A stretch of 51,781 nucleotides of DNA from a virus, in IMG/VR virus record IMGVR_UViG_3300044642_000842, positions 1-51,781 of that record; one strand, 5' to 3'. The notes beneath the pieces are model-generated. The model was given only the letters and a program-made list of their open reading frames with translations, had not been told where the DNA came from and did no database searches. A program made the position numbers and the translations under genes. Positions 1-51,781 of this stretch are shown here, one piece after another (the first letter of the stretch is position 1; each line of letters opens with the position of its first letter).

Positions 1-93
1 TGGAAAGATAAGATGAATAAAACTCACCCTGGCTGGGCTGATATTATGAAGAACAAGGTAGCGAAAGCTCCTGGTTCCCGTGTCAACTGGTAA
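1..93 (+). CDS. 3' end of an unidentified protein (partial)
   Basis: An open frame enters from the left edge and runs 30 codons to a TAA, ending in GSRVNW. It is followed by a 17-nt gap and then phoH on the same strand, so it is probably the upstream member of the same transcript. The visible tail (HPGWADIMKNKVAKAPG) is not enough to assign a family. Its codon use resembles its neighbours, so I read it as a real gene end and not a chance frame. Confidence 0.5.
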   Translation, partial: WKDKMNKTHPGWADIMKNKVAKAPGSRVNW

Positions 94-110
94 TTTTACA
101 ATAAACAATT

Positions 111-863
111 ATGCCCCGAGCAAGAAAAAGAAACACCCCCGACATTGCTGGTATGAGCACCAAGCAAATGAAAAGGAAGAAGCCAATTAGTTCTGATTAT
201 CTTTTGAATGTAGAACCTCTCACAGATAATCAGCGTATTATGTTTGAAGAGTATGGTAAAGGTCAAAACATCTTTGCCTATGGTGCTGCTGGAACTGGTA
301 AAACATTCTTAGCTTTGTACCTTGCTCTTCGTGATGTTCTAGATGAGCATACTCCATACGAAAAAGTATATGTGGTACGTTCACTAGTCGCCACTAGAGA
401 AATTGGTTTCCTTCCTGGCACACACGAAGACAAAGCATCACTTTACCAAATTCCATATAAGAATATGGTAAAGTATATGTTTGAAATGCCTAATGATGGA
501 GCGTTTGATATGCTCTATGAAAATCTAAAGGCACAGGAAACTGTTAGTTTTTGGTCTACCTCATTCCTTCGTGGCACTACGCTTGATAAAGCTATTGTTA
601 TCGTGGATGAATGCCAAAACCTGAACTTCCACGAATTGGATTCTATCATCACTCGTGTTGGTGAAGATACTAAGATCCTATTCTGTGGTGATGCTAGACA
701 ATCTGACCTACAACGTAGTAATGAACGTTCTGGCATTATTGATTTCCAACGTATTCTTCAACAGATGAAGGAGTTCTCTTTAATCGAGTACGGTGTTGAT
801 GACATTGTTCGTTCTGGTCTTATCAAGTCTTATCTAATTGCTAAAATTAATCTAGGTCTCTAA
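111..863 (+). CDS. phoH: PhoH-like P-loop ATPase
   Basis: The 250-aa protein has a Walker A motif GAAGTGKT at about residues 58-65 and a Walker B region AIVIVDECQN near residues 160-169, followed by the LFCGDARQSD segment typical of the PhoH family. PhoH proteins are cytoplasmic ATPases related to the helicase domain of RecD-type proteins; their role in phage is unsettled, although phoH is nearly universal in marine cyanophages. The ATG at 111 gives a full-length family member. Its stop overlaps the next start (TAATG), implying translational coupling to the nuclease gene. No clear promoter is visible in the short upstream gap. Confidence 0.93.
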   Translation: MPRARKRNTPDIAGMSTKQMKRKKPISSDYLLNVEPLTDNQRIMFEEYGKGQNIFAYGAAGTGKTFLALYLALRDVLDEHTPYEKVYVVRSLVATREIGFLPGTHEDKASLYQIPYKNMVKYMFEMPNDGAFDMLYENLKAQETVSFWSTSFLRGTTLDKAIVIVDECQNLNFHELDSIITRVGEDTKILFCGDARQSDLQRSNERSGIIDFQRILQQMKEFSLIEYGVDDIVRSGLIKSYLIAKINLGL

Positions 864-1555
864 TGAAAATTTTTAATCATGTTGGTCTGATTGAACCAAT
901 TGAAATGAATACTGTTATGATTGAAGGTAGGAGATATTACAATACCCCTACTGGAAATAAACATAAATCAGTAACCACCGTGATTAGTAACAATCCTGAA
1001 AAGCAAAAGGGACTTGCTAGGTGGAGAGAAAGAGTTGGGAAAGAAAAAGCTCAACAAATCTCTAGTCGTGCCGCCACTCGTGGTAATCGTTACCACAAAT
1101 TAGTAGAGAACTATTTTAATAATGAACATGATCCAAATCTTTATAAAGAATATCCTTTGGTTTGGATTATGTTCAATTCCTCACGGAAAATTCTGGACAA
1201 CATAAATAACATATACTTACAAGAAGCTGGATTATATTCTGACTTTTTAGGAATCGCCGGTCGTGTAGATTGTATTGCTGAATATAATGGTAAACTTTCT
1301 ATCATTGACTTTAAGACATCGGCAGAAGAAAAGAAAGAAGAGTATCTCTACGATTATTACGTTCAAGAAATAGCATATGCTTGTATGCTTCAAGAACTTT
1401 ATGGTATTAAAGTAGAACAACTTGTTACTATTATTGCTTGTGAAAGCGGTGATACTCAAGTGGTTATCCAGCCCCCGAGAAAAGAATATTTTATTAAGTT
1501 ACAACAGTATATCCACGAGTACGAACAAAAATATGAAAGAAACATTGGAGGATAA
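863..1555 (+). CDS. PD-(D/E)XK superfamily exonuclease
   Basis: This 230-aa protein carries the nuclease signature GRVDCIA at about residues 133-139 followed by IIDFKTS around 147-153. This is the metal-binding D...(D/E)xK pattern of RecB/Cas4-type nucleases. An upstream Arg/Gly-rich helix (RAATRGNRYHKLVENYF) matches the conserved N-terminal motif of that group. It likely acts on DNA ends during replication, recombination or host genome degradation. It starts inside the phoH stop codon and lies just upstream of gp33 and gp32, an arrangement I recall from other T4-type cyanophages. The exact substrate cannot be read from sequence. Confidence 0.85.
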   Translation: MKIFNHVGLIEPIEMNTVMIEGRRYYNTPTGNKHKSVTTVISNNPEKQKGLARWRERVGKEKAQQISSRAATRGNRYHKLVENYFNNEHDPNLYKEYPLVWIMFNSSRKILDNINNIYLQEAGLYSDFLGIAGRVDCIAEYNGKLSIIDFKTSAEEKKEEYLYDYYVQEIAYACMLQELYGIKVEQLVTIIACESGDTQVVIQPPRKEYFIKLQQYIHEYEQKYERNIGG

Positions 1556-1559
1556 ATTT

Positions 1560-1778
1560 ATGACAGCTGCGAGATTTTCGCAGGAAGTGGAAAAGATAGC
1601 TCACGAAAACTCAATGAATTATATTGATGCTATTGTTCACTATTGTGAAAAAAATGAAATTGAAATTGAATCAGTACCTAAACTGATTTCAAAACCACTT
1701 AAAGAAAAACTAAAGTTTGATGCTCAGAAATTAAACTTTATGAAAAAAACATCGAAAGCAAAACTTATGCTTGTTTAA
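1560..1778 (+). CDS. 33: Late transcription accessory factor gp33
   Basis: The 72-aa product MTAARFSQEVEKIAHE... resembles the short cyanophage gp33. T4 gp33 is a co-activator that bridges the host RNA polymerase beta-flap and the sliding clamp at late promoters; the hydrophobic/basic C-terminus here (LNFMKKTSKAKLMLV) fits the flap-binding helix. I chose the ATG at 1560 because TTGGAGGA lies 8 nt upstream; longer in-frame starts (1422, 1533) overlap the nuclease gene and lack a comparable ribosome binding site. Its presence fits the late boxes found before structural genes in this window. The small size keeps the assignment below certainty. Confidence 0.75.
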   Translation: MTAARFSQEVEKIAHENSMNYIDAIVHYCEKNEIEIESVPKLISKPLKEKLKFDAQKLNFMKKTSKAKLMLV

Positions 1779-1780
1779 TT

Positions 1781-2122
1781 ATGGGAAACTTTTTTAAATC
1801 TGAAATGGTGAGAGGGGACCTTCAAGAAATGGCAGAACTTCAACAGTTCTGTATGAGATCGATGGTTGCCTTTGCTGTCTTAAATAAAGAAAAGAAACTT
1901 CAATATTTTGAAGTGATGGAACAACTGATTGAAAAACAGAAAATTTTTCATGCTAGAATTTGTTTGAGCGATGATCCAGAAGCAATGGAGATGGCGGAAA
2001 GTATGAAGCAGGCTGCCGTAATGCTTGGTGCCACCCCAAATCAAAGCATGGGTTCCATGTTCGATGACCTTCTGGAAAAAGTCCGTGTCATGAAAGAACA
2101 ACTAGAGGTTCAGGAGGATTGA
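1781..2122 (+). CDS. DUF1825 family protein (cyanobacterial-type)
   Basis: The 113-aa, largely helical protein begins MGNFFKSEMVRGDLQEM and ends with a predicted amphipathic helix (MFDDLLEKVRVMKEQLE). The pattern (short MG-FF-SE start, a LNKEKKLQYFEVMEQLIEKQKIFHARI core, and a TPNQ-type hinge before the last helix) fits DUF1825, a family I know mainly from cyanobacteria. It begins 2 nt after the gp33 stop, so the two are probably co-translated. No function is established. Its position between gp33 and gp32 suggests a link with transcription or DNA metabolism, which is inference only. Its stop codon lies inside the -35 box of the gp32 promoter. Confidence 0.65.
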   Translation: MGNFFKSEMVRGDLQEMAELQQFCMRSMVAFAVLNKEKKLQYFEVMEQLIEKQKIFHARICLSDDPEAMEMAESMKQAAVMLGATPNQSMGSMFDDLLEKVRVMKEQLEVQED

Positions 2123-2147
2123 CGCCACCCTGAACCTGTGCTATGAT
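2119..2147 (+). promoter_or_regulatory. Sigma70-type promoter of gp32
   Basis: TTGACG (2119-2124) is separated by 17 nt from TATGAT (2142-2147), with an extended -10 TGC directly before it. The transcript would begin about 45 nt before the gp32 start. The -35 box lies in the loop of an 8-bp inverted repeat (GGTTCAGG 2107-2114, CCTGAACC 2129-2136). Confidence 0.7.
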
Positions 2148-2201
2148 GTCTAGGTGATACAGCGTCACACAAGCCAAATCCAATTATCCAAGGAAATCCG
2201 T

Positions 2202-3083
2202 ATGTCTTTTGCTGATCTTAAGCGTAAGTCCCAGAGCAATTTTGAGTTTCTTCAGAAGGAACTTGAAAAGTCCAGCACTCAATCAGGTGCCGACGAGAGG
2301 CTCTGGAAGCCCGAACTTGACGCTTCTGGTAACGGCTATGCCGTTATTCGTTTTCTGCCTGCTCCTGAAGGGGAGTCAGTGCCGTGGGCTAAACTTTATA
2401 CTCATGCCTTCAAAGGCACTGGTGGTTGGTTGATTGATAACTGCCCCACAACAAACGGAGATAAGTGTCCCGTTTGTGCTGGCAATACTAAACTGTGGAA
2501 CAGTGGTCATGAATCTGATAAAGCAGTTGCTCGTGATCGTAAGCGTAAACTGTCTTACTACAGCAACATCTATGTTGTGAATGATCCTAAGAATCCTGAC
2601 AACAATGGTAAGGTGTTCTTGTTTAAGTATGGTAAGAAGATTCATGATAAGATTCTCGCTGCCATGCAACCTGAGTTCCAAGATGAAACTCCCGTGAACG
2701 TCTTTGACTTCTGGGAAGGCGCCAACTTCAAGATTAAAATCAAGACCGTTGGTGGTTACTGGAACTACGATGCTTCTGAGTTTTCTTCGCCAGCAGTGCT
2801 CAGTTCTGATGATGATGAAATGGAAGCCATCTGGAAACAAGCATATTCGTTGGAAGCATTTGTTGCTCCTAGTGAGTTCAAATCTTATGAAGATCTTGAG
2901 ACTCGAATGAATAGTGTTCTTGGTGCTGCTCCTGCTACTCGTCAGGCTCAACAAGAAGAAGAGCAAGATCCTGCTCCTGTTGCTGCTTCAACTCGGCAAC
3001 GTGATGTTGATCTTCCTTCGTTCAAGTCAGACGATGACGATGATGCTCTGAGCTACTTCGCTCGTCTTGCTGAAGAAGATTGA
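2202..3083 (+). CDS. 32: Single-stranded DNA-binding protein gp32
   Basis: The 293-aa protein binds ssDNA in replication, recombination and repair. It has the T4 gp32 layout: a basic N-terminus (MSFADLKRKSQ), a central OB domain with a zinc site (His68, Cys81, Cys89, Cys92 in CPTTNGDKCPVC), aromatic/basic DNA-contact stretches (RKRKLSYYSNIYVV), and an acidic C-terminal tail (SDDDDDALSYFARLAEED) that in T4 recruits replication partners. I start it at 2202, preceded by AAGGAAATCCGT; an upstream in-frame ATG at 2154 would overlap the promoter leader. It has its own sigma70-type promoter and a strong terminator, so it is an independently expressed unit. Confidence 0.95.
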   Translation: MSFADLKRKSQSNFEFLQKELEKSSTQSGADERLWKPELDASGNGYAVIRFLPAPEGESVPWAKLYTHAFKGTGGWLIDNCPTTNGDKCPVCAGNTKLWNSGHESDKAVARDRKRKLSYYSNIYVVNDPKNPDNNGKVFLFKYGKKIHDKILAAMQPEFQDETPVNVFDFWEGANFKIKIKTVGGYWNYDASEFSSPAVLSSDDDEMEAIWKQAYSLEAFVAPSEFKSYEDLETRMNSVLGAAPATRQAQQEEEQDPAPVAASTRQRDVDLPSFKSDDDDDALSYFARLAEED

Positions 3084-3090
3084 TAAAAGT

Positions 3091-3116
3091 AAAGGGGGCT
3101 TACGCCCCCTTTTTTT
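3091..3116. terminator. Rho-independent terminator, probably bidirectional
   Basis: AAAGGGGGC (3091-3099), loop TTAC, GCCCCCTTT (3104-3112), then more T residues. It ends the gp32 transcript. On the - strand the same hairpin follows the gp53 stop and is trailed by a T-rich run, so it can end both convergent operons. Confidence 0.9.
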
Positions 3117-3765
3117 ATACTCCAGTTCGTTTTAATCTATTGTTAACAAAGTCACTTGACTTACCATACAGATTTGTCTTCCTAAAATCGGATAAAAAGG
3201 CATCCAAATATGTTGGTTTCAGTAAGTAAATTTCTCTCTTCTTTTCGTTTTGTTGTTCTTCATATTCAAAAATTGTTACTGGTCTTGACGCAGTGCTGCC
3301 AGAAATATTTTCAACTGATGTTCCATTCCAGTATTTGAATGGAGAAAAATAGAATGTTTCGTCAACAATCAAACCACTTTTTAAAATTGTAACTCCGTTA
3401 TTGTTTTTGATTTCGTATGTTTCATAATGTTTTATTGTCGAATAAGGATCGTCGTATGTAGATTCTAAAGATTTTCTTAGATCGTTCTGACTTAATGGTA
3501 AATCGAATAGAGGATTTATCATATTATTTGTTAAAGCAACAACCCAATCAAAGAAAGGATTGCCGTATGCTTTTTCTGCTATAGTATCTAAACGCTCTCC
3601 TTCTTCTATAGAATACTTTTTAAAGTATACGGCATAAGAAAATACATCTGGGTTAATCTGATATCTTCTGAAGAAATTTTTAGCTACAACAAAATCAGAT
3701 TCGGAGAATGGATACTGAATTGGTTTTTTATCGTACTCGATATTAGGAATGAATGAGAAATACAT
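3115..3765 (-). CDS. 53: Baseplate wedge subunit gp53
   Basis: The 216-aa protein matches T4 gp53 in size (about 196 aa) and contains the LysM-like stretch VYFKKYSIEEGERLDTIA followed by YGNPFFDWVVALTNNMINP, which is characteristic of gp53 homologues. gp53 joins neighbouring wedges during baseplate assembly. The start is supported by GAGAGGG a few nt upstream. It is the last gene of a - strand operon gp4, gp2 candidate, gp48, gp53, with one base between the gp48 stop and its start region, and it ends within the shared terminator. Confidence 0.85.
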   Translation of the reverse strand: MYFSFIPNIEYDKKPIQYPFSESDFVVAKNFFRRYQINPDVFSYAVYFKKYSIEEGERLDTIAEKAYGNPFFDWVVALTNNMINPLFDLPLSQNDLRKSLESTYDDPYSTIKHYETYEIKNNNGVTILKSGLIVDETFYFSPFKYWNGTSVENISGSTASRPVTIFEYEEQQNEKKREIYLLKPTYLDAFLSDFRKTNLYGKSSDFVNNRLKRTGV

Positions 3766-3766
3766 T

Positions 3767-4891
3767 TTAGATACCCTCTCCTGTTTCTGTATCTACTTCG
3801 CCAGCAAATACTAACTTTGATTCTAGGAATGATATGGTTAATTCTGTTGCCACTGGCGAACCGTCGCCCATCGTGGCATATGCTCCAGCAGCAGTATAAT
3901 TAATGCTGACATCAGTAATACCACATAGTTTATATTTTGGTAGGAACGGATGAATGCCAGACCCTTTCATAAAAAGAACTTGGCAAAGATCTGGAATCGT
4001 TATTAGATTTGCTGTTTCTTGAGAAGCACCAAAAATTGCTTGACCTCCAAATTTAGGGAGCATTGCTTTTTTAAATATATTACAAATTTGTTTTATATCT
4101 TTAGCTTCTTTTCCTGTCCGAGGAACCAGTTTAAATTTCAAACTAAAGTTTCTTAGTTTGGGTGCTTCGTAAGCAAGTTCTACGTTAGGGTTTAAGATTG
4201 TTCCTGTAACTGTTCCTAAGGCTTGATTTAAATTAATATTTGCTCCAGCAACAGCATTTATTCCTGAAATAAGAGCATTAAATGTAGCTGCTTTTACTCC
4301 ACCCATAGCTGAGCTAGTTCCTGCTTGAACTAAAGCACTCCAATCTTTTTGGTTATTGATAGATCCAGCAACTCCAAGCATACCAGCAGCCGCTGCTCCA
4401 AACCCAGCTCCATTCCACCCAGCCCCAAATTGAGTTTGAATATCTTCTGGCATATAAAGAATAACTGATTTTAAACCAGAAGGATTTTTATATGATCTAT
4501 CACTGGAATCTTGGTAGTTGGAATATCCCCATGGGTTACTGGGAGATTTTGATGCTGAATTTGCATCTGCTCTGTTTGGAGTATCTCTTCCTCCTCCAAA
4601 AGGCGGAGCATAGCTATAAAAACTAAACAATACATAGTCACTATCTGCTTCAATTGCCGCTGGGTCAGAAGGATATCTTACTGAACTGCTTCGATTATTT
4701 GGTAGTTGTATGTTTAATTTTATTGTTTCTTCTTTTGTAGGATCTTTATTTTCGGCTGCTTCCTGAGAACCAGCTCGACCAGTGGTGATAGCTCCTGGCT
4801 TCACATCACTGTTTGTTGATGAAGCTTTTGTTTGGCTTGCTCTTGCTCTTTCTCGGTTTTGCTGTGCTCTTCTGTTGGCGGCTTCTGACAT
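3767..4891 (-). CDS. 48: Baseplate tail tube cap gp48
   Basis: The 374-aa product is close to T4 gp48 (364 aa), which caps the baseplate hub and nucleates the tail tube. The N-terminal 60 residues are Ala/Gln/Ser/Arg-rich and probably disordered. Then comes SVRYPSDPAAIEADSDYVL and SVILYMPEDIQTQFGAGW, a signature I associate with cyanophage gp48. The C-terminal half (YEAPKLRNFSLKFKLVPRTGKEAKDIKQICNIFKKAM and GITDVSINYTAAGAYATMGDGSPVATELTISFLE) fits the tube fold shared by gp19, gp48 and gp54. It is flanked by gp53 and a gp2 candidate on the same strand. Confidence 0.82.
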   Translation of the reverse strand: MSEAANRRAQQNRERARASQTKASSTNSDVKPGAITTGRAGSQEAAENKDPTKEETIKLNIQLPNNRSSSVRYPSDPAAIEADSDYVLFSFYSYAPPFGGGRDTPNRADANSASKSPSNPWGYSNYQDSSDRSYKNPSGLKSVILYMPEDIQTQFGAGWNGAGFGAAAAGMLGVAGSINNQKDWSALVQAGTSSAMGGVKAATFNALISGINAVAGANINLNQALGTVTGTILNPNVELAYEAPKLRNFSLKFKLVPRTGKEAKDIKQICNIFKKAMLPKFGGQAIFGASQETANLITIPDLCQVLFMKGSGIHPFLPKYKLCGITDVSINYTAAGAYATMGDGSPVATELTISFLESKLVFAGEVDTETGEGI

Positions 4892-4926
4892 TATTTGACC
4901 CTCTCTATATCTTTCCTGGTGAGATC

Positions 4927-5751
4927 CTAAACAACTCTGGTTCCTTTGATACGGTCATTCCAATATTGATCTATCTCTTCCCAAACGTACTCTTTGGGGT
5001 ATTCAATTTTACCACCGCCCCTCATCAATACAAAATCTTCTACGGGAAGAGCAGAAGCGGTAACCCATTCTTGTATAGCTAAATCCAAGAACAAACTTTT
5101 ACACCTTTTATAAAGATATTTATGAATGATTTTTTTGGGAATATCTATTTGTCCTTTTTCTAATTTATTTACAACAATTAATCTCTTTTTTGGCTCTAGA
5201 TAATGTAAATTAGCTCCCCAAAATTCGCCACCAGATACTTTCATTACATATAATAAAGGATACTTATCATAGTATGGAAGGCTTGGTGTCTCTGCTTTAT
5301 ATTCAAAAAAACATAGGTGTCCAGGAAATACTTTACGGCGGTTTACATTTTGATCTTGATTAACCAATGCTCCAATCGAATCAAATTTTTCCTGCTCGTT
5401 CATACGAGAAGGTTCTCTTTGAATGTCAGCAGTTAAAATTTTAAGTTTTGATTGATACCACCCTAAACTTTTACTTTCTCCTTCAGTTGCTTCTCTTACT
5501 TTTTCAAATATAGTTTGATAACTTTTCTTTCCTGCTTTTATATACCCCTCAGTTTCACTTACCGCTTGTGCTAACTCTGTCATATCTTTGTATGAAGAGT
5601 AACGTTTTATGCCGTACTTAGAAGCAAGAGCACGGATTTGGTCCCGAGTGTAATGACTTAAGGATGGTAACTCATGACCGCTCAGATAAGACCATCTATC
5701 AATAGCATCTTTAGCATATGATTTTGGTTTTAAATTATTTTTTGATGCCAT
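4927..5751 (-). CDS. 2: Probable DNA end protector gp2
   Basis: The 274-aa protein is the same size class as T4 gp2, which binds DNA ends after packaging and shields them from RecBCD. It lies directly after gp4, as gene 2 neighbours gene 4 in T4. The N-terminal third is helical and basic (DQIRALASKYGIKRYSSYKDM). The centre holds GHLCFFEYKAETPSLPYYDK followed by a phage-wide pattern of small-beta residues and GANLHYLEPKKRL. A ribosome binding site (AGGAG) precedes the ATG. The assignment rests on length, synteny and the central motif, not on recognised catalytic residues; a structural role in head or tail completion is the alternative. Confidence 0.58.
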   Translation of the reverse strand: MASKNNLKPKSYAKDAIDRWSYLSGHELPSLSHYTRDQIRALASKYGIKRYSSYKDMTELAQAVSETEGYIKAGKKSYQTIFEKVREATEGESKSLGWYQSKLKILTADIQREPSRMNEQEKFDSIGALVNQDQNVNRRKVFPGHLCFFEYKAETPSLPYYDKYPLLYVMKVSGGEFWGANLHYLEPKKRLIVVNKLEKGQIDIPKKIIHKYLYKRCKSLFLDLAIQEWVTASALPVEDFVLMRGGGKIEYPKEYVWEEIDQYWNDRIKGTRVV

Positions 5752-5752
5752 G

Positions 5753-6190
5753 TTATACTCCTAGATGATCTTCTGTGAGAATTAAAAATTTCATCTGTCT
5801 ATCTTCACAGAAGTCTTCTGCTGCTGCCCACTTGGCACGATTCTTCATGTAGGTTAGGACTTCTCTTTTCCAAGCAGCAGTTTTTCTTTTTGGTTTCTCG
5901 ACAGGACCAGCAACTTGTTTCTTTGGTTTAACTTCTATCAAATACTTATTAATATTTCCTTCTTTACTTTTAACTTTGATATAGAAGTCTGGGAAGTACC
6001 TATGAACTCTGCCATCAGTAGGACAACGATAGGGAATAATTACTTCTTCACTTCCCCACTCTACAATACTATCGTTGCCATCACAAAACACCATAAACTT
6101 CCGCTCCCACATAGAACGGTAGATAATTCTCGTAGGGTTTCCTCTATATTTTTTTGGATTCTTTGGTTTGTAGATTCCAGAATAAGCCAT
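5753..6190 (-). CDS. 4: Head completion protein gp4
   Basis: The 145-aa protein (T4 gp4 is about 150 aa) shows the family core YRSMWERKFMVFCDGNDSIVEWGSEE followed by YRCPTDGRVHRYFPDFYIKV and YLIEVKPKKQ. This is an endonuclease-like fold with conserved E, D and ExK positions. gp4 acts after packaging to make heads competent for tail joining. I use the ATG at 6190 (MAYSGIYKPKNPKK) because GGAGGGAT lies just upstream; the longer frame from 6277 would cover the divergent gene on the other strand. It leads the - strand operon and overlaps the gp2 candidate's ribosome binding site. Confidence 0.88.
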   Translation of the reverse strand: MAYSGIYKPKNPKKYRGNPTRIIYRSMWERKFMVFCDGNDSIVEWGSEEVIIPYRCPTDGRVHRYFPDFYIKVKSKEGNINKYLIEVKPKKQVAGPVEKPKRKTAAWKREVLTYMKNRAKWAAAEDFCEDRQMKFLILTEDHLGV

Positions 6191-6195
6191 AAATA
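6188..6195 (+). promoter_or_regulatory. Late promoter box CATAAATA
   Basis: CATAAATA matches the T4-type late -10 (NATAAATA) and sits 27 nt before the GTG start at 6222. It overlaps the gp4 start codon on the opposite strand. Confidence 0.5.
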
Positions 6196-6213
6196 AATAT
6201 ATCCCTCCGACTA

Positions 6214-6220
6214 TATTTAG
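6214..6220 (-). promoter_or_regulatory. Late promoter box CTAAATA for the gp4 operon
   Basis: Reading the - strand gives CTAAATATAG, 23 nt before the gp4 ATG. It abuts the GTG start of the divergent + strand gene, so two late promoters face away from each other within 33 bp. Confidence 0.5.
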
Positions 6221-6221
6221 A

Positions 6222-6929
6222 GTGGCAAAAGGATCAATAGACAACTTCATATCAGCCATAGCTAAGAATGGCGGCATGGCAATGTCGAATGGCTATGATG
6301 TTGAATTTGATTTTCGTGGAAAAGTTGATCTAGAAAAATATATAAAAACTATTGGAGTAGATTTGCCTGCTAAAAGTGATAGTGGGGAAGCCGGAGCATT
6401 AATTAATTTGTTTTGTGACGAAGCACAACTACCGAATATTTCCGCTGCTACTGGGCAAATTACTGGAAGGTATTTGGGAGAAGGTACTATCAATTATCCT
6501 CATACTAGAATAGTAAGTGACTTCAATCTTTCGTGGATGTGTGATGCTAACATGATCCCATTTAAATTTTTAAACGCTTGGCACGAGTATATTTTTGGGC
6601 AAGATAAAATTGAAAATCGAGTTGGAACCGATAGATTTTTGAGAGATGCTAAAGCAAATGACGCCAAAACAAAACTAATTAACAGAACAAATCGCCTTAG
6701 ATATCCTGATCAATATCAAACTACGTTAAGAATATCAAAAGCAGAACGAGGAGCTAATGCTCCAAATGAAAGAGTTTCTTTAGTTTGTGTGCTTGAAAAT
6801 GTATATCCATATTCCATAGATGCTGTTCCTATGTCTTATGGATCATCACAAATAACAAGAGTGAGTGCTAGCTTTTATTATACTCGCCACACATATTACA
6901 ACTACGACATCCGTAATTATAGAGGATAA
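6222..6929 (+). CDS. Baseplate/tail-tube fold protein, gp54-like
   Basis: The 235-aa product has the tube-protein style pattern LINLFCDEAQLPNISAAT then GRYLGEGTINYPHTRI and LSWMCDANMIPFKFLNAWHEYIFG, and ends in a beta-rich YPYSIDAVPMSYGSSQITRVSASFYY segment, as gp19/gp48/gp54 relatives do. Cyanophage proteins of this type are often labelled tail tube initiator gp54; T4 gp54 is longer (about 320 aa), so a second tube paralogue is possible. It starts with GTG at 6222, directly after a late box, and precedes gp26. Its start codon overlaps the late box of the divergent gp4 operon. Confidence 0.55.
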   Translation: MAKGSIDNFISAIAKNGGMAMSNGYDVEFDFRGKVDLEKYIKTIGVDLPAKSDSGEAGALINLFCDEAQLPNISAATGQITGRYLGEGTINYPHTRIVSDFNLSWMCDANMIPFKFLNAWHEYIFGQDKIENRVGTDRFLRDAKANDAKTKLINRTNRLRYPDQYQTTLRISKAERGANAPNERVSLVCVLENVYPYSIDAVPMSYGSSQITRVSASFYYTRHTYYNYDIRNYRG

Positions 6930-6932
6930 ATA
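6925..6932 (+). promoter_or_regulatory. Late promoter box GATAAATA
   Basis: GATAAATA overlaps the stop codon of the gp54-like gene and lies 25 nt before the gp26 start. Confidence 0.5.
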
Positions 6933-6957
6933 ATTACACGAATTGAAATAAAGTTTT

Positions 6958-7671
6958 ATGGCATTACCAAAAATTGGAATTCCTACTTACGAATTAGAGT
7001 TGCCATCCACAGGCAAAACAATTAAGTACAGACCTTTTGTAGTGAAGGAAGAAAAGGTTTTACTACTGGCATTAGAATCTGAAGATGAAAAAGAGATTAA
7101 AAATGCCGTCAAAGATCTGATTAAAAATTGTGTTCAAACTAGGATTAAAGTTGATGACTTGCCTAGCTTTGATTTGGAATATATCTTTTTACGAATTCGT
7201 GCTGCTTCGGTTGGAGAAGAAATTAGTATGATTGTCACTTGTCAAGATGACAATAAGACTCAAGTTGAAGTAACCATTAATTTGAATGAAGTTAATGTGT
7301 TTAAACCTGAAGGACACACTAATAAAATTATGCTTGATGATATCACAGGCATTGTTTTGAATTATCCTGGCATGGATAGATTTATTGATTCTGAATTTTT
7401 GAATAAAGATATTAAAACTGATGAAGTAATTAATTTTATTGCTGATTCGGTTGATCAAATTTTTAACAGTGAAGAGGTGTGGGATTCTTCTACAACTTCT
7501 AAAAAAGAAATGAGGGAGTTTATAGAAGGTCTTACTGCCAAACAATTCGAACCATTACAAAAATTCTATGAAACTATGCCTAGGCTAATTCATAAATTCA
7601 AAGTAATTAATCCAAACACTGGCGAAGAATCTGAATATACGATTGAGGGACTACAGAATTTTTTCGTATAG
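6958..7671 (+). CDS. 26: Baseplate hub subunit gp26 / tail assembly chaperone
   Basis: The 237-aa protein resembles T4 gp26 (208 aa): PKIGIPTYELELPSTGKTIKYRPFVVKEEK at the N-terminus, the ALESEDEKEIKNAVKDLIKNC helix and LPSFDLEYIFLRIRAASVGE. gp26 takes part in assembling the baseplate hub and is probably not a major virion component. The C-terminus runs LIHKFKVINPNTGEESEYTIEGLQNFFV and stops at 7669-7671. A slippery heptamer and hairpin at this stop predict that a fraction of ribosomes shift to -1 and continue for 60 codons into the gp51-like frame, giving about 296 aa. This mirrors the lambda G/GT chaperone pair lying upstream of a tape-measure gene. Confidence 0.85.
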   Translation: MALPKIGIPTYELELPSTGKTIKYRPFVVKEEKVLLLALESEDEKEIKNAVKDLIKNCVQTRIKVDDLPSFDLEYIFLRIRAASVGEEISMIVTCQDDNKTQVEVTINLNEVNVFKPEGHTNKIMLDDITGIVLNYPGMDRFIDSEFLNKDIKTDEVINFIADSVDQIFNSEEVWDSSTTSKKEMREFIEGLTAKQFEPLQKFYETMPRLIHKFKVINPNTGEESEYTIEGLQNFFV

Positions 7672-7690
7672 CACTCTTCCAGAATAGCTT
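7659..7690 (+). promoter_or_regulatory. Programmed -1 ribosomal frameshift signal
   Basis: T TTT TTC occupies 7659-7665 with TTT and TTC in the gp26 frame. It is followed by a 7-nt spacer (GTATAGC) and a 9-bp stem ACTCTTCCA (7673-7681) with TGGAAGGGT (7690-7698), including one G-T pair and an 8-nt loop. The gp26 stop (7669-7671) lies in the spacer. Confidence 0.8.
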
Positions 7691-7847
7691 GGAAGGGTAC
7701 TTTAGAACTAATTTTGCTTTGATCCAGTATCATAAATACTCTTTAGCAGAAGTAGAAAATCTTATTCCTTGGGAAAGAGAAGTGTATACATCTTTGTTAA
7801 TTCAACATCTTAAGGAAGAGGAAGCAAAGAGAGCAGCTAATCAATGA
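7659..7847 (+). CDS. 51: gp51-like extension expressed by -1 frameshift from gp26
   Basis: The -1 frame after the heptamer reads RIALFQNSLEGYFRTNFAL, then IQYHKYSLAEVENLIPWERE and VYTSLLIQHLKEEEAKRAANQ to a TGA at 7845-7847. It resembles the short cyanophage proteins called gp51 (baseplate hub assembly catalyst). There is no ATG or GTG at its beginning; the only near-cognate start is a TTG at 7689 that would cut off the conserved-looking FRIALFQNSLEG stretch and sits inside a hairpin without a ribosome binding site. I therefore read it as the C-terminal part of a gp26-gp51 fusion made by frameshifting at 7659-7665. T4 gp51 is much longer (about 250 aa), so the name is provisional. The stop overlaps the next start (ATGA). 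Confidence 0.75.
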   Translation, partial: FFRIALFQNSLEGYFRTNFALIQYHKYSLAEVENLIPWEREVYTSLLIQHLKEEEAKRAANQ

Positions 7848-10800
7848 TACCCGAGAAGGCAATAAAACCAATAATAAAAAACGGCAGGGACAATACTGAA
7901 ATTGCTGTTGGAACTCTTATTGCCTATGGTGTTTTTCCTCACACAACTGAGGGCATAGAAAAAGCTAAGAAGCTAATTGCCGAGTCTGAAAATTGGTTGG
8001 TGCCATCACAACTACCAGATTATTATGATGGTATTGATAGTGATTTAATTGTTGGTAGAGAGACCCCAGGTATTCTATCAATAAGAAAAAAATTAAAAGA
8101 GTTTTATAAAATCTCTGCCGGAACAGAAGAATTTATAGATACAACTGTATACACTCCAGCAGATAAATTTGTTGATGACGGTAAAGAATTTGCTGTAAAA
8201 ATAGAAACTGATCTTGAAGATGCTTTAGAAAAAACATCTAACGAGATCATGGATTCTATTGATGAAATTCTTAGACAAGATCAGGAAAAGTTTGAAGAGT
8301 TTAAAAGAAAACAAGAAGAAGAGTTAAAGAAAAAAATTGAGAAACTCAATACACCAGAAAGAGTTTCTCAAGAACTTACAATAAAAATTCCTCCAGCTCA
8401 TTATATACAGGGAACTGCTGGTAGATGGCAACCAGAATTTGAAAATGATATTGACCACGCCGTATACTTTGCTGGTAAATCTCCATTACCAAAGGGAGCA
8501 AAGCAAAGAGAAGTTCTTAATTGGTTGAAAAGTTTAGGCTTAACGTTTGAACAAATACATGACCACCGTGAGAAAGTATTAGATCAAATTCGAGAAACTA
8601 TTTCTCTTCCTGGTGTTGAAGAAGAGTACCCATATGTTTACATCGATGCTGTTGACCAAGATTTTGTACTGGAAGATGATGAGGAGTATGAAGAAACAGA
8701 AGATGATTTCGAAGATTTAGATGATCTTTTAAATGATGTTAGAAATGATGAAGAAATTTCTGATAAAAAAATAGCAGAAAATATTGAAGAAGAAATCATC
8801 GATGCTGCTGAGGATGAAGAAGATCCTATGGCTGATGCTGATGTAGACATACAAGCCATATTGGATGGGGATGAAGATGAAACAAAAAGTATTACTGAAA
8901 AATTAACTGACACAATAAACAAACCCAAGAAAGAATCTTCTTACGCTAGCAACAAAAAAATTCTGGATTCTATTACCGTAAACTTTGGAAGAATACAAGA
9001 AACATTAAACATTGTAAATCGTAATTTAGAAGAACAGAATACATTAATAAGAGCAAACATTGATACACAACTTGCTGTCGGTGATTTAATAAGTAACCAG
9101 ACAGATCTTTTGGCATCTAAATTTGATTTGATATTGGAACATTTTGAAAGACAGTTACAACATTCTGAAGAACTTGATGAAGTAGAAAAAAGAAAGGCGA
9201 ATGAATCTAAATTAGAAGCACAGCGTGATGCTGCTGGGTCTTCTGACTTTCAAGATCTAACTAAGAAACCTTCTGGTAAAAAAAGAGAAAACAAAATTGA
9301 AAAGTATTTGAAGGGTAAGTTAACCAGAAAACTATATCGTAAACTACCAAAATCTGTAAGGAATGCCAGACAAAAAGTAAGAAAACTTCAACGGGTGCCT
9401 GGTAAAGCTAAAGCGAAAGCAGTGAGTAAAATGACTTCTATGCTTCCTACGAAAGGCAAGCAAGCTGTTGGTACTATGAGTAAAATTCGTGGTATGGGTA
9501 GAGTTGGTAGGATGGCTGGTCCTGCTAGATATGCCTTCGCTGGGCTTGAGTATGGAGAAAGGAAAGCAGAGGGGCAGAGTGAACTTCAGGCACAAGCTGG
9601 GGTTGGTAGCGGGCTTGCTGGGGCAGGTATAGGTGCTGGTTTGGTCAGTGCTGGGGTAGCTTTATTACCAACCGCTCCAACTGGATGGGGTGCTGTTGCG
9701 GCAGGATCATTAATTTTACTTGGGTCTATACTTGGGGGTGCTGCAGCTAGCGGAGCAGCAGATAAAATAACTGGAGCTGATAAAGTAACTGGGGAACATG
9801 AAACTGGTGGATTAACTAAACCAGGAACAGCAATACTTCATGGTACTGAAGCAATTATTAATCGTGATGCTATTGATATGTCACCATTGAATACTCTTGG
9901 TGGTATAATGATTGCTTCAACCACAGAGTATATTAATTCTGCTGGTGCTGTAGCTGCTCCCATAGCACCTTCATTGAGAGGTGTATCAACACAAATGGCG
10001 AGACAATATGATGTTCCTGCTACTTTAGCTCAGACTAATGTTGGTGGTACTTTGCCTAAGATAGATAATGAATTGAAAAAAGTTAGGGAAAAAAGAAAAG
10101 AAACTCCCGAAGAAGAATTAGAAAGTATTGAAAAAGATTTACTACAAACTCAAGATGAAAAATCTTTTGTTGATAAACTATTAAAGATTATTGATCCTGA
10201 TGGAAAGTTTCAAGAGTTATTGAAGAAAATAAATGTACGAAAAAATGATACAACAGATTTTGATCTTGAACTTATAGGTGATGGAGCATTTGATACTGGA
10301 TTAAGAACTGGACCTAGTGGGGTTATTGGTGGTAGTGCTGATTATCATCAAGATCTTTCTTTTGGGCCAGGAGTAAGTATTGAAGATCAACGAAAATTAA
10401 TACTACAACTTGCTGTGGCTTATGATAAAAGTGGTAGAAAAATGGAGTTAAGTAATGAAGGTGTTGGCGGTAGAGTATTTCCTATAAATGGAACTAAAGA
10501 AGAACAAATTAAATGGATAGAAGATGCTAGAGCTGCCCATCGTGCTAGAAATGGTGGTACTGGAAGAGATGCTATTGATTTTTATACTCCTTCTAAAAAT
10601 GAAAATAGATTTGGCAAGTCTGTAGAAAATACTGCTATACTAGCTCCAGTAGTAGAAGGGGGACAAAGAAAATATTCTAGTGGTGGAGCAGGTGGTGCTG
10701 GAATAACAATTACTGATAAGGAAGGAAAAGAAATATTAAAAATTATTCATGGACGAACTGATATTCCTTTGCCCACTGGAGGAGCTATGCCTTCTGTTTC

Positions 10801-11287
10801 GGTAGCCAAACCAGCACCTACCCCAGTAAATAGTTTGTCAGCAGCGGCGACACAAACCACACCAACTCAGCAAGTATCTTCTACACCTAAAGTAGGGGAA
10901 CAATTAGCGGCACAAACCAATGATAATATGGATGGCATGGTTGCTGCTACGTATGGAGCAGGAGTTCCTAAAACTCCGAGATGGATGCAAGAAATAGAAA
11001 GGCAATATAATGAAGTTAAAGATAAGCCATTTAGTCCAGGAACACCGAAGCCAGGAAGAGGAATGGGAGATACGTGGCTCCCTAAGGCGTCATTGGATCA
11101 AGGTAGTCAAATTGCTAGTTTATCTAGATACGAACAAGAATCTGAAAGCAATACGGTAGTAATTAATAATCAATCTTCGCCAATGCCAGCAATGCCTTCT
11201 TCCGGAGGAACAGAAATTATTCAAATGGGTGGAGTTAGTTCTTCTGAGTTATTAAAAAGTTTGATGTTACAAAGATTAAACGCCTGA
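7844..11287 (+). CDS. Large tail protein, tape-measure/hub-like (paralogue 1)
   Basis: The 1147-aa protein starts in the gp51-frame stop, the position a tape-measure gene takes after frameshifting chaperones. In order: a helical N-terminus; a very acidic stretch (about residues 275-350, EDDEEYEETEDDFEDLDD); a coiled-coil region (about 380-470); a basic Lys/Arg segment; a hydrophobic Gly/Ala region (about 585-640, GAGLVSAGVALLPTAPTGW); then GGLTKPGTAILHGTEAIINRD near 653-673, and a Gly/Pro/Ser-rich C-terminus ending SSELLKSLMLQRLNA. A globular part near 805-910 (SADYHQDLSFGPGV, GRDAIDFYTP) is unrecognised. Coiled-coil, LEAQRDAA and HGTE elements recur in the next gene, so the two are paralogues. 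T4 gp29 is the functional analogue I would test first. Confidence 0.6.
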   Translation: MIPEKAIKPIIKNGRDNTEIAVGTLIAYGVFPHTTEGIEKAKKLIAESENWLVPSQLPDYYDGIDSDLIVGRETPGILSIRKKLKEFYKISAGTEEFIDTTVYTPADKFVDDGKEFAVKIETDLEDALEKTSNEIMDSIDEILRQDQEKFEEFKRKQEEELKKKIEKLNTPERVSQELTIKIPPAHYIQGTAGRWQPEFENDIDHAVYFAGKSPLPKGAKQREVLNWLKSLGLTFEQIHDHREKVLDQIRETISLPGVEEEYPYVYIDAVDQDFVLEDDEEYEETEDDFEDLDDLLNDVRNDEEISDKKIAENIEEEIIDAAEDEEDPMADADVDIQAILDGDEDETKSITEKLTDTINKPKKESSYASNKKILDSITVNFGRIQETLNIVNRNLEEQNTLIRANIDTQLAVGDLISNQTDLLASKFDLILEHFERQLQHSEELDEVEKRKANESKLEAQRDAAGSSDFQDLTKKPSGKKRENKIEKYLKGKLTRKLYRKLPKSVRNARQKVRKLQRVPGKAKAKAVSKMTSMLPTKGKQAVGTMSKIRGMGRVGRMAGPARYAFAGLEYGERKAEGQSELQAQAGVGSGLAGAGIGAGLVSAGVALLPTAPTGWGAVAAGSLILLGSILGGAAASGAADKITGADKVTGEHETGGLTKPGTAILHGTEAIINRDAIDMSPLNTLGGIMIASTTEYINSAGAVAAPIAPSLRGVSTQMARQYDVPATLAQTNVGGTLPKIDNELKKVREKRKETPEEELESIEKDLLQTQDEKSFVDKLLKIIDPDGKFQELLKKINVRKNDTTDFDLELIGDGAFDTGLRTGPSGVIGGSADYHQDLSFGPGVSIEDQRKLILQLAVAYDKSGRKMELSNEGVGGRVFPINGTKEEQIKWIEDARAAHRARNGGTGRDAIDFYTPSKNENRFGKSVENTAILAPVVEGGQRKYSSGGAGGAGITITDKEGKEILKIIHGRTDIPLPTGGAMPSVSVAKPAPTPVNSLSAAATQTTPTQQVSSTPKVGEQLAAQTNDNMDGMVAATYGAGVPKTPRWMQEIERQYNEVKDKPFSPGTPKPGRGMGDTWLPKASLDQGSQIASLSRYEQESESNTVVINNQSSPMPAMPSSGGTEIIQMGGVSSSELLKSLMLQRLNA

Positions 11288-11292
11288 TGAGA

Positions 11293-11300
11293 AATAAATA
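11293..11300 (+). promoter_or_regulatory. Late promoter box AATAAATA
   Basis: AATAAATAC lies between the two large tail genes, 22 nt before the next start, followed by an AGGAG ribosome binding site. Confidence 0.6.
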
Positions 11301-11322
11301 CTGTGATAGGAGAATAGTATAA

Positions 11323-13947
11323 ATGTCGGCAGGCACACAGGGTTTTACAGATACTCGAAAAGATACTAATCACATTGGTGCTGTTATTAGTAAGGTGCTT
11401 GAGGCAAGAAAACTTGCTGAGCAAGAAAGGGAATACGCTGAATCAGTAGCAGAAAAATATCAAACCTCACTGGAAGAATCTGGAATACAACGAGGATATT
11501 TTTTCAAGAAAGCATTAAGATGGAAGTTTGGCGGGGAATTTAAAGCTAAGAAACAAGCACAGTTACAAACTTGGAAATCTCGTGCTGACTTATTTAAATC
11601 TGCTGCCACTGGCAAATCAGGTAGGAATAAACTAAACAAGTTTGAAAGATCACAAGCGATCTTTGATATGTTTAAATCTGGTGATAAGCCAAAAACATTT
11701 AGAGATAAATTTAAACCATTATATGAAGGATTTGTAGATGATCCGATGGCTAGACCACAAAGTCATTGGGTTAAGCCAGGAGCAAGAAAGAAAATACAAA
11801 AAGCAACTTCCAGAAGTAATCGTGTAAGTAAAGAAGATATTCTGAATTCTCTTTCTGCCATCACTGATTCAATTGAAAGGGTTGCTGAATCTATATCAGA
11901 AAAAAATAAAGTAATTGCTGATCAGATGGTTCATTCATCTGTCTTACAAGGCATGATGCACCAGCAGCTTAAGACAAGTAACGATTCTTTAGAAGATAAA
12001 TTACAAAAAATTGTTGATGTTTTATCTAATCAAACTCAATACCAAAAACAATCTGTAGATAAAATTGAAGCAAAATCTGCTGAAAATAAATTAGAAAGAC
12101 AAAAAGATGCTGCTAGTATAGTTAATTTTGATGACCTCACTACTAAAGAAGATGAGAGTAAAATAGCAGCAACTTCTGCTCAGGACATGGAGTTCCAGCA
12201 AATGTCTGCTTACGAGCAGAATGACATACCACAAGCAGAAACTGGCGGTATTATTTCTGGTCCTGACAGTGGGTATCTTGCCAAACTTCATGGCAACGAA
12301 ATGGTCATTCCATTAGATAATAATTATACACAAGGAGAACCTAGTGCTATTGATGGGAAGGTTAGACCTAAACCACAACAGCCTATTGCCACTCCAAAAA
12401 GTATTGAATCAATGCCCAAGTATGAAATGGGCACCAGTAAAATTGTTAATAATTATCCTAAGTATGAAATGGGGAATAGCACAGTAAATTCTGCTCCCAT
12501 AACGTCTAAGTTTGGATTCGATACAACAAAAAATATAACTGGCATTGCTGGGGGAGGAACTACCGAAAGTTCTAAATTAACTCAATCAATGGTTGATGTC
12601 ATGTCATTGCCGATGATGGCTGCTGGAGGAACATTACTTTCGGCAACTACAAAGTATATGCAAAGTTTGGGTGGGGAAGGAGCAAATATAAACCCAGAAA
12701 TAGAAAGAGTATCAAGACCTATTGCCAACGTATTTGGATTGCCTCCAACAATAGTAAGTGCTGCTAAGGGAAGCACTTCAAGAAGAGCTGTTGGAGAGGA
12801 AGAACAAAAAGAAGACGGCGAATCCAAGAAAGATTTATTTGCTAAACTCACTGATGGGTTTGGTAAGTTACTTGAAAAACTTGGTAATAGTATTAATAAT
12901 AGACCAACAGATACTACTACAGATGATGACACAACAGGAAACGGTCCAGGTGGAAGTGGTCAAGATTTTGCCACATTAGCAACTATTGCTGCTCTAGAAT
13001 CTGGGTCTGCTCAAGGACAAGCTGATGTTGCTCAATCCGTATATAATAGATTGGGAGATACTGGTCAAATGTATGGGAAATCTATTACAGAAATTTTAAC
13101 TAGAGATAATCAATATCAAGTAGCTTTTAAAGATCCGAATGCTAGTAGTGGCGAGGGAGCAAAAGTGGCGGATGTATTTAAGAATATTAAAAACGAGGAT
13201 GATGCTGCAAAAGCAATCATGTATTATTATTCTAAACGAGGTAGACCAGTAACTGAAGAACAGGCAAGACAAATGTATCGCTCATCTGCTAAAGCAATTT
13301 CTGATGCTAAATTGAGAGAAAATGCTGCTAGACATGTTGGTGGTAGAACTGAATTTTTGGGTAGAGGATTGGGGGGAGCTGGGTCTGTTTCTAGAGGTGG
13401 TGGATCAGATAATGATTTTTTTGCTGCTTATGGATCTAGAACACAGATGGCTAGAGGAGCACAAGCAGCGCCATCTGGATTATTTAATGCTCCCTCACCT
13501 TCTCAATCAGCACCTCAAACACCAGCACAACTTGGTCAAGCAATAACGAGTAATTATGGTCTTAAAGTTGGTCAAGAAAGACAATTCACCCACCCAGAAT
13601 ATGGAACAATAAAAGCACATAAAACAGCAACTGGATTTGATTTTTATGATGGTCCTACGAAATTAGATATGTCCAAACCACAAGGTAAAGCAATTGTGGA
13701 ATATTTTAAATCTACTAATGGTGGGCAGAAAATATCTCCGCCGCCAGCAGGACAACAGATATCTTCTCTTTCAACTTCATCTTCAAAATCTTCTGGTGGA
13801 GGAATAACTGTATTAAATACAGGTGGTGGGCAACAAATTGCTTCTGCTGGTTCGAGTCCTCAACCATCTGCTGATGGTGGGGTAGAATCTGGTAGAAATC
13901 CTACTCAAGATTTCTTTAGTAATTCATTCTCGTTAGGTGTAGGATAA
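11323..13947 (+). CDS. Large tail protein with SleB-like cell wall hydrolase domain (paralogue 2)
   Basis: The 874-aa protein shares with the previous one a coiled coil (about 170-260) ending LERQKDAASIVNFDDLT, then GGIISGPDSGYLAKLHGNEM near 307-326 and a small-residue GGTLLSATTKYMQSLGGEG region. Residues about 547-680 look like a SleB/hydrolase-2 domain: ATIAALESGSAQGQADVAQS then VYNRLGD and SITEILTRDNQYQVAF, with Glu in ALESG as the candidate catalytic residue. Such domains cut peptidoglycan, so this tail-borne enzyme may replace the lysozyme domain that the gp5-type hub here lacks. The ATG at 11323 has ATAGGAGAAT upstream, and the stop overlaps the gp27 start. Confidence 0.7.
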   Translation: MSAGTQGFTDTRKDTNHIGAVISKVLEARKLAEQEREYAESVAEKYQTSLEESGIQRGYFFKKALRWKFGGEFKAKKQAQLQTWKSRADLFKSAATGKSGRNKLNKFERSQAIFDMFKSGDKPKTFRDKFKPLYEGFVDDPMARPQSHWVKPGARKKIQKATSRSNRVSKEDILNSLSAITDSIERVAESISEKNKVIADQMVHSSVLQGMMHQQLKTSNDSLEDKLQKIVDVLSNQTQYQKQSVDKIEAKSAENKLERQKDAASIVNFDDLTTKEDESKIAATSAQDMEFQQMSAYEQNDIPQAETGGIISGPDSGYLAKLHGNEMVIPLDNNYTQGEPSAIDGKVRPKPQQPIATPKSIESMPKYEMGTSKIVNNYPKYEMGNSTVNSAPITSKFGFDTTKNITGIAGGGTTESSKLTQSMVDVMSLPMMAAGGTLLSATTKYMQSLGGEGANINPEIERVSRPIANVFGLPPTIVSAAKGSTSRRAVGEEEQKEDGESKKDLFAKLTDGFGKLLEKLGNSINNRPTDTTTDDDTTGNGPGGSGQDFATLATIAALESGSAQGQADVAQSVYNRLGDTGQMYGKSITEILTRDNQYQVAFKDPNASSGEGAKVADVFKNIKNEDDAAKAIMYYYSKRGRPVTEEQARQMYRSSAKAISDAKLRENAARHVGGRTEFLGRGLGGAGSVSRGGGSDNDFFAAYGSRTQMARGAQAAPSGLFNAPSPSQSAPQTPAQLGQAITSNYGLKVGQERQFTHPEYGTIKAHKTATGFDFYDGPTKLDMSKPQGKAIVEYFKSTNGGQKISPPPAGQQISSLSTSSSKSSGGGITVLNTGGGQQIASAGSSPQPSADGGVESGRNPTQDFFSNSFSLGVG

Positions 13948-15359
13948 TGTCAGATAATTTAAAACCTTATGCTTCTAGTTTTCAATTAAAAAGTGTTGTT
14001 ATATACCGAGTAAAATCAAGTGAGTCATATGATATTACTGATTTAGTTCAGCGTTTTGATTACTTCGAAAGCATTACATCTCCTGTCATATCTGGCACGT
14101 TAGTCATGGTAGATTCGGGATCTAATTTAATATCATCACTACCTATTCAGGGAACTGAGCGTGTTGTAATTAATCTGATTGCTCCGAACAATGAACAGCA
14201 TGAATATGACTTGAGAGTTTATAAAATTGGTAGTAGATTTGGAGCAGAAAGATTCCAAACGTATACCTTAGGTTTGATTTCTCAAGAAGGACTTCTCAAC
14301 GAAGGGATCCGAGTTACGAAAACCTTGAGTGGCAAATCTAATAAAATTGTGAGTGACTTGCTAAAAGATTATTTGAAAACAGATAAAGATTTGGAAGTAG
14401 AAACTACTAAATTTAATATCATTTTTAATGCTGGAAAAAAATCTCCGTTTGCTATCATCAATAGTATTCAATCAAAATCTGTTTCCGATTCTAGTACATC
14501 TAAAGTAACAGAAAGTAAAAAATCTTCTAAGGCATCTCCTTCAGACAATAAAACTATATCTTCTTTAAAACCAGTAGATAGTTCTGACTACGGCAGTGTA
14601 ACTGGTAGTGCTGGTTATTTTTTCTTTGAAAACAAGGATGGGTATGTGTTCAAATCAATTGATACTTTATGTTCTGGTGTTAATTCTGCTGGAACTTATT
14701 TTCAAGAACCAATTGATGTAAACTCTCCTCCAGATAAAAAGATATTATCAATTGATTTTTTAAATGAGATTGATGTTCTAACTAAGTTAAGAACAGGAGC
14801 ATTCTCTTCAGTAATTTGCTACTACAACTTTAGCACTGGAGCATATGAAGAGTATACTTATTCACTAGACAAAGCTTACGATAGTATGAAACATATGGGA
14901 TCCCAAAAAGGATTACCTTATGGTCAAAAAGAATTGTCTAAGTATCCTACTCGTGTTATGAGTATGATATTAGATCACGAAACATGGTTTGATGGTGAAG
15001 AAGCTGCTTCCCCAGAAAAAAGAGATGGTGAAAATGGCGCAACTCAATTTCCTGATTATCAAAAATTTTATATGGCACAATCTATATCAAGATTGAATTC
15101 GTTAACAAATCAAAAAGTAAAAATAAAACTTAACGGATCACCAGCAATTAAAGTTGGGGATGTAATTGACATCATGATTCCTAATCAGGTAACACAGCAA
15201 CAAAAGATAGTTGAAAAATATGATCCAGAACATAGTGGAACTTATTTAATTTCTGAGGTCAATCATGTGTTTAATCCAAAGCAAAGAAGATGCTATACGT
15301 TCTTAACTTTAATTAGAGATTCATATGGCATGAAAGATTATGCTTCTAAAACACAATAA
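13947..15359 (+). CDS. 27: Baseplate hub subunit gp27
   Basis: The 470-aa protein matches the gp27/gpD hub family: an N-terminal beta domain (DITDLVQRFDYFESITSPV, ISGTLVMVDSGSNLISSLPI, GTERVVINLIAPNNEQHEYD), a second hub domain, and the late KVGDVIDIMIPN segment before FNPKQRRCYTFLTLIRDSYGM. In T4 a gp27 trimer forms the torus that carries the gp5 spike and matches hexameric to trimeric symmetry. A Ser/Lys-rich insert (about 170-210) separates its domains. It starts in the stop of the hydrolase-like gene (TAATG) and is followed by a gp5-type gene, keeping the T4 hub partners adjacent. Confidence 0.85.
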   Translation: MSDNLKPYASSFQLKSVVIYRVKSSESYDITDLVQRFDYFESITSPVISGTLVMVDSGSNLISSLPIQGTERVVINLIAPNNEQHEYDLRVYKIGSRFGAERFQTYTLGLISQEGLLNEGIRVTKTLSGKSNKIVSDLLKDYLKTDKDLEVETTKFNIIFNAGKKSPFAIINSIQSKSVSDSSTSKVTESKKSSKASPSDNKTISSLKPVDSSDYGSVTGSAGYFFFENKDGYVFKSIDTLCSGVNSAGTYFQEPIDVNSPPDKKILSIDFLNEIDVLTKLRTGAFSSVICYYNFSTGAYEEYTYSLDKAYDSMKHMGSQKGLPYGQKELSKYPTRVMSMILDHETWFDGEEAASPEKRDGENGATQFPDYQKFYMAQSISRLNSLTNQKVKIKLNGSPAIKVGDVIDIMIPNQVTQQQKIVEKYDPEHSGTYLISEVNHVFNPKQRRCYTFLTLIRDSYGMKDYASKTQ

Positions 15360-15369
15360 ATAATAAATA
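15355..15369 (+). promoter_or_regulatory. Tandem late promoter boxes AATAAATA
   Basis: Two overlapping AATAAATA copies (15355-15362 and 15362-15369) lie on the gp27 stop, 13 nt before the gp5-type gene. Confidence 0.55.
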
Positions 15370-15382
15370 AATCCTGTGTGAT

Positions 15383-18300
15383 ATGGATCCAGTATTATCA
15401 TCATTATTTCCAGTAAATCAAATAGGATCTGATGGTTTCAACTGGTGGATTGGTCAGGTTGAATCAAATAAGCATGATGATCCTAAAAATTCTGGTAGGT
15501 ATCGTGTAAGAATTGTTGGTCAGCATCTAAAAGATTGTGATGCCACACCAACAACCGAATTGCCTTGGGCAAACGTAATGATGCCAGTCACCGCTCCCTT
15601 TACTGATGGTGGTGTTACTGGTGCTTCGGTTGACTTGAGACAAGGTAACTGGGTGATTGGCTTTTACATGGATGCTGATAAGCAGAAGCCAATTATCATG
15701 GGATCTATTGGTCACACTGCTGGTTCTACATTAATTAAAAATTATGAGAAAGATCCTAATCCAGGTGGCACATGTAAATCATTCACCACATATTTTGATC
15801 CAGAAAGAAATCCATATAAGCATGAGCCTCTACCTGAAGGAAAGAAATCAGAAGGTAATACAGAAAAAGATGACTCGGAGTACACAAAACCTGGACAAGC
15901 TGGAGTAATTGCTGCTGCTATTCCTGGACAAGCTCCTGCTAGTTTTTATGCTTTGTTTGCTGAGAATACATCAACTAATCCAACTGGTTCTAAACTGTGT
16001 GTTGAAATTGCTAATCCAAAATGTGGTTCTGAATCTGATTTGTCTGGCGGATTAAAAAATATTTTATCGGAAATGCTTGCTGCTAACCAACAATCTGGTG
16101 GGCAACTTGGCGACTATTATGTGAGTCAAATCAATGGAGAATTAGATAACTATACGAATGTTGCTAGAGGCTATGTCAACAAAGCAACTAGATTAGTTTC
16201 TAGTTTTGTGTCTAGAGCAAAAGGCGAGATAGTAAAAGTTGTTAGACAAGGCATAGATGGCTTGGTTGACTTGGCATTAACTGTGGACGTTGCTACTACA
16301 GATGCCCTAGGTAATGTTAATACAGGACCAGTTGCTCCTGACTTAGGAGTAGAACCCTTCACTCCTATCACTAAAAAAGAAAGTAGATTGAAGCCAGTTA
16401 TCGATACAATCAATGATGTTCTTGATGATTTAGGTTGTAGCATTACTGATTTTACTGACAGATTAGCATCATGGCTGACTGATTTACTTTTAGAAATTTT
16501 TATGGAGGCATTCAATGCCGCCACTTGTTTGATTGATGCTGTAATTGAATCTATTATTAGTGAAATATTAAATGGTCTTGAAGAAATTTTATCTGTAGTT
16601 TTAGGACCACTACAAGATTTCTTAAGTATCTTAGCTGCCCCATTAAACATTATTGGATCGGCTATAAGTGCTGTCTTTGATTTGCTAGGTATTTCTTGTG
16701 ATGGTCCGAATGCTGAATGTGAAAAAGTTTCGAAGGAGTGTACTGACTGTGGTTCTGAAGACACTGAAGATTGGCTTGATAAATTACTCAAACAAATAGA
16801 AGATGGTCCTTTGGCAGGAACTTCTGTTTGTGCCGAATCAAAAGAATCGCCAGCTGATGAAGAAACAGGCATCGTATTTGTTGGAGGCATCTTTCAACCT
16901 CCAGGAGATGTACCAACAGATGCTTCTCCTACAAGTTTGGAAAAAGTTTTTGCCTACAAATCAAATGATCTTCAAGTAGTTGAAGGGCAGGATGCTGTTT
17001 TTACTATTATAAGAGAAGGAAATACTTTACTTTCTTCTAGTATAAAATATCAAGTTGTTAATTTATCTGCTACAGAAGGTGTAGATTTTATTAAGCCAAA
17101 TACTGGAGGAACAATTGGGTTTGCTCCTGGAGAATTTCAAAAAACAATAACATTTAAAACTCTTGCTGATGATGTTGATGAAGGCGTAGAAAAATTTGCT
17201 ATTAGGTTATCAGAATCTGTTACCCCAGAAGGATCAAGAACCATATTTCCTGATGGAACAATTTTTGAATGTGAAATTTTAAATTATGATTTAAAATCTA
17301 TAGAACCTTCTGCTGGTGGATTTGATTTTGAGGCACCCGATGGTTTGACTCCTACTACAACGTCTATAATTAAACCACCATCAAATTTTGTTACAACACC
17401 AGTAACAACTTTGACCCCAGTAAACAATATTATTCCTGTTGTGCCATCATATACAGTAATACCAGAGAAAACATTTTATTATGAAGGTACACAAATAGTA
17501 TTCAATATTTTTACTAAAAATGTAAAAGATAATACTGAATTAAATTATACTATTTTTGGTGATGTTGTTGCTGCCGACATTATTGGTGGTCAACTTACAG
17601 GATCATTTATTGTTGTGGATAACAAAGCCACTGTTAAAATTACAACAACAACAGACAACGATTTAGTTGGTGAAATTGTAAATGATGATGGAACTACATC
17701 AACACAAAACATACCAGACCCAACGGAAAGATTAATCTTTGGCATTGATGATACAAATGCTTTCGCTAGCGTTTCTATATTGGGTGATGATATTCCAGTA
17801 GAACCATACTATTTTGTAGAAGCCGATAAGAATGTTTATGCTGAGGGAGAAACGATAGTTTACTCAATAACATCCTATAATGTTCCTAACAATACTGTAG
17901 TTACATACGAACTTTCTGGACCAGGCATTACAGAAACTGATATTATCGAGTATGAATTATCTGGCACGTTTACTGTAGTTGATAATAAAGCTACAGTAAA
18001 CGTACAATTAACGGCAGATTCTGATATAGAACAGTCGGAACTATTAATCTTCACCATTACTGATGTTGATAATGGAGATTTTACTACGGTAATAATTGAG
18101 CCAGATAAAACAATTCAAGATCCTGTGGGCACTGTTGTTACCCCAACATTCTTTGTTCAATCTGATAAAATTGAATATGAAGAGGGAGAAACGGCAGAAT
18201 TTACTATCACCACAACTAATGTTCCTGATGGAACTAAATTACAATATGTTTTGTATGGTCCTTCGCTAAAATCATCTGATATTATTAATGGTGTACTGTT

Positions 18301-19021
18301 TGATACGTTTGTTGTTTATAATAACACAGCAAAAATTTATATTGGTATTAATAAAGACTTAGAAATCGAAAGCAATGAAGTGATCACTTTTGTTATCAAT
18401 GGAACAGGAGCTTCAGCACAAATTATTGTGTTGGGAGAAATCATTGAACCTCCTGCTGTGGTTCCTGATGTTATTAAACCTTGTATAACATCTCCATCAG
18501 CTGGTGTTCCTGTTACAAATGAATCTGGAGCAATCGTTAGCATACCAATTGTTGATAGAGGATGTCCATATCAAAAACCACCTAGAGTAATCATACGTGG
18601 AAAAGGATATGGAGCTTCTGCTATTGCTTTGTTGGATGAAAACGGATATGTGAGTGAAGTAAGAGTGACAAGAACTGGTAGAGGATATGTAAAAAATACT
18701 TCTGTTAATCAAAACTTAACCTGTGTCATTGATTCATATACATTATTGAATCCAGGTAGAGGGTATACTTCAGAACCAGAAGTATACATTGACGGTCAAC
18801 TTGGAATTGCTAGAGCAAGAATAAATGATCTCGGATATGTTTTTAGTGTAGAAGTTCTCAACAGAACAAAAACCTTTAAGGATATTCCTAGTATTATAAT
18901 TAGAGGTGGCGGTGGTGCTGGTGCTAGAGTATTACCTAGTTTAAATTGCCTAGATAAGGTAGAACTTGAAACCAAAGGCTATGCCAAAATTGGAACAGGT
19001 AAATATATTGATTGCCCATAA
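15383..19021 (+). CDS. 5: gp5-type baseplate hub/spike protein with Calx-beta repeats
   Basis: The first 115 residues of this 1212-aa protein form the gp5 OB-like domain (NWWIGQVESNKHDDPKNSGR, YRVRIVGQHLKD, VDLRQGNWVIGFYMDADKQK, PIIMGSIGHT). T4 gp5 (575 aa) then has a lysozyme domain; none is visible here. Instead come a helical middle (about 200-480, with a Cys-rich patch near 440-460), a Calx-beta-like domain (about 530-625, VVEGQDAVFTIIREGN), three related beta modules (about 690, 812 and 922; each with YxEGExxxF and VVDNKATV-like strands) and a C-terminal GxGY/GxGA-repeat region. It follows gp27 as in T4. It may be a spike decorated with adhesin-like domains; the stop overlaps the next start. 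Confidence 0.78.
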   Translation: MDPVLSSLFPVNQIGSDGFNWWIGQVESNKHDDPKNSGRYRVRIVGQHLKDCDATPTTELPWANVMMPVTAPFTDGGVTGASVDLRQGNWVIGFYMDADKQKPIIMGSIGHTAGSTLIKNYEKDPNPGGTCKSFTTYFDPERNPYKHEPLPEGKKSEGNTEKDDSEYTKPGQAGVIAAAIPGQAPASFYALFAENTSTNPTGSKLCVEIANPKCGSESDLSGGLKNILSEMLAANQQSGGQLGDYYVSQINGELDNYTNVARGYVNKATRLVSSFVSRAKGEIVKVVRQGIDGLVDLALTVDVATTDALGNVNTGPVAPDLGVEPFTPITKKESRLKPVIDTINDVLDDLGCSITDFTDRLASWLTDLLLEIFMEAFNAATCLIDAVIESIISEILNGLEEILSVVLGPLQDFLSILAAPLNIIGSAISAVFDLLGISCDGPNAECEKVSKECTDCGSEDTEDWLDKLLKQIEDGPLAGTSVCAESKESPADEETGIVFVGGIFQPPGDVPTDASPTSLEKVFAYKSNDLQVVEGQDAVFTIIREGNTLLSSSIKYQVVNLSATEGVDFIKPNTGGTIGFAPGEFQKTITFKTLADDVDEGVEKFAIRLSESVTPEGSRTIFPDGTIFECEILNYDLKSIEPSAGGFDFEAPDGLTPTTTSIIKPPSNFVTTPVTTLTPVNNIIPVVPSYTVIPEKTFYYEGTQIVFNIFTKNVKDNTELNYTIFGDVVAADIIGGQLTGSFIVVDNKATVKITTTTDNDLVGEIVNDDGTTSTQNIPDPTERLIFGIDDTNAFASVSILGDDIPVEPYYFVEADKNVYAEGETIVYSITSYNVPNNTVVTYELSGPGITETDIIEYELSGTFTVVDNKATVNVQLTADSDIEQSELLIFTITDVDNGDFTTVIIEPDKTIQDPVGTVVTPTFFVQSDKIEYEEGETAEFTITTTNVPDGTKLQYVLYGPSLKSSDIINGVLFDTFVVYNNTAKIYIGINKDLEIESNEVITFVINGTGASAQIIVLGEIIEPPAVVPDVIKPCITSPSAGVPVTNESGAIVSIPIVDRGCPYQKPPRVIIRGKGYGASAIALLDENGYVSEVRVTRTGRGYVKNTSVNQNLTCVIDSYTLLNPGRGYTSEPEVYIDGQLGIARARINDLGYVFSVEVLNRTKTFKDIPSIIIRGGGGAGARVLPSLNCLDKVELETKGYAKIGTGKYIDCP

Positions 19022-20217
19022 TGTCTGTAACTAACAAACCCGCTTCAAATCCAGATGTAACAAAAGGAACTGTTCCTAATGCTGATGGAGATCTTTCTTT
19101 TAAATATGGCGAAGGTCCAATACCAGATTATTCTTATCTGTTAGGTAAATGGACTCTCACTACATATACATTTCCTGAAGATGGATCTTCTGGCTTTGCT
19201 ATAACTGATGGTAAATCAGCATTTCACATAGACAATCAGGGAAACATAATCTTTGGTACTGGTTCTCCATCTCAAAGTGGATGTGGCGGTAAACTGATTA
19301 TGAAATCAGAAGCACAGCTACAAAAGACAGGATCTGTTTCGATTGAAGTTCAAGGAAGACCAGATGACGGTTCCATAAAAAAAGAAACGAATGCTACTGG
19401 AGGTATAAGTGAAACTAAACTGCCTGCTTACTCACTAAAAGTATATGGAGATGTGTTAATTGAATGTATTGGTGGTGAAGCAGTTATAAAAGGAGAAAAC
19501 ATTACCTTAAATGCTGCTAGCACACTCAATTTAAATTCGGGAAAAGATATTAATCTCACGGCAGGTAAAGAGGGTGGTAGAATTAATATGTTTGGTGGAA
19601 CTTTTTCACTCAATACTAGCTTCTTTGAAAAAAATCTGAGTGGTGGTGAATACTCCAAGGGAGCAGGCGAAGTACAAATAGAACAGTACAACCCAAATGC
19701 TTCAACATCAGTTTCAACACCAGGAAGTGTTAATTATACAGTCAATGGTAATTATGATCTCGGAGTTACTGGAGACTATAAACAAATTGTTAATAAAAAT
19801 TATTCATTGAGTGTTGATTTAGATTATGCTAGAGAAGTTAAAGGAAATGCCTCAGAAAAAACAGTAGGTAAACAAAAAACAGCAATCACTGGTACAAAAG
19901 TCCGTGAGTCATCACAACAAGAGTCATATGTGTTAGAGGTCGGAGCAAATCCAACACCAGAAATAGCTTCGTACAAAGTATCGAGCGGTGGCAAAGTTGA
20001 AATGAGTACCACCACAGGTGGATTTAAATTTGAGGCTGCTGCTCAAGTAAGCACCATGACACTTGACGAAAAATCTTTCAAAGTAAATGTCGGTAAAGAA
20101 TTGGGTGTGCTTGAGATGTCTGAAACGAAAGCAGAATTTTCTTATGGTAAAACATCAAAGATTACATTGGAGCCAGCTAAAATTTCTGTAGTGGCGACAC
20201 AAATTTACCTAAATTGA
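19021..20217 (+). CDS. Beta-helical spike protein (gp5 C-terminal/needle-like)
   Basis: The 398-aa protein has a beta-sandwich-like N-terminal half (YLLGKWTLTTYTFPEDGSSG, SAFHIDNQGNIIFGTGSP) and then regularly spaced beta strands: YGDVLIECIGGEAVIKGENI, LNLNSGKDINLTAGKEGG, NYDLGVTGDYKQIVNKNYSL and DYAREVKGNASEKTVGKQKT. This rhythm (GDxxxxVxGN) is that of the gp5/VgrG triple-stranded beta-helix. I infer a separately encoded needle region for the truncated gp5-type hub upstream. I use the ATG at 19021 inside the previous stop; a TTG three codons upstream is the alternative. It is the last gene of the hub operon. Confidence 0.6.
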   Translation: MSVTNKPASNPDVTKGTVPNADGDLSFKYGEGPIPDYSYLLGKWTLTTYTFPEDGSSGFAITDGKSAFHIDNQGNIIFGTGSPSQSGCGGKLIMKSEAQLQKTGSVSIEVQGRPDDGSIKKETNATGGISETKLPAYSLKVYGDVLIECIGGEAVIKGENITLNAASTLNLNSGKDINLTAGKEGGRINMFGGTFSLNTSFFEKNLSGGEYSKGAGEVQIEQYNPNASTSVSTPGSVNYTVNGNYDLGVTGDYKQIVNKNYSLSVDLDYAREVKGNASEKTVGKQKTAITGTKVRESSQQESYVLEVGANPTPEIASYKVSSGGKVEMSTTTGGFKFEAAAQVSTMTLDEKSFKVNVGKELGVLEMSETKAEFSYGKTSKITLEPAKISVVATQIYLN

Positions 20218-20233
20218 AATTGGAAAACTGAAA

Positions 20234-20284
20234 CCAGGAAATCGGTAAAAAATTCTCTGGTAAAAAATCACTCAAAAAGTCGAG
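20234..20284 (+). repeat. Non-coding repeat element, copy A
   Basis: CCAGGAAATCGG..., an A-rich loop and TTCTCTGG form a hairpin, followed by GTAAAAAATCACTCAAAAAG and TCGAG. Most of this recurs at 22400-22445. It lies between the spike gene and the small late gene at 20315. Confidence 0.7.
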
Positions 20285-20285
20285 C

Positions 20286-20293
20286 AATAAATA
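20286..20293 (+). promoter_or_regulatory. Late promoter box AATAAATA
   Basis: AATAAATACC follows repeat copy A directly and lies 21 nt before the gene at 20315. Confidence 0.55.
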
Positions 20294-20314
20294 CCAATAA
20301 CATTGAGGTGTATT

Positions 20315-20635
20315 ATGTTATCTACCCAATATCGTCTTCGCTTAGAATCTATTTGTCAAAAAATTGTTGCTGGACAAACAGTAGAATTATCTGAAATGAT
20401 ATGGGCAGAAAAATTAGCAAAATCAAATAGAAGTGCTGCCACTATACTTAGACAAGCAAGACGTACTGCTAATAATCCAGATATGGTTGAGGGAGATATG
20501 GATGATTTTTTGAATCAACTTGATATTGGTGGCACTGGTCACGAATCTAAAGGTATTACTGGATTTGATAGTATTGATGAGATTGTTGACTGGTTTCGCC
20601 AAGACAAACCAGAAGACTGGAGACAGCGTGACTAG
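20315..20635 (+). CDS. Small conserved-looking protein of unknown function
   Basis: The 106-aa product MLSTQYRLRLESICQKIVAG is helical at first (with AEKLAKSNRSAATILRQARR) and acidic at its C-terminus (FDSIDEIVDWFRQDKPEDW). I do not recognise a family; the helix/linker layout suggests a small binding or adaptor protein. I use the ATG at 20315 with TTGAGGTG upstream instead of the in-frame TTG at 20303. It sits between a late box and the first sigma70-type promoter of the tRNA island. Confidence 0.6.
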   Translation: MLSTQYRLRLESICQKIVAGQTVELSEMIWAEKLAKSNRSAATILRQARRTANNPDMVEGDMDDFLNQLDIGGTGHESKGITGFDSIDEIVDWFRQDKPEDWRQRD

Positions 20636-20648
20636 TGGCACAGGGGGG

Positions 20649-20677
20649 TTGACAGACCAGCTTAAAGCTGCTATTAT
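20649..20677 (+). promoter_or_regulatory. Sigma70-type promoter opening the tRNA island
   Basis: TTGACA (20649-20654), 17 nt, then TATTAT (20672-20677) preceded by TGC. The upstream flank GGCACAGGGGGG is nearly the same as that before the helicase promoter at 47593. Confidence 0.8.
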
Positions 20678-20703
20678 ACATACATACACGGGTCGAGGAA
20701 ACA

Positions 20704-20835
20704 ATGAAAGTTCCAAATTGGCAACACCACAGCAAAAAAGAACAGAAGCGTACCCTCAAGCCCCAAGCATTGAGAGCTGCCAGAAAGCGTAGGCAGGCAC
20801 TGAAAAACCTCTTGACAGCAACGGGACGAATATGA
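20704..20835 (+). CDS. 43-aa basic protein, unknown
   Basis: This short frame (MKVPNWQHHSKKEQKRTLKP..., ending LLTATGRI) follows a perfect sigma70-type promoter by 26 nt and has GAGGA just before its ATG. About one third of its residues are Lys or Arg, with two His, so nucleic acid binding is possible. No family is recognised. The second tRNA-island promoter begins inside its 3' end. The promoter and ribosome binding site are the main support for it being a gene. Confidence 0.5.
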   Translation: MKVPNWQHHSKKEQKRTLKPQALRAARKRRQALKNLLTATGRI

Positions 20836-20841
20836 TACCAT
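20812..20841 (+). promoter_or_regulatory. Sigma70-type promoter before the first tRNA
   Basis: TTGACA (20812-20817), 18 nt, then TACCAT (20836-20841) preceded by TGA. The first tRNA starts 19 nt beyond the -10 box. Confidence 0.6.
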
Positions 20842-20859
20842 AGATTGGTATCAATTCAA

Positions 20860-20947
20860 GCGAGTGAGACTTGGTAGTCAGAGGAGTCTTATAAACTCTT
20901 TCCGCCAGATTAGCGGCTTTGAGGTGGTTCGAATCCACCCACTCGTA
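20860..20947 (+). tRNA. tRNA with long variable arm; anticodon reads UAU in the simplest fold
   Basis: The acceptor GCGAGTG pairs with CACTCGT, the D arm is GAC/GTC around TTGGTA, the anticodon stem is GGAGT/ACTCT with loop CTTATAA, the long variable arm is CCGC/GCGG, the T arm is GGTGG/CCACC around TTCGAAT, and the discriminator is A. The long arm is class II (Leu, Ser or bacterial Tyr), but U33 followed by UAU would decode AUA. One base change (T36 to A) would make it Leu-UAA. Isotype is therefore unresolved. CCA is not encoded. Confidence 0.75.
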
Positions 20948-20951
20948 CCTT

Positions 20952-21024
20952 GCTCCTTTAGCAATCTGGCGAATGCACCGAACTCATAATTCGGCTAAGG
21001 TGGGTTCGATCCCCTCAAGGAGCA
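20952..21024 (+). tRNA. tRNA-Met (CAU)
   Basis: Acceptor GCTCCTT/AAGGAGC, T8-A9, anticodon stem CCGAA/TTCGG with loop CTCATAA, T loop TTCGATC, discriminator A. The T stem has one T-T mismatch. The perfectly paired acceptor end speaks for an elongator; a lysidine-modified Ile-2 tRNA is the alternative. Four nt separate it from the preceding tRNA. Confidence 0.85.
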
Positions 21025-21025
21025 C

Positions 21026-21054
21026 TTGACAATCTGAGCAAAACCTGCTACAAT
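21026..21054 (+). promoter_or_regulatory. Sigma70-type promoter between tRNAs
   Basis: TTGACA (21026-21031), 17 nt, TACAAT (21049-21054) preceded by TGC. It lies directly after the tRNA-Met and 14 nt before the next tRNA. Confidence 0.75.
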
Positions 21055-21068
21055 TGTCACATACACAT

Positions 21069-21141
21069 GCCCGTGTAGTCCAACGGCAGAGACAGGGGAC
21101 TTAAAATCCCTCCAGTGTCGGTTCGAATCCGACCACGGGTA
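21069..21141 (+). tRNA. tRNA with UAA anticodon (nominally Leu) but short variable loop
   Basis: Acceptor GCCCGTG/CACGGGT, D arm GTC/GAC, anticodon stem GGGGA/TCCCT with loop CTTAAAA (anticodon UAA), T arm GTCGG/CCGAC around TTCGAAT, discriminator A. The variable region is only CCAGT, a class I length, whereas bacterial tRNA-Leu has a long arm. Confidence 0.85.
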
Positions 21142-21146
21142 TTCCA

Positions 21147-21153
21147 CTAAATA
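21147..21153 (+). promoter_or_regulatory. Late promoter box CTAAATA
   Basis: CTAAATA follows the tRNA and lies 19 nt before the 88-aa gene, giving the cpeT pair a possible late start besides read-through from the tRNA promoter. Confidence 0.4.
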
Positions 21154-21172
21154 AAACGAGTGGAAAAAAGTA

Positions 21173-21439
21173 ATGAAATACACACTTTCTCAATCATATT
21201 GCTTTTATATGGGCGAGGTAGTTCGTATGTATTTCATACAGGGTATGCCATATACCTTTGACGAACTTCCCGCCCTCATACAAGATCATCCTTCTGTTCA
21301 AACTGAAGCCCTATCTAATAGGGATTTTGATGATGAAGACATGTTTATTTGGTCTAATTATTTAATGATGGAAGAGGCTCATCCGCTAATGTTTGAATTG
21401 GAATTTGAAAATCCTGAGTTACTACCTAAAGATGATTAA
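21173..21439 (+). CDS. 88-aa acidic protein of unknown function
   Basis: MKYTLSQSYCFYMGEVVRMY starts a small protein whose C-terminal two thirds are strongly acidic (SNRDFDDEDMFIWSNYLMMEE, ending FELEFENPELLPKDD). No family is recognised. It overlaps the cpeT start by 8 nt, so the two are probably translated together. An alternative start at the internal MGEVV or MYFIQG is possible because the ribosome binding site before 21173 is weak. Confidence 0.6.
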   Translation: MKYTLSQSYCFYMGEVVRMYFIQGMPYTFDELPALIQDHPSVQTEALSNRDFDDEDMFIWSNYLMMEEAHPLMFELEFENPELLPKDD

Positions 21440-21956
21440 AGAATTTTTTAGATTAATCGAAGGACGATTCGAAAACAAAATTCAAGCATTTTCTAACCCA
21501 AGCAAGTATGCCTTTATTAGGGTAACACATGTGAACTTGGGTGGTGGTTTGATTTATGGAGAACAAGCATACAATTATCAGTTAAACAAACCTTATCGTC
21601 AGTTTGTTCTTCAGCCTAAAGAAGAAAACGGACAAATTCATATCTATAATTATGAATTGATTGATAAAGAAAACTATACTGGTTTTAAAAGGCTTGACGA
21701 AATTGACCAGGATGTGCTAAAATTGAAGAGTGGTTGTGACGTGTTCATGACTCCCAAAAACAATTCCTTCGTGGGTGGTATCCAGGGATGTAATTGTATG
21801 GTAGACTGGAATGGTCGTCAAACCTACCTCCAAAACGAAATTGAGATAACACCAACTCATTATTACGTTATGGATCGTGGATTCTGTGCTGAACATAAGC
21901 ATCAGCTTTGGGGTTCTAAATACGGTAGGTTTGAATTTGTTAGAATGCCTGAGTAG
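21432..21956 (+). CDS. cpeT: CpeT-type phycobiliprotein lyase homologue
   Basis: The 174-aa protein shows the CpcT/CpeT chromophore lyase pattern: a LIEGRFENKIQAFSNPSKYA start, IRVTHVNLGGGLIYGEQAYN, LNKPYRQFVLQPKEENG, then MTPKNNSFVGGIQGCNCMVD, WNGRQTYLQNEIEITPTHYY and MDRGFCAEHKHQLWGSKYG. Host CpeT/CpcT proteins are beta-barrels that attach or present bilins to phycobiliproteins. Phage copies are auxiliary genes thought to modify light harvesting in infected cells. I start at 21432, since upstream in-frame sequence is the preceding gene. Its last codons form the 5' acceptor strand of the tRNA-Thr. Confidence 0.9.
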   Translation: MIKEFFRLIEGRFENKIQAFSNPSKYAFIRVTHVNLGGGLIYGEQAYNYQLNKPYRQFVLQPKEENGQIHIYNYELIDKENYTGFKRLDEIDQDVLKLKSGCDVFMTPKNNSFVGGIQGCNCMVDWNGRQTYLQNEIEITPTHYYVMDRGFCAEHKHQLWGSKYGRFEFVRMPE

Positions 21957-22020
21957 CTCAGCTGGATAGAGCAACGGTTTTGTAAACCGTAGGTCGTCGG
22001 TTCAAGTCCGACCTTAGGCT
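21947..22020 (+). tRNA. tRNA-Thr (UGU)
   Basis: Acceptor GCCTGAG/CTTAGGC, D arm GCTC/GAGC, anticodon stem ACGGT/ACCGT with loop TTTGTAA (UGU), T arm GTCGG/CCGAC around TTCAAGT, discriminator T. The first 10 nt overlap the cpeT coding end, including its stop codon. Confidence 0.93.
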
Positions 22021-22124
22021 CTCGCTTTCACATGGACTGGAAATATCTGGTCGTAGTGATAGCGTTCAATGTAGGAACCAAAACCTCTCCTTGGTCTTAG
22101 TATTCTGTGTCCAAGTGAAGTAAA

Positions 22125-22154
22125 GAGGGGGGCTTAAGGTGATGCTCCCCCCTC
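22125..22154 (+). other. Strong G/C hairpin between tRNA genes
   Basis: GAGGGGGG (22125-22132) pairs with CCCCCCTC (22147-22154) across a 14-nt loop. No T-run follows, so a processing or stability element is more likely than a terminator. The surrounding interval 22021-22163 holds no convincing gene; a 22-codon frame at 22032 is noted separately. Confidence 0.5.
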
Positions 22155-22163
22155 CTACCACAA

Positions 22164-22235
22164 ATCCTGGTAGTCTATTGGTAAGGACGGGTGGACAACA
22201 CACATGGAAACTGGGTTCGATTCCCAGACAGGAAA
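22164..22235 (+). pseudogene. Degenerate tRNA-like sequence
   Basis: A good D arm (GTC...TTGGTAAG...GAC) and an excellent T arm (CTGGG, TTCGATT, CCCAG) are present. The acceptor strands (ATCCTGG and ACAGGAA) pair only in the middle, the anticodon stem GGGTG/CACAT has a mismatch, and the loop GACAACA lacks U33. The nominal anticodon would be CAA. I read it as a decaying tRNA or a tRNA mimic. Confidence 0.5.
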
Positions 22236-22279
22236 ACACCCCTCAAGCCTATCAACGATGCTCAAACAGAGGGGTCACT

Positions 22280-22359
22280 GCCCAAGTGGTGAAATTGGTA
22301 TACACGCATGACTTAGGATCATGTGCTTCGGCGTGGAGGTTCGAGTCCTCTCTTGGGCA
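22280..22359 (+). tRNA. tRNA-Leu (UAG)
   Basis: Acceptor GCCCAAG/CTTGGGC, D loop with TTGGTAT, anticodon stem CATGA/TCATG with loop CTTAGGA (UAG), variable arm around GCTTCGGC, T arm GGAGG/CCTCT around TTCGAGT, discriminator A. This is a normal class II leucine tRNA reading CUA. Confidence 0.92.
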
Positions 22360-22388
22360 CTTCGGATTACAAATCCGAAATTCAAAAA

Positions 22389-22396
22389 CTAAATAC
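22389..22396 (+). promoter_or_regulatory. Late promoter box CTAAATAC
   Basis: CTAAATAC lies just before repeat copy B and 57 nt before the 47-aa gene. The order here is box then repeat, the reverse of copy A. Confidence 0.35.
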
Positions 22397-22399
22397 ATG

Positions 22400-22445
22400 A
22401 AATCGGGAAAAAAATTCCCGGTAAAAAATCGTCAAAAAAGTTGAG
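22400..22445 (+). repeat. Non-coding repeat element, copy B
   Basis: AAATCGGGAAAAAAATTCCC forms a 6-bp hairpin (CGGGAA/TTCCCG), followed by GGTAAAAAATCGTCAAAAAA and GTTGAG. It aligns with 20238-20284 with a few substitutions and single-base gaps. Its GAG end also provides the ribosome binding site of the gene at 22454. Confidence 0.7.
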
Positions 22446-22453
22446 GGTAAAAA

Positions 22454-22597
22454 ATGAGCTTACTTTCTAAGAAAGATCACGAAATGGTCATCGAGGCACT
22501 AGAAACCCTAATCCAAACAAAGGAGGAATCTGACGATAAATTTGAATACTATAATTTACTTAATTGGGTAAAATTGAAGCAAAAAGACAAATTCTGA
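22454..22597 (+). CDS. 47-aa protein, unknown
   Basis: MSLLSKKDHEMVIEALETLI continues as a charged helix (QTKEESDDKFEYYNLLNWVK) to a TGA at 22595. GTTGAGGGT lies 6-12 nt upstream as ribosome binding site. A helical hairpin is likely. It starts 8 nt after repeat copy B and ends 7 nt before the HNH gene, so the two probably form one transcript. No family is recognised. Confidence 0.55.
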   Translation: MSLLSKKDHEMVIEALETLIQTKEESDDKFEYYNLLNWVKLKQKDKF

Positions 22598-22604
22598 CTT
22601 AATT

Positions 22605-23021
22605 ATGTCACTTCTTGAAATTCTATTTAATGAAAAATCTCAAATTCTTGTAAAAACAAGAGTTTGTAGATCTTGTAAAAAAGAAAAACCATTAACTAAA
22701 GAGTTTTTTCACAAAAATTGTTCTTCGGAAAATGGTTTTAGGTATGAGTGTAAAGAATGTAGAAAACCAGGAGCTGCCAAAGATCCCAAAGCTGCTAGGC
22801 GACTGAGGAAAAAATTTAATATTAAAACTCCTCCTTTGGGAACTCCTTGTGCTTGTTGTGGAAAAACTGATCAAATGCTGGTTTGTGATCATATTCATGG
22901 AACCGAAACCATTCGTGGTTTTATTTGTGATAATTGTAATGTTGGTATTGGGAGACTTGGTGATAGTATTGAAGGCGTAAAAAAGGCACTTAATTATCTT
23001 GAGGGAAATTATTTGACATAA
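22605..23021 (+). CDS. HNH endonuclease, recombination endonuclease VII type
   Basis: The 138-aa protein has an N-terminal zinc ribbon (CRSCKKEKP at about residues 21-29, then YECKECRK) and a C-terminal endonuclease VII-like core: CACCGK, VCDHIHG near residue 95, RGFICDNCNVGIGRLGDS and a closing helix VKKALNYLEGNYL. T4 endonuclease VII resolves branched DNA before packaging, but free-standing relatives in phages also act as homing nucleases. Its place inside a tRNA cluster, with tRNA-Asn starting 3 nt after its stop, suits a mobile nuclease; resolvase function is the alternative. Confidence 0.8.
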   Translation: MSLLEILFNEKSQILVKTRVCRSCKKEKPLTKEFFHKNCSSENGFRYECKECRKPGAAKDPKAARRLRKKFNIKTPPLGTPCACCGKTDQMLVCDHIHGTETIRGFICDNCNVGIGRLGDSIEGVKKALNYLEGNYLT

Positions 23022-23024
23022 CAA

Positions 23025-23096
23025 TGGAGTGTAGCTCAGTGGTAGAGCGGTCGGCTGTTAACCGATTGGTCGTAGGTTCGAATCCCACCACTCCAG
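23025..23096 (+). tRNA. tRNA-Asn (GUU)
   Basis: Acceptor TGGAGTG/CACTCCA, D arm GCTC/GAGC, anticodon stem GTCGG/CCGAT with loop CTGTTAA (GUU), T arm GTAGG/CCCAC around TTCGAAT, discriminator G. A small hairpin (TTGGC/GCCAA, 23097-23112) follows, possibly a 3' processing aid. Confidence 0.93.
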
Positions 23097-23136
23097 TTGG
23101 CGATACTGCCAAACCAGAATCCCTTCCGTGTGCTTT

Positions 23137-23166
23137 AAAACCTCTCCTTCGGGAGGGGTTTTATTG
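23137..23166 (+). terminator. Rho-independent terminator closing the tRNA island
   Basis: AAAACCTCTCC, loop TTCG, GGAGGGGTTTT (23137-23162), an 11-bp stem with one G-T pair and a stable UUCG-type loop, then T-rich sequence. It separates the island from the late fibre operon, whose promoter box starts at 23167. Confidence 0.92.
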
Positions 23167-23174
23167 TATAAATA
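23167..23174 (+). promoter_or_regulatory. Late promoter box TATAAATA
   Basis: A perfect T4-type late -10 immediately after the terminator and 36 nt before the 10.5-kb gene. Confidence 0.75.
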
Positions 23175-23210
23175 CTCGTAAGAAGAAAGCACACATAGGT
23201 CTGGGTAATT

Positions 23211-26200
23211 ATGGCTCTTACAAGACTTGATAATCTGTATTCAAGCAAAACTGGTAAATATCTATATGTTTCTCCAGACGATTTTAATGCTACTGATGAA
23301 TTAGATAATAGAGGTAATTCTCCTCTACGTCCATTCAAAACAATTCAAAGAGCCTTTATTGAAGTAGCAAGATATTCGTATCTTCCTGGTCAAGATAACG
23401 ATAGATTTGACCAGTTTAGCATCATGTTGATGCCTGGCGATCACTACATTGACAACAGACCTGGATTAATTGAAGTTGATCGTGGCGAAAAGCAACGCTA
23501 TTTTGATGCCAAAGAACTTATTATTGCAAATAGACAAGAAATTATTGATAGAGCATTTGGCGAAATTGCCATCGAATATGATGAAGCTGCCTGGGGTACT
23601 GATTGGGTAGTTCCTGGCGATCCTATTAATAGCGATTTGAACAGAGGATTTGACTCATACCGTCTGATTCAAAAAAATCGTCAAGAAATTGTTGACGGTG
23701 CTTTTGCTCAAATTGCTATTACACACCCAACTTTCACAAATCCAAATTCAGCTAAATGTCAGCGTGATATTGGATATTTTGTTGATGCAGTATCTTTGGA
23801 TGTATTGCTAGGTGGCGGAAATCGTTATACACGTAAGTTTTTACAAAATTATTTTAATAATTCTGGCACTGCTTGGATCGATAATGGTCTTCAGGGAGAA
23901 GAAGCAGAATCTACTACAGCATTTAATAAAGCCAGAGATTTGATGAAGGCTGCTGTAGCGAATCAGCTAACATTTAAAGATCTGACACTCACTATTGATC
24001 CTCTTACTGGTTCGAATACAAATGTTAATTCATGTGCTAACATTCAAACTACAATTGCCACTCTTACAGCAATTGTCACTGATGTAATTAATGATGGCAA
24101 TTTAGAATATCTTCCTGAAGAGACTATCGAAACCATCGGTCTTGGCGAATCTAAGTGTAAAAGAGATATTGGTTATATTGTTGATGCTGTTGCTGCTGAC
24201 CTCGCTAATGGCGGAAATGCCAATATTGTGGCTGCTGCCAAATCATATTTTACAAAAGAAGGTCTTCCTATTTCGAATGGTCTTTTAGGAGAAGAAGCAC
24301 AATCTGTTATTGCTTTTAATGCTGCTAAAGTAATGATGAAAAAAGCTGTAACCAATCAGCTTTATTCTAAAGATTTGAATATTCTTTCTGGTCCAGCTGT
24401 TTATAATTCTGGTGGTCCAGTAGTTCCAAATCTACCATCAGGTAATGTTGCCACTTGTGTCGATGTTCAAGCAACTATTGATACTTTAATCGGTATTATA
24501 ACGACTGCTATTTCTGATGGAGACATCACAAGTCTTGCTAATGTTCAAATTACAGGAGACATTCCTGTATTTAATTACAACAGAGCACTTGAAGAGTGGC
24601 AAGACAACTCAATTCTTGATCTTAGCAATCCAGATAACGTTCTATACAAATTTAACGCTTCTACTGGCGGTGCTATCGTTCCTAGAGGTTGTTCTCTAAT
24701 CGGTTATGATCTTCGTAGAACAATTGTACGTCCTCTCTATGTACCCGATCCTGCTGACGGAACACAAGAAAGAACTTCGATCTTTAATCTAACTGGTGGT
24801 TGCTATATTTGGCAGTTTACTATTAAAGATGGTGATCTTTCTGAGAATTCTCCTTTATATGACAACAACGATAAAGTAGGTAAGGTTTATTTCCAAAAGG
24901 GTAACAATACTCAATTAGCAATTCCTGAGTATTCTCACCACAAGATTACTATCATGACTTATGCCGATCTAGATGATCTAGATCTGTATTACAATAAAGT
25001 CGCTACTGCTTTCGCTTTATTCCAACCAACAATTGATGATGGTGATTTAGAAGCATTACCACAAGAAAATAGAATTGTTGGTCCTCTTTCTGACACCAGA
25101 AGTATTGTAAATATTCGTCTTAAGCAGTCAACAAATCCATCCAGAACTACGATTGTAGCTACTACTAAAATTGCTCATGGATATTTTGTAAACCAGTATG
25201 TTGCTATTGTAGATAACGGTCTTAATGATCTACTAAATGGTACTTTTAAAGTAACTGCTGTTGATCAAGAAGATCCAAGAATATTTGAGTATCAAGTTGC
25301 TACAACACCAGCAATTTTGGGTCTTGATATTAATGAAAACGGATATAGCAATTCTACAACTCCATCATTAAATCTTAGCGCCAGAGCACAAGCAGAAATT
25401 GACTCTGTAGAATCTGCTTCGCCATACGTATTCAACTGCTCGATTAGATCCACCTGGGGTCAGTGTGGTATGTGGGCGGATGGATCTAAGGCAACTGGAT
25501 TCAAGTCGATGGTTGTTGCCCAGTATACGGGTGTTTCTCTACAAAGAGATGATAGAGCGTTTATTCGCTATGATGAATTTAGTAATACTTGGAATCAGGC
25601 GTCACTTGTAGATGCTTTTGCTACAATTCCTTATCACAGCAAAGGTGATGCTTACTGGAAGGATGACTGGAGAAACTTCCACATTCGTGCTTCTGATGAC
25701 GCTTTCATTCAGTGTGTTTCGGTATTCGCTGTAGGCTTCTTTGATCACTTCTTAATGGAATCTGGTGGTGACATGTCCATCACCAACTCCAACTCTAACT
25801 TCGGTAACACTTCACTTCATGCTGTAGGATTTAAAGGATTCTCGTTCAACCAGGATAAGGGTGGTTATATTACTGATATTATTCCTGTAAAGGAGATTGA
25901 TGACAGTGCTTTTAACGAAGTAGAACTAAAGTACTATTCGATTGCTTTACAAGTATCCAAAGATGTAGCTAACCAAACAAAACTTTACTATGGTAGCGAT
26001 GATTCTTATGATCCATTTGATAGACCATCTACATCAATTAGTGGATATAGACTAGGTGCCAAAACAGATGAAAAGATTTATCTTAAGTTAAAATCACCTG
26101 CTGGAACTACAGAAGAATATTTTTCTTCAGTTACACCAAACGGATTTAAAAAGTATACCGTTTCATTAGAAACTTTAAATCCAGATGGCATTTCAATTGA

Positions 26201-29200
26201 TAATAGAGCACAGGATGCTTCGAATATCATTGAAACCAATAAGACATTTATTCAACAAGAAGCATACGGATATATTACACAAAAGTATCCAAATCTTCTA
26301 ACAAATACTAACATCGAAATTTCTACATGTGAAAGAGACATTGGTTATTTTGTTGATGCTGTAATTCAAGATTTACGTCTTGGTGGTAATATTAATACCA
26401 TTCAAGCTGCCGAAGGTTATTATATTGGTGGTCAATTAGCATACATTTCCAATGAATTAAACGAGACAGTAGAAGCTCTTGATTACGTCAAGAATCTTTG
26501 TATTTCGACGATGAGAAATTATGATTATCTCATCAGAAATTGTGTAACGACACAGGGTTCTGCTGTTGTCGATATTGGTGACACAAGTGGAATCTTGATT
26601 GGAATGAAAGTAACCCAGTATGATTACAATCTAATTAATTTTACTGATGGTAAATTGAATCCTGGTGCTACACCAGTACAGTTAAACCCAGTTATTCCTA
26701 ATAACGTATATGTTAAGAAAATTATTGATGCTAATAGAATTGAGCTAGGTAATCTTGGCAGTAAATTAGACCAAGGTTTGTCTGTTCCAGCGAACTTAAA
26801 TTCTTCTTCTGCTTATCTATATTTTGAATTACCAAAAACAACATCAATTGTAGATAGCGATTCTAATCTTGTTGGTTCTTGGGCAGCTACTCCCGCCAAA
26901 AAAGATAATACTTTGGTACAAGATACCAGCACTTGGGGTCCTACTGCTGGCAATGGCTATCCTGAGTGTTCTGGTGTTGCTACTATTATCCAGGAGTATT
27001 TTGTAAATATATTCTTGATTCTTAATCAAGGTTTAACTCCTCTTGGCGGCAAAGAAGTTGATGCTTCCAATTTAATTCTTGCTAATAAGAATTTAATCGC
27101 TGAGGAAGCAGTTGATAGAATGCTTATTGCTAACCCAGGATTTGTAGTTCCTGGTGGCAATCAACAATGTACTGATGACGTTAAATTAATTATTGATGCT
27201 ATTGCTTATAATATTAAGTACGGCGGTAATAGTAGAGTTTATGATGCTGCTAGAGTATATGTACTTCAGCCTAATTTACTTAATGGAGAAAGAACTCAGG
27301 CTGTTCAAGTTTATACTCAAGTAAGAGATCTTGCTATTCAGGCAATGAGAAATCAGGTGATTACTATTCAAGGTGATCACAATTTAACTCAGTACATCGA
27401 TAATACTGTTATTGGTGATCTTTCTGGTCAAGCTGGAGTCTATGATTCAGCTAATGATTGTGCTGATATTGCTAGCACAATTACTACATTTAATGGTATT
27501 ATTACTGGAGCTATTGGTACTGACGCTGATCCAGGTGATCTTGTTGGAATTACCAGAACTGAACCAGAATTTAATAATGTAACTCGTGTAGAACCAGTTG
27601 TTGATACTGCTAATCTTGCTTCTAGAGCAACACTATTCACTGTTAATGTTGGTGGTGGTACTTCAAACCCACACAATTTTGAAACAGGAACTGCTGTTCG
27701 TCTTGTTCCTAAAGCAAGAGAAGGTACGAATCCAGATAAGAGAGTTATTCGTCTCCCAAGAGGATTCCAAACTAACACAGTTTATTATGTAATTGCTCCA
27801 GGAAGAAGCACTTCTCCAGAAGATTATTCTGATGAAGCAACCTATCCAAACACGTTTGGTCCTGATGAATCTACCAAGATCATGCTTGCCAGGACTAAAG
27901 AAAATGCTGCTGCTGGTATTTACATTTATTCGTCAGAAACAGATTCTGTAGACGAAGAAGTAGAAATTGAACTTCAGCAGTATGTTCTTGATGAAACTTA
28001 TGATCTACATCAATACCTATGTAACTTTATTACTGGTCAAACTGATGTAATTCAGACAGATGTGCCACACGTTTTTGATGTCCCTTCTACATTAAATACA
28101 GTACATAAAGTTTTCTTTAGATCATTTGGTGATCCTAGTGAATCAGAATTGCCACAAATTACTAGCGGTGGCATAACAGAGCCAATTGATACTAACACAT
28201 ATTACTATGCTAGATTTGTTACACCAAAAACTTTCGCTCTTTTCTATACTCCAACTGAAGCAATTTCTGGTACTCCTAGAATCACTTTTACTGCTGGATT
28301 TGGTAAGAATTTCTATGTATTCTCGGATAAGAGAGAAAGCCCAGTAAAATTTGATGCTACTTTAGTAAATGCTGATACTACTACTGGTCAATGGTATATT
28401 AACACCAAGAATGAAATTAGCAATCAATTTAATATTATTAGAAGAATTCAAGAACTTGGCGATACCTTAAAAGATGCTAGAAGTAAGAACACTTTCTACA
28501 GAAGACTTAGAGATAATAGAACAGCTCAAGACAGAATTTATCGTTTAAGATATGTAATTCCTGAGTATGCTCAAGGTGTTCGTGATCCTCTCAATGGATT
28601 TGTTCTTAAAGCAAGAACTGACGAAACAAGAAGACTTCTCCCACAAAAAATTGTTTTAGCTCCTGTTGCTGTTGGATCACCAAGTCTTGCTTATTTTGAA
28701 ATTCAATTACAGCAACCAACTGGCGGAACAATCGCTCAGCAATTAGGATTACCTAAATCTCAGTTAGATCTTAATTTTGAATACGATCCATACAACATTA
28801 ATCAAGTAAAAGTAATTGATAGTGATAAAACACAAAGTAAAGTATCATTTAGCATTCAATCTGCTAGACAAGTTAATGTAAATGGAACAAATCTTATTGA
28901 GTTAACTGTATTTGATTATGGAATTACCAATGATCAGTTGAGGAATGAGAAATTCACTACGGTAAAAATTGATGCTCCTCAAGGTGGAACTTTCAGATTT
29001 AATACATTAAACAGTGTATCAAATAATAGAATTACTTGGTCTGGTTTTTCTGCTGGTTCTGGCTACCTACAAGGTTACTTTAATGTAGATGGAACTGATG
29101 AACATTACTTAATCATTAAAAATATTGATGATAATAAGAGAATTGAGTATAATTCACTTATTGATACTGTGTTCACTCAACCTGTTCTTGACATTGATGG

Positions 29201-32200
29201 AGAACCAGTATTTGATGGTGATGGCAATGCCGTATTGATTTTTGCTTCTCTACAAGCCAAAGAAAACAGCGTAGGAAGTGTAAACAATTCATTAAGTAAA
29301 TCTGATAGAAAAGATTATCTATACAGCATTAAGGATTCTAATGTTCTTACAATAACTCCTGGTGATATTATTGAAGATGATGACAGCACTCAATATAGAG
29401 TTATATCAGTTGAGGATGCTGGTCAAATTGAAGATTCTTTCTACATCTTTGATATTGATGAAATCCAAAGACGTATTCCTAATCAGCAAGCTGGTATTTA
29501 CTACCTAACTTGCCTCAAAGGTAATATCTCACCATTCCCAACTGGACCTGGAGTTGGTACTAACTTTAGAAACTTTAAGTTTAGTCAGCCAATTTCTCAA
29601 CTGTATCCATTAGATTATAAGAATGATCCTCTGTGGTTCCAGGTAAGAGCAGATGGTTCTAGAGATACTTCTATTGTAGACGTTCCTCCAACCATTTGTG
29701 CTGCTGATAACTTTGTTCATGGTTTAGTAACAACTAACGATTCTAAGAACAGTGAAACTAAAGAAGTTGTTTTAGATTTTATTAATAATCCTGCTTTAAA
29801 CAGATATGATTACGTAGTTAATCCTATTGCTGCTCAAGCAGGAAATGCTACTTCTGGTTCTGAGGATAGATTAATTCCTATCTCTGGTGATTCTCCATAC
29901 CCAACTGAAGGTAGACTATATGTAGAACTTCGTAGACCATCTATTGCTCGTTCTGGCAACCACACCTTCGAATATCTAGGTTTTGGTCCTGGTAACTACT
30001 CAACTGGTTTCCCACTAAGACAAGAAGTTGTTCTTTCTGATATTCAGGATTTCTATGCTCAATCTAAGAAAGAAGATGGTGGTATTGTATTTTATACTGG
30101 TCTAAACTCCAACGGTGACCTTTATATTGGCAACCGTAAAATTAATGCTATCACTGGTGAAGAGACATATTTAGAAAGGGCTCAATTAATTTCATCCGAT
30201 GATGAAACAGATGATTTGGGTGGTCTCGTTACTACATTTGAACTTCCTGTTGTATTTGAAAAAGATATTACTGTAGATGGCAATGCTAACTTTAATAATC
30301 CAGTAACAATTAATGTAGAACCATCTGAACCATTTGCTCTAACTGTCGTATCTAATTTAAATTCTTCCGCTGGCGAAGATGTAACATTAGATAGTGCTAC
30401 GTTTGCTTTGAGTGATATTCCTTCGGAAGGTAATATTGTATTGAGTAAAAATAATATTTACTCTGCTATATTTACTTTAAATCCACGAGGTAACACTGCT
30501 CTAAGTGGTCAAAATTACAGTATTAGAACTCATGTAAACCAAACAAACGGCAACATTCCTTCCAATTACACTCCAAATCAAGAATTAAGCACTCTTGGAT
30601 TGAATGTAACGTTTGGATCTGTTTCTCCTACTCCAGGTGATATTCTTCTGAAAGGAGCCCAAGTAGACAAAACTGGATCACTTGGATGGATTTACAGTAA
30701 TTTCTATGATTTAATTACATCCAATGTATTCACTGTAACTGCTTTAGGTTCAAACATTGTTCAGTTTACACTTCAGGTAGGCGTAACAAATAGTCAAATT
30801 GGTATTACACAAGGTTCTAAATTAAAAATTGGTGGATTTACTGGAAGATATGCTAATCTAAATGGTCTTAGAACTGTTGGCACTGTCACCACAAATACAT
30901 TCCAAGTAATCTCGCCGTTTATTATTTCCACCAGTGTCGATGATCCTACTATCATTCCAGCTGGATGGAGTATTGAAATTTCTAGAAATTCCTGGAAAGA
31001 ATTTGGTGTTCTTGGAGCGGAAACTTTAAGAACAAATACACAAAATTATGGAGATTTTAAACTTGGTATTAATACTCTTGCTAGAGCAAAACATGGCACT
31101 GATGGAGATCAATTAACTGGTTTTGTTTCTCAAGCAGTCGATCCTAGAGCTAATCTAGATATCGTTGGTAATGCCTTTATTAGTGGCAGAACTTTAAGTA
31201 CTTCTCCAAACAACTTTATTAACAATCCTCTATTATTAAATAGAACATTTAATAAAGTTGATCATGCTTTTATTGTTGGATTTGATCCAAAAACAAATGC
31301 TCCTCAAGATGAAGTTGTTCTAAGAGTTGCTTCCACAACTATAGGAACTGCTTCAAATGCTGGAGGAAGAATTGGTATCAACACCACGTTATCTGAGTTA
31401 GATAGAAACTTTGTTGTTAAAGGTAATGCTAGAATTACAAATGATCTTAAATTAGAATCTAATCTAGCTGTAAATGGTGGATCATTAACTACTACCAGTA
31501 CTTCATTTAATATTCTTGATACTATTGCTACAGATGTAAACGCTTTCAGTGTTGCTGAAGAGTTAAACATCGCTAATATTACTAATGAAAATCAATTAAT
31601 TAACATTGGTAATGTATCAAACACTCAAGAATTTAACATTGGTAGATTTGTTCAAACTAGTCAACTGTGGATTCATAGTAATTCTACTAATTCATTAGTT
31701 GATATTGGTACTGTAAGTGAATCTAGTACAAATACTAGTATTATTAGAATGGGTGGTGCTTTCGGAAAACTTAGTAACGTAGAAAGCTTATTTAAAATTA
31801 GAAATCGTTTTACCGAAATTGATGGTAATCTTTCGATTGGTACTTACAACCCACCAGGAACAGGTTTCTCGGAATTCCAAACTAATTCTAGAGAAGTTGA
31901 AATGTTCAGCAGAAACATTTCGACACTTGATTTTGCTACCTCAGTAACAAGATTGAACATTGGTGGTGCTGGTGGTTTCACTACAATTAATAATACTCTG
32001 GTAGGAAAGAATGCTGCCGAGATTAATGGTGATATTACATTAATTGGTGGATTAAACGCTGGAGCGTTTACTGTAAGGAGAGGTTCTTTCGGAACTCCAA
32101 CCACTATACATGTAAGAGGAAATATTGATCTCCTAAATGTCGATATTTTCAAAAAAGTAATCATCTCAAGAACTATTGATACTCAGGGATTATCATTCTG

Positions 32201-33725
32201 GGGAGGAACGACATATCAAGTTGACCCAGCAAATGCTGAAGATTATTTCCTACCCATCGGAGAACAAAGTTTCAATGAGTTTGGTATTGGTGATTATGTT
32301 TTAATTGATCGTTCTGTACAAGTTACTGGACAAGATACGGTAGCTTCTCCTGTTGGCGAGCAGTATAGTGAATTAGTACAAGTTATTGAACTTACGAATC
32401 TAAACGATATTTCTGATTTGCCACTCAGAATTAAAGTAAAACGAGCTAGAAATGCTCTCACTGGCGAAGGTTTGATGATATCTGGTCCTAATGTTGGATC
32501 CAGCACAGGTGTTTATCGTTATCTTAGAACTGATCACCCAGATAATGCTGTTCTTGTAAAATATACTTTAGCAAATGATGTAAGTTATATTGACGAAGTA
32601 AGTGGATTGAATAATCCTGGTTCAGGAACAGTTCAAACAATTGCTACAGGAGTATTCAGTGGGTCTGTAGTTTCTGGTGATATTCTAAGATTTAGTGATA
32701 GTGAATTAGCTAATGTTAATGCTATTAATCAGACAACTAATCAACTTTTCAGAATTAATGATGGTGGCAACCCTGCTAATACTGTGTTCCAAGTTGATTC
32801 TACTACAGGTAATACCGTAATAGCAGGAACTTTAGATTTAAATAAAACATTCACACTTATTGGATCTTCAACAACAAATCAAGATAGATTTGTAATTACT
32901 AATGGAACAACCCAAAGGTTTGCTGTAGATAGTGCTACTGGCAACACATGTATCTTTGGAAATCTTGGTGTTGGTGGTTCAAATTGTGACAGATTTACAG
33001 TTGATGGTTCTACCTCATCTACTACACTACGTGGTGGAAATCTATTAATTACTGACAACAACCCTGTTGATGATGGTGATGGTGGATTAGTATTTGGTCA
33101 GAAATTATTCTTACAAAATACTACTGGAAATCTAACTATTTCTGGAACATTAACTACCGAAGGATCTGGTACTAGCACTTTTGCTGGCGATGTTAAAATT
33201 AACGGTGGTGATTTAACAGTCAATAAGATTGTTAGCGATGGTGATGGAGGAACATTAGAGCAAAAATTATTTGAAATTGGTAATGATGGCTCTATGGATT
33301 TTGCTGGGGTAAATGGATTCTTTACTCCATCGGGTGCTAGAAAATGGGTATACGTTGGTGGTGGTGAAGATGTCATCGAGGGTGTTGCTAATGTTAATTA
33401 TTTCCTCTCTCCTTCTGCTGACACTATTTTCAAACTTCCACAAAATCCAACGACTGGTGATATGATTAGAGTAGTAGACGTTGGCGGAAATCTAACTTAT
33501 AATATTTCATTGAGATTTAGGGCGCCTTCGACCGTTCGTGTTCAAGGAGACAATACAAACTCTGGACAAGGACCAGCTATCGGGTCTACATATAATGGTG
33601 GTGAACTTGTAGTACAATCTCCTAATGCTGCTCTTGGATTAATTTACATTGGTCCACTAAATTATGATGGTACTACTACTGGGGCTCCTCCTTCACAACA
33701 AGGTTGGTGGTTAATGGAAATCTAA
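23211..33725 (+). CDS. Giant fibre-like virion protein (3504 aa)
   Basis: The N-terminus (LYSSKTGKYLYVSPDDFNAT, LDNRGNSPLRPFKTIQRAFI) has the NSPLRPFKTIQRA pattern of right-handed beta-helix proteins and is a hallmark I recall from cyanophage fibre/structural proteins. A module beginning CxRDIGYxVDAV and containing GGN and a helical AxxYF segment occurs at about residues 183, 316, 1040 and, diverged (CTDDVKLIIDAI), 1320; each is preceded by an NRQEI/NKxxI helix. The second half is beta-repetitive (LSIGTYN, INGDITLIGGL, GNTVIAGTLDLNK, GNLTISGTLTT). It ends with a small-beta cap (GGELVVQSPNAALGLIYIGP) before QQGWWLMEI. I infer a tail fibre or baseplate appendage; the receptor is unknown. Its stop is 1 nt from the next start. 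Confidence 0.75.
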   Translation: MALTRLDNLYSSKTGKYLYVSPDDFNATDELDNRGNSPLRPFKTIQRAFIEVARYSYLPGQDNDRFDQFSIMLMPGDHYIDNRPGLIEVDRGEKQRYFDAKELIIANRQEIIDRAFGEIAIEYDEAAWGTDWVVPGDPINSDLNRGFDSYRLIQKNRQEIVDGAFAQIAITHPTFTNPNSAKCQRDIGYFVDAVSLDVLLGGGNRYTRKFLQNYFNNSGTAWIDNGLQGEEAESTTAFNKARDLMKAAVANQLTFKDLTLTIDPLTGSNTNVNSCANIQTTIATLTAIVTDVINDGNLEYLPEETIETIGLGESKCKRDIGYIVDAVAADLANGGNANIVAAAKSYFTKEGLPISNGLLGEEAQSVIAFNAAKVMMKKAVTNQLYSKDLNILSGPAVYNSGGPVVPNLPSGNVATCVDVQATIDTLIGIITTAISDGDITSLANVQITGDIPVFNYNRALEEWQDNSILDLSNPDNVLYKFNASTGGAIVPRGCSLIGYDLRRTIVRPLYVPDPADGTQERTSIFNLTGGCYIWQFTIKDGDLSENSPLYDNNDKVGKVYFQKGNNTQLAIPEYSHHKITIMTYADLDDLDLYYNKVATAFALFQPTIDDGDLEALPQENRIVGPLSDTRSIVNIRLKQSTNPSRTTIVATTKIAHGYFVNQYVAIVDNGLNDLLNGTFKVTAVDQEDPRIFEYQVATTPAILGLDINENGYSNSTTPSLNLSARAQAEIDSVESASPYVFNCSIRSTWGQCGMWADGSKATGFKSMVVAQYTGVSLQRDDRAFIRYDEFSNTWNQASLVDAFATIPYHSKGDAYWKDDWRNFHIRASDDAFIQCVSVFAVGFFDHFLMESGGDMSITNSNSNFGNTSLHAVGFKGFSFNQDKGGYITDIIPVKEIDDSAFNEVELKYYSIALQVSKDVANQTKLYYGSDDSYDPFDRPSTSISGYRLGAKTDEKIYLKLKSPAGTTEEYFSSVTPNGFKKYTVSLETLNPDGISIDNRAQDASNIIETNKTFIQQEAYGYITQKYPNLLTNTNIEISTCERDIGYFVDAVIQDLRLGGNINTIQAAEGYYIGGQLAYISNELNETVEALDYVKNLCISTMRNYDYLIRNCVTTQGSAVVDIGDTSGILIGMKVTQYDYNLINFTDGKLNPGATPVQLNPVIPNNVYVKKIIDANRIELGNLGSKLDQGLSVPANLNSSSAYLYFELPKTTSIVDSDSNLVGSWAATPAKKDNTLVQDTSTWGPTAGNGYPECSGVATIIQEYFVNIFLILNQGLTPLGGKEVDASNLILANKNLIAEEAVDRMLIANPGFVVPGGNQQCTDDVKLIIDAIAYNIKYGGNSRVYDAARVYVLQPNLLNGERTQAVQVYTQVRDLAIQAMRNQVITIQGDHNLTQYIDNTVIGDLSGQAGVYDSANDCADIASTITTFNGIITGAIGTDADPGDLVGITRTEPEFNNVTRVEPVVDTANLASRATLFTVNVGGGTSNPHNFETGTAVRLVPKAREGTNPDKRVIRLPRGFQTNTVYYVIAPGRSTSPEDYSDEATYPNTFGPDESTKIMLARTKENAAAGIYIYSSETDSVDEEVEIELQQYVLDETYDLHQYLCNFITGQTDVIQTDVPHVFDVPSTLNTVHKVFFRSFGDPSESELPQITSGGITEPIDTNTYYYARFVTPKTFALFYTPTEAISGTPRITFTAGFGKNFYVFSDKRESPVKFDATLVNADTTTGQWYINTKNEISNQFNIIRRIQELGDTLKDARSKNTFYRRLRDNRTAQDRIYRLRYVIPEYAQGVRDPLNGFVLKARTDETRRLLPQKIVLAPVAVGSPSLAYFEIQLQQPTGGTIAQQLGLPKSQLDLNFEYDPYNINQVKVIDSDKTQSKVSFSIQSARQVNVNGTNLIELTVFDYGITNDQLRNEKFTTVKIDAPQGGTFRFNTLNSVSNNRITWSGFSAGSGYLQGYFNVDGTDEHYLIIKNIDDNKRIEYNSLIDTVFTQPVLDIDGEPVFDGDGNAVLIFASLQAKENSVGSVNNSLSKSDRKDYLYSIKDSNVLTITPGDIIEDDDSTQYRVISVEDAGQIEDSFYIFDIDEIQRRIPNQQAGIYYLTCLKGNISPFPTGPGVGTNFRNFKFSQPISQLYPLDYKNDPLWFQVRADGSRDTSIVDVPPTICAADNFVHGLVTTNDSKNSETKEVVLDFINNPALNRYDYVVNPIAAQAGNATSGSEDRLIPISGDSPYPTEGRLYVELRRPSIARSGNHTFEYLGFGPGNYSTGFPLRQEVVLSDIQDFYAQSKKEDGGIVFYTGLNSNGDLYIGNRKINAITGEETYLERAQLISSDDETDDLGGLVTTFELPVVFEKDITVDGNANFNNPVTINVEPSEPFALTVVSNLNSSAGEDVTLDSATFALSDIPSEGNIVLSKNNIYSAIFTLNPRGNTALSGQNYSIRTHVNQTNGNIPSNYTPNQELSTLGLNVTFGSVSPTPGDILLKGAQVDKTGSLGWIYSNFYDLITSNVFTVTALGSNIVQFTLQVGVTNSQIGITQGSKLKIGGFTGRYANLNGLRTVGTVTTNTFQVISPFIISTSVDDPTIIPAGWSIEISRNSWKEFGVLGAETLRTNTQNYGDFKLGINTLARAKHGTDGDQLTGFVSQAVDPRANLDIVGNAFISGRTLSTSPNNFINNPLLLNRTFNKVDHAFIVGFDPKTNAPQDEVVLRVASTTIGTASNAGGRIGINTTLSELDRNFVVKGNARITNDLKLESNLAVNGGSLTTTSTSFNILDTIATDVNAFSVAEELNIANITNENQLINIGNVSNTQEFNIGRFVQTSQLWIHSNSTNSLVDIGTVSESSTNTSIIRMGGAFGKLSNVESLFKIRNRFTEIDGNLSIGTYNPPGTGFSEFQTNSREVEMFSRNISTLDFATSVTRLNIGGAGGFTTINNTLVGKNAAEINGDITLIGGLNAGAFTVRRGSFGTPTTIHVRGNIDLLNVDIFKKVIISRTIDTQGLSFWGGTTYQVDPANAEDYFLPIGEQSFNEFGIGDYVLIDRSVQVTGQDTVASPVGEQYSELVQVIELTNLNDISDLPLRIKVKRARNALTGEGLMISGPNVGSSTGVYRYLRTDHPDNAVLVKYTLANDVSYIDEVSGLNNPGSGTVQTIATGVFSGSVVSGDILRFSDSELANVNAINQTTNQLFRINDGGNPANTVFQVDSTTGNTVIAGTLDLNKTFTLIGSSTTNQDRFVITNGTTQRFAVDSATGNTCIFGNLGVGGSNCDRFTVDGSTSSTTLRGGNLLITDNNPVDDGDGGLVFGQKLFLQNTTGNLTISGTLTTEGSGTSTFAGDVKINGGDLTVNKIVSDGDGGTLEQKLFEIGNDGSMDFAGVNGFFTPSGARKWVYVGGGEDVIEGVANVNYFLSPSADTIFKLPQNPTTGDMIRVVDVGGNLTYNISLRFRAPSTVRVQGDNTNSGQGPAIGSTYNGGELVVQSPNAALGLIYIGPLNYDGTTTGAPPSQQGWWLMEI

Positions 33726-33726
33726 G

Positions 33727-35337
33727 ATGCCAAAAAATTACAACGCTGTAAGAACACAAAAGGCATTACCAATTGGATCGGTAATGCCTTGGACTGGGGT
33801 TTTAACTAGAATCCCTAAAGGGTGGTTATTGTGTAATGGAGCTGAAGTTAGGGCTGACGAGTATCCTTTATTAGCTAGAATTTTAAAAGACAGTTATGGA
33901 GGAACAGGATTTGATGGTTCTTTTCCAGATTATGACGGAACTTTTAGATTGCCCGCTGTAAATCAAAAAACTCTAGCTGATATAGGACCGGAACATTTTA
34001 ATGCTAACGCTAGTATAGCACCATCATCTATTGATGATATTTCTGCCGGAAATGTTGTTATTCAATATTTGGGGGATGAAGGGGATTTGGGACCCCCATC
34101 AACTGTTTTTGCTACCACCGACATCAATTTTACATACACTCCAGATCCAGACGGATTTATTGCTGCTTATACTACTTCTGGATCTGGAATTGCTACTGGC
34201 TCCACACAAGTATTTAAAAATATTTCTGCCACGGGCGGTACTGGAACAGGAGCATTATTTACTGTAATTGTTGCTAGTGACGGAACATATTCTGTAGCTA
34301 TTAAAAATAAAGGACAAGGTTATACCCAAGGAAATATTTTAACTATAAGTGGAGCTAATATAGGTGGTGGGGGTAATGCTATAGTAACGGTTGATTCTGT
34401 AGGTAATTCTTATTTTCAAGGAACTATTGAAGGACAAACATTTATTGGCGGATTTGACGTTCGTTCTGTGTATGTAGTTCCGAGAAAATTAGGCAGAGAT
34501 CATATGCCGCAACATGTACACCCAGGATCTTACGAAACTATTAATAAAAATGATTCTGATACTGTGCCGGGAACTGGCGTTGGTGTTTGGGATAACCCTC
34601 AAATATTTTTAGCTCAAACATACGAGCAAACTAATGGAGATCCTAATGAATTTTGTTTTCCATTGAATCAAAATCCTGATGGTCCTGTACGTAGTAATGG
34701 TGTTGCTAATTATTGGGGAGATCAAACTGGACTTAACAGTGATGAAGCAACTGTAGGATCTTCAAGTAGTCCGTTTCAACAAGGATATGGAAAATATGCT
34801 CTAGCTGTTATTGGTGGAACAAAACCAGCAAGAACACATATACCGATTCAAACTAGTGCCGCTGCCCATGGAGTTGGTAAACCTTGGTTTACTTCGGCAA
34901 AAAAATTAAGAACTAGAACATCAGGAGAAACAGAAACTTCTGATTTAGCTAATATTAGATCTACTGGTAGATTAAACGTAAACAGTTTTATTCCTTTTTC
35001 TGACGAAACATCGCCAATTAAACAACCAAATTATGATTCTGGTGGTAATGGGAGTGATCAAGCAGATAATTTTAAAAAGACACTTTATAATACCGCTGCT
35101 GTTAGTTTTACAGTTACATCTAAAGTTGACGCTAGTGTAAATGATGTTATTGAAACTCACGACCACGAAAGTGAATTTTTAGTTACTTATGATCCAGGTA
35201 ATTTAAATATTAGAGATTTTATTTCTGTCAATTGTCAGCCAAATGTTATTCCTGATAATGTACCAGAAGCTTTACAAATTGCTTTCACATTAACTTCGCC
35301 ATCATTATCCATAACAAATTTAATTAGGGCATATTAA
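33727..35337 (+). CDS. Tail collar-domain fibre protein A
   Basis: In this 536-aa protein residues about 14-75 form a phage tail collar domain: ALPIGSVMPWTGVLTRIPKG, WLLCNGAEVRADEYPLLARI and GSFPDYDGTFRLPAVNQK. An inserted beta domain (about 150-230) ends with VAIKNKGQGYTQGNILTISG, a GxGY motif also seen in the gp5-type hub. Two HxH sites (HVH in HMPQHVHPG near 263, and HDH near 477) resemble the metal-binding His pairs at T4 gp12/gp37 tips. It is probably a short-tail-fibre-type receptor-binding protein. It lies 1 nt after the giant gene and 1 nt before the next. Confidence 0.75.
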   Translation: MPKNYNAVRTQKALPIGSVMPWTGVLTRIPKGWLLCNGAEVRADEYPLLARILKDSYGGTGFDGSFPDYDGTFRLPAVNQKTLADIGPEHFNANASIAPSSIDDISAGNVVIQYLGDEGDLGPPSTVFATTDINFTYTPDPDGFIAAYTTSGSGIATGSTQVFKNISATGGTGTGALFTVIVASDGTYSVAIKNKGQGYTQGNILTISGANIGGGGNAIVTVDSVGNSYFQGTIEGQTFIGGFDVRSVYVVPRKLGRDHMPQHVHPGSYETINKNDSDTVPGTGVGVWDNPQIFLAQTYEQTNGDPNEFCFPLNQNPDGPVRSNGVANYWGDQTGLNSDEATVGSSSSPFQQGYGKYALAVIGGTKPARTHIPIQTSAAAHGVGKPWFTSAKKLRTRTSGETETSDLANIRSTGRLNVNSFIPFSDETSPIKQPNYDSGGNGSDQADNFKKTLYNTAAVSFTVTSKVDASVNDVIETHDHESEFLVTYDPGNLNIRDFISVNCQPNVIPDNVPEALQIAFTLTSPSLSITNLIRAY

Positions 35338-35338
35338 C

Positions 35339-36217
35339 ATGGCAAAATATTACACTAAAGAAAAAGCAAAATATGGTGGCATTACTGGTATCATAATGCC
35401 ATTTATGGTTAAATTACCTGATGTTAATATTCCTGATCAGTCTACTTGGAAAACTTTATTGCCAGCTGGCTATTTGAGATGTGACGGTAGTATTCTTTCT
35501 GCCGATGTTTATCCTGGTCTTGCCGCTATTTTGGGAACAGGACAAAATTCTAAATTTGCTAAAAACCCAGATATTCTTACAAGTAATCAATTTCAACTTC
35601 CTGATTTAGGATCGAAATATATTAGATGTGCTAATTCAACTGGTCAATATCTTAATCTAACATTGGATCAAGATCCATCAATTACTAAAGTTGGAGCGGA
35701 AACGATAGTACAATCATTGGTTGGAGATTCTGTAACAATTAGATATGGAGGAAGTTTTGAAGTTATTGGTCAAGAAAATTCTTTTGGTGGAAACCCATTA
35801 TACAAAACTTCTACTGGGTTTGTTTTAAATTCTCCATTAACTGAAGAAAATTTTCAAGCTCACGGTCACGATGCTGATGTTGGGGTGTTTACCTATTTGG
35901 GTAATTGGACAGATACTTCATATGTTCAAAATAGAGGTAGTAGAGGTGGAAATGATTCTCAAACTGAAGGATCTAATAATGTTATTGCTATAGATGGTCC
36001 TGAAGGATCTACATTCACTATAAATCATACACACGGTATTAATTTACCTGGATCAACTGAATTAAAAGATAATACAACACTAAAATATCAATTTTTTAAT
36101 ACTGACATTCCTGCCGATGGTATCGAAAGTGAAGTCATTATCACTACAGAAAATGTTAAAAAATTGGACACTGCTATATCACCCTACATGTTAGTAGAAT
36201 TTATTATCAAGATATAA
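35339..36217 (+). CDS. Tail collar-domain fibre protein B
   Basis: The 292-aa protein repeats the collar layout: GIIMPFMVKLPDVNIPD, LLPAGYLRCDGSILSADVYP then LAAILGTGQNSKFAKNP and FQLPDLGSKYIRCANSTGQY, followed by a beta-rich tip. HGH (near residue 175) and HTH (near 229) are the two HxH sites expected for metal-stabilised trimers. It is shorter than its neighbour and lacks the GxGY insert. Tight spacing places it in the same late transcript; a heterotypic fibre tip or an alternative receptor binder are both possible. Confidence 0.7.
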   Translation: MAKYYTKEKAKYGGITGIIMPFMVKLPDVNIPDQSTWKTLLPAGYLRCDGSILSADVYPGLAAILGTGQNSKFAKNPDILTSNQFQLPDLGSKYIRCANSTGQYLNLTLDQDPSITKVGAETIVQSLVGDSVTIRYGGSFEVIGQENSFGGNPLYKTSTGFVLNSPLTEENFQAHGHDADVGVFTYLGNWTDTSYVQNRGSRGGNDSQTEGSNNVIAIDGPEGSTFTINHTHGINLPGSTELKDNTTLKYQFFNTDIPADGIESEVIITTENVKKLDTAISPYMLVEFIIKI

Positions 36218-36221
36218 AAAT

Positions 36222-37655
36222 ATGCCCAGTCAAGATTTTGGTAGTTCAACAACTTGGACAGCACCTTTTGCTTGTAGAAATGTAACTGCTACAGCTATCG
36301 GTGGTGGTGGATCTGGCTATAAAGATAGAACTGATAATCAAGATGGCGGTGGCGGTGGCGGCGGTGGATTTGCTAGATCTACAAGATCAGTAGCTGGTGG
36401 AACTGTTATATCCATAACTGTTGGATCTGGTGGTAATCAGCCAGGAAATAATAATTCCAACAATGGCGGAACTACTATAATTAGTGGTGGACCATTAGGT
36501 GTAACTGCTACTGGGGGAAGAGGAGGCACTGACGGGCAAGGTGGAAATGGTGGTAGTGGATCTGGAGATGAAACTGGTGGTGGACAAGATGGTACAAAAG
36601 ATTCTGATAATAACACTACTGGCGGAGAAGGTGGTGGTGCTGGCAGACCAGGAGGTAATTCTGGACGTTGTGGTAATTCTCTGGGGGGACAAGGAACAAA
36701 TTTAGATGGGTCTCAGGCAGGATGTACTGGTGGTAAAAGGGGAGGTAATTATGGAGCTGGTGGAGCTGGTAATACTAATGGAGGTGAGGCAGGCGCTGGC
36801 GCTAATGGGGCTGCTCGATTAGTATGGGATTTTCATCCACCACAAATAAATTCATTTACTGCTAGTACTCAAACTAATCCAGTTCCAGGAACATTAAGTA
36901 GTACTATAACACTAACTTGGAGCACTACTTATGCTAGCAATGTAACAATTGATCAGGGAGTTGGTGGAGTTGCTGTTAATTCTGGGGGGTTCTCAGTTAA
37001 TACTGGTCTTCAATCTGTTGCTGGATCTAATTCTCCAGCACAAAGAACTTATACAATAACAGCCACTGGTCCTGGAGGAACTGTCACCGCCACTGCTACT
37101 GCTAGTGTTTATAATGATGGTACTCCAAATGATTACTCTGTACCAAGTCAAACAAACTTAGAACCAAGTACATTAACCAGTATTTCAATTGGAACAATTA
37201 CTGGCATAGATGTTACAATTAATGCCCAAGGTGGTCCTGGTGTACAAGTATCAACTAATAATTCTTCTTGGGCTGGATCTGTTTTTGTATCTAATAACAA
37301 TCCTTTATTTGTTAGAGCTGTTTCTCCCCCATTCAATACTGATCCATCTGGGTTAACTAATTCTTCTAGTTTTTATGTTGATGTGGGTCCCATTCGAAGA
37401 TTTTTTACCTTAACAACTAGAGCGCCTGATGTCAACGAGACATTTAATTACCCAAATGAAGATGATAGAGTTCCTTTTCCTGATATAGATACTATACCCG
37501 ATCCAGCTGAACCTTATATTATATCTAACACATTAACTGTTGATGATATTGAAATACCTGTAGAAATTAAAACTAATAATTCTAATGTACAGATTAGAAA
37601 GAAAACTCCTGGCTCATCTGCTTGGGGAAACTGGATCGATATAAGGAGTATTTAA
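36222..37655 (+). CDS. Modular Gly-rich/Ig-like adhesin 1
   Basis: The 477-aa protein has a short beta start (FGSSTTWTAPFACRNVTATA), a long glycine-rich region (about 25-205, with GGGGGGGGFARS and GGAGNTNGGEAGAGANGAAR) like the polyglycine-sandwich tips of some T4-like adhesins, an Ig-like domain (about 210-300) and a C-terminal module from VYNDGTPNDYSVPSQTNLEP to GNWIDIRSI. That module recurs in the two following genes. Together these suggest a fibre-tip receptor binder with an exchangeable head and a conserved attachment end. No chaperone domain is seen in the protein itself. Confidence 0.65.
   Translation: MPSQDFGSSTTWTAPFACRNVTATAIGGGGSGYKDRTDNQDGGGGGGGGFARSTRSVAGGTVISITVGSGGNQPGNNNSNNGGTTIISGGPLGVTATGGRGGTDGQGGNGGSGSGDETGGGQDGTKDSDNNTTGGEGGGAGRPGGNSGRCGNSLGGQGTNLDGSQAGCTGGKRGGNYGAGGAGNTNGGEAGAGANGAARLVWDFHPPQINSFTASTQTNPVPGTLSSTITLTWSTTYASNVTIDQGVGGVAVNSGGFSVNTGLQSVAGSNSPAQRTYTITATGPGGTVTATATASVYNDGTPNDYSVPSQTNLEPSTLTSISIGTITGIDVTINAQGGPGVQVSTNNSSWAGSVFVSNNNPLFVRAVSPPFNTDPSGLTNSSSFYVDVGPIRRFFTLTTRAPDVNETFNYPNEDDRVPFPDIDTIPDPAEPYIISNTLTVDDIEIPVEIKTNNSNVQIRKKTPGSSAWGNWIDIRSI
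37107..37655 (+). repeat. Conserved C-terminal adhesin module, copy 1
   Basis: Encodes the stretch from VYNDGTP through GPGVQVSTN, FNTDPSGLTNSS, TTRAPDVNETFNYPNEDD and TVDDIEIPVEIK to the end. Related in DNA and protein to 38412-38960 and 39961-40520. Confidence 0.8.
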
Positions 37656-38960
37656 ATGCCGTTACCTCCAGCAGTATCAGTAAATTGGACTACATCTCAA
37701 GTTGGTGTTGGCGCTCCTTTTGGATGGAATATATCAAATAGTGGAAACACTATAAGATTTGATGTACAGGATTCTGCTAATTGTGGTGGTCCTAATGGAA
37801 ATGTTCAAAATGGTGTTGCTACAGCAACATTAAGTGCTCAAGCAAGATTTAATATGACTGTTTCGTTAACTGGTCTTGGAGAAAGTCAAGATCCTGGATT
37901 TGAAAATATGAGTTTGAGATTTAATGGAGCTGAAATAATTAGAGCAACATCTCCAGGTGGAGGGCAGGGTTGTGCTGCAGGAAGACCAGTAAATCAAACA
38001 ATAGTAGTTCCTGGTCCATATTTTCTAGCTAAAAATAGTAATAATTCTTTTCAATTAAATTTTAGCACAGCAGACGCTTTATTCCACGTTGGTTGTTTTT
38101 ATCAATGTAATTTGACTTTTACCTTATTAGATCCTCCAGAAATTTTTGAATTTTATGCTGATCCAAATCCACAAACTAGTGGTATTTTAGGTGTACCATC
38201 AGCAAATACAGCATTTTTTTGGAATACTTTTGGGGCACAAACATTAAACATTAATCAAGGAGTTGGTGAACTTTCTTCGATTGCTGGATCAACTGGAACA
38301 GTTAACACTGGTCTTCAATCTATCACAGGATCAGTTTCGCCAGCAACTAAAACTTATACACTAACAGCGGCAAATAGTGCTGGAACAACGACTGCTCAAA
38401 CTACAGTATCAGTATATAATGATAATACTCCAACTGGGTTCAGTATACCAAATCAAAATAACGTAGAACCAAATAGTCCTGTAATTATACAAACATCAGC
38501 AATTGAAGGAATAGACATGGTAACTGTTGCCAGTGGTGGTCCTGGGGTTCAAGTTTCTACCAACGGCGTTAATTATGCTAATACAACTACTATAAGTAAT
38601 AATCAACAATTATACGTAAAAGTTTTTTCTTTGCCATTTAATACAGATCCTTCTGGTTTAACTAACTCCACTCAATATTATGTTGATGTTGGACCAACTA
38701 GATCAACTTTTACAGTGACTACACGAGCACCAGATGTCAGTGAAACATTTAATTATCCTAATGAAGATGATGCTTTGCCTTTTCCTGATATAGATACAAT
38801 ACCAGGAACACCAGATTCATATATAACATCGGATACTTTAACTGTTGATGATATCGAAATACCAGTTGAAGTTAAAGTTAGTAACCCAAATGTTCAAGTG
38901 AGAATAAAACCGTCTGGTTCTACTAATTGGAATAATTGGCAAGATGTAAGGAGTATATAA
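37656..38960 (+). CDS. Modular Ig-like adhesin 2 with a different head
   Basis: The 434-aa product shares the C-terminal module (VYNDNTPTGFSIPNQNNVEP to NNWQDVRSI) and the preceding Ig-like domain (FYADPNPQTSG, then GVGELSSIAG) with its neighbours. Its first 160 residues are not glycine-rich: they form a beta-sandwich-like domain with several Cys (DSANCGGPNGN, GGGQGCAAGRPV, GCFYQCNLTF) that may bind a different ligand. It begins directly at the previous stop, so the three paralogues form one polycistronic block. Confidence 0.65.
   Translation: MPLPPAVSVNWTTSQVGVGAPFGWNISNSGNTIRFDVQDSANCGGPNGNVQNGVATATLSAQARFNMTVSLTGLGESQDPGFENMSLRFNGAEIIRATSPGGGQGCAAGRPVNQTIVVPGPYFLAKNSNNSFQLNFSTADALFHVGCFYQCNLTFTLLDPPEIFEFYADPNPQTSGILGVPSANTAFFWNTFGAQTLNINQGVGELSSIAGSTGTVNTGLQSITGSVSPATKTYTLTAANSAGTTTAQTTVSVYNDNTPTGFSIPNQNNVEPNSPVIIQTSAIEGIDMVTVASGGPGVQVSTNGVNYANTTTISNNQQLYVKVFSLPFNTDPSGLTNSTQYYVDVGPTRSTFTVTTRAPDVSETFNYPNEDDALPFPDIDTIPGTPDSYITSDTLTVDDIEIPVEVKVSNPNVQVRIKPSGSTNWNNWQDVRSI
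38412..38960 (+). repeat. Conserved C-terminal adhesin module, copy 2
   Basis: Same order of motifs as copy 1 (GPGVQVSTN, FNTDPSGLTNST, TTRAPDVSETFNYPNEDD, TVDDIEIPVEVK). Confidence 0.8.
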
Positions 38961-40520
38961 ATGGCATCATCAACTTTTAGTGCTACATATACATCAAGTC
39001 AAACTATATCTATTCCAGCAAATGCCACCAACATTTCTATTCAAGTTGCTGCTGCTAGGGGCGGATCTGGTGGTTCTGATGCTGGTTCTCCTGGGGGAAT
39101 TTATGGAGCTGGTCGATTTGGAACATTTACTATACAACCATCATTTGTTGCTAGAAATCTACAATTAAATATTGGATCTATTGGTGGCGACGGAAATAGC
39201 AATCAAAGTAATGCTCCTGGTGGTGGCGGCGGAGGCGGTGTTGCTTCTGGTGGTACAGGTGGTCGTGCGGGTCCTCAGGGATCTTCTGGTGGTGGAGGTG
39301 GCGGTGGCGGAGCCACTGGAGTTTATGATAGTTATTCTGGTTCTTGGATTATCGTTGCTGGTGGCGGTGGAGGTGGCGGTGGTGCCGCATATCCAAATGT
39401 TCCTGGTTTAACAGGTGATGTTGGTCTTAATTGGGCGGGGTCTGTTTCCTCAATTAGTAACGGTGGTGGTGGCGGCAATTGTCCTAGTGATGGATCTGGT
39501 GGTGGTGGCGGTGGTGGTGGTGCTAGCGGCGGAGGTGGAGGATATAATGGTTTTGACGTGAGTGTTGGAAACGTAAATGCTAGGGGTGGATACGGGGGTG
39601 GTAGCGGATATAACACTACATACGCTTCATTAACTTCATCAAATATTAATAATGGTAACGGGTATATTTTTATTCAATACACTTTATTAACTCCAGAAAT
39701 TAATAATTTTTCAGCAAATCCAAATCCACAAACTAGCGGATCTGATGGTATTCAAAATTATGACACTACATTAAGTTGGAATACATCAGATACAACATCT
39801 GTTTCTATAAGTAATATTGGTGTGGTTGGTTCTAGTGGTTCTGCTAGTATTACAAATTTACCTCAATCAACAGTTGGTTCGTCTTCTCCTGCCACTAGAT
39901 CTTATACATTAACTGCTTGTGCTGGATCTAATTGTGTCAATCAAACTATAACCGTTGAAGTTTTTAATGATAATACGCCAGATAATTATAGTATTTCCAA
40001 TCAAAGTAATTTAGAACCAAACACTTTAACTACCACTAGTACTACAACTATAACTGGTATTGATATGCAGACAACTGTATCTGCTGGACCAGGAGTTCAA
40101 GTTTCCAATAATAGTGTAAATTGGTCTGGATCTGTTTTGGTTTCAAATAATAATGTAGTTTTTGCTAGAGCTTCGTCGCCCTCGTTCAACACAGACCCTT
40201 CTGGTTTAACTAATTCTTCTCAGTTTTACATTGATATAGGTCCAGTAAGAAGATTTTTTACATTAACTACCCGAGCACCAGATGTAAGTGAAACATTTAA
40301 TTTATCTAATAAAGATGATAGAGTGCCTTATCCAGATATAGACACTATTACAACTCCTCCAGACAATCCACCAGAACAATATATTAGTTCAAATACTTTA
40401 AATGTTGATGATATTGAAATACCAGTTGAAGTTAAAACTAATAATTCAAATATACAGATTAGAGTAAAACGAGCTGGAGCTAGCAGTTGGGAAAATTGGC
40501 AAGATACTAGATCAATATAA
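38961..40520 (+). CDS. Modular Gly-rich/Ig-like adhesin 3
   Basis: The 519-aa protein begins with a beta segment (ATYTSSQTISIPANATNISI), has the most extreme glycine-rich region of the set (about 35-225, several runs of 6-8 Gly separated by ASGG, PSDGS or YNGFD), an Ig-like domain (FSANPNPQTSGSDG, TTLSWNTSD) and the common C-terminal module ending NWQDTRSI. The glycine runs suit a polyglycine-II helix bundle whose loops bind the receptor. It is directly adjacent to adhesin 2 with no gap. Its own stop codon lies in a late promoter box. Confidence 0.65.
   Translation: MASSTFSATYTSSQTISIPANATNISIQVAAARGGSGGSDAGSPGGIYGAGRFGTFTIQPSFVARNLQLNIGSIGGDGNSNQSNAPGGGGGGGVASGGTGGRAGPQGSSGGGGGGGGATGVYDSYSGSWIIVAGGGGGGGGAAYPNVPGLTGDVGLNWAGSVSSISNGGGGGNCPSDGSGGGGGGGGASGGGGGYNGFDVSVGNVNARGGYGGGSGYNTTYASLTSSNINNGNGYIFIQYTLLTPEINNFSANPNPQTSGSDGIQNYDTTLSWNTSDTTSVSISNIGVVGSSGSASITNLPQSTVGSSSPATRSYTLTACAGSNCVNQTITVEVFNDNTPDNYSISNQSNLEPNTLTTTSTTTITGIDMQTTVSAGPGVQVSNNSVNWSGSVLVSNNNVVFARASSPSFNTDPSGLTNSSQFYIDIGPVRRFFTLTTRAPDVSETFNLSNKDDRVPYPDIDTITTPPDNPPEQYISSNTLNVDDIEIPVEVKTNNSNIQIRVKRAGASSWENWQDTRSI
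39961..40520 (+). repeat. Conserved C-terminal adhesin module, copy 3
   Basis: Same motif order as copies 1 and 2, somewhat diverged (ETFNLSNKDDRVPYPDIDTI). Confidence 0.8.
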
Positions 40521-40523
40521 ATA
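40516..40523 (+). promoter_or_regulatory. Late promoter box TATAAATA
   Basis: A perfect late box on the stop codon of adhesin 3, 19 nt before a 58-codon gene. Confidence 0.65.
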
Positions 40524-40542
40524 CAAAAAATAAGGTGATGAT

Positions 40543-40719
40543 ATGAAAAAGACATTTGTAGATGCCCCCAACATGTCTCCGAAAGAAGAGTACTATCGCT
40601 CACAAATTGTTTCTGTAAATAACATTAAAGAAAACGAAAAATTAGAAATTAAAGCATCAGAACCAATTCAAGTTAGAATTAATGGTGGACCCTGGCAAGA
40701 TATAAGACCACTACAGTGA
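40543..40719 (+). CDS. 58-aa protein resembling the adhesin C-terminal tail
   Basis: MKKTFVDAPNMSPKEEYYRS leads to LEIKASEPIQVRINGGPWQD and a final IRPLQ. The end aligns with the last residues of the adhesin module (IEIPVEVK...IQIRVK...NWQDTRSI), so this looks like a free-standing copy of the terminal strand pair. AAGGTGATGAT precedes the ATG, and perfect late boxes lie on both sides. It could be a capping or competing subunit for the adhesin attachment site; that role is inference. Confidence 0.6.
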   Translation: MKKTFVDAPNMSPKEEYYRSQIVSVNNIKENEKLEIKASEPIQVRINGGPWQDIRPLQ

Positions 40720-40720
40720 A

Positions 40721-40728
40721 TATAAATA
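40721..40728 (+). promoter_or_regulatory. Late promoter box TATAAATA
   Basis: Perfect late box directly after the 58-aa gene, 28 nt before the 1822-aa gene. Confidence 0.7.
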
Positions 40729-40756
40729 AAGAATAGCGGATATTGTCATAAAATAA

Positions 40757-43700
40757 ATGCCATTTAGTAGTACGCCAGTATATGTTGGGCTTGGAGATCA
40801 AGTAGAAGTTAGATACCCAACACCATCAACTTGGAATACAAAAGTATCAGTTAACGTTCAAATTGGAACTGGTTCTGATCCTGATGGCATTATTTTTGGT
40901 ACGAGAATACCAGATTCGAGACCAGATAGTTTTAGCTTTAATGATCAACAAGCATTTATTAATACAAGTACCACAACAGTACTTACGACAATTGAAAGAT
41001 CTACTACATATTATTCAAATGAAATTTTAGTTAACGGTATTGAAATTGAAATTCCTGCTGTAATAACGGTTACTACTAGTGGTCCGAAAGGAACTACGAC
41101 AGGAGCAAATGCCGCTGCTGCTTTTAGAATAGATCGTGGTGGTTCTATAGGTCCTTGGATTACGTCAGGAACTGTACGCCAAGGCGATAAGATCAGATTA
41201 CGATTAACTACCGAAAATTGGTATACTACAACAACTAATGTAACCCTCAGACTTTCAGATGAAACGTGGGGAACAAATGTAGGACAACCTAGTGCTGTAG
41301 TAAGTGATACTTGGTCTGTTACTACAAGAGCACAAGATCAACTTGTAGATTCTTGGCAGTTTACTGATTTTGTTGATGTTATTGCTACAGAATTTGGTAC
41401 ATATAAAACACAAAATATACCTATTACTGGTATTGATTCTGACGCTGTTTTACGAGCCACATCTACAGGAAATGTGCAGATTTCCAAAGATAATACAACT
41501 TGGTCTCAATCTGTAACTGGTCTTGTTTTAAACAATACATTATATACAAGAATTGCTATTGGATCTACGTATACAACTAAAACATCTGGATCTGTAACTA
41601 TTTTTTCAAATGATGCCGATACTTTAGCAGGTGGTTATGAGAATAACGATGCTGGAACTTATGGGTCTGGAACTTTTCAAGTAATACAAACAACTGGAAC
41701 TAGAACAGATAGTTGGTATGTTTGGACAGAAGTAGATAGGTATCCAAATACTGTTTCTTTATCTCCTATTTTTACTCCATCTGATGACGGAACAATTGAT
41801 AGTGTTGTAGTTAGTTCTACTAATACTTTTAATGCTGCTGAACCAGACAGAACTTATTTTACTAATTTCAATATTTCTGGATTGGGTACAGAATATCCAA
41901 GCAATACATATGCTGAAGCAGCAACTCCAATTAATCCTTCGTATCTTTCTAGTTCACTACCGTTAAATACTACTCCAACTTCAAATCAAACTGTACAAGT
42001 TCTTTGTTCTGTAACTAGTGGTGATGCTCAAATTAGAAAGAATAATACAGGAACTTGGGTACAACAATTATATGTTCAAAATGGGGATCAAGTAAATTTA
42101 AGATTAACTGCTTCTCCCAATTTCAATACTACAAAAACTAGTTCAATTAGAATATCTGGTCCTCCATCAGCTGGTCCTAATGGGAACCCCACGGCAGGTC
42201 CAACAACACCTACATTTGCTGATAAAGTAGATACAATCACTTTAAAAACACGACTTTCTAGAAGCACTCCATATCCATTCAGAGCTAGAGATAATTATAC
42301 CGCTTTGCCTGGACAAACATATATTGTAACTATACCAATTGCTGGTCTTGATGTAGCTACCACAGCACAAGCAGTAGATGCCGAGTCAACTGTAGGAGCA
42401 AATGTACAAGTAAGTGTAGATAACGTAACATTTGCTAAAACTGTTACTGTTCCTGCTACTGCTGAAGTAGTATATGTAAGAGCAACTGCTTCAAATACTC
42501 AAGGTAATGTTGTTAGTGCTGCTTATAGAATTGGAAGCACTACTGATGTTTGGAAAATACAAACACAAATAGAAGACAATATTTATGCCAGTTACAGTGG
42601 TGGTGTTGGTGCCAGTGGTTCTTTTATTGAATATAACCTCCCAGCCTATGTACAACAATTAACTTTTGTCATGTATGGCGGAGGTGGCGGAAATGGTGGA
42701 GATGATGCTCCAAATAGTTTTGGCGGAAGAGGTGGCTTTAGTACAATATTAAAGGGTGTAATTAATTTACCTCAAGAAGTTTTAAACGATGAAAATTTGA
42801 GAAATCTTAAGATATATTCTGGAAACGCTGGTAGATTTGGAGTAAATTTCTTGAGTGGTGCTCAAGGTGGAGCTGGCGGTTGGGGTTATGCTATTGGTGG
42901 AGACGGTGGAAATGCTGGTCCTAGCGATAAATCAGGTGGAGGCGGTGGAGGCGGTGGTGCTTCTGCCATTACATTAGGTGATGGAACTTTACTTGTTATG
43001 GCTGGAGGTGGCGGCGGTGGTGCTGGTGCTGGTAATGACACTACGCTACAGCAAACAAATCAAAATGGTAACTATACAGGAATAACTACATTAAGAACAT
43101 CTTTAAATGGACTAAATTTTAATGGTTCTGACGGTCAATCTAATCTCACCGATGGCGGTGGTGGTGGTGGCGGTGGCGGTGGCTTTGGAGCTGGTGGAAT
43201 AATTCCCCCAAACAAAGTTGATGAAAGTGGTGTTGTAATTCAAACAACCGACTTAGATGCTATTGGTGGCACAACTGGAGATCTTTATTACAATTCAAAT
43301 TACGCCACAATAACAGAAACAACTGGTTTAAATTTGGGTGCTGGACCACAAGAGTTTGGCTATGTAATGTTGACTTATGCTCCCCAGGACATTACACCAG
43401 AACCATTTTTCTTTCCTGAAGTAGATAATGCTTCTCCTGCTACTCAATACACTTCAGAAAAAGTTCAAATTTTTGGAATCACTGGTGGAGTTATATCTAC
43501 ATTGATTGGTAACGATGCTCAAGTTAGAACTTGTGATCCAAATGATCCAAATACTTGTGGAGCATGGGGACAATCAGCAATTATTTTCAATGAAGGATAT
43601 GTTCAAGTCAGATTTACAACTGGCAATGATTATTTTACGACTTACCGAGCAAACGTTACGATTGGTAATGTAACTTCTTTCTTTAATGTAAATACTGGCG

Positions 43701-46225
43701 AACCTCCCGATAATAATCCAGCGCCATTTACAATACCAAATAAAATAGATCAAGCAGTTAATACTTTAATTGAAAGTGATATTGTGTATGTGTCTGGTAT
43801 TAACGTACCAGTAAATATAACTGCTACCAACGGAGCACAAATTTCTATTTGTACCCCGTCTGGGACATGTGATACCTATCAAAATTCTCCTAGACAAATA
43901 TCGAACGGTCAGGGCTTTAAGGTTAGATTGTTATCATCACCAGATAATCTAACATCTGTTTTTACTGATGTAGCTATAGGAACTGGTCCATCAGTTGAGT
44001 GGGAAGTTAGAACAATTAAAAGTTTTGATACATCACCAATTGGGTTTGTTTTTACTGACTTATCTAATGTTCCGCTTAATACTCTCGTAAATAGCAACAC
44101 AAGAACAATACAAGGTATTGATACATCTATTGTTTCTACTGTGACTGGAGGAGCATCTGTAATATTAAATGCCAATACATCAAATCCAATACTTCCTGTA
44201 GGAAATACAACTACTTTCACTGTAAGTAATTTAGACAGTATTCAATTACGATATACGACTAGTGGTATCAACGGAGATCCAAAACAATTTGTTGTAACTG
44301 TTGGAACTTATAGTACTACATGGACAGTCACGAATGAAGGGCAGTTGGGAACATCACCAACACCATTTTTATTCACTCCAGTTCTTGCTACTGGTCCTGG
44401 CATATTTACTGATTCTGAAATTATCACAATTAGTGGTCTGGGTCAAACAGTAAGTATATTTTCTACTGGCGGTGGATTAATTAGCATCAATGGTGGTAGT
44501 TTTCAGTTGTTGACTGCTTCTAATCCAGGAACTGTTAGTAATGGTAACACAATTAGAGTTAGATTAAAATCAAGCGAAATAGAAGCATTTTCTCTTTCAA
44601 CTAATGTATATGTTGGTTCATTTAATACATCATTCTCTGTAACTACTCCTGGTCCAGCTCCAGAACCTGTATTTGGGCAATATTACAGTAGTCCTTTTGT
44701 CATTAAAGTATTAGGTTCTGATCAAATCAAATTTAATACTAAATTTGATGGTATGGCAGTTGGATCTGTTATGCCAGTATTTAAAGATAATACCCAAGAA
44801 GATGATTGGGGCATTTCTGATGATAAACTAAACGGTAAAGCTAACGCTAGATTCCCTGGATGGATTTATTGTGATGGTAGATTTGTTTCTCCTCAAGATT
44901 ATCCACTTCTTTATGAAGTAATTGGTAATACTTTTGGGGCAAATCTTGCTGGAGAATTTAGAGTTCCTGACATGAGAAATAGAAAACTTCTCGGAACAGG
45001 AAACGTAGATAACCAATCACCATCTTCACCTATTGTTACTCCTGAATATGGTCCAGCAAAACAACGAGGAAATGGATCTGCTTTCATTCCTGGATCATTT
45101 GGAGGAATGTGGTATATTGACACAATTGCTGATCCTGGAGTAGATGAATTAGAACAGGTAGAAACTCCAGCAACAGGACAACCAGCACAAGATAGTCAAT
45201 TTTTTGCTATTGCCCAAATTATTACAACAGGATATTCAGAAGTATCTGATACGATAGAATTTGCTGTTAGTGGACAAGTATCTGGTCAGGTTTCATTAAA
45301 AGAAACTAAACTTTTTGACGCTCCATTTCACCAGCATAATCTTATTACTGGACAAGCTGATTTGGGTAGTTTTAAGGGAAGAGTTGGTTGGGGAAGTCCT
45401 GGAGGTGCTCCTAGTGGTGTTGATATTGGTCAGAAGAGCGGAAGTTCTGCTGCTCCACCTATAGAAGGAACAGCAACTATTAATTTGTGGGGTTACCACA
45501 CAGGAAATCAATATCAATTGCTAAGCGATCCTTCAAATAGCGATGAAAGTGCTAATACAATTAAAACTACTGTTTCCACCCCACTATATGGCACTGTTTG
45601 GGGTAAAAAAATTGGAGAATACGGTTTATGTCTTCCTCCAGGAAAACAAGGAAACTTTTTAAATCCAAATACTGATCCTGGACCAACTCAGGATGAATAT
45701 CAATGTATTGAGGCGTTACAATTATTTGATACGTCTTGTGGCAGCCCTACCACTGCTGAAATTCATAATTCAATTAGAATTAGGCAGCCAAACTCAGCGA
45801 TATTTGGAGAAATTTATAACTACGTCGATAATAATGCTTTACCAGCAGACACAGTTTCTGGAAATAATTTGAGATGGATTGGTGCCGTAACTATTCCTAG
45901 AAGATTTATTAGCGTTTCTAAGTTTTCTCCTACAACAAAACTTTCCCATTCCCATTATCTTTCATTGTCTGCTATAACTAATACTAATACCGTATTTTCT
46001 TATGGCAATAGTATTGGGGGTGGAACATCGTTCGGTGGAGCACCTGCTAATTCATCAGTTTCTGTTGTATTTACTGCCGCTCAAGTTGGACTTGAAGTTT
46101 TCCCAGGAACATTTACTTTAGGTTTAGGAAAACAGTTGATACCGTCACCAGCATTCTCTCCAAATGATTTGGTGCCACTTGTTACACCTTATACTAAAGT
46201 TAGATGGGTAATCAAAGCATATTAA
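40757..46225 (+). CDS. Large multidomain receptor-binding protein with collar tip (1822 aa)
   Basis: About the first 610 residues are repeated Ig-like beta modules. A glycine-rich domain follows (about 630-870: LTFVMYGGGGGNGGDDAPNS, SGGGGGGGGASAI, GGGGGGGGFGAGG). Then come more Ig-like modules with a PxPFxF...VSGI/IQGI spacing (about 880-1310). A tail collar domain (about 1333-1410: MAVGSVMPVFKDN, FPGWIYCDGRFVSPQDYPLL, AGEFRVPDMRNRKLLG) leads to a tip with two HxH sites (HQH near 1524, HSH near 1731). It combines in one chain the parts that are separate genes upstream. A fibre with both adhesin and T4 gp12-like tip is the likely reading. Confidence 0.7.
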   Translation: MPFSSTPVYVGLGDQVEVRYPTPSTWNTKVSVNVQIGTGSDPDGIIFGTRIPDSRPDSFSFNDQQAFINTSTTTVLTTIERSTTYYSNEILVNGIEIEIPAVITVTTSGPKGTTTGANAAAAFRIDRGGSIGPWITSGTVRQGDKIRLRLTTENWYTTTTNVTLRLSDETWGTNVGQPSAVVSDTWSVTTRAQDQLVDSWQFTDFVDVIATEFGTYKTQNIPITGIDSDAVLRATSTGNVQISKDNTTWSQSVTGLVLNNTLYTRIAIGSTYTTKTSGSVTIFSNDADTLAGGYENNDAGTYGSGTFQVIQTTGTRTDSWYVWTEVDRYPNTVSLSPIFTPSDDGTIDSVVVSSTNTFNAAEPDRTYFTNFNISGLGTEYPSNTYAEAATPINPSYLSSSLPLNTTPTSNQTVQVLCSVTSGDAQIRKNNTGTWVQQLYVQNGDQVNLRLTASPNFNTTKTSSIRISGPPSAGPNGNPTAGPTTPTFADKVDTITLKTRLSRSTPYPFRARDNYTALPGQTYIVTIPIAGLDVATTAQAVDAESTVGANVQVSVDNVTFAKTVTVPATAEVVYVRATASNTQGNVVSAAYRIGSTTDVWKIQTQIEDNIYASYSGGVGASGSFIEYNLPAYVQQLTFVMYGGGGGNGGDDAPNSFGGRGGFSTILKGVINLPQEVLNDENLRNLKIYSGNAGRFGVNFLSGAQGGAGGWGYAIGGDGGNAGPSDKSGGGGGGGGASAITLGDGTLLVMAGGGGGGAGAGNDTTLQQTNQNGNYTGITTLRTSLNGLNFNGSDGQSNLTDGGGGGGGGGGFGAGGIIPPNKVDESGVVIQTTDLDAIGGTTGDLYYNSNYATITETTGLNLGAGPQEFGYVMLTYAPQDITPEPFFFPEVDNASPATQYTSEKVQIFGITGGVISTLIGNDAQVRTCDPNDPNTCGAWGQSAIIFNEGYVQVRFTTGNDYFTTYRANVTIGNVTSFFNVNTGEPPDNNPAPFTIPNKIDQAVNTLIESDIVYVSGINVPVNITATNGAQISICTPSGTCDTYQNSPRQISNGQGFKVRLLSSPDNLTSVFTDVAIGTGPSVEWEVRTIKSFDTSPIGFVFTDLSNVPLNTLVNSNTRTIQGIDTSIVSTVTGGASVILNANTSNPILPVGNTTTFTVSNLDSIQLRYTTSGINGDPKQFVVTVGTYSTTWTVTNEGQLGTSPTPFLFTPVLATGPGIFTDSEIITISGLGQTVSIFSTGGGLISINGGSFQLLTASNPGTVSNGNTIRVRLKSSEIEAFSLSTNVYVGSFNTSFSVTTPGPAPEPVFGQYYSSPFVIKVLGSDQIKFNTKFDGMAVGSVMPVFKDNTQEDDWGISDDKLNGKANARFPGWIYCDGRFVSPQDYPLLYEVIGNTFGANLAGEFRVPDMRNRKLLGTGNVDNQSPSSPIVTPEYGPAKQRGNGSAFIPGSFGGMWYIDTIADPGVDELEQVETPATGQPAQDSQFFAIAQIITTGYSEVSDTIEFAVSGQVSGQVSLKETKLFDAPFHQHNLITGQADLGSFKGRVGWGSPGGAPSGVDIGQKSGSSAAPPIEGTATINLWGYHTGNQYQLLSDPSNSDESANTIKTTVSTPLYGTVWGKKIGEYGLCLPPGKQGNFLNPNTDPGPTQDEYQCIEALQLFDTSCGSPTTAEIHNSIRIRQPNSAIFGEIYNYVDNNALPADTVSGNNLRWIGAVTIPRRFISVSKFSPTTKLSHSHYLSLSAITNTNTVFSYGNSIGGGTSFGGAPANSSVSVVFTAAQVGLEVFPGTFTLGLGKQLIPSPAFSPNDLVPLVTPYTKVRWVIKAY

Positions 46226-46233
46226 AATAAATA
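46226..46233 (+). promoter_or_regulatory. Late promoter box AATAAATA
   Basis: AATAAATAC lies directly after the stop of the 1822-aa gene and 17 nt before the chaperone-like gene. Confidence 0.55.
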
Positions 46234-46250
46234 CTAAAAAAACTACAGCA

Positions 46251-47192
46251 ATGGGAAAATTAAATTTTAATCCTGACGATTTTGTATTTGAAAAGTTGCC
46301 TTCTCCCGATGAGAAAAAAACAATTCTTGAGTATGATGCAAAAAACAGATTAATTCTTCTAAGAATTAAAGACGAAACTGGCAATTATGCTTACAACAGT
46401 GTAGTGATTAGTTCTGTAATCAATGAAAATATTTTAAAAAATATTCCTGATGAGTGGTCAAATGACAACGATAGAATTATTTTGTTCGCCATCTACGAAA
46501 ATGGTGAGTATATAATTGAAAAGGAAAAATTGAAATATGATTTTTCTACAAAAAATACTAGATGGATTCAATATACATCGGACTTCTTAACTATAGAGCA
46601 AGCAAAAGAATTATATAATATTCTGAATGCTGCTATTACTATTGACACGGAGGTAAAAAATTATAGTGCTACTAAAGAGTATTTGGAATTATCCAAAACT
46701 GCTTATTATCTTTCTGAATTTAATAAAAAAAATGATGATTTTATTGAGGAATTGTTGAGAGGAACTGACCATAAAGTTCTCCCCGATGCTCCAGAACTTT
46801 TTGAAAATGAAAAGGAAATGTGGATTACGTGGAGAAATAAGCTTCGTGATTTGGATAAAATCCGTGATGATTTTGAAACTGATTTAGATTATATAATTTG
46901 GATTGAGGAAATGAAATGGCCCATAAGACCAGATCAATACTATTCAAAGTATTCTAATTTAGAAGAGGAATATTTAAGCACTCCAGATCAATTTGTAAAT
47001 AATCCACAATTTTTAAATCTTAAATCGTCTTCCGATTCAACAATGGAAGTTACAAAATTTGCCGAAATGATTAAAACATATGAAGTATCGGGATTTGAAA
47101 TTAATCCAACAACATCAAAACTTGTTGCCAAATATAATTTAATTAAAGATATCGAAGAGTTTAAAACCATTAAAATGAAGGAGATGGAATGA
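46251..47192 (+). CDS. Probable tail fibre assembly chaperone
   Basis: The 313-aa protein has a beta-rich N-terminal half and a helical C-terminal half carrying LLRGTDHKVLPDAP (about 168-181), then EMWITWRNKLRDLDKIRDDF and WIEEMKWPIRPDQYY. This spacing (Asp-x-x-x-(x)-Pro-Asp, WRNxLRDL, WP) is the pattern of phage tail assembly chaperones (APC type) encoded next to fibre genes, including T4 gp38/lambda Tfa-like functional analogues. It directly follows the largest fibre gene, as such chaperones usually do. The stop overlaps the next start. The assignment is by motif and position only. Confidence 0.6.
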   Translation: MGKLNFNPDDFVFEKLPSPDEKKTILEYDAKNRLILLRIKDETGNYAYNSVVISSVINENILKNIPDEWSNDNDRIILFAIYENGEYIIEKEKLKYDFSTKNTRWIQYTSDFLTIEQAKELYNILNAAITIDTEVKNYSATKEYLELSKTAYYLSEFNKKNDDFIEELLRGTDHKVLPDAPELFENEKEMWITWRNKLRDLDKIRDDFETDLDYIIWIEEMKWPIRPDQYYSKYSNLEEEYLSTPDQFVNNPQFLNLKSSSDSTMEVTKFAEMIKTYEVSGFEINPTTSKLVAKYNLIKDIEEFKTIKMKEME

Positions 47193-47578
47193 TGATAATT
47201 AGAGATTTTTTAGAGTGGATTGAATACTACACAGAAACTCAGAAAAAAACGATGATGATTCTGAGAACTATTGGACCAGATAATGTAAGTGACGCCGAAA
47301 AAGCGAATCAAATTTACTCAGTATATTATCAAAATCTACAACCAGAATCGCCTGAGTTATTTGACAAACTATTGTATAATGAATTTACATTTGTGGAATT
47401 TGATACCGAAGAGCAAGCATATCTATTTGCCACTGAGAATTTTCCAATGAATCGAGATGGTGATCCTGATTATTTTGTTCAGGTTGTGGTATTTTCGAAC
47501 GGTAATTTGGCTTACTCGAACGATAATCTACGATCATTTTCTGACAGAATACCGCCCCCAGTTCAGCCACCTGCTTAA
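47189..47578 (+). CDS. 129-aa protein of unknown function
   Basis: MMIIRDFLEWIEYYTETQKK begins a helical N-terminus; the rest is acidic and aromatic (FTFVEFDTEEQAYLFATENF) and ends in a proline tail (DRIPPPVQPPA). No family is recognised. It overlaps the chaperone-like gene (ATGATG; a start at 47192 is equally possible) and is the last gene before a terminator. Operon position suggests a fibre assembly partner, which is inference. Confidence 0.6.
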   Translation: MMIIRDFLEWIEYYTETQKKTMMILRTIGPDNVSDAEKANQIYSVYYQNLQPESPELFDKLLYNEFTFVEFDTEEQAYLFATENFPMNRDGDPDYFVQVVVFSNGNLAYSNDNLRSFSDRIPPPVQPPA

Positions 47579-47585
47579 TTGGCAC

Positions 47586-47611
47586 AAGGGGGTTGACTGC
47601 CCTCTTTTTTT
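47586..47611 (+). terminator. Terminator whose loop holds a -35 box
   Basis: AAGGGGG (47586-47592), loop TTGACTG, CCCTCTT (47600-47606), then five T. A longer inverted repeat GGCACAA/TTGTGCC (47581-47587, 47610-47616) encloses it. It ends the late fibre operon. Confidence 0.75.
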
Positions 47612-47621
47612 GTGCCATACT
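47593..47621 (+). promoter_or_regulatory. Sigma70-type promoter of the helicase operon
   Basis: TTGACT (47593-47598), 17 nt, CATACT (47616-47621) preceded by TGC; TACTAT two bases later is an alternative -10. The upstream flank GGCACAAGGGGG nearly matches that at 20637. Confidence 0.65.
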
Positions 47622-47643
47622 ATCTTTATTGAAACGCTTCGCC

Positions 47644-48870
47644 ATGAAACTCCGCCCTCAACAAGAGCAGAGCATTGCCGCCATGATCAAGCACCAGTTT
47701 GGGCAGATCATTGCTCCCACTGGAGCTGGCAAGACTCTCATCATGATTTATGATGCTATTCGTCGAATGAACGAATCTAGCAGACCACTGACCATTGTTG
47801 TGTGTGCTCCTCGTATTCTCCTGGCAGAGCAGCTGTCTAGCGAGTTTCTTGAGCACATTGATTTTGCCAATATTCTTCACGTTCACAGTGGCGAGACTCA
47901 TCACAAAAGCACCACCAAGCCCGATGTGATTGCTGCTTGGGATGAAGTTGTAGATAATCATAAACTCATTTTTACTACCTATAATTCTCTTCGTCGTGTT
48001 AACGAGTCGGAAATCAATATTGATGTTGCTTATTTCGATGAAGCCCACAATAGCACTCGTGTAGATTTCTTTGACTCTGTGGCATCCTGTAATGCTACCA
48101 ACTATTATTATTTCACTGCTACTCCTAAGCATCGTCGTTCTTCGCTTGGCACTGGCATGAACAACAGCATGGTATTCGGTCAGATTATTTCTAACATTTC
48201 AGCTCCAGAACTTGTAGAGCAAGGCAATATTCTTCGTCCTACCATTCAGATTCATGAAGTTGATTATGAGCGCCAGAAAGGTCTCACTGCTGCTGACAAC
48301 GACGCCAGCACCCTGATCGACATGATCGACGGACTGGACTCTAGGAACGCTCAGAAGGTGCTTGTGGCTGCTCCCAGCAGCAAGATCCTCTGGCAAATGC
48401 TGTCGAGCACCAAGGTGCTCTCAGACCTCGCTGAGCGAGGCTTTGATGTTCTTCATATTACCAGTAAGTTCGGTGCTTATGTCAACCAAACCAAAGTTGA
48501 TCGTGAGACTTTCTTCGACACTTTCAATTCTTGGGGGCAAGATCCTAACCGTAAGTTCATTATCTTCCACTACAGCATTTTGTCTGAAGGCATCAACGTT
48601 CATGGTCTGACTCATACCATCTTGCTCCGTAACCTACCAATTGTGGAAATGGCACAGACCATCGGGCGTGTGATCCGTCTTAACAAAGACGACGCCAGGG
48701 ACGTTGAGTGTGGTAGAATCGAGGCAGGAAACTTCGCTATGTACCGAAAGCCCACTGGGTTCGTCACCGTTCCCGTATTCAAGAACTACGGCAAGAAAAC
48801 CCAGCGTCGTCTGGAAGAAGTCGTAGACACTATCTTTGTCCAAGGTCAACCCGCCATTGATGTACGATGA
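47644..48870 (+). CDS. SF2 DEAH-box helicase (UvsW-like)
   Basis: The 408-aa helicase has motif I APTGAGKT (24-31), motif II DEAH (132-135), motif III FTATPKH, and motif VI QTIGRVIR (about 338-345). T4 UvsW (about 500 aa) unwinds branched DNA and R-loops and turns off origin-dependent initiation; this protein lacks a comparable N-terminal domain, starting almost at motif I. Restriction-type SF2 translocases are the alternative. I start at ATG 47644; the frame upstream runs through the promoter. Parts (about 48290-48440, 48640-48860) are visibly GC-richer than the fibre genes. The stop overlaps the next start by 4 nt. Confidence 0.8.
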   Translation: MKLRPQQEQSIAAMIKHQFGQIIAPTGAGKTLIMIYDAIRRMNESSRPLTIVVCAPRILLAEQLSSEFLEHIDFANILHVHSGETHHKSTTKPDVIAAWDEVVDNHKLIFTTYNSLRRVNESEINIDVAYFDEAHNSTRVDFFDSVASCNATNYYYFTATPKHRRSSLGTGMNNSMVFGQIISNISAPELVEQGNILRPTIQIHEVDYERQKGLTAADNDASTLIDMIDGLDSRNAQKVLVAAPSSKILWQMLSSTKVLSDLAERGFDVLHITSKFGAYVNQTKVDRETFFDTFNSWGQDPNRKFIIFHYSILSEGINVHGLTHTILLRNLPIVEMAQTIGRVIRLNKDDARDVECGRIEAGNFAMYRKPTGFVTVPVFKNYGKKTQRRLEEVVDTIFVQGQPAIDVR

Positions 48871-49853
48871 CACTCAAACGATCAATTGATTACAAGGATC
48901 AACTACTCACCTTCAAACAACTAGAGGGAGTGGTTGCTCGTAAGGATATTATCACTGGTCCTGCTGAAGCTATTGTTGCTCAAGCAAAGATCAATGATTT
49001 TTCTTGGGAATCTGCTGTTCAGGCATATTCCAAGTTTACAAAAGAAGAACAAGCAGACATTCGTAAGTCTGGACAGCAACTGCTGGCTGGATACTATGAT
49101 CCCCTCACAAATACCATAGGTTCTCCTGGTTCTACCCCCACCGAAGCCAGGGGTATCATGATCACTCAAATGTATCTGAATCAGGATCGTTGCTGTGCTT
49201 ATAGTGGCGACGGTCCATATCATATTTTAGATTTTCAGGTAGAACACATTGATCCGATTGCTGGCGATCATCCAGAGAACATTGTACTTGTTCTTGCTAA
49301 CATTAATGAGAACAAGAAGCAATCTGCTCAAAATTTTATTGAACGTTGTGAACGTCGATATGAAATGGGAGAGCTTGAATATACTATCTGGTATAAGTCT
49401 ATGAAAGACGCCGTAAAGCGTAATCATAAGATGAAAGCGGAGATTCTTTCTATGAGTGAGCATGAATTGTGTCAGTATTGGCTCACTCGTACCACTCCCA
49501 AATACGACAAATATGTGTGGCGTAACATTGGGATGTCTTCGCTGAGTGAATTCCGTATCCTCAAGGGCTCTGGAATCAAGCGAGCTGGCGGCACTCAGGG
49601 GAACTACGTGGACATCCTCAACACTATCGCTGCCGAGCACCTGTTCGGAAATCCTGACGTAGCACGAGACATCTACGAGTGTGCTAGAATGTTCAGGAGT
49701 AATTTTCTCAATGGACGGATTCAGCGTGAGGAATATGCCATGTTTAACATGGAGATTATAGAGTTGTCAGATCACATCAATCCAGGTTATAATAGAGAAA
49801 AGTTTTACAACAACATCGTTCGGAACAACTATTCATGGCCTCATCTAAACTGA
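48867..49853 (+). CDS. HNH nuclease-like protein
   Basis: The centre of this 328-aa protein has an HNH-type core: CCAYSGDGPYHILDFQVEHI with His127, then GDHPENIVLVLANINENKKQ, giving the His...Asn...Asn/Lys order of beta-beta-alpha-metal nucleases. The usual second Cys pair is absent, leaving only CC before the core. The N-terminal 100 residues are helical; the C-terminal half (SEFRILKGSGIKRAGGTQGN onward) is unrecognised and could bind DNA. It overlaps the helicase by 4 nt and the methyltransferase by 19 nt, so the three are translationally coupled. Target and biological role are unknown. Confidence 0.7.
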   Translation: MTLKRSIDYKDQLLTFKQLEGVVARKDIITGPAEAIVAQAKINDFSWESAVQAYSKFTKEEQADIRKSGQQLLAGYYDPLTNTIGSPGSTPTEARGIMITQMYLNQDRCCAYSGDGPYHILDFQVEHIDPIAGDHPENIVLVLANINENKKQSAQNFIERCERRYEMGELEYTIWYKSMKDAVKRNHKMKAEILSMSEHELCQYWLTRTTPKYDKYVWRNIGMSSLSEFRILKGSGIKRAGGTQGNYVDILNTIAAEHLFGNPDVARDIYECARMFRSNFLNGRIQREEYAMFNMEIIELSDHINPGYNREKFYNNIVRNNYSWPHLN

Positions 49854-50683
49854 CCAACCACTCCCTGTACCGCTACGCTGGCGGTAAAAACAGGATGAAA
49901 AATGAGATTATCGACATTATCAAGGATGTTTATCCTGGTGTCGATTATGTTGTTTCGCCTTTTCTTGGCGGCGGTTCGGTTGAGATGCTGCTTTCCTCTC
50001 AAGGCATTCAAGTACAAGCATACGATATTTTTCGTTCGCTTGCCGATTTTTGGGAAATACTGACTACCGAAGGTGGCAACCGATTGGCGGATGAAGTCAC
50101 TAAACACTATCCGTTGATTGATAGTGATCATTATAAATCTTTTCTGCCATTAATGGATAGTGAAGATAAATTTACCCGTGCCTGGGCATTCTATATTGCT
50201 ATCAAGGGATCTTATTCTGGAAAGATTGGATGCTCCACTGTACGCTCTAGGGCAGAATTTCGCTTGGTTGGTGTGGAAAAGCTTAGGAAATTCAATAATC
50301 CCAACTTTAGTTTCAACTATGGCAGTTGTTTCGACACCATTCCTCAGCATGTAGATGATTTCATGTATTTGGATCCACCGTACTATGAAACTGTCAGCCA
50401 TTATTATGGTAAGGATGGTGAACTACATAAGACGTTCGACCATGAAGAGTTTGCCGAGATTCTTAAATCTCATCGTGGCGGCTTTGTAATGTCCTACGAT
50501 AACAGCGAAAGTGTTCAAAACCTTTATAAGGATTGGACTGAGTTTCGATACTTGACTTTCCCGTATCAAATGTCTGGTACTAAGCGGTATGAGAAAACGG
50601 AACTCATCATCGTTAAATATCCAGAAAATCCCAAACCAAAACCCAAAAGTATACTAGAAACATTTTTAACACAGGAGAATTGA
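49835..50683 (+). CDS. dam: DNA adenine N6-methyltransferase (Dam/D12 class)
   Basis: The 282-aa protein has the D12-class order: YAGGKN near residues 14-19, the AdoMet motif PFLGGGSVE (about 41-49), a target-recognition middle (GSYSGKIGCSTVRSRAEFRL), catalytic motif DPPY (180-183), and a C-terminal GFVMSYDNSE and KRYEKTELIIVKYP. It transfers a methyl group to adenine N6 in DNA; specificity cannot be read here, though Dam-type GATC is plausible. T4 also encodes Dam. It overlaps the HNH gene by 19 nt. It may protect phage DNA from the coupled nuclease or from host restriction. Confidence 0.87.
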   Translation: MASSKLTNHSLYRYAGGKNRMKNEIIDIIKDVYPGVDYVVSPFLGGGSVEMLLSSQGIQVQAYDIFRSLADFWEILTTEGGNRLADEVTKHYPLIDSDHYKSFLPLMDSEDKFTRAWAFYIAIKGSYSGKIGCSTVRSRAEFRLVGVEKLRKFNNPNFSFNYGSCFDTIPQHVDDFMYLDPPYYETVSHYYGKDGELHKTFDHEEFAEILKSHRGGFVMSYDNSESVQNLYKDWTEFRYLTFPYQMSGTKRYEKTELIIVKYPENPKPKPKSILETFLTQEN

Positions 50684-50684
50684 C

Positions 50685-50885
50685 ATGTATGAAACCCTCA
50701 CAGAATTCGAACGAGCACTCGCTCGTTTTGGTGATAAAGTTGGACTCATTGCCGGACTTGAAATTGCGGATAAAATCTCTCCAGAAGATGCTTATCAACA
50801 AATCAAGGAACTTTACAAAGAACTTAAGAGCCTCCGTAAACAAGAAAAATCTAGTTGGCAACAACTCGACTACGACAACAAGTAG
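50685..50885 (+). CDS. 66-aa helical protein, unknown
   Basis: MYETLTEFERALARFGDKVG continues as GLIAGLEIADKISPEDAYQQ and a charged helix KELYKELKSLRKQEKSSW. I recall similar small proteins in cyanophages but no function. CAGGAGAA lies 6 nt upstream, overlapping the methyltransferase end, so it belongs to the same operon. It has no enzyme motif. Confidence 0.65.
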   Translation: MYETLTEFERALARFGDKVGLIAGLEIADKISPEDAYQQIKELYKELKSLRKQEKSSWQQLDYDNK

Positions 50886-50886
50886 A

Positions 50887-51027
50887 GTTTGTTCACGTTG
50901 TGAAATTGAAAAACCATTGGATAAAGATCATTATCAAGTTGTAAAATCTTTTAGGACGGGGTTTTCTTATTATTGTAATGATTGCTCTATCGAAATGAGA
51001 AAGACCTCACCAGGAAATAAGAAATAA
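50887..51027 (+). pseudogene. Orphan zinc-ribbon fragment without a start codon
   Basis: In the frame +1 to the 66-aa gene, right after its stop, the reading VCSRCEIEKPLDKDHYQVVK, FRTGFSYYCNDCSIEMRK closely parallels the N-terminal zinc ribbon of the HNH protein at 22605 (VCRSCKKEKPLTKEFF, GFRYECKECRK). No ATG, GTG or TTG lies near its beginning. The open frame extends back to 50680 through the 66-aa gene, but that part does not look like protein. It may be a remnant of an HNH gene or a frameshifted extension. Confidence 0.45.
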
Positions 51028-51030
51028 ATA
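51023..51030 (+). promoter_or_regulatory. Late promoter box AATAAATA
   Basis: AATAAATA overlaps the end of the zinc-ribbon fragment, 15 nt before the gene at 51046. Confidence 0.5.
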
Positions 51031-51045
51031 GTAAAAAACATTCAA

Positions 51046-51477
51046 ATGACGCTTATAGAAGCCTTACAAAAATTAAAATCTTTTTCCGAAGATTTGTATT
51101 CTATTATTAATGGATACAATTATACTGGATATGATAAATTTTTGGAAAAGTATTCTTTGTCTATTTCAACTCAATTAAAAGCTATACTTCGTTCCATAGA
51201 AGTTAATGATCAATTTACATTTAAATATGCTATCACCAATATTAGTAGTAAATTAAACAAAATTTATTATATTGGAGAATTGAATCAAATTTTTGTATCT
51301 AATGATATAAAATATTTTGATATGAATCAAGCTATGGAATGGTGTGATGATAATTGGTCTAATATGTCTGAATATATTAACGACATAGAAATAGAAATTA
51401 TTACGTGTATGGAAAATTATGAAAACATTTTTCAATACATGAATCAAAAATTTGCTGCTCGTTTTTACAATAGATAA
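51046..51477 (+). CDS. 143-aa helical protein of unknown function
   Basis: MTLIEALQKLKSFSEDLYSI begins an all-helical, Asn/Ile/Tyr-rich protein with LSISTQLKAILRSIEVNDQF and MNQAMEWCDDNWSNMSEYIN. No motif is recognised. The ribosome binding site is weak (A-rich leader), but a late box and clean AT-rich codon use support it. It ends 1 nt before the next start. Confidence 0.6.
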   Translation: MTLIEALQKLKSFSEDLYSIINGYNYTGYDKFLEKYSLSISTQLKAILRSIEVNDQFTFKYAITNISSKLNKIYYIGELNQIFVSNDIKYFDMNQAMEWCDDNWSNMSEYINDIEIEIITCMENYENIFQYMNQKFAARFYNR

Positions 51478-51478
51478 C

Positions 51479-51739
51479 ATGACTTTATACTACTACGCCA
51501 TATTTGCTTTCTTTGCTATCATTGCTTATATGATGGTAGTAGATAAAAACGTCGTCATATTTATTGACTTGATGTTTCGCTATGCTGGAGTACAACTCAA
51601 ACGAGCATGGTGGATTGTCAAATTTCACCCTATCAACCCAATCCCCCGTTGGACTCTCAAGTGGAGAGTGGAAAGGATGACCAGGCAATTGGAAAAAGAT
51701 CTTAAGATCAACACAAAGGGCTTGACGGACCCCGACTGA
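51479..51739 (+). CDS. 86-aa single-span membrane protein
   Basis: Residues about 3-22 (LYYYAIFAFFAIIAYMMVV) form a hydrophobic membrane segment, a second apolar stretch follows (NVVIFIDLMFRYAGVQL), and the C-terminus is basic (RWTLKWRVERMTRQLEKDLK), which would favour a cytoplasmic tail. I use the ATG at 51479, since the earlier in-frame start lies inside the preceding gene. Function is unknown; small membrane proteins of phages may act on host envelope, transport or superinfection exclusion. A sigma70-type promoter lies over its 3' end. Confidence 0.6.
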   Translation: MTLYYYAIFAFFAIIAYMMVVDKNVVIFIDLMFRYAGVQLKRAWWIVKFHPINPIPRWTLKWRVERMTRQLEKDLKINTKGLTDPD

Positions 51740-51750
51740 GCTGCTACCAT
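51722..51750 (+). promoter_or_regulatory. Sigma70-type promoter at the right edge
   Basis: TTGACG (51722-51727), 17 nt, TACCAT (51745-51750) preceded by TGC; the flank CACAAAGGGC resembles the other early promoters. It would drive the gene that begins at 51773. Confidence 0.75.
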
Positions 51751-51772
51751 ACAACCATCAACGAATTTCGCC

Positions 51773-51781
51773 ATGACCAAG
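51773..51781 (+). CDS. Start of the next gene (partial)
   Basis: ATGACCAAG at the window end lies 22 nt after a strong promoter, so it is probably the beginning of an early gene. Only Met-Thr-Lys is visible. Confidence 0.4.

Follow-up and report, generated by a model that had tools for sequence, protein, structure and literature searches.

In bacterial dnaX, the cassette for −1 frameshifting consists of an SD-like element, a slippery heptamer and a downstream hairpin. In phage lambda, a −1 frameshift that gives rise to gpG and gpGT was reportedly described by Xu, Hendrix and Duda in 2004. The abstract of Vladimirov et al. from 2022 is said to name T4 genes 26 and 51 and to report retention of frameshifting by several T4-like groups.

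In the passage of the PRFect paper that cites Vladimirov et al. 2022 (PMC10885494), some T4-like phages are described as using a short gene and a longer fusion, not a frameshift, and an excerpt of PMC12846349, citing Vladimirov, Gautam & Davidson 2022 (Virology 566:9-15), attributes poly-T frameshift signals to T4-like TAC-N genes. As these citing passages present it, the frameshift principle is not new, having been published for T4-like phages in 2022. Since the chaperone-pair reading is, by the same passages, already in print, the gain here is the depth of comparative evidence and a set of testable RNA signals. The literature searched contained nothing direct on gp26/gp51 frameshifting or on cyanophage ribosome profiling.

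The window, that is, the whole stretch analysed, is a virus record of 51,781 bases whose closest relatives with annotation are myoviruses of Synechococcus and Prochlorococcus. An earlier, sequence-only reading had proposed that its gp26 and gp51 frames form a single gene with G/GT-type products. This proposal is supported by conservation, the phase of substitutions, RNA structure and homology, which together argue that one gene very probably gives both gp26 and, through −1 frameshifting, gp26-51, as a chaperone pair of the G/GT type.

Layout of the gp26/gp51 locus

The elements of the locus are listed in Table 1. Heptamer, spacer and stem are present in the sequence as the earlier reading had described them, and a tenth, G-U pair (7682-7689) is predicted for the stem. 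The slippery −1 site thus lies within the last codons of the short gene. The gp26 frame matches PF12322 (E 2.3e-69) and phrog_150 (E 4.5e-75), both above cut-off. The −1 frame is open and gp51-like, as had been claimed: it matches phrog_634, 'baseplate hub assembly catalyst' (gp51), with E 1.3e-25, again above cut-off, and has a further match (E 1e-3) to phrog_150 at the C-terminal end of that family. Its length was left out of the evidence, because an open stretch of 60 codons is no great rarity by chance. The further claim that it has neither ATG nor GTG is inexact, since a GTG is present at 7782-7784. Both this codon and a TTG at 7689-7691 fall inside the conserved gp51 block, however, and therefore the absence of a usable start stands.

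The −1 frame of Aeromonas phage AsFcp_4 contains the gp51 tail at L092:2214-2400, wholly unannotated; in Aeromonas phage 65 (L262), only a short ORF is annotated at the gp51 tail.

Table 1. Features of the gp26/gp51 locus, in positions of the window
Feature	Positions	Strand	Remarks
Short product of the gp26 frame (237 aa; TAC-N, G-like)	6958..7671	+	ATG 6958, TAG 7669-7671
SD-like GAGGGA, probable stimulator	7645..7650	+	8 nt 5' of heptamer; anti-SD duplex energy
Slippery heptamer T TTT TTC	7659..7665	+	In gp26 phase; conserved in junctions
Spacer GTATAGC, 7 nt	7666-7672	+	Between heptamer and stem; includes gp26 stop
gp26 (0-frame) stop TAG	7669..7671	+	One codon past heptamer
Putative stimulatory stem-loop, 9-10 bp	7673..7698	+	7673-7681 pairs with 7690-7698
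−1 frame, gp51 tail (TAC-C)	7665..7847	+	Open to TGA 7845-7847; phrog_634 match
Predicted long product, 296 aa	6958-7665 joined to 7665-7844, stop 7845-7847	+	In silico join
ORF of 1147 aa, probable tape measure	7844..11287	+	Role inferred; ATG overlaps −1 stop (ATGA)

Conservation of the slippery site and coding in the −1 frame

An alignment of junctions from relatives had been proposed as a check on heptamer and stem. IMG/VR contigs and phage records supplied 255 readable homologous junctions. An in-phase TTTTTTC or TTTTTTT, at most 9 bases from the gp26 stop, is present in 244 of them. Loss of the heptamer, which the sequence-only reading had named as speaking against it, is not seen among close or middle-distance relatives. 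The heptamer also occurs in phages distant from the cyanophages, namely DLP_6, YB07, OLIVR5, R10Z, AsFcp_4 and Aeromonas phage 65, and the site of phiN3 reads TTTTTTT. Pattern scans with the R10Z, AsFcp_4 and DLP_6 proteins yielded few loci, and an alignment of 12 proteins was too diverse as a scan query.

Codon usage at the heptamer was analysed in a non-redundant set of 143 junctions, to which the window belongs. In all 143, the two Phe codons are preceded by a codon ending in T (77% of Asn/Asp codons elsewhere). The first Phe codon is TTT in 143 of 143 (72% elsewhere), whereas at the second, 133 junctions have TTC and 10 have TTT; no p-value is attached to these counts, because the sequences are related by descent. 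The recurrence of the heptamer at the gp26 end goes beyond chance: elsewhere in the long frames of the window, only four in-phase T6Y sites are found, each at least 125 codons from a stop.

The junctions without an in-phase heptamer include those of the remote phages PhaxI (L007), Cygsa01 (L093) and D509 (L094). Further exceptions are T4, in which the arrangement is absent, a few junctions with the site 24 bases 5' of the called stop, and two contigs (L066 and L109) whose gp26 frames are broken upstream, most likely by contig errors. The three remote phages keep a gp51-like −1 frame with ATT/CTT TTC in place of the heptamer; Cygsa01 and D509 have a TAATG start, and PhaxI has neither heptamer nor TAATG.

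The phase of substitutions changes at the heptamer. In 69 of the 143 junctions, window included, the second frame is open with no start of its own: counted from the last −1 stop up to and including codon 9, it has no ATG, GTG or TTG. In these 69, variable bases 5' of the heptamer are mainly 0-frame third positions and those 3' of it −1-frame third positions; pairwise differences at bases 13-29, counted by −1-frame codon position 1/2/3 in the start-less junctions, are 2473/2039/5885. The first codon after the slip (−1 codon 2) encodes Arg (CGN, with N free) in 66 of 77 junctions lacking an early start, while the 0-frame residue from the same bases varies between Ala, Gly and Val. Of the 143 junctions, 60 do possess an ATG as −1 codon 4 or 5, and the Arg is still kept in 48 of these. 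Since the Arg is kept by synonymous changes whether or not there is an ATG, the codons ahead of any start are coding.

These data also bear on stop-restart coupling, in which gp51 would be a separate small protein started at the gp26 end from an overlapping TAATG or another nearby start. The ATG at −1 codon 4 or 5, the TAATG of, e.g., Sf-FR1, R10Z, Cygsa01 and D509, and the separate annotation of gp51 in GenBank records would fit such coupling, but neither the start-less junctions nor the coding constraint ahead of any start is expected from it. The SD-like motif, moreover, lies about 19 nt 5' of TAATG but 8 nt 5' of the heptamer. Overall, stop-restart coupling is very improbable. A gp51 start codon with a ribosome binding site in close relatives had been listed among the observations that would count against frameshifting; start codons next to the gp26 stop do exist in some relatives, but they stand beside an intact heptamer and do not replace it. 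Reinitiation at this ATG may add free gp51 in some relatives.

One might suspect an error in sequencing, or a formerly fused gene whose frame was broken by a recent mutation, given that T6 runs are prone to indel errors and that a fused form exists in T4. The comparison of junctions already refutes it: hundreds of isolates and contigs, independent of one another, share the break at exactly this base, a 0-frame stop follows immediately, and the coding phase changes there, which leaves this explanation a negligible probability. Stop-codon readthrough or a +1 slip, for which the sole point is the stop close to the gp26 end, is just as implausible, as in the junctions both the 0 frame and the +1 frame run into a stop after a few to some tens of bases, and gp51 homology is confined to the −1 frame. 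A −1 slip at the heptamer is thus the preferred reading.

RNA signals and the downstream frame

The segment 7640-7720 folds with −21 kcal/mol (z −3.1), a value reached by 1 of 200 shuffles, and the window hairpin has −13.3 kcal/mol (z −3.7), with none of 100 synonymous recodings equally stable. The 9-bp stem is complete in 38 of 47 close relatives. The proposed alignment does reveal stem compensation: at pair 7674-7697, 30 of the 47 have C-G and 11 have G-C, with a Leu to Val change on one side and a silent change in Gly on the other, which may represent a single event on the tree. Mean free energy lies 4.25 s.d. below that of synonymous recodings in the 47 close relatives and 2.37 below in the 96 others. 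P-SSM2-like phages have a stem of other sequence, 5 nt past the heptamer, with 10 or 11 of 11 pairs formed in 35 of 37. Hairpin strength is uneven, and some relatives have little hairpin, which speaks against the frameshift reading, as do the three remote phages that lack the heptamer.

Upstream, the SD-like stretch pairs with the anti-SD at a mean of −6.6 kcal/mol in the 143 junctions, compared with −1.4 in control stretches. The pairing exceeds that of synonymous recodings (z −1.16), and part of this signal is accounted for by glycine conservation. GAGGGA is a probable stimulator of the slip.

The sequence-only reading had called the next gene tape-measure-like. Position and make-up fit, but no profile names a tape measure for the 1147-aa ORF (7844-11287): its match is phrog_11440, whose function is not named, and its R10Z counterpart has a weak tape-measure match (E 3.7e-5). 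On position and make-up, the ORF is a probable tape measure. Its ATG overlaps the −1-frame TGA by 4 nt (ATGA, 7844-7847), and in 97 of 142 relatives the downstream ORF starts at −5, −1 or +2 of the −1-frame stop. Because the ATG overlaps or abuts this stop, only slipped ribosomes would reach it, and translation of the tape measure might conceivably be coupled to the frameshift, a doubtful idea suggested by the layout; if true, the level of the tape measure would be tied to that of the long chaperone.

A second long ORF (874 aa, 11323-13947) carries the motif LHGNEMVIPL, resembling the LHGTEAIINR stretch of the 1147-aa ORF, and is possibly a further tape-measure-like or tail lysin protein.

Chaperone fold, T4 counterparts and comparison with known systems

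An AlphaFold2 model of gp26, built from 55 sequences, has a mean pLDDT of 87. Its N-domain (residues 1-87) best matches the HK97 tail assembly chaperone (TAC) 2OB9 (Z 7.9, 84 residues, rmsd 4.1), followed by YqbN 3KLU (Z 7.7) and 5IR0 (Z 4.8), with the other matches listed at 3.6 or less, so that the top two stand well clear of the unrelated entries; Foldseek gives a probability of 0.93 but an E of 0.5. A PDB sequence search found no relative of gp26 or of T4 gp51. The model supports a TAC fold of the short product with moderate strength, and assignment as a tail assembly chaperone is supported by the fold match together with the locus, as a Z under 8 alone would be weak.

In T4, gp51 aligns with positions 13 to 280 of the 282 in phrog_150 and has a second match in phrog_634, while the gp26 match to phrog_150 reaches only 235. 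A profile of in silico frameshifted fusions aligns T4 gp51 across the join (E 1e-14, compared with 1e-8 for the tail alone) and T4 gp26 only as far as Phe-Phe. Since gp51 aligns through the join and gp26 only with the short product, T4 carries the short and long forms as two genes, in line with the citing passages on T4-like phages. T4 gp26 and gp51 are paralogues (L088:4803-6229), gp51 being a one-frame gp26-like domain with a gp51 tail. T4 gp51 is needed for assembly yet absent from the particle (PMC3004832).

For the slip itself, the ratio of the two products and their division of labour, we infer the following course. Most ribosomes would read to the gp26 stop and make the short chaperone. 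A minority, paused by the hairpin ahead and probably also by the SD-like contact behind, would slip back one base while TTT TTC is occupied by two Phe-tRNAs, which would then pair anew with TTT TTT, and would continue in the −1 frame to give the 296-aa chaperone with its gp51 tail. If roles analogous to those of lambda gpG/gpGT apply, the short domain would be the one that coats the tape measure, and recruiting tube protein would fall to the tail domain. With high likelihood, this settles the expression mode of cyanophage gene 51, and many records would carry the gene wrongly split or missing. Although the name hub assembly catalysts has long been in use for T4 genes 26 and 51, they would clearly correspond to a frameshifted chaperone pair in a version with two genes.

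As in lambda gpG/gpGT, the short gene would end with a −1 slip, the long product would bear an extra C-terminal domain, and a tape measure, here a probable one, follows downstream. Unlike in lambda, the heptamer is a different one, the stop comes one codon past the slip, and gp26 is longer, with only its first ~87 residues matching the solved TAC fold. With bacterial dnaX it shares SD-like element, heptamer and hairpin in the same order, but the gene is unrelated and the slip here lengthens the product. T4 gp26 is the homologue of the short product and T4 gp51 that of the long fused product, whereas in T4 these are separate genes that lie apart on opposite strands (gene 26 minus, gene 51 plus) and no frameshift is involved. 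With the TACs of T4-like phages (Vladimirov et al. 2022), as far as excerpts of the citing papers describe them, the locus has in common the TAC-N/TAC-NC genes, the poly-T slippery signals (PMC12846349) and the pairing of a short with a long fused gene (PMC10885494).
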